From: an uncultured Angelakisella sp.
GTDB lineage: Bacteria > Bacillota > Clostridia > Oscillospirales > Ruminococcaceae
Assembly (NCBI GenBank): GCA_904420255.1
Contig: CAJFUT010000216.1
Span: forward strand, 1-15,382
Reading direction: 5' to 3'
DNA: 15,382 bases
Made by a program: the position numbers and the translations under genes
Notes under the pieces: generated by a model
Told to the model about the DNA's origin: nothing
The model's input: only the letters and a program-made list of their open reading frames with translations
Database searches by the model: none
Shown here: positions 1 through 15,382 of the stretch, one piece after another
Layout of the letters: the number at the start of each line of letters is the position of its first letter
How positions within the stretch are numbered: position 1 is the stretch's first letter

Positions 1-378
1 ATCGCCGCGGCGGGGGTGCCGGTGATCTGCGGGCCCATCATCTCCACCCGCACCAAGCCGGAGCTGCGGAACCTGGACCGGCGCAACGCCGCCCTCCTGC
101 TGGAGGCGGGGGTCCGGGTGGCCATCAATACCGACGCCCCGGAGGTGCCCATCGACCTGCTGGCCACCCAGGCCGCTATCACGGTGGCGGCGGGGGTCCC
201 GGTGGAGCGGGCCCTGGAGCTGATCACCCGGAACCCCGCCGAAATCTGCGGCATCGGGGACCGGGTGGGGAGCCTGGCCCCCGGGCGGGACGCCGATGTG
301 CTGGTCTTTGACCGGGACCCCATTGGCCTGCTGGTGAAGCCGGTGCACATCCTGGTGGACGGGCGGCTGATGCGGTAG
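1..378 (+). CDS. Amidohydrolase family protein, C-terminal part (5' end outside window)
   Basis: The frame is open from base 1 and ends at the TAG at 376-378, giving about 125 C-terminal residues. The sequence looks like the end of a metal-dependent amidohydrolase of the imidazolonepropionase-like (COG1228) type. It has a segment STRTKPELRNL, then INTDAPEVP, whose Asp is in the position of the conserved barrel metal/catalytic Asp of this superfamily. It then has a helix ending in TRNPAEICGI and the typical closing stretch RVGSLAPGRDADVLVFD, which forms the small beta-sandwich domain, and finally VDGRLM. The substrate cannot be told from this fragment; a cyclic amide or peptide-like compound is possible. 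The first ATG/GTG codons in the fragment are internal, so no start is assigned. No clear T-rich terminator follows the stop. Confidence 0.8.
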   Translation: MAAAGVPVICGPIISTRTKPELRNLDRRNAALLLEAGVRVAINTDAPEVPIDLLATQAAITVAAGVPVERALELITRNPAEICGIGDRVGSLAPGRDADVLVFDRDPIGLLVKPVHILVDGRLMR

Positions 379-407
379 GGAAAAATGGAAAATCGCCCCA
401 TTTGCTC

Positions 408-436
408 TTGTAATTTTTCATAAATCAGGGTATACT
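408..436 (+). promoter_or_regulatory. Probable sigma-A promoter of hpf
   Basis: A -35 box TTGTAA at 408-413 is separated by 17 bp from a -10 box TATACT at 431-436 (5 of 6 matches to TATAAT). It lies in an AT-rich patch between the amidohydrolase stop and hpf, leaving a leader of about 65 nt before the hpf ATG. The same -35 hexamer and the same 17-bp spacing occur before ligA. Sigma-A use is inferred. Confidence 0.65.
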
Positions 437-509
437 GGAAATAAGGATTTTGGAGTATTGCCATAATTCCCCTGGTGGGAAAGGAATATAGAGAGCAAGG
501 AGTGATCTT

Positions 510-1037
510 ATGAACATCACGTACCTGGGCAGGAAAACCACGGTGAAGGACTCCTTCAAGGAGTATGCCGAAAAAAGGCTGAAACGCCTGGAAAAATTCT
601 TTGACGATGATCCCACTGTGACCATCGTGGTGACCAACCAGGGGGAGGATGAAACCGTGGAGGTCACCATCAAATCCCGGGGGATGTTCTTCCGGGGCGA
701 AAAGACCAGCCAGGACCGTCAGGTTTCCCTGGACCTGGTGGCGGACGCCCTCACAAGCCAGATCGTCCGCAACAAAACCCGCCTGGAGCGCCGTTTGAAG
801 GCCCCGCTGCCTATGCCGGAGGAGCCGGCCTATTCCGGGGCCGAAACCGACGCCGCCAACCTGGTCAAGACGAAAAAATTCCAGGTCAGCGTGATGGATG
901 TGGAGGAGGCCATCCTTCAGATGAACCTGCTGGGCCATGAGTTCTTCATGTTCCGCAGCGGGGAAACCGGAGAGATCAATGTGGTCTACCGGCGGAAGGA
1001 CGGGAACTACGGCCTGCTGGAGCCCATCCACGACTGA
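510..1037 (+). CDS. hpf: Long-form ribosome hibernation promoting factor HPF
   Basis: The 175-residue product binds the decoding region of the 30S subunit in slow growth and joins 70S ribosomes into inactive 100S dimers. It has the two-domain layout of long HPF. The N-terminal RaiA/YfiA-like domain covers residues 1 to about 100, starting MNITYLGRKTTVKDSFKEY. After a Pro/Glu-rich linker, the C-terminal dimerisation domain runs from about residue 120 (KTKKFQVSVMDVEEAI) through GHEFFMFR and NVVYRRKDGNYGLL. Length matches the family. The ATG at 510 has an AAGGAG Shine-Dalgarno at 497-502, seven bases upstream. The gene has its own promoter (408-436) and an intrinsic terminator (1058-1095), so it looks monocistronic. 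In Firmicutes such genes often respond to stress or stationary phase. No stress-sigma site was recognised here. Confidence 0.95.
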   Translation: MNITYLGRKTTVKDSFKEYAEKRLKRLEKFFDDDPTVTIVVTNQGEDETVEVTIKSRGMFFRGEKTSQDRQVSLDLVADALTSQIVRNKTRLERRLKAPLPMPEEPAYSGAETDAANLVKTKKFQVSVMDVEEAILQMNLLGHEFFMFRSGETGEINVVYRRKDGNYGLLEPIHD

Positions 1038-1057
1038 CGGTTCAGAACAGCATTTCG

Positions 1058-1095
1058 GCGGTGAGAGGCCTTCGCCGGCTTCTCACCGCTTTTTT
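1058..1095 (+). terminator. Intrinsic terminator after hpf
   Basis: Bases 1058-1070 pair with 1077-1089 in a 13-bp stem with one G-T wobble and a 6-nt loop (TTCGCC). A run of six T follows at 1090-1095. It lies 20 nt after the hpf stop and only 14 nt before the next ATG, so any read-through transcript would enter the methyltransferase gene directly. Confidence 0.85.
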
Positions 1096-1109
1096 GAGAG
1101 GACAAAGCC

Positions 1110-2240
1110 ATGGAACAACTGCTGCATTTCGCCTGCCCCTGCAATTTCGGCCTGGAGAGCGTCCTGGCGGGGGAGCTGAAAAGACTGGGCGCCCGGGAGG
1201 TCACCGCCGCCGACGGGCGGGTGGATTTCCGGGGCACCGCCGAGGATATCCCCCGGGCCAATCTCTGGCTGCGCACCGCGGAACGGGTGCTGGTGGTGCT
1301 GGGGAGCTTTCGGGCCACCTCCTTCAGCCAGCTTTTTGACGAGGTGGAAAAGCTCCCCTTTGAGGAATTCATCGGCAAAAAGGACCGCTTCCCGGTGAAG
1401 GGATGGTCCCTCAATTCCCAGCTTCACAGCGTGCCGGACTGCCAGTCCATCATCAAGAAGGCGGCGGTGAAGCGGCTGGGGAAAAAATATGGGGTCGCCT
1501 GGTTCGAGGAGACCGGCGCCCTTTACCAAATCCAGTTTTCCATCCTCAAGGACACCGTCACCATTATGCTGGATACCTCGGGGCAGGGGCTCCACAAACG
1601 GGGCTACCGCCCGGTTTCCAACCTGGCTCCCATCAAGGAAACCCTGGCGGCGGGGATTCTGGACATCGCCCGGATCTATCCCGACACCCGGCTCTATGAT
1701 CCCTTCTGCGGCAGCGGCACCTTCCTGGTGGAGGCGGCCCTCAAGGCCCGCAACCTGGCCCCGGGCCTGCGCCGGCGCTTTGCCGCTGAGAGCTGGAGCT
1801 GCCTTCCCGCCGGGGTCTGGCAGGCCCAGCGGGGGGAGGCCCTCTCCAAAATCCGCCGGGAGGTCACCTTCCGGGCCTTCGGCAGCGACATCAGCCCTGA
1901 GGCCCTGGAAATTTCGGCGGGGAGCGCCAAACGGGCGGAGGTGTCCGGCCTGGTGGAGCTGCGGCAGATGGATGTCCGGGATTTCCAGGTGCCGGAGGAG
2001 AAGTCCATTGTGGTCTGCAATCCGCCTTACGGGGAGCGGCTCCTGGACCTGCAGGAGGCCCGGGAGCTCTGCCGGGTGATGGGGCGGGTGTTCCGGCCCT
2101 CGGACCGGGTGGGATATTTCATCATCAGCTCCCTGGAAGACTTTGAGCACCTGTTTGGACGCCGGGCGGACAAGCGCCGCAAGCTTTACAACGGCATGGT
2201 GAAATGCCAGCTTTATATGTATTTCCCCCAAAAGGGCTGA
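1110..2240 (+). CDS. THUMP-domain class I RNA methyltransferase (YpsC / RlmL N-terminal-like)
   Basis: The 376-residue product is a SAM-dependent RNA base methyltransferase, most likely acting on 23S rRNA by analogy with the N-terminal half of E. coli RlmL; the exact target is not shown. An N-terminal ferredoxin-like plus THUMP region (about residues 5-155) leads into the linker GLHKRGYRP and then a Rossmann-fold methyltransferase domain. That domain has motif I DPFCGSGT (D197 onward) and the N-type catalytic motif NPPYGER (N304 onward), as in enzymes that methylate an exocyclic or ring nitrogen. Length agrees with Gram-positive YpsC (about 380 residues). The ATG at 1110 follows GAGAGGAC. No promoter was recognised between the hpf terminator and the start, so it may depend on read-through or on a promoter inside hpf. 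It converges with the ferritin-like gene. Confidence 0.9.
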   Translation: MEQLLHFACPCNFGLESVLAGELKRLGAREVTAADGRVDFRGTAEDIPRANLWLRTAERVLVVLGSFRATSFSQLFDEVEKLPFEEFIGKKDRFPVKGWSLNSQLHSVPDCQSIIKKAAVKRLGKKYGVAWFEETGALYQIQFSILKDTVTIMLDTSGQGLHKRGYRPVSNLAPIKETLAAGILDIARIYPDTRLYDPFCGSGTFLVEAALKARNLAPGLRRRFAAESWSCLPAGVWQAQRGEALSKIRREVTFRAFGSDISPEALEISAGSAKRAEVSGLVELRQMDVRDFQVPEEKSIVVCNPPYGERLLDLQEARELCRVMGRVFRPSDRVGYFIISSLEDFEHLFGRRADKRRKLYNGMVKCQLYMYFPQKG

Positions 2241-2253
2241 GCCTATTGGGGAA

Positions 2254-2294
2254 GCCCCGGGGAAGGGCCGCTTCGGTGTGCCCTGCCCCGGGGC
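2254..2294. terminator. GC-rich hairpin between convergent genes, possible bidirectional terminator
   Basis: Bases 2254-2267 pair with 2281-2294 over 14 positions with a single mismatch, around a 13-nt loop that itself contains CCG/CGG. It sits 14 nt after the methyltransferase stop and 27 nt beyond the ferritin-like stop, where a shared terminator would be expected. Neither side has a strong T run, so factor-independent termination is uncertain. Confidence 0.45.
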
Positions 2295-2320
2295 GCTGCT
2301 GTTTCTGCCGTCCCACAGCT

Positions 2321-2836
2321 TCATTTTTCCTGGCTGGGGCAGCGGCATTGGGTGATCATCTCCCGGAGGAGCTGGGCGTGGTGGGATTCGTCCATGGCGA
2401 TGCGCCGCAGCACCTGGCGTATTTTCTGGTCGGAGATCTGGGAGGCCGCCTTCAGATAGGCGTCCACCGCCGCCACCTCGTCGGCCAGGCTCGCCAGCAG
2501 GGCGCCGCAGAGGTCCTTTCGGTAATTTACCAGTGAGCCGCTCCACCATTGGCGGGACTTTTCCCCGGCAAAATCGGGAGTCCCTCCGCAGAGCAGGATC
2601 AGCCTGCCCAGCATCTCGAAATGCCGCATCTCCACAATAGCGATGCCCCGGAGGGCTTCGCTGATTTCATTGCGGGCCCTGCTTAAAACCATGCTTTGGT
2701 AGCAATACTGGGTAATGGCTCCCAGCTCGCTTTTCCGGCCGGCGTAAAGGTTCTTCAGCAGGGGGACCCAGGCGGAGTTGGGGCGGGAAACCTCCAGGGG
2801 AGGATAGGGAAGGGGGCACTGGTAGATTTTGTCCAT
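2321..2836 (-). CDS. Ferritin-like four-helix di-metal protein
   Basis: The 171-residue product folds as a ferritin-like four-helix bundle. The metal-ligand pattern is visible: Glu37 in helix 1 (KSELGAITQY), Glu69 and His72 in helix 2 (VEMRHFE), Glu120 in helix 3 (ADEVAAV), and Glu150 and His153 in helix 4 (MDESHHAQ). This is the E, ExxH, E, ExxH set of rubrerythrin/ferritin-type di-iron or di-manganese sites. There is no rubredoxin domain. The protein ends in CRCPSQEK, which adds a Cys-x-Cys pair (C164, C166), and a short proline-rich head precedes helix 1. The CAT start complement is at 2834-2836, with GAGGTG five bases upstream on the minus strand. The role could be metal or peroxide handling, or a spore-coat-associated ferritin-like function. 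The neighbours (yunB divergent, methyltransferase convergent) do not decide it. Confidence 0.8.
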   Translation of the reverse strand: MDKIYQCPLPYPPLEVSRPNSAWVPLLKNLYAGRKSELGAITQYCYQSMVLSRARNEISEALRGIAIVEMRHFEMLGRLILLCGGTPDFAGEKSRQWWSGSLVNYRKDLCGALLASLADEVAAVDAYLKAASQISDQKIRQVLRRIAMDESHHAQLLREMITQCRCPSQEK

Positions 2837-2956
2837 ATTAACACCTCATTTTTCAGATAGCACCCTTCCATCCTATGCGGGCGTCGCTTTTCGGTCAGGA
2901 TTCAACCCCGGGGCCGGAGGGGAATATACTGGGAAAGAAAGGTGAGGTGGCGGGAA

Positions 2957-3649
2957 ATGCTGGTCCAAAAGCGGAGAAAAAGCAAAAAAAGAAAATTTCG
3001 CATCAAATGCCTCCTGGCGGCCCTGGCCCTTCTGGGAGGGCTGGCGGCGGCGGACATCCAGCTGCGCCCCGCGGTGACCGCCGCGGCGGAAAGCCAGGCC
3101 ATGCTCTATGCCACCCAGGCCATCCAGGACACGGTATACAGCCAGGTGAGCCAGATGGAGCTGCAGTACGGCGACCTGGTGCGCCTCACCTACAGCGATC
3201 AGGGGAGCGTCACCTCCCTCCAGACCGATATGCTGGCCATGTCCAAATTCCAGTCCTCCGTCACCAGCTCCATCATCCAGCGGATCCTGCTTTTTGAGAA
3301 CCACCGGCTGCTGCTCCCCATCGGCACCCTCACCGGCAGTCCCATCCTTTCCGGGCGGGGCCCGGAGGTGGAGATCAAGCTGGTCCCCTCCAGCTTTGTG
3401 GAAACCCAGATCCGCAACGAGTTCGATTCAGAGGGGATCAACCAGACCCGGCACCAGGTCATCCTCAATGTGAAGATGGATATTCAGGCGGTGCTGCCGG
3501 GCTATTCCATCTCCTCCCGGGTGGATACCGACATCTGCCTGGCGGAAACGGTGATTGTGGGGCTGGTGCCCAGCGCCTTCACCCTGGTTTCCGACGGCAC
3601 CGACCCCCTGGTGGGCCTGATCCAGGACTACGGCGCGGCGGAGGGATGA
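2957..3649 (+). CDS. yunB: Sporulation protein YunB
   Basis: The 230-residue product matches the YunB family, which in B. subtilis is made under sigma E in the mother cell and supports normal spore cortex formation. A strongly basic head (KRRKSKKRKFR, residues 5-15) is followed by one membrane segment (about residues 18-32), with the rest outside. Family-like segments include IQDTVYSQV, the central VKLTY-like LVRLTYSDQGSV, a TGSPILSGRGPEV turn, RHQVILNVKMDIQAVLPGY, and a closing LVPSAFTLVSDG. The in-frame GTG at 2942 is rejected as the start because AAGGTGAGG (2938-2946) is placed correctly for the ATG at 2957. A TATACT box at 2925-2930 has no convincing -35, and I could not find a good sigma-E promoter. 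The gene runs divergently from the ferritin-like gene. Confidence 0.88.
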   Translation: MLVQKRRKSKKRKFRIKCLLAALALLGGLAAADIQLRPAVTAAAESQAMLYATQAIQDTVYSQVSQMELQYGDLVRLTYSDQGSVTSLQTDMLAMSKFQSSVTSSIIQRILLFENHRLLLPIGTLTGSPILSGRGPEVEIKLVPSSFVETQIRNEFDSEGINQTRHQVILNVKMDIQAVLPGYSISSRVDTDICLAETVIVGLVPSAFTLVSDGTDPLVGLIQDYGAAEG

Positions 3650-3668
3650 AGCTTTGCGGCCGTGGGGC

Positions 3669-3718
3669 CGGAAGGGGCGCGCGTCTGCTTCCGCTGGGGT
3701 TTTGCATGGCAAAATACC
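3669..3718 (+). terminator. Two weak hairpins after yunB, possible terminator
   Basis: Bases 3669-3674 (CGGAAG) pair with 3688-3693 (CTTCCG) around a 13-nt loop, followed by a GGGGTTTT run. That run also begins a second hairpin in which TTTTGC pairs with GCAAAA around ATG, flanked by GGG/CCC, ending at 3718. Either could end yunB transcription, but neither has a long T tract. The rest of 3650-3804 holds the ligA promoter and nothing else that I recognise. Confidence 0.3.
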
Positions 3719-3749
3719 CGGGTTGGGGCTTTTCGCGGGGTTTCCAATA

Positions 3750-3778
3750 TTGTAATGACAAACAAAATATGGTAAACT
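3750..3778 (+). promoter_or_regulatory. Probable sigma-A promoter of the ligA-gatCAB operon
   Basis: TTGTAA at 3750-3755 and TAAACT at 3773-3778 are 17 bp apart. The -10 is preceded by TGG (3770-3772), an extended -10 TGn motif. The region is distinctly AT-rich inside GC-rich sequence, and the ligA start is 26 nt further on. Confidence 0.6.
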
Positions 3779-3789
3779 TATTTAGTTAA

Positions 3790-6062
<2,273 letters not shown>

Positions 6063-6076
6063 GAGGAGAAACAGCC

Positions 6077-7540
6077 ATGAATCTGTATCAACATACCGCC
6101 AGGGAGCTTTCCCGGATGCTGCGGGAAAAGGAGTGCAGCGCCAGGGAGATCCTCCAGTCGGTCTTTGACCGTATCGACGCCTGCGATGAAAAGGTGGGAG
6201 CCTACCTGACCCTGGACCGGGAGGGGGCCATGGCCGCCGCCGGGCGGGTGGACGAGAAAATCGCCGCCGGGGAGGAGCCGGGCCCGCTGGCCGGCATCCC
6301 CGTGGCGGTGAAGGACAACATCTGCACCAAGGGGCTGCTGACCACCTGCGCCTCCCGGATGCTGTACAACTTCGTCCCCCCCTACAACGCCACGGTGATG
6401 GAGAAGCTGGAGACCGCCGGCTGCGTCGTCCCCGGCAAGGTGAATATGGATGAGTTCGCCATGGGCTCCTCCTGTGAAACCTCTTATTTCAAAAAGACCC
6501 ACAATCCCCACGATCTGGACCGGGTCCCCGGAGGCTCCTCCGGCGGCTCGGCCGCCGCTGTGGCCGCCGGGGAGGCGGTCCTTTCCCTGGGCAGCGATAC
6601 CGGCGGCTCCATCCGCCAGCCCGCTTCCTGCTGCGGGGTCATCGGCCTGAAGCCCACCTACGGCAGCGTTTCCCGGTACGGGCTGGTGGCTTTCGCCTCC
6701 TCCCTGGACCAGATCGGCCCCATGGGCCGCTGCGTGGAGGATGTGGCGGCTCTCTACAGTGTCATCTGCGGCCGGGATCCCATGGACGCCACCACCGCCC
6801 GCCGGGAGTATCCCGACTTTGCCTCCCTCCTTAAAGGGGAGGTGAAGGGGCTGCGGATCGGTGTCCCCAAGGAATACTTCGGCCCCGGGGTGGACCCCGA
6901 GGTGAAGGACCTGGTGCATCAGGCTCTCCGGGAGCTGGAGGCCGCCGGGGCCACCCTGGTGGAGCTGAGCCTTCCCGGCACCGATTACGCCCTCTCCGCC
7001 TACTACATCATCTCCTCCGCCGAGGCATCCTCCAACCTGGCCCGGTTCGACGGGGTCAAATACGGCTTCCGGGCCGAGAGCTTCGACGGCCTCACCGATA
7101 TGTATGAAAAGACCCGGAGCCAGGGCTTTGGGGACGAGGTGAAGCGCCGGATCATGCTGGGGACCTTTGTGCTCAGCTCCGGCTACTACGACGCCTATTA
7201 CAACAAGGCCAAGCTGTTCCAGAAGGCCCTGCGGAACGAGTTTTCCCAGGCGTTCCAGTCCTGCGATATCATCGCGACCCCCACCGCCCCCGGCATTGCC
7301 TTCCGCCTGGGGGAAAATATCGGGGATCCCCTGAAGATGTACGCCTCCGACGTCTGCACCGTGGCCGTCAATATTGCCGGCCTGCCGGGGCTCTCGGTGC
7401 CCTGCGGCACCTCCCAGGGGATGCCGGTGGGGCTCCAGTTTATCGGCCCCCGGTTTTCCGAGGAGCGGCTTTTTGACGCCGCCTACGCCTTCCAGAACCT
7501 GCGGGGCGGAAGCCTCTGCACCATCCCGGAGCTGGGTTAA
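6077..7540 (+). CDS. gatA: Asp-tRNA(Asn)/Glu-tRNA(Gln) amidotransferase subunit A
   Basis: The 487-residue glutaminase subunit releases ammonia from glutamine and passes it through the complex to GatB. It is an amidase-signature enzyme, and the Ser-cisSer-Lys triad is complete at the same numbers as in well-studied GatA: Lys79 in VAVKDNICTKG, Ser154 in PGGSSGGS, and Ser178 in DTGGSIRQPAS. Other family landmarks are NVDEFAMGS-like VNMDEFAMGSS, GLKPTYGSVSRYGLVAFASS and PVGLQFIGPRFSE. The ATG at 6077 follows GAGAGGAG. It lies between gatC and gatB in one operon with 14-15 nt gaps. Confidence 0.98.
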   Translation: MNLYQHTARELSRMLREKECSAREILQSVFDRIDACDEKVGAYLTLDREGAMAAAGRVDEKIAAGEEPGPLAGIPVAVKDNICTKGLLTTCASRMLYNFVPPYNATVMEKLETAGCVVPGKVNMDEFAMGSSCETSYFKKTHNPHDLDRVPGGSSGGSAAAVAAGEAVLSLGSDTGGSIRQPASCCGVIGLKPTYGSVSRYGLVAFASSLDQIGPMGRCVEDVAALYSVICGRDPMDATTARREYPDFASLLKGEVKGLRIGVPKEYFGPGVDPEVKDLVHQALRELEAAGATLVELSLPGTDYALSAYYIISSAEASSNLARFDGVKYGFRAESFDGLTDMYEKTRSQGFGDEVKRRIMLGTFVLSSGYYDAYYNKAKLFQKALRNEFSQAFQSCDIIATPTAPGIAFRLGENIGDPLKMYASDVCTVAVNIAGLPGLSVPCGTSQGMPVGLQFIGPRFSEERLFDAAYAFQNLRGGSLCTIPELG

Positions 7541-7555
7541 AGGAGGAGGATTGCC

Positions 7556-8992
7556 ATGAAATATACCACCGTCATCGGTCTGGAGGTCCATGCGGAGCTC
7601 TCCACCAAAACCAAGATCTATTGCAGCTGCAAAAACTCCTTCGGCTCCGAGGTGAATTCCAACTGCTGCCCCAACTGCACCGGTATGCCCGGCAGCCTTC
7701 CCACCCTCAATGAGAAGGTGGTGGAATATGCCGTCCGGATGGGCTACGCCACCAACTGCACCATCAACGGCGTCTGCAAGGCGGACCGGAAGAACTACTT
7801 CTATCCCGACCTTCCCAAGGCCTACCAGATTTCCCAGTACGACATCCCCCTCTGCGAGCACGGCTATGTGGATATCCTCACCGACGAGGAGGGGACCACC
7901 CGGCGCATCGGCATCACCCGCATCCACATCGAGGAGGACGCCGGCAAGCTGATCCATTCGGACAATTTCGACGGGAGCCTGGTGGACCTGAACCGCTGCG
8001 GCGTGCCCCTCATCGAGATCGTATCCGAGCCGGACCTCCGCTCCGCCCAGGAGGCCAAGGCCTACCTGGACACCATCCGGGGCATCCTCCAATATCTGGA
8101 TATCTCCGACTGCAAGATGCAGGAGGGTTCCATCCGCTGCGACGTCAACGTTTCGGTGATGCCGGAGGGTTCGGACAAATTCGGCACCCGGTGTGAAATG
8201 AAGAACGTCAACGGCTTTTCCGCCGTGGAACGGGCTATTGCCTATGAGGCAAAGCGCCAGATGGAGGTGCTGGAGGCCGGCGGGGTCATTGCCCAGGAAA
8301 CCCGGCGCTGGGACGACATCGCGGGGAAGAACTACCTGCTGCGCTCCAAGGAGGACGCCCAGGATTACCGCTATTTCCCCGAGCCGGACCTGGGGGTCAT
8401 CGTGGTGGAGGAGGAGAAGCTGGAGGAGCTGCGCCGCAGCATCCCGGAGCTTCCGGTGCACCGCCTCCTGCGGTACCGCAGGGAGATGGGGCTGCCCTAT
8501 TTTGACGCCAACCTCCTCTGCGAGAACCCCGACAAGGCCGCATACTTCGAGGCCTGCGCGGCCCTGGGAAGCTGCCAGCCCAAGGCCATCTCCAACTGGC
8601 TGCTGGGGGATGTTTCCCGGATTCTCAACGAAAAGAACCGCACCATTGACGATGTGGCCATGACCCCGGAGAGCCTCTGCGCCATGATCGCCCTCATTGA
8701 CAAGGGGACCATCTCCAACACCGCCGGCAAAACGGTGCTGGAGGAGATCATCTTCAGCGGAAAGACCCCGGACCAGGTGGTGGAGGAAAAGGGCCTGGCC
8801 CAGATCAGCGACACCGCCGCTCTGGAGGCCATTGTCCAGGAGGTGCTGGACAGCAACGCCAAGGTGGTGGCGGACTATAAGGGCGGCAAGAGCAATGCCC
8901 TGGGCTTCCTGGTGGGGCAGTGTATGCGCCGCAGCAAGGGCCAGGGGAACCCCACCGTCATCCGGCAGCTTTTGGAAAAGGCGCTGGGTTAA
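7556..8992 (+). CDS. gatB: Asp-tRNA(Asn)/Glu-tRNA(Gln) amidotransferase subunit B
   Basis: The 478-residue kinase/transamidase subunit binds the mischarged tRNA, activates the Glu or Asp carboxylate with ATP, and adds ammonia from GatA. The opening IGLEVHAEL carries conserved E10 and H12 of the active site. C23, C25, C38 and C41 (Cys-x-Cys and Cys-x-x-Cys) form the zinc-site pattern found in many but not all GatB proteins. Further landmarks are RKNYFYPDLPKAYQISQYD, IHIEEDAGKLIH, GVPLIEIVSEPD, RCDVNVS and RCEMKNVNG. The C-terminal YqeY-like helical domain, which contacts tRNA, covers about the last 150 residues and ends VGQCMRRSKGQGNP. The ATG at 7556 follows AAAGGAGGAGG. It is the last amidotransferase gene, with 74 nt before the next ORF. 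Confidence 0.98.
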   Translation: MKYTTVIGLEVHAELSTKTKIYCSCKNSFGSEVNSNCCPNCTGMPGSLPTLNEKVVEYAVRMGYATNCTINGVCKADRKNYFYPDLPKAYQISQYDIPLCEHGYVDILTDEEGTTRRIGITRIHIEEDAGKLIHSDNFDGSLVDLNRCGVPLIEIVSEPDLRSAQEAKAYLDTIRGILQYLDISDCKMQEGSIRCDVNVSVMPEGSDKFGTRCEMKNVNGFSAVERAIAYEAKRQMEVLEAGGVIAQETRRWDDIAGKNYLLRSKEDAQDYRYFPEPDLGVIVVEEEKLEELRRSIPELPVHRLLRYRREMGLPYFDANLLCENPDKAAYFEACAALGSCQPKAISNWLLGDVSRILNEKNRTIDDVAMTPESLCAMIALIDKGTISNTAGKTVLEEIIFSGKTPDQVVEEKGLAQISDTAALEAIVQEVLDSNAKVVADYKGGKSNALGFLVGQCMRRSKGQGNPTVIRQLLEKALG

Positions 8993-9066
8993 TTTAGCGC
9001 CGGCTGGATATCCTATCACCATGGGTCCGCATCTGGAAAGAGCATACGGAAAGGAGCTTCCAAAAC

Positions 9067-9756
9067 GTGAACAATTGGCTCAATAAGCTGGAGCGCAGGT
9101 TCGGCAGGTTTGGCATCCCAAATCTGATGATGTATATCACCTCCACCACTCTGGTCCTCACCCTGGTGGAGATGTTCGGCGGCGTCCCCATCAGCAGCTG
9201 GCTTTCTTTCAGCCGGACGCTGATCCTGGAGGGGCAGGTGTGGCGGCTGGTCACCTTCCTGTTTGTGGGCTCCGGCTGGAACCTTTTCTCCCTGATCCTG
9301 ATGCTGTATTTTTATTACTGGATCGGCTGCCGGCTGGAATATGCCTGGGGGACCTTCCAATTCACCCTTTATTACCTCCTGGGGACAGTGGGTGCCGTGA
9401 TCGGCGGCTTCATCACCGGCAGCGCCGACGCCACCTACCTGAACCTCTCCCTTTTCCTGGCCTATGCCGCCCTGTTCCCCAACGAGGAGATCCTCTTTAT
9501 GATGTTCCTGCCCATCAAGGTGAAGTATCTGGCCTATCTGGACTGGATCATCTTCGGCGCCACCATCATCTTTTCCTCGGTGCCCTCCAAGATCGCCGCG
9601 GTGCTGGCCCTTATCAATTACTTCATCTTCTTCTGGCCTTATATCTCCGGCAGCATCCGCAATTATTTCAAATACCGCAAGGTCCGCAACAACTTCCGCA
9701 ACCAGATGCGCAGGGACAATGTCCGGCGCGGCCCCTGGGACGGCAGCGGCAGGTAA
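9067..9756 (+). CDS. Rhomboid-fold membrane protein lacking protease catalytic residues (pseudoprotease-like)
   Basis: The 229-residue protein looks like a six-segment rhomboid/Derlin-type membrane protein. Visible marks are a WR pair after the first loop (W59-R60 in GQVWRLVTFLF), the helix-2/3 turn CRLEYAWGTFQF like the rhomboid G-x-x-x-E-x-x-x-G turn, the small-residue helix LLGTVGAVIGGF, and the post-helix segment FPNEEILFMMFLPIKVK. Where an active rhomboid has Gly-x-Ser-Gly, this protein reads YLNLSLFLAYAALFP. There is not a single histidine in the whole protein, so the Ser-His dyad cannot exist. A basic cytoplasmic tail (about residues 198-229) follows. The start is GTG at 9067, with AAAGGAG at 9050-9056. 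It is co-directional with gatB and ends before a strong terminator. The function is unknown; chaperone or quality-control roles are known for inactive rhomboids in eukaryotes only. Confidence 0.72.
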   Translation: MNNWLNKLERRFGRFGIPNLMMYITSTTLVLTLVEMFGGVPISSWLSFSRTLILEGQVWRLVTFLFVGSGWNLFSLILMLYFYYWIGCRLEYAWGTFQFTLYYLLGTVGAVIGGFITGSADATYLNLSLFLAYAALFPNEEILFMMFLPIKVKYLAYLDWIIFGATIIFSSVPSKIAAVLALINYFIFFWPYISGSIRNYFKYRKVRNNFRNQMRRDNVRRGPWDGSGR

Positions 9757-9777
9757 CAAAATCCCAAATACAGGAAC

Positions 9778-9825
9778 AGGCCCTTTCCCCGGACTTGGCT
9801 TTCGGGGGGAGGGCCTTGTTTTTTT
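9778..9825 (+). terminator. Strong intrinsic terminator ending the ligA-gatCAB-rhomboid-like unit
   Basis: Bases 9778-9791 pair with 9803-9816 in a 14-bp stem with two G-T wobbles and an 11-nt loop, followed by TG and seven T at 9819-9825. It isolates the housekeeping genes from the spoIIIA operon. Confidence 0.9.
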
Positions 9826-9853
9826 GTCCGCCGGCGGGGGCGGGCCCTCCCCT

Positions 9854-9883
9854 GTCATAAAGCTGGACGTCCCCCCATATATT
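9854..9883 (+). promoter_or_regulatory. Sigma-E-like promoter of the spoIIIA operon
   Basis: GTCATAAA (9854-9861) and CATATATT (9876-9883) are separated by 14 bp. They agree at 6 of 8 positions each with the B. subtilis sigma-E boxes GTCATATT and CATACAAT, and the spacing is the usual one. This site is the only AT-rich patch between the upstream terminator and spoIIIAA, 30 nt before the ATG. spoIIIA is a known sigma-E operon in B. subtilis. The use here is inferred. Confidence 0.7.
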
Positions 9884-9913
9884 TAGACTAACAAGGGACA
9901 AGGGGGAAGGCTT

Positions 9914-10957
9914 ATGGCGCTGGCAGGGGAATTTGACCGGGCGGTATCCTACCTCCCGCCATCCATCCGGGACCTTCTCCAGGGGCTTCCCGAAGCGGAA
10001 AAGGCCCGGATTCAGGAGGTGCGCCTCCGGTCCGGCCGTCCCCTCTCGGTGTTTGACGGGGAGGGGAGCCGGTTCGTCAGGGGGGACGGGAGGACCGCCG
10101 GCCCGGGGCAGGGGGGCTTTCTGGTGGACAAGGCCCTTCTCCATGAGGCCTTTGTCCAGCTTTGCGATTATTCGGTCCACACCCACCAGCAGGAGGTGGA
10201 GCAGGGGTTTGTCACCACTCCGGGCGGGGACCGGGTGGGAGTGTGTGCCAGCGTGGTGAAAAACCGGGACGGCACCCTGGCCTGCCGGGAAATCTCCTCC
10301 CTGAATCTCCGGATTTCCAGGGAGGTCCCGGGTACCGGGAGAGAGCTGGCCCGGCTGTGGGACCGCCGCCGGGGTGTCATCCTGGCGGGAGGGCCGGGGA
10401 CGGGGAAAACCACCATGCTCCGGGACCTGGGGAGGGCCCTTGCCTCCGGGGAGCTGGGCCCCTGCCGGAAGGTGGTGTTTGTGGACGAGCGGTATGAGCT
10501 GTCCGCCATGTTTCAGGGGACTCCCCTCCGGGACATCGGGCTGTGCGGGGACGCCGTCTGCGGCCTGCCCAAGGGCGGGGGGATGGAGCAGGCGGTGCGG
10601 ACCCTTTCCCCGGAATACATTGTCTGCGATGAGCTGGGCTCCCGGGAGGAAGCGAAGGAGGTGGCGGCGGGCCTGGCCTGCGGGGTGAGGTTTCTGGTTT
10701 CGGTCCACTGCGGCAGCAGAGAGGAGCTGTTCCGAAATCCCATCCTCCGGGAGCTGATGGGGACCCGTGCCTTCAGCGGGGTGGCCCTGCTGGATTCCCC
10801 GCGCCGTCCCTCCCACATCATCCATTTCTTTACCGAGGAGGAATACCATGGCGAAGTTTTTGGGGCTGCTGATGGTCTTTGGCTGCGGGGCGCTGCTGGG
10901 GTGGGGGAAGGCCCTGGGAATGAGCCGGCGGGCCGGGGAACTGGAGAAATGGCGTGA
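9914..10957 (+). CDS. spoIIIAA: Stage III sporulation ATPase SpoIIIAA
   Basis: The 347-residue mother-cell ATPase energises the SpoIIIA-SpoIIQ channel and resembles secretion ATPases of the VirB11/PilT kind. The N-terminal domain has QEVRLRSGRPLSV and a GFVTTPGGDRVGVCASVV stretch typical of the family. The P-loop is GGPGTGKTT with Lys165, and the Walker B region is VVFVDER (Asp191, Glu192). VCDELGSREEAKEV and SVHCGSREE follow. The ATG at 9914 follows AAGGGGGAAGG. The family usually ends near residue 310, at the point reached here by FFTEEEY. Here the frame continues about 36 more Gly/Ala-rich residues inside the spoIIIAB coding sequence, an overlap of 110 nt. That tail reads like a shifted frame of spoIIIAB and probably has no conserved fold. 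Confidence 0.94.
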   Translation: MALAGEFDRAVSYLPPSIRDLLQGLPEAEKARIQEVRLRSGRPLSVFDGEGSRFVRGDGRTAGPGQGGFLVDKALLHEAFVQLCDYSVHTHQQEVEQGFVTTPGGDRVGVCASVVKNRDGTLACREISSLNLRISREVPGTGRELARLWDRRRGVILAGGPGTGKTTMLRDLGRALASGELGPCRKVVFVDERYELSAMFQGTPLRDIGLCGDAVCGLPKGGGMEQAVRTLSPEYIVCDELGSREEAKEVAAGLACGVRFLVSVHCGSREELFRNPILRELMGTRAFSGVALLDSPRRPSHIIHFFTEEEYHGEVFGAADGLWLRGAAGVGEGPGNEPAGRGTGEMA

Positions 10958-11348
10958 GTTTTTGAAGGAATTCCGAATCCATCTGGAGGCCACCCGGTCC
11001 TCACCCCGTGAAATCGTCCGGACACTTGGCAAGCAAAATGCCTTTACAGATTCTCCGGGCATCCAGGCCCTCCGGTCCGCCTTTGAAATGGACAGCAGCT
11101 TCTCCCGCTGCCTGGGGCGGGCCCTGGAGGGGAAGGGACTTCTCCCCGAGACGGTCCCGATCCTGATGAACCTGGCGGACGTGGTGGGGGCCCGCCCTCT
11201 GGAGGAGCAGCTTTCCGCCCTGGAAACGGCGGAGCTCCTCATGGCCCGGGAGGGGGCCGCCGCCCGGGAGCGGAGCCGGCAGTACGGCGGCCTCTGCCAG
11301 CGGCTGGGGGTTCTGCTGGGGCTGATGGCGGTGGTGATCCTGGCCTGA
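10848..11348 (+). CDS. spoIIIAB: Stage III sporulation protein SpoIIIAB
   Basis: The 166-residue membrane protein belongs to the mother-cell channel complex. An N-terminal hydrophobic segment (about residues 2-20) contains LLMVFGCGALLGWGKA and is followed by a helical region (ELEKWREFLKEFRIHLEATRSSPREI). That region has the pattern shared with type II secretion F-domain proteins. The C-terminal segment (LGVLLGLMAVVILA) closes the protein. Length is close to the B. subtilis protein (about 171). The in-frame ATG at 10767 is rejected. The ATG at 10848 has GAGGAGG at 10835-10841 and gives the normal N-terminus. Its first 110 nt are also read in another frame by spoIIIAA. An unusual gap of about 180 nt follows before spoIIIAC. 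Confidence 0.92.
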   Translation: MAKFLGLLMVFGCGALLGWGKALGMSRRAGELEKWREFLKEFRIHLEATRSSPREIVRTLGKQNAFTDSPGIQALRSAFEMDSSFSRCLGRALEGKGLLPETVPILMNLADVVGARPLEEQLSALETAELLMAREGAAARERSRQYGGLCQRLGVLLGLMAVVILA

Positions 11349-11404
11349 AATTCTCCCCCCGGGGGCCGCCGGCCGGCCAAAGGGGAGGAGGGAAGCCTTC
11401 CCGG

Positions 11405-11539
11405 ATGGGAAAGAAAACGGGCAGGCCGCGGCGGTTCCGGGAGCTTGCGGAAATGGACCGGGAAATATGCCGGGGTGATTGGGGGATGCGGCCCTGGGGG
11501 CGCCCCGGCATGAGAAGGAGTGAAAGAAATGGACGTTGA
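11405..11539 (+). CDS. Possible small basic ORF (44 residues) between spoIIIAB and spoIIIAC
   Basis: The ATG at 11405 opens a 44-codon frame ending in TGA at 11537-11539, which overlaps the first 11 nt of spoIIIAC in another frame. A purine-rich AAAGGGGAGGAGGG lies at 11380-11393, a possible ribosome-binding site though 11-12 nt from the ATG. The peptide is very basic (starts MGKKTGRPRRFRELAEMDRE) with a Trp- and Gly-rich centre and no membrane segment. I do not recognise it. spoIIIA genes usually abut, so this insert of about 180 nt needs some explanation, but an ORF this short is expected by chance in GC-rich DNA. A GGGGCGCCCC palindrome lies in the same gap. Confidence 0.2.
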   Translation: MGKKTGRPRRFRELAEMDREICRGDWGMRPWGRPGMRRSERNGR

Positions 11540-11723
11540 TCTCATTTTCCGAATCGCCGCCATCGGCATCATTGTTTCGGTGCTGTACCAGGTGCTGCTT
11601 CGTTCCGGCCGGGAGGAGCAGGCGATGCTCACCTCCCTGGCGGGGTTGATTGTGGTGCTGATGATGATGATCGAGGAGATCAGCAACCTTTTTGAAACGG
11701 TGAAAACGGTGTTTGGGCTATGA
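11529..11723 (+). CDS. spoIIIAC: Stage III sporulation protein SpoIIIAC
   Basis: The 64-residue membrane protein has two hydrophobic helices separated by a short polar turn (LLRSGREEQAML), as in B. subtilis SpoIIIAC (68 residues). It starts MDVDLIFRIAAIGIIV, very like the family N-terminus, and ends EEISNLFETVKTVFGL. It is part of the membrane base of the mother-cell channel. The ATG at 11529 with GAGAAGGAG at 11512-11520 is preferred to an in-frame GTG at 11520, whose first base lies inside that ribosome-binding site. The stop overlaps the spoIIIAD ATG by 4 nt (ATGA). Confidence 0.93.
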   Translation: MDVDLIFRIAAIGIIVSVLYQVLLRSGREEQAMLTSLAGLIVVLMMMIEEISNLFETVKTVFGL

Positions 11724-12118
11724 CGCCGGATCTCTTTGCCATCGCGGTTTTCTGCATCACCGCCACGGTGCTGGCCCTGGTGCTCCGGCAGTACCGCCCG
11801 GAATTCGCCATCTTTGTTTCCTTGGCCTGCAGCGTGGCCGTGGTCCTCTATGTGGCCCAGGGGATCGGCCAGGTGATGGAGGAGCTGGAGCTGCTTTTCA
11901 GCAACACCCTTCTTTCCGAGGAGCTGATCCAGGTGGTGCTGAAATGCCTGGGGGTCTGCATCCTCACCGAGCTGGCGGGGCAGACCTGCAGGGACGCCGG
12001 GGAAAACGCCATCGGCGCCAAGATCGAGCTGGCGGGGAAGGTGACCCTGGTGGTGGTGAGCATCCCCCTGTTTCAGCAGCTGATCAACGTGGCGGGGACG
12101 CTTCTGAACCTGAGCTGA
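11720..12118 (+). CDS. spoIIIAD: Stage III sporulation protein SpoIIIAD
   Basis: The 132-residue integral membrane protein has the same length as the B. subtilis homologue. SpoIIIAC resembles part of SpoIIIAD, and both are channel components. Hydrophobic helices occur near residues 5-22 and 29-50 and towards the C-terminus (VTLVVVSIPLFQQLINVA). The conserved family patch is KCLGVCILTELAGQTCRDAGENAIGAKIE, which I give in part only: LTELAGQTCRDAGE near residue 85. Translation starts in an ATGA overlap with spoIIIAC and ends 14 nt before spoIIIAE, so the genes are tightly coupled. Confidence 0.94.
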   Translation: MTPDLFAIAVFCITATVLALVLRQYRPEFAIFVSLACSVAVVLYVAQGIGQVMEELELLFSNTLLSEELIQVVLKCLGVCILTELAGQTCRDAGENAIGAKIELAGKVTLVVVSIPLFQQLINVAGTLLNLS

Positions 12119-12132
12119 GGAGGTGGGGGAGA

Positions 12133-13281
12133 ATGGGGAGCCTGAAACGGCGGCTTGCCGCCCTGGGGGCGGCGGTGATTCTGATTTTCGCCCCGGTCCC
12201 CGCCTTCGCCCTGGATTACGATTACCAGGGGCAGATGGAGGATTATTTTGCGGGGGAGGGCTTTCAGGAGCTGTTAGACAAGCTCCCCCAGGGGGCGAAG
12301 GATTTCCTGGAGGAACTGGGGCTGTACGGCATCAGCGGCACGGTGGAGGGGATGACGCCCCAGGTTTTTCTTTCCGCCCTGTGGGATACCTTCCTGGGCT
12401 ATCTGAGCGCGCCCCTTCGGATGCTGGTTTCCCTGGTGGGGATCATCATTCTGTGCGCCATGCTGGAAAGCTTCAGCTCCTCCTTCACCACCAGCGGCGT
12501 CGAGTCCATCTTCAATATCGTCATCACGGTTTTTATCAGCAGCATCATCATCAACCCCATTGTGGAATGCATTGTGGACACCAGCAGGGTCATCGAGGAT
12601 TTCGCGGTGTTTATCCTCAGCTTTATCCCGGTATTCGCCGGGGTGATCACCGCCTCGGGACAGCCCATGACAGGGGCCGCCTATAACCTTTTCCTGTTCT
12701 GGATGTGCCAGCTCACCGCCCAGCTGGTTACCTCGGTGTTTGTCCCCCTCCTGTGCGCCTATCTGGCCCTGTCGGTCCTTTCGGTGGTCTGCCCGAGGCT
12801 GAACCTTTCCGGGCTGGTGGGCGGGATCAAAACCTTCGTCACCTGGAGCCTGGGGCTGATCCTCACCGTATTCATCGGCCTTATGTCCATCCAGTCGGTG
12901 GTGGCCTCCAGCGGCGATTCCATCGCGGTGAAAACCACAAAGTTCTTCATCGGCAGCATGATCCCCGCGGTGGGCGGGGCCCTGGCGGACCTTTTCGTGG
13001 CGGCCCAGGGGTGCATCCAGCTGGTGAAGGGGACCCTGGGGGCCTTCGGGATCATCGTTACCGCCCTCACCTTCCTGCCGGTGCTGGCCCGGACCGCCAT
13101 CTGGTACCTCACCATCGGCGCCGGCGCCATCATCAGCGAGCTGTTCAGCCTTCCCCAGATCACAAAGCTGATGAAGGCCCTTTCCTCCACCCTGGGGATC
13201 CTGGTGGCGGTGCTGCTTTACGACGCCCTTCTGGTGATTATTTCCACCACCCTTTTGATTGTGACCTTCCGGGCGGGGTAG
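12133..13281 (+). CDS. spoIIIAE: Stage III sporulation protein SpoIIIAE
   Basis: The 382-residue polytopic membrane protein is the largest membrane part of the SpoIIIA complex (B. subtilis: about 399 residues). It starts with a cleavable-looking signal peptide (basic MGSLKRR, hydrophobic core, ending PVPAFA near residue 26). An extracytoplasmic region follows with QGAKDFLEELGLYGI and DTFLGYLSAPLRML. A series of about seven to eight hydrophobic helices runs to the C-terminus. The stretch VFAGVITASGQPMTGAAY is typical of the family. The ATG at 12133 follows GAGGAGGTGGGGGA, and the open frame upstream is a shadow of spoIIIAC/AD. A 35-nt gap leads to spoIIIAF. Confidence 0.95.
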   Translation: MGSLKRRLAALGAAVILIFAPVPAFALDYDYQGQMEDYFAGEGFQELLDKLPQGAKDFLEELGLYGISGTVEGMTPQVFLSALWDTFLGYLSAPLRMLVSLVGIIILCAMLESFSSSFTTSGVESIFNIVITVFISSIIINPIVECIVDTSRVIEDFAVFILSFIPVFAGVITASGQPMTGAAYNLFLFWMCQLTAQLVTSVFVPLLCAYLALSVLSVVCPRLNLSGLVGGIKTFVTWSLGLILTVFIGLMSIQSVVASSGDSIAVKTTKFFIGSMIPAVGGALADLFVAAQGCIQLVKGTLGAFGIIVTALTFLPVLARTAIWYLTIGAGAIISELFSLPQITKLMKALSSTLGILVAVLLYDALLVIISTTLLIVTFRAG

Positions 13282-13300
13282 CCCGCCGAAGGCCGGTGCC

Positions 13301-13319
13301 GAAGGAGGATGCAGGCTTG
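13301..13319 (+). promoter_or_regulatory. Ribosome-binding site and TTG start of spoIIIAF
   Basis: GAAGGAGG at 13301-13308 is eight bases before TTG at 13317-13319, in frame with spoIIIAF. The alternative in-frame GTG at 13326 would be 17 bases away. The ATG at 13309 and the ATG at 13321 are in other frames. Confidence 0.65.
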
Positions 13320-13811
13320 GATGAAGTGAGGCAATGGGTTTTTACCATCTGCTGCGGGACGCTGCTCTGCGGGGTGGTGTCGGTGCTGCTTCCCGGGAAG
13401 GGCACCGAGCGGCTGATGAGCATGATCCTGGGGCTGTTTATGCTCTGCTGCTTCCTGCTGCCGGCGGGGATCAGCCTGGAGCTGCCGGAGATCGACCTTC
13501 CGGCGGCGGAATCAGCCAGGAGCCAGGCCGCCGGGGAGCTGACCGATTATTTCCTCCAGGATACCCTCCGGCGTTCGGAGGAGGAGCTGGCGGATGCGGC
13601 GGCCAAAGAACTGCGGCAATATGGCATAAATGAGAAAGACATCCAAATATACATAGAAACAGACGAGTCAGAGGACGGCAGCGTCCTGGGGCTTACCGTG
13701 AACATCACCCTGCCGGAGGAGGCGAGGGAGCATCACCGGGAGCTTGTTAGGATCCTGGAATATGAGCTGGGCGCCCAGGTCCGGCTGGAATATGGAGGGG
13801 AAGGGGCATGA
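13317..13811 (+). CDS. spoIIIAF: Stage III sporulation protein SpoIIIAF
   Basis: From the TTG at 13317 the product has 164 residues. Two hydrophobic helices (about residues 9-26 and 36-53, the second LMSMILGLFMLCCFLLPAGI) are followed by a soluble domain of alpha/beta character. This domain ends EHHRELVRILEYELGAQVRLEY and corresponds to the ring-building fold reported for SpoIIIAF. The start was chosen by the Shine-Dalgarno at 13301-13308. Between about 13618 and 13675 codon use changes to AT-rich triplets (three ATA codons, ACA, TCA), unlike the surrounding GC-ending codons. A promoter-like element lies there. The stop overlaps the spoIIIAG ATG (ATGA). Confidence 0.9.
   Translation: MDEVRQWVFTICCGTLLCGVVSVLLPGKGTERLMSMILGLFMLCCFLLPAGISLELPEIDLPAAESARSQAAGELTDYFLQDTLRRSEEELADAAAKELRQYGINEKDIQIYIETDESEDGSVLGLTVNITLPEEAREHHRELVRILEYELGAQVRLEYGGEGA
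13623..13651 (+). promoter_or_regulatory. Candidate internal sigma-E-like promoter inside spoIIIAF
   Basis: GGCATAAA at 13623-13630 differs by one base from the -35-like box before spoIIIAA (GTCATAAA). After 13 bp, CAAATATA at 13644-13651 matches the spoIIIAA -10-like CATATATT at 6 of 8 positions. A second possible -10, CATAGAAA, is at 13652-13659. The site lies about 150 nt before spoIIIAG. An internal promoter serving the last genes is known in the B. subtilis spoIIIA locus. Use here is inferred. Confidence 0.35.
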
Positions 13812-14371
13812 AGGAGCCTCTTGTACTGAAATTCGGGAAATACAAAATCAGCCTTCAGACCCTGGTGTTCCTTTTGGGGATCACGGGGATCCTTCTCATC
13901 GGCCTTTCCACCTTTCTCCCGGAAAGGGCGGAGGAGCCGGCGGGGAGCGGGGTGCTGGAAACCGACGCCAGGGCCTACGCCTCCGAGCTGGAAAGCCGCC
14001 TGCAGTCCATTCTGGAGCAGATGGAGGGAGTGGGTCAGGCCCGGGTGATGGTGACCCTGGAAAACGGGTATCAAAAGGTATACGCCAAATCGGAAAAGGT
14101 GAACAACGACGTTTTGGAGGACATCCGGGCCGAGGATGAGCGGAAGACCCAGGAAAAACAGGTGACTGAGCAGACCTATATCCTCATCGACGGCGCCGGA
14201 GGCGAGCAGCCCCTTGTGACGGCGGAGCTGGAGCCCCAGGTAAAGGGGGTCGTGGTGGTTTGCGAGGGAGGGGACCAGCCTGATGTGGTGGGAAAGGTGG
14301 TGGACGCGGTGAAGGTGGCCCTGGACATCTCCTCAACCCGCATCTCGGTTTCCAAACTGACCGTAAAATAA
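13808..14371 (+). CDS. spoIIIAG: Stage III sporulation protein SpoIIIAG
   Basis: The 187-residue single-pass protein forms a large ring in the space between mother cell and forespore. A short basic head is followed by one membrane helix at residues 17-37 (QTLVFLLGITGILLIGLSTF). The outer domain begins with a helix (YASELESRLQSILEQMEGVG). It then has strands ARVMVTLENGYQKVYAK, an inserted charged region with EDERKTQEKQ, and the ring-building motif ending KGVVVVCEGGDQPDVVGKVVDAVKVAL. It is somewhat shorter than the B. subtilis protein (about 229). It starts in an ATGA overlap with spoIIIAF. A 39-nt gap leads to spoIIIAH. Confidence 0.95.
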   Translation: MKEPLVLKFGKYKISLQTLVFLLGITGILLIGLSTFLPERAEEPAGSGVLETDARAYASELESRLQSILEQMEGVGQARVMVTLENGYQKVYAKSEKVNNDVLEDIRAEDERKTQEKQVTEQTYILIDGAGGEQPLVTAELEPQVKGVVVVCEGGDQPDVVGKVVDAVKVALDISSTRISVSKLTVK

Positions 14372-14410
14372 AAAACGGCGGATAGAATTTGCTTGGAGGG
14401 TTTTGCAGCT

Positions 14411-14950
14411 ATGAAAATGAATATGATCATCAGCAAAAAGCACATCGTCCTATCGGCCCTGGTGCTGGCGCTCAGCGTCGCGGTTTATCTGAACTGGGAA
14501 TATGTCAAGACAAACGGGGACAGCTTTGAAAGCACCAGCAAGATCGCCGTCAGCGGCGAGGTGGCGGAGGATCCCGCCGCCGATGAAACAGCGGCCTATG
14601 GGGAAGCCTATTTTGCCGAGGCGAAGCTCTCCCGCACCAAATCCCGGGATGAGGCGGCCGACGCCCTGAAATATATGCTGGAGGACGCCAACCTCACCAC
14701 CGATCAGATGACCGAACTGACCCTCCAGGCGGCCGCCATCGCGGAAGCCATTGAGGTGGAGGGGAAAATCGAAAACCTCATCAAGGCCAAGGGCTTTGAG
14801 GATTGCATGGTCTACCTGGAGGACGACAAGATCGACGTGCTGGTGAAGTGCGACGGGATGACCGACAGCGAGGCCGCCCAGATCAAGGACGTCATTCTGG
14901 GTGAGGTGGATGTGGAGGATAAAAATATTTCCATTATCGAAATCAAATAG
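14411..14950 (+). CDS. spoIIIAH: Stage III sporulation protein SpoIIIAH
   Basis: The 179-residue mother-cell membrane protein pairs with forespore SpoIIQ across the septum. One membrane helix (about residues 11-28) follows a short basic head. An acidic linker and a long helix (YFAEAKLSRTKSRDEAADALKY, shown here only as EAKLSRTKSRDEAADALK) lead to the compact C-terminal ring-building domain. That domain has EGKIENLIKAKGFEDCMVYL and DKIDVLVK, related in fold to the EscJ/PrgK ring proteins of type III secretion. The ATG at 14411 has TTGGAGGG at 14393-14400. The TTG at 14393 lies inside that site and is rejected. An ATG at 14417 is also possible. This is the last spoIIIA gene; the structured repeat region follows 16 nt later. 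Confidence 0.95.
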   Translation: MKMNMIISKKHIVLSALVLALSVAVYLNWEYVKTNGDSFESTSKIAVSGEVAEDPAADETAAYGEAYFAEAKLSRTKSRDEAADALKYMLEDANLTTDQMTELTLQAAAIAEAIEVEGKIENLIKAKGFEDCMVYLEDDKIDVLVKCDGMTDSEAAQIKDVILGEVDVEDKNISIIEIK

Positions 14951-14951
14951 G

Positions 14952-14979
14952 TTGTACTGGTTTGAAAATGTGGTATAAT
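14952..14979 (+). promoter_or_regulatory. Possible extended -10 promoter entering the repeat region
   Basis: TGGTATAAT at 14971-14979 is a perfect TGn-TATAAT extended -10. TTGTAC at 14952-14957 is a partial -35 (TTG conserved) at 16-bp spacing. The -10 lies inside the left arm of a perfect 19-bp palindrome, so it may simply be part of the repeat. If active, it would transcribe the structured repeats and the Asp23-like gene. Confidence 0.35.
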
Positions 14980-15007
14980 AGCCTCAAAGAGGCTATTATA
15001 CCACATT
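14967..15007. repeat. Perfect 19-bp inverted repeat with 3-nt loop
   Basis: Bases 14967-14985 and 14989-15007 are exact reverse complements around AAA. Because of the symmetry both strands carry TGGTATAATAGCC. This is the best-preserved of three copies of a palindromic core; the others are at 15087-15114 and 15200-15219. There is no T run right after the stem, so a simple terminator role for spoIIIA is not obvious, although GTTTT follows. Confidence 0.85.
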
Positions 15008-15016
15008 GTTTTAAAA

Positions 15017-15059
15017 GCCCTTTTCCTCGTCCCCTGCGGGGACAACCGGAAAAGATGGC
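15017..15059. ncRNA. Two-part hairpin of repeat unit A, candidate structured RNA element
   Basis: An outer stem GCC/GGC (15017-15019 with 15057-15059) is followed by a two-base AT bulge on the 3' side. A 7-bp stem comes next (15020-15026 with 15048-15054). Then comes an asymmetric internal loop, TC (15027-15028) against AACC (15044-15047). A 6-bp stem follows (15029-15034 with 15038-15043), with loop TGC. Unit B holds the same design with different paired bases. Which strand is transcribed is not known. Confidence 0.5.
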
Positions 15060-15092
15060 CCATACCACAACCGCTTTGCGCTTGTGGTATGG
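15060..15092. repeat. Inverted repeat, second hairpin of unit A
   Basis: CCATACCACAA (15060-15070) pairs exactly with TTGTGGTATGG (15082-15092). Inside, after one C-C mismatch, CGC pairs with GCG around TTT. The right arm also forms the left arm of the next palindrome (15087-15114), so the two cannot form together. Confidence 0.7.
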
Positions 15093-15114
15093 TAGCCTCA
15101 ACGGGCTATTATAC
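15087..15114. repeat. Second copy of the palindromic core
   Basis: GTATGGTAGCC (15087-15097) pairs with GGCTATTATAC (15104-15114) over all 11 positions if two adjacent G-T pairs are allowed, with loop TCAACG. It is a diverged copy of the perfect palindrome at 14967-15007. As DNA it has two mismatches, while as + strand RNA the helix is complete. Confidence 0.65.
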
Positions 15115-15126
15115 TCTGATTTCAAA

Positions 15127-15169
15127 GCCGTTTTTCTCCCCGGCTGTACCGGGAACCGAAAAACATGGC
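15127..15169. ncRNA. Two-part hairpin of repeat unit B, covarying with unit A
   Basis: It has the same plan and total length as 15017-15059. GCC/GGC (15127-15129 with 15167-15169) comes first, then the AT bulge, then a 7-bp stem (15130-15136 with 15158-15164). The internal loop is TC (15137-15138) against AACC (15154-15157), followed by a 5-bp stem (15139-15143 with 15149-15153) and loop CTGTA. Pair 15030-15064 positions aside, the first pair of the 7-bp stem is G-C here and C-G in unit A, and the sixth is T-A here and C-G in unit A. Confidence 0.5.
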
Positions 15170-15199
15170 GGATAATCCCATTCGCGCTTGGCGCTCATG

Positions 15200-15219
15200 A
15201 ATAGCCTCAACGGGCTATT
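15200..15219. repeat. Third, shortened copy of the palindromic core
   Basis: AATAGCC (15200-15206) pairs with GGCTATT (15213-15219) around TCAACG. The right side continues as TATACCA, like the first copy, but the left side has lost the matching bases, so only 7 bp remain. Confidence 0.6.
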
Positions 15220-15297
15220 ATACCATTTTATTTTAAAAGACCCGGGGTTCGCTTTGGGCGGGCCCACCCCGCGAAGTGGGAAGCAGTTGTGATGATC

Positions 15298-15313
15298 CGC
15301 GCGATTTTGCGCG
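15298..15313 (+). repeat. Small hairpin in the leader of the Asp23-like gene
   Basis: CGCGC (15298-15302) pairs with GCGCG (15309-15313) around a 6-nt loop GATTTT. It ends 11 nt before the GGAGGT ribosome-binding site (15325-15330). The stretch 15241-15280 before it can form several competing GC-rich stems (for example CGGGGT with ACCCCG, or CCCAC with GTGGG). No clear -35/-10 pair was found in 15241-15338. Confidence 0.4.
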
Positions 15314-15338
15314 ATGCTGAAGCTGGAGGTACAACCGA

Positions 15339-15382
15339 ATGTCTGAACAGAACTATGTTTCCAACGCCGGAAGCCTGAAAAT
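15339..15382 (+). CDS. Probable Asp23/Gls24 family protein, first 14 codons (3' end outside window)
   Basis: The ATG at 15339 has GGAGGT at 15325-15330, eight bases upstream. Only 14 residues are visible, MSEQNYVSNAGSLK, with the next codon starting AT (Ile or Met). The segment NAGSLK(I) resembles the conserved start of Asp23/Gls24 (YqhY-like) proteins, where Gly-Ser-(Leu/Ile)-Lys-Ile opens the domain. An Asp23-like gene close downstream of spoIIIAH is a common Firmicutes order. Both arguments are short or contextual, so the call is provisional. Confidence 0.6.
   Translation, partial: MSEQNYVSNAGSLK

Follow-up and report, generated by a model that had tools for sequence, protein, structure and literature searches.

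Comparison of copies indicates that the two 43-nt hairpins toward the end of the window, by which we mean the whole 15,382-nt stretch of DNA analyzed here, form the central module (B) of an ~110-bp unit made up of palindrome A, hairpin B, and palindrome C. We consider it likely that this cassette is a non-autonomous, short interspersed DNA element of the BOX/MITE kind, placed at promoter -10 boxes and probably recognized through its folded B. The dispersal of the cassette, its predicted placement at -10 boxes, the relatives with a simple promoter, the changes in its arrays, and the constraint on B are all read from sequence. An earlier, sequence-only reading of the two hairpins overlooked that each is flanked by two further palindromes of its unit, and that the element spans 14967-15225.

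The window is the entire contig C216 of a fragmented genome assembly (1.98 Mb, 331 contigs, 81% complete), and the array lies between spoIIIAH and an asp23-type gene, both on the + strand. It reads A-B-C-A-B-C plus a partial A, that is, two units plus a third, partial A (14967-15225), with the following parts and neighbors:

14417..14950, + strand: upstream gene spoIIIAH, co-directional (PF12685, E 1.8e-38)
14952..14957, + strand: predicted -35 hexamer TTGTAC, 16 nt upstream of the -10 box, matching the consensus at just 3/6 letters
14967..15007, + strand: palindrome A1, with perfect 19-bp arms (14967-14985 and 14989-15007)
14971..14980, + strand: target T, TGGTATAATA, a predicted extended -10 box within the left arm of palindrome A1
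15008..15016, + strand: AT-rich linker 1
15017..15059, + strand: hairpin B1, 43 nt, subfamily CTTTTCC/GGAAAAG
15060..15092, + strand: palindrome C1, with an inverted T copy in its left arm and a right arm that overlaps A2
15085..15114, + strand: palindrome A2, which opens the second unit (15085-15169)
15115..15126, + strand: AT-rich linker 2
15127..15169, + strand: hairpin B2, 43 nt, subfamily GTTTTTC/GAAAAAC
15170..15204, + strand: module C2, degenerate, its right arm without part of T (read by eye against other copies)
15200..15225, + strand: partial third palindrome A3, without B
15339..15382, + strand: start of downstream gene asp23 (PF03780, E 3.9e-25), the rest of which is on contig C317 (L020)

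Compared side by side with other copies, palindrome A in the window reads TGGTATAATAGCCTC-AAA-GAGGCTATTATACCA. The place of the -35 hexamer is occupied by TTGTAC in five of nine congeners at this site, by TTGTTT in three, and by TTGCAC in one; a stricter, simple promoter scan lists no promoter in 14900-15382, the window's TTGTAC included. Farther upstream, among the spoIIIA genes, an ORF at 13808-14371 has no Pfam match and by position may be spoIIIAG.

The case made by the sequence-only reading depended on the existence of further copies, and these occur at many loci of the window's own genome and in other genomes, with the loops kept. BLAST with the spacer recovers about two dozen copies in the window's own assembly, and a model of A plus B (R1) matches at least 18 times there; several of the own-genome copies lie at contig ends, and copy number is probably underestimated because the assembly breaks at copies. 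Loci L021 and L022 (contigs C38 and C312) are apparently the two flanks, left and right, of a single cassette locus. Across the bacterial order to which Oscillospiraceae belongs, R1 finds matches in 32 of 245 genomes, representing 20 of 127 genera and 8 families, and a separate search found the cassette in 10 of 61 genomes, the window's own included; at E 1e-5, G042 has 14 copies, G066 6, G085 10, and G129 9. The exact B pattern is present in at least 117 stretches of GTDB genomes, and the 80 stretches listed all carry names from Clostridia or its subgroups, mostly Oscillospiraceae, Ruminococcaceae, Oscillibacter, and unclassified Clostridia, with Pseudoflavonifractor capillosus An386a as a cultured carrier; the pattern was not found in viral_contigs. 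A B-only model (R2), built without stems like those of L358 (described below), matches 4 of 391 genomes of the class, all inside the order, and its lack of matches in class genomes outside the order is that of a narrow model, which missed the R1-positive G024 and G117. The number of units varies even at one orthologous site, with 3, 2, 2, and 1 units in four species. For the counts that follow, 158 hits in one search were reduced to 115 distinct rows by dropping hits below 42 bits (many of them the palindrome on the opposite strand), two cut-off copies, and repeats, and 87 of 89 hits in a second search were used; the combined 203 rows, one of them entered twice, gave 193 units after removal of duplicates, a step in which some arrays lost identical units as well (L054 has three). 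Among the literature matches listed, none describes this element, which is not proof of absence.

Main-type cassettes typically sit at predicted -10 boxes, in sense orientation and with the box left in place, the left arm of A being an extended -10 box (TGnTATAATA). A count of -35 positions could draw on 117 of the 170 first units, since upstream DNA was too short in 4 and a -10-like start was missing in 49. Of the 117, 45 have a TTG 17 nt upstream of TATAAT, 12 have it at 16 nt, and 6 at 18 nt, and every other spacing from 8 to 29 nt holds 0-5 units; the 16-18 nt triplet thus accounts for 63/117, compared with 2-6 for five other spacing triplets. The same spacing is found in 47 of the 87 first units that were not pattern-selected. 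Inner units of arrays are without a -35, with TTG in 0, 0, and 1 of 23 at 16, 17, and 18 nt. Sixteen arrays of the window's own genome have enough upstream DNA to be read individually: the -35 is a perfect TTGACA at L003 and L011, begins with TTG at seven more (L001, L004, L005, L008, L012, L015, and L024), and is TTTACA at L014 and TTTATA at L019. The best hexamer is without TTG at 16-18 nt in 7 of the 16, and a convincing -35 was not seen at L002, L009, L010, L013, and L021.

Gene orientation was determined by scoring reading frames with the window genes as the training set. Downstream of 116 main-type arrays, the gene is on the same strand in 89 cases, opposite in 3, and ambiguous in 10, with no coding frame in 5 and too little sequence in 9, so that 89/92 decided cases are co-directional. 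This count supersedes two cruder ones (37 same, 12 opposite, 64 overlapping an open frame, and 3 none for the same 116 arrays; and 20 same, 3 opposite, 83 ambiguous, and 10 too short). Upstream genes are mixed (38 same strand, 49 opposite). The genes that follow the copies (rpmH, polA, dnaN, and others) are named by eye from their sequences, and spoIIIAH and asp23 are assigned by Pfam.

The 49 of 170 first units with no -10-like start have the same kind of B, and the non-main types, delimited by a slightly different cut, comprise 54 arrays with the downstream gene on the same strand in 27 and opposite in 16. One subfamily has the outer palindrome TATTATTTCCGAATT (L174, L187, L225, L228, and L238, in Oscillibacter-like genomes); several copies occur in one genome, by eye not at promoters. 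In another (L205, L214, L222, L229, and L235), B is again of the same kind, the C palindrome holds a Shine-Dalgarno-like AAAGGA, and the cassette ends in AAAGGAATGGTCATAATTATG or a near-variant directly before the start codon; this subfamily may target ribosome-binding sites.

Minimum-energy folding of the + strand reproduces the design first described for the two window hairpins, both of them 43 nt with a GCC/GGC base, an AT bulge, a 7-bp stem, a TC/AACC internal loop, and an apical stem (B1, -20.3 kcal/mol, z -3.1, 1/200 shuffles as good; B2, -16.6 kcal/mol, z -2.6, 3/200 shuffles as good), and the compensated base differences between their stems are real. The minus-strand folds are slightly more stable (-22.9 for B1 and -20.5 for B2). 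An alignment of 68 of 82 distinct B sequences, with 11 truncated or degenerate and 3 near-duplicate ones left out, extends to homologues the covariation that the two window copies had hinted at: it is strong, and the loops are nearly constant. The 11 tested pairs are formed in 95.1% of cells, 8 of the 11 with changes on both sides, and the covariation score is 0.370; shuffles give 0.092, with 0/500 reaching the observed value, and slid partners give no more than 0.068. At least 4 pairs form in the apical stem of 49/56 distinct versions (shuffles: mean 12.9, maximum 22), the internal loop is TC/AACC in 58/68 sequences, and the bulge is AT in 59/68. A different set of stems belongs to an A-B-C unit at the spoIIIAH-asp23 promoter of another genus (L358; G029:C1:2018455-2018483 and downstream), which surfaced only via a palindrome pattern search; with a stem of TCCGCC/GGCGGA and a base of GGCA/TGCC, it has wholly different stems yet the same loops as the window's B. 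Variants of B tend to be common to copies of one genome, which suggests separate expansions. Reduced hairpins in L009, L076, L359, and L363 lack the internal loop and retain the AT bulge. The window has no match at or above the gathering score of any Rfam family, in agreement with the earlier reading, which recognized no named RNA family; the four sub-threshold matches there include, as the best, one to a snoRNA family (E 0.076), and the three matches obtained from ten other loci (T-box, tRNA) all fall in L222, outside the element.

The sequence-only reading took these features as the mark of selection on RNA structure. The covarying stems and nearly constant loops stand in favor of that idea, but as a complete account it is less well supported: the hairpins are part of a DNA repeat scattered through genomes, and some sites in relatives are without a copy. 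Carried further, it would make B a portable RNA regulator, a protein- or ligand-binding hairpin in the mRNA 5' leader that is selected for its effect on the gene and dispersed only secondarily, which we regard as improbable, though by no means negligible. Such a regulator would fit the 89/92 decided cases in which the cassette is sense to the gene that follows it, the covarying stems with nearly constant TC/AACC and AT loops, and L358, where the spoIIIAH-asp23 promoter of another genus carries the same design built from entirely unlike stems. However, the asymmetry of T already yields sense orientation, the functions of the downstream genes (read by eye) are unrelated, no Rfam family matches, and tandem arrays, solo A palindromes, and close relatives without the cassette all speak against it. 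A strand test for selection at the RNA level is mixed. A parse of all 68 B rows gives more G.T than A.C for the apical stem (9 to 3) and, by a small margin, for the base (8 to 6). G.T is not in excess in the cleaner count of 59 ungapped rows (7 to 11), in the lower stem (3 to 16 in the 68-row parse, a count that is partly misparsed), or in the palindrome arms (16 to 20 in A and 22 to 26 in C), and the result speaks neither for nor against the + strand RNA as the molecule under selection.

The order of parts in a unit is T-tipA-T'-linker-B-T'-tipC-T, where T is TGnTATAATA and T' its inverted copy, and the right arm of palindrome C continues into the A of the next unit. The ends of the cassette are therefore direct repeats of T; the inverted copies are internal, and there are no terminal inverted repeats. 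Within each of the palindromes A and C, the two arms covary while the loop varies. Where T positions deviate, pairing is kept in 38/45 cells of A and 104/125 of C, counts that are biased toward pairing because the arms had been found as best palindromes, and the match extends to letters private to one locus (L117, L170, and L002). At L086, relatives without the cassette have TGGTACAATA, and both inverted arms in G042 are GTAC, matching the site-private letter. At L021/L022 the A arm tracks the site (TTATTTTACC for GGTAAAATAA) and the C arm retains the common letters, a pattern better explained, for C at any rate, by subsequent correction within A than by copying at the moment of insertion.

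Orthologous sites in relatives give a view of the DNA with and without the cassette. Within the genus of G042 (five genomes, G042 included), at least one relative is without it at 7/10 loci (L083, L084, L085, L086, L087, L088, and L090), L085 having a decayed copy in G085 and none in G066 and G129. All three relatives recovered for L042 have the cassette there (3, 2, and 1 units; the own copy has 2), and the single ortholog recovered for L089 is filled. The site of L091 is filled in G066 and holds only a C-like hairpin in G085, and the more distant G102 has a simple promoter at this place. In a clean site pair, TGATATAATACC becomes TGATATAATA...TGATATAATACC, with 10 bp common to both ends; the ends share 12 bp at L083 and 16 bp at L086. 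Measured by the longest shared block, the duplication is at least 10 bp in 3/9 site pairs (10, 12, and 16), and the low values of the other six (7, 2, 1, -5, -6, and -9) can be ascribed to one T having changed or to a longer block elsewhere.

In the window's genus, 13 loci were searched for cassette-free orthologs. The rpmH promoter is without the cassette, with TTGACA in place, in 4/4 congeners inspected (matches in G002, G007, and G008 lie outside this count), and the congeners recovered for L008 and L022 are likewise without it; at L007, a polA-type site, the cassette is present in G004 too, and no ortholog was recovered in this genus for L003, L004, and L013; the remaining loci were too ambiguous to enter these counts. 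None of the nine congeners has an intact B at the window site itself: G002, G005, and G008 have the promoter without the palindrome, four (G001, G003, G004, and G006) have palindrome A alone, G009 has A followed by other sequence, and G007 has another hairpin. This last (L342) is a different, terminator-like hairpin, GAGAAAAAGCC...GGCTTTTTCTC, right after the -10 box. The solitary A could have been left behind when two A copies recombined, or could represent an earlier stage, and A may predate B and C at this site; a lone palindrome A is also present in the window's own genome (L362). Since repeats of T flank the cassette, cassette-free sites could also stem from precise deletion, and the weightier evidence of copying is the spread of the cassette over loci and genera that are unrelated.

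The sequence-only reading had also proposed a palindromic element copied while folded, which fits the outer palindromes, with their co-varying arms and variable loops, but fails to explain the constant loops of B. On a broader form of this proposal, no dedicated enzyme would be needed: replication template switching between short identical -10 boxes would spread the cassette and also make palindromes A and C. We think this unlikely. The target is indeed identical to the flanking repeat T, palindrome A occurs alone in 4/9 congeners at the window site and at L362, and no enzyme was found among Y1_Tnp, RVT_1, and DDE_Tnp_1. Template switching is also a published route to new stems and double changes, and the hairpins described there resemble A and C, whose arms track each other as reverse complements even at the locus-private letters of L117, L170, and L002; B differs from them in being dispersed with nearly constant loops (PMC8794818). 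Template switching leaves that near constancy of the B loops and bulge across 8 families unexplained, however, and a homology of ten bases is short for copying so frequent.

The searches for an enzyme covered three Pfam families. Y1_Tnp (PF01797) is absent from 10/17 carrier genomes, several of them incomplete assemblies and four of them the g34 genomes G042, G066, G085, and G129; it is above cut-off in 6/17 and below cut-off in the window's own genome, where the single match is a weak remnant of an IS200-like transposase gene at a contig start (L052, G000:C105) with no cassette copy in the adjoining 700 bases read. RVT_1 is absent from 7/10 carriers and DDE_Tnp_1 from 7/7, in each case including four carrier genomes of one genus. 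In the one pair of copies inspected for this, 2.6 kb apart (G141:C101), there is no autonomous copy in between, each copy preceding a different open frame on the same strand.

Dispersed extragenic hairpins with internal mismatches, arrays, and subfamilies, together with Y1_Tnp over cut-off in 6 of 17 carriers, recall REP/BIME elements that are mobilized by a RAYT or by a different IS200/IS605 (Y1) transposase (PMC2817692), but we find this very improbable as an explanation of the cassette: the four g34 genomes and six other carriers have no Y1_Tnp, the GT(A/G)G head is absent before B in 24 aligned copies and replaced by an AT-rich linker, and clean sites have a direct repeat of ~10 bp, whereas the family is described as making no larger duplications (PMC2817692). 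That the hairpins are transcription terminators or attenuators at gene borders, with A stopping transcripts that enter from the upstream gene, is scarcely credible: they are stable and intergenic, at least five T follow within 12 nt of A in 11/114 main-type units and within 11 nt of C in 8/119, and seven T follow the solo A in congeners G001, G003, G004, and G006, but a T run follows B in 0/139 units, a terminator scan lists none in 14900-15382, and main-type copies precede genes and begin at the -10 box.

We return to the reading of the cassette as a BOX/MITE-like element, for which known repeats offer partial parallels. The BOX elements of Streptococcus pneumoniae, short modular repeats (A, B, and C), vary in module number, are predicted to form stem-loop RNA, affect downstream genes, and are described as mobile parasitic entities (PMC3049150). 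The cassette is likewise modular, with 1 to 3 units at one orthologous site, a likeness in described layout. It differs in that the whole A-B-C unit is repeated, where in BOX it is B alone, in that it lies at the -10 box upstream of genes, where BOX is overrepresented between convergent genes (PMC3049150), and in its lack of terminal inverted repeats. With MITEs the cassette shares its short length (a unit of ~110 bp), absence of coding capacity, and many copies, but not their terminal inverted repeats, the lack of which also sets it apart from the Correia elements of Neisseria. Correia and other promoter-bearing MITEs are similarly short, non-autonomous, promoter-linked, and often just upstream of genes; Correia brings its own promoters, in contrast to the cassette, which lies on the -10 box of an existing promoter and repeats that box (PMC10969869).

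Under the mobile-element reading, the cassette would insert in trans at a -10 box and duplicate ~10 bp, by means of an enzyme that would recognize the folded DNA of B, with its constant loops, either single-stranded or as a cruciform. With the left T still in use as the -10 box, transcripts would begin within A and carry the remainder of the cassette as a 5' untranslated leader. The repeats of T would permit both tandem arrays and loss down to a lone A, and template switching inside each palindrome would keep the arms of A and C paired. A more specific version, which we consider rather doubtful, is an element that targets housekeeping -10 boxes via folded B, possibly on the melted strand of the open promoter, and that writes inverted copies of the target into its own flanks, giving locus-specific arms while the promoter stays usable; its enzyme would lie outside Y1, RVT_1, and DDE_Tnp_1.

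Insertions into the promoters of essential genes should usually do harm, and we propose that the promoters of rpmH, polA, and dnaN (by-eye names) tolerate the cassette because the left T still works as a -10 box. If this is correct, the cassette would illustrate how repeats come to occupy promoters like that of rpmH, namely by landing on the -10 box, repeating it, and preserving the distance to the -35. Many gene leaders in these bacteria would then share one structured hairpin, which would bear on promoter annotation, the mapping of transcript starts, and genome assembly. Because B has nearly constant loops whereas A and C have variable loops and paired arms, the contrast between them lends itself to a natural test of whether selection or template switching causes covariation.
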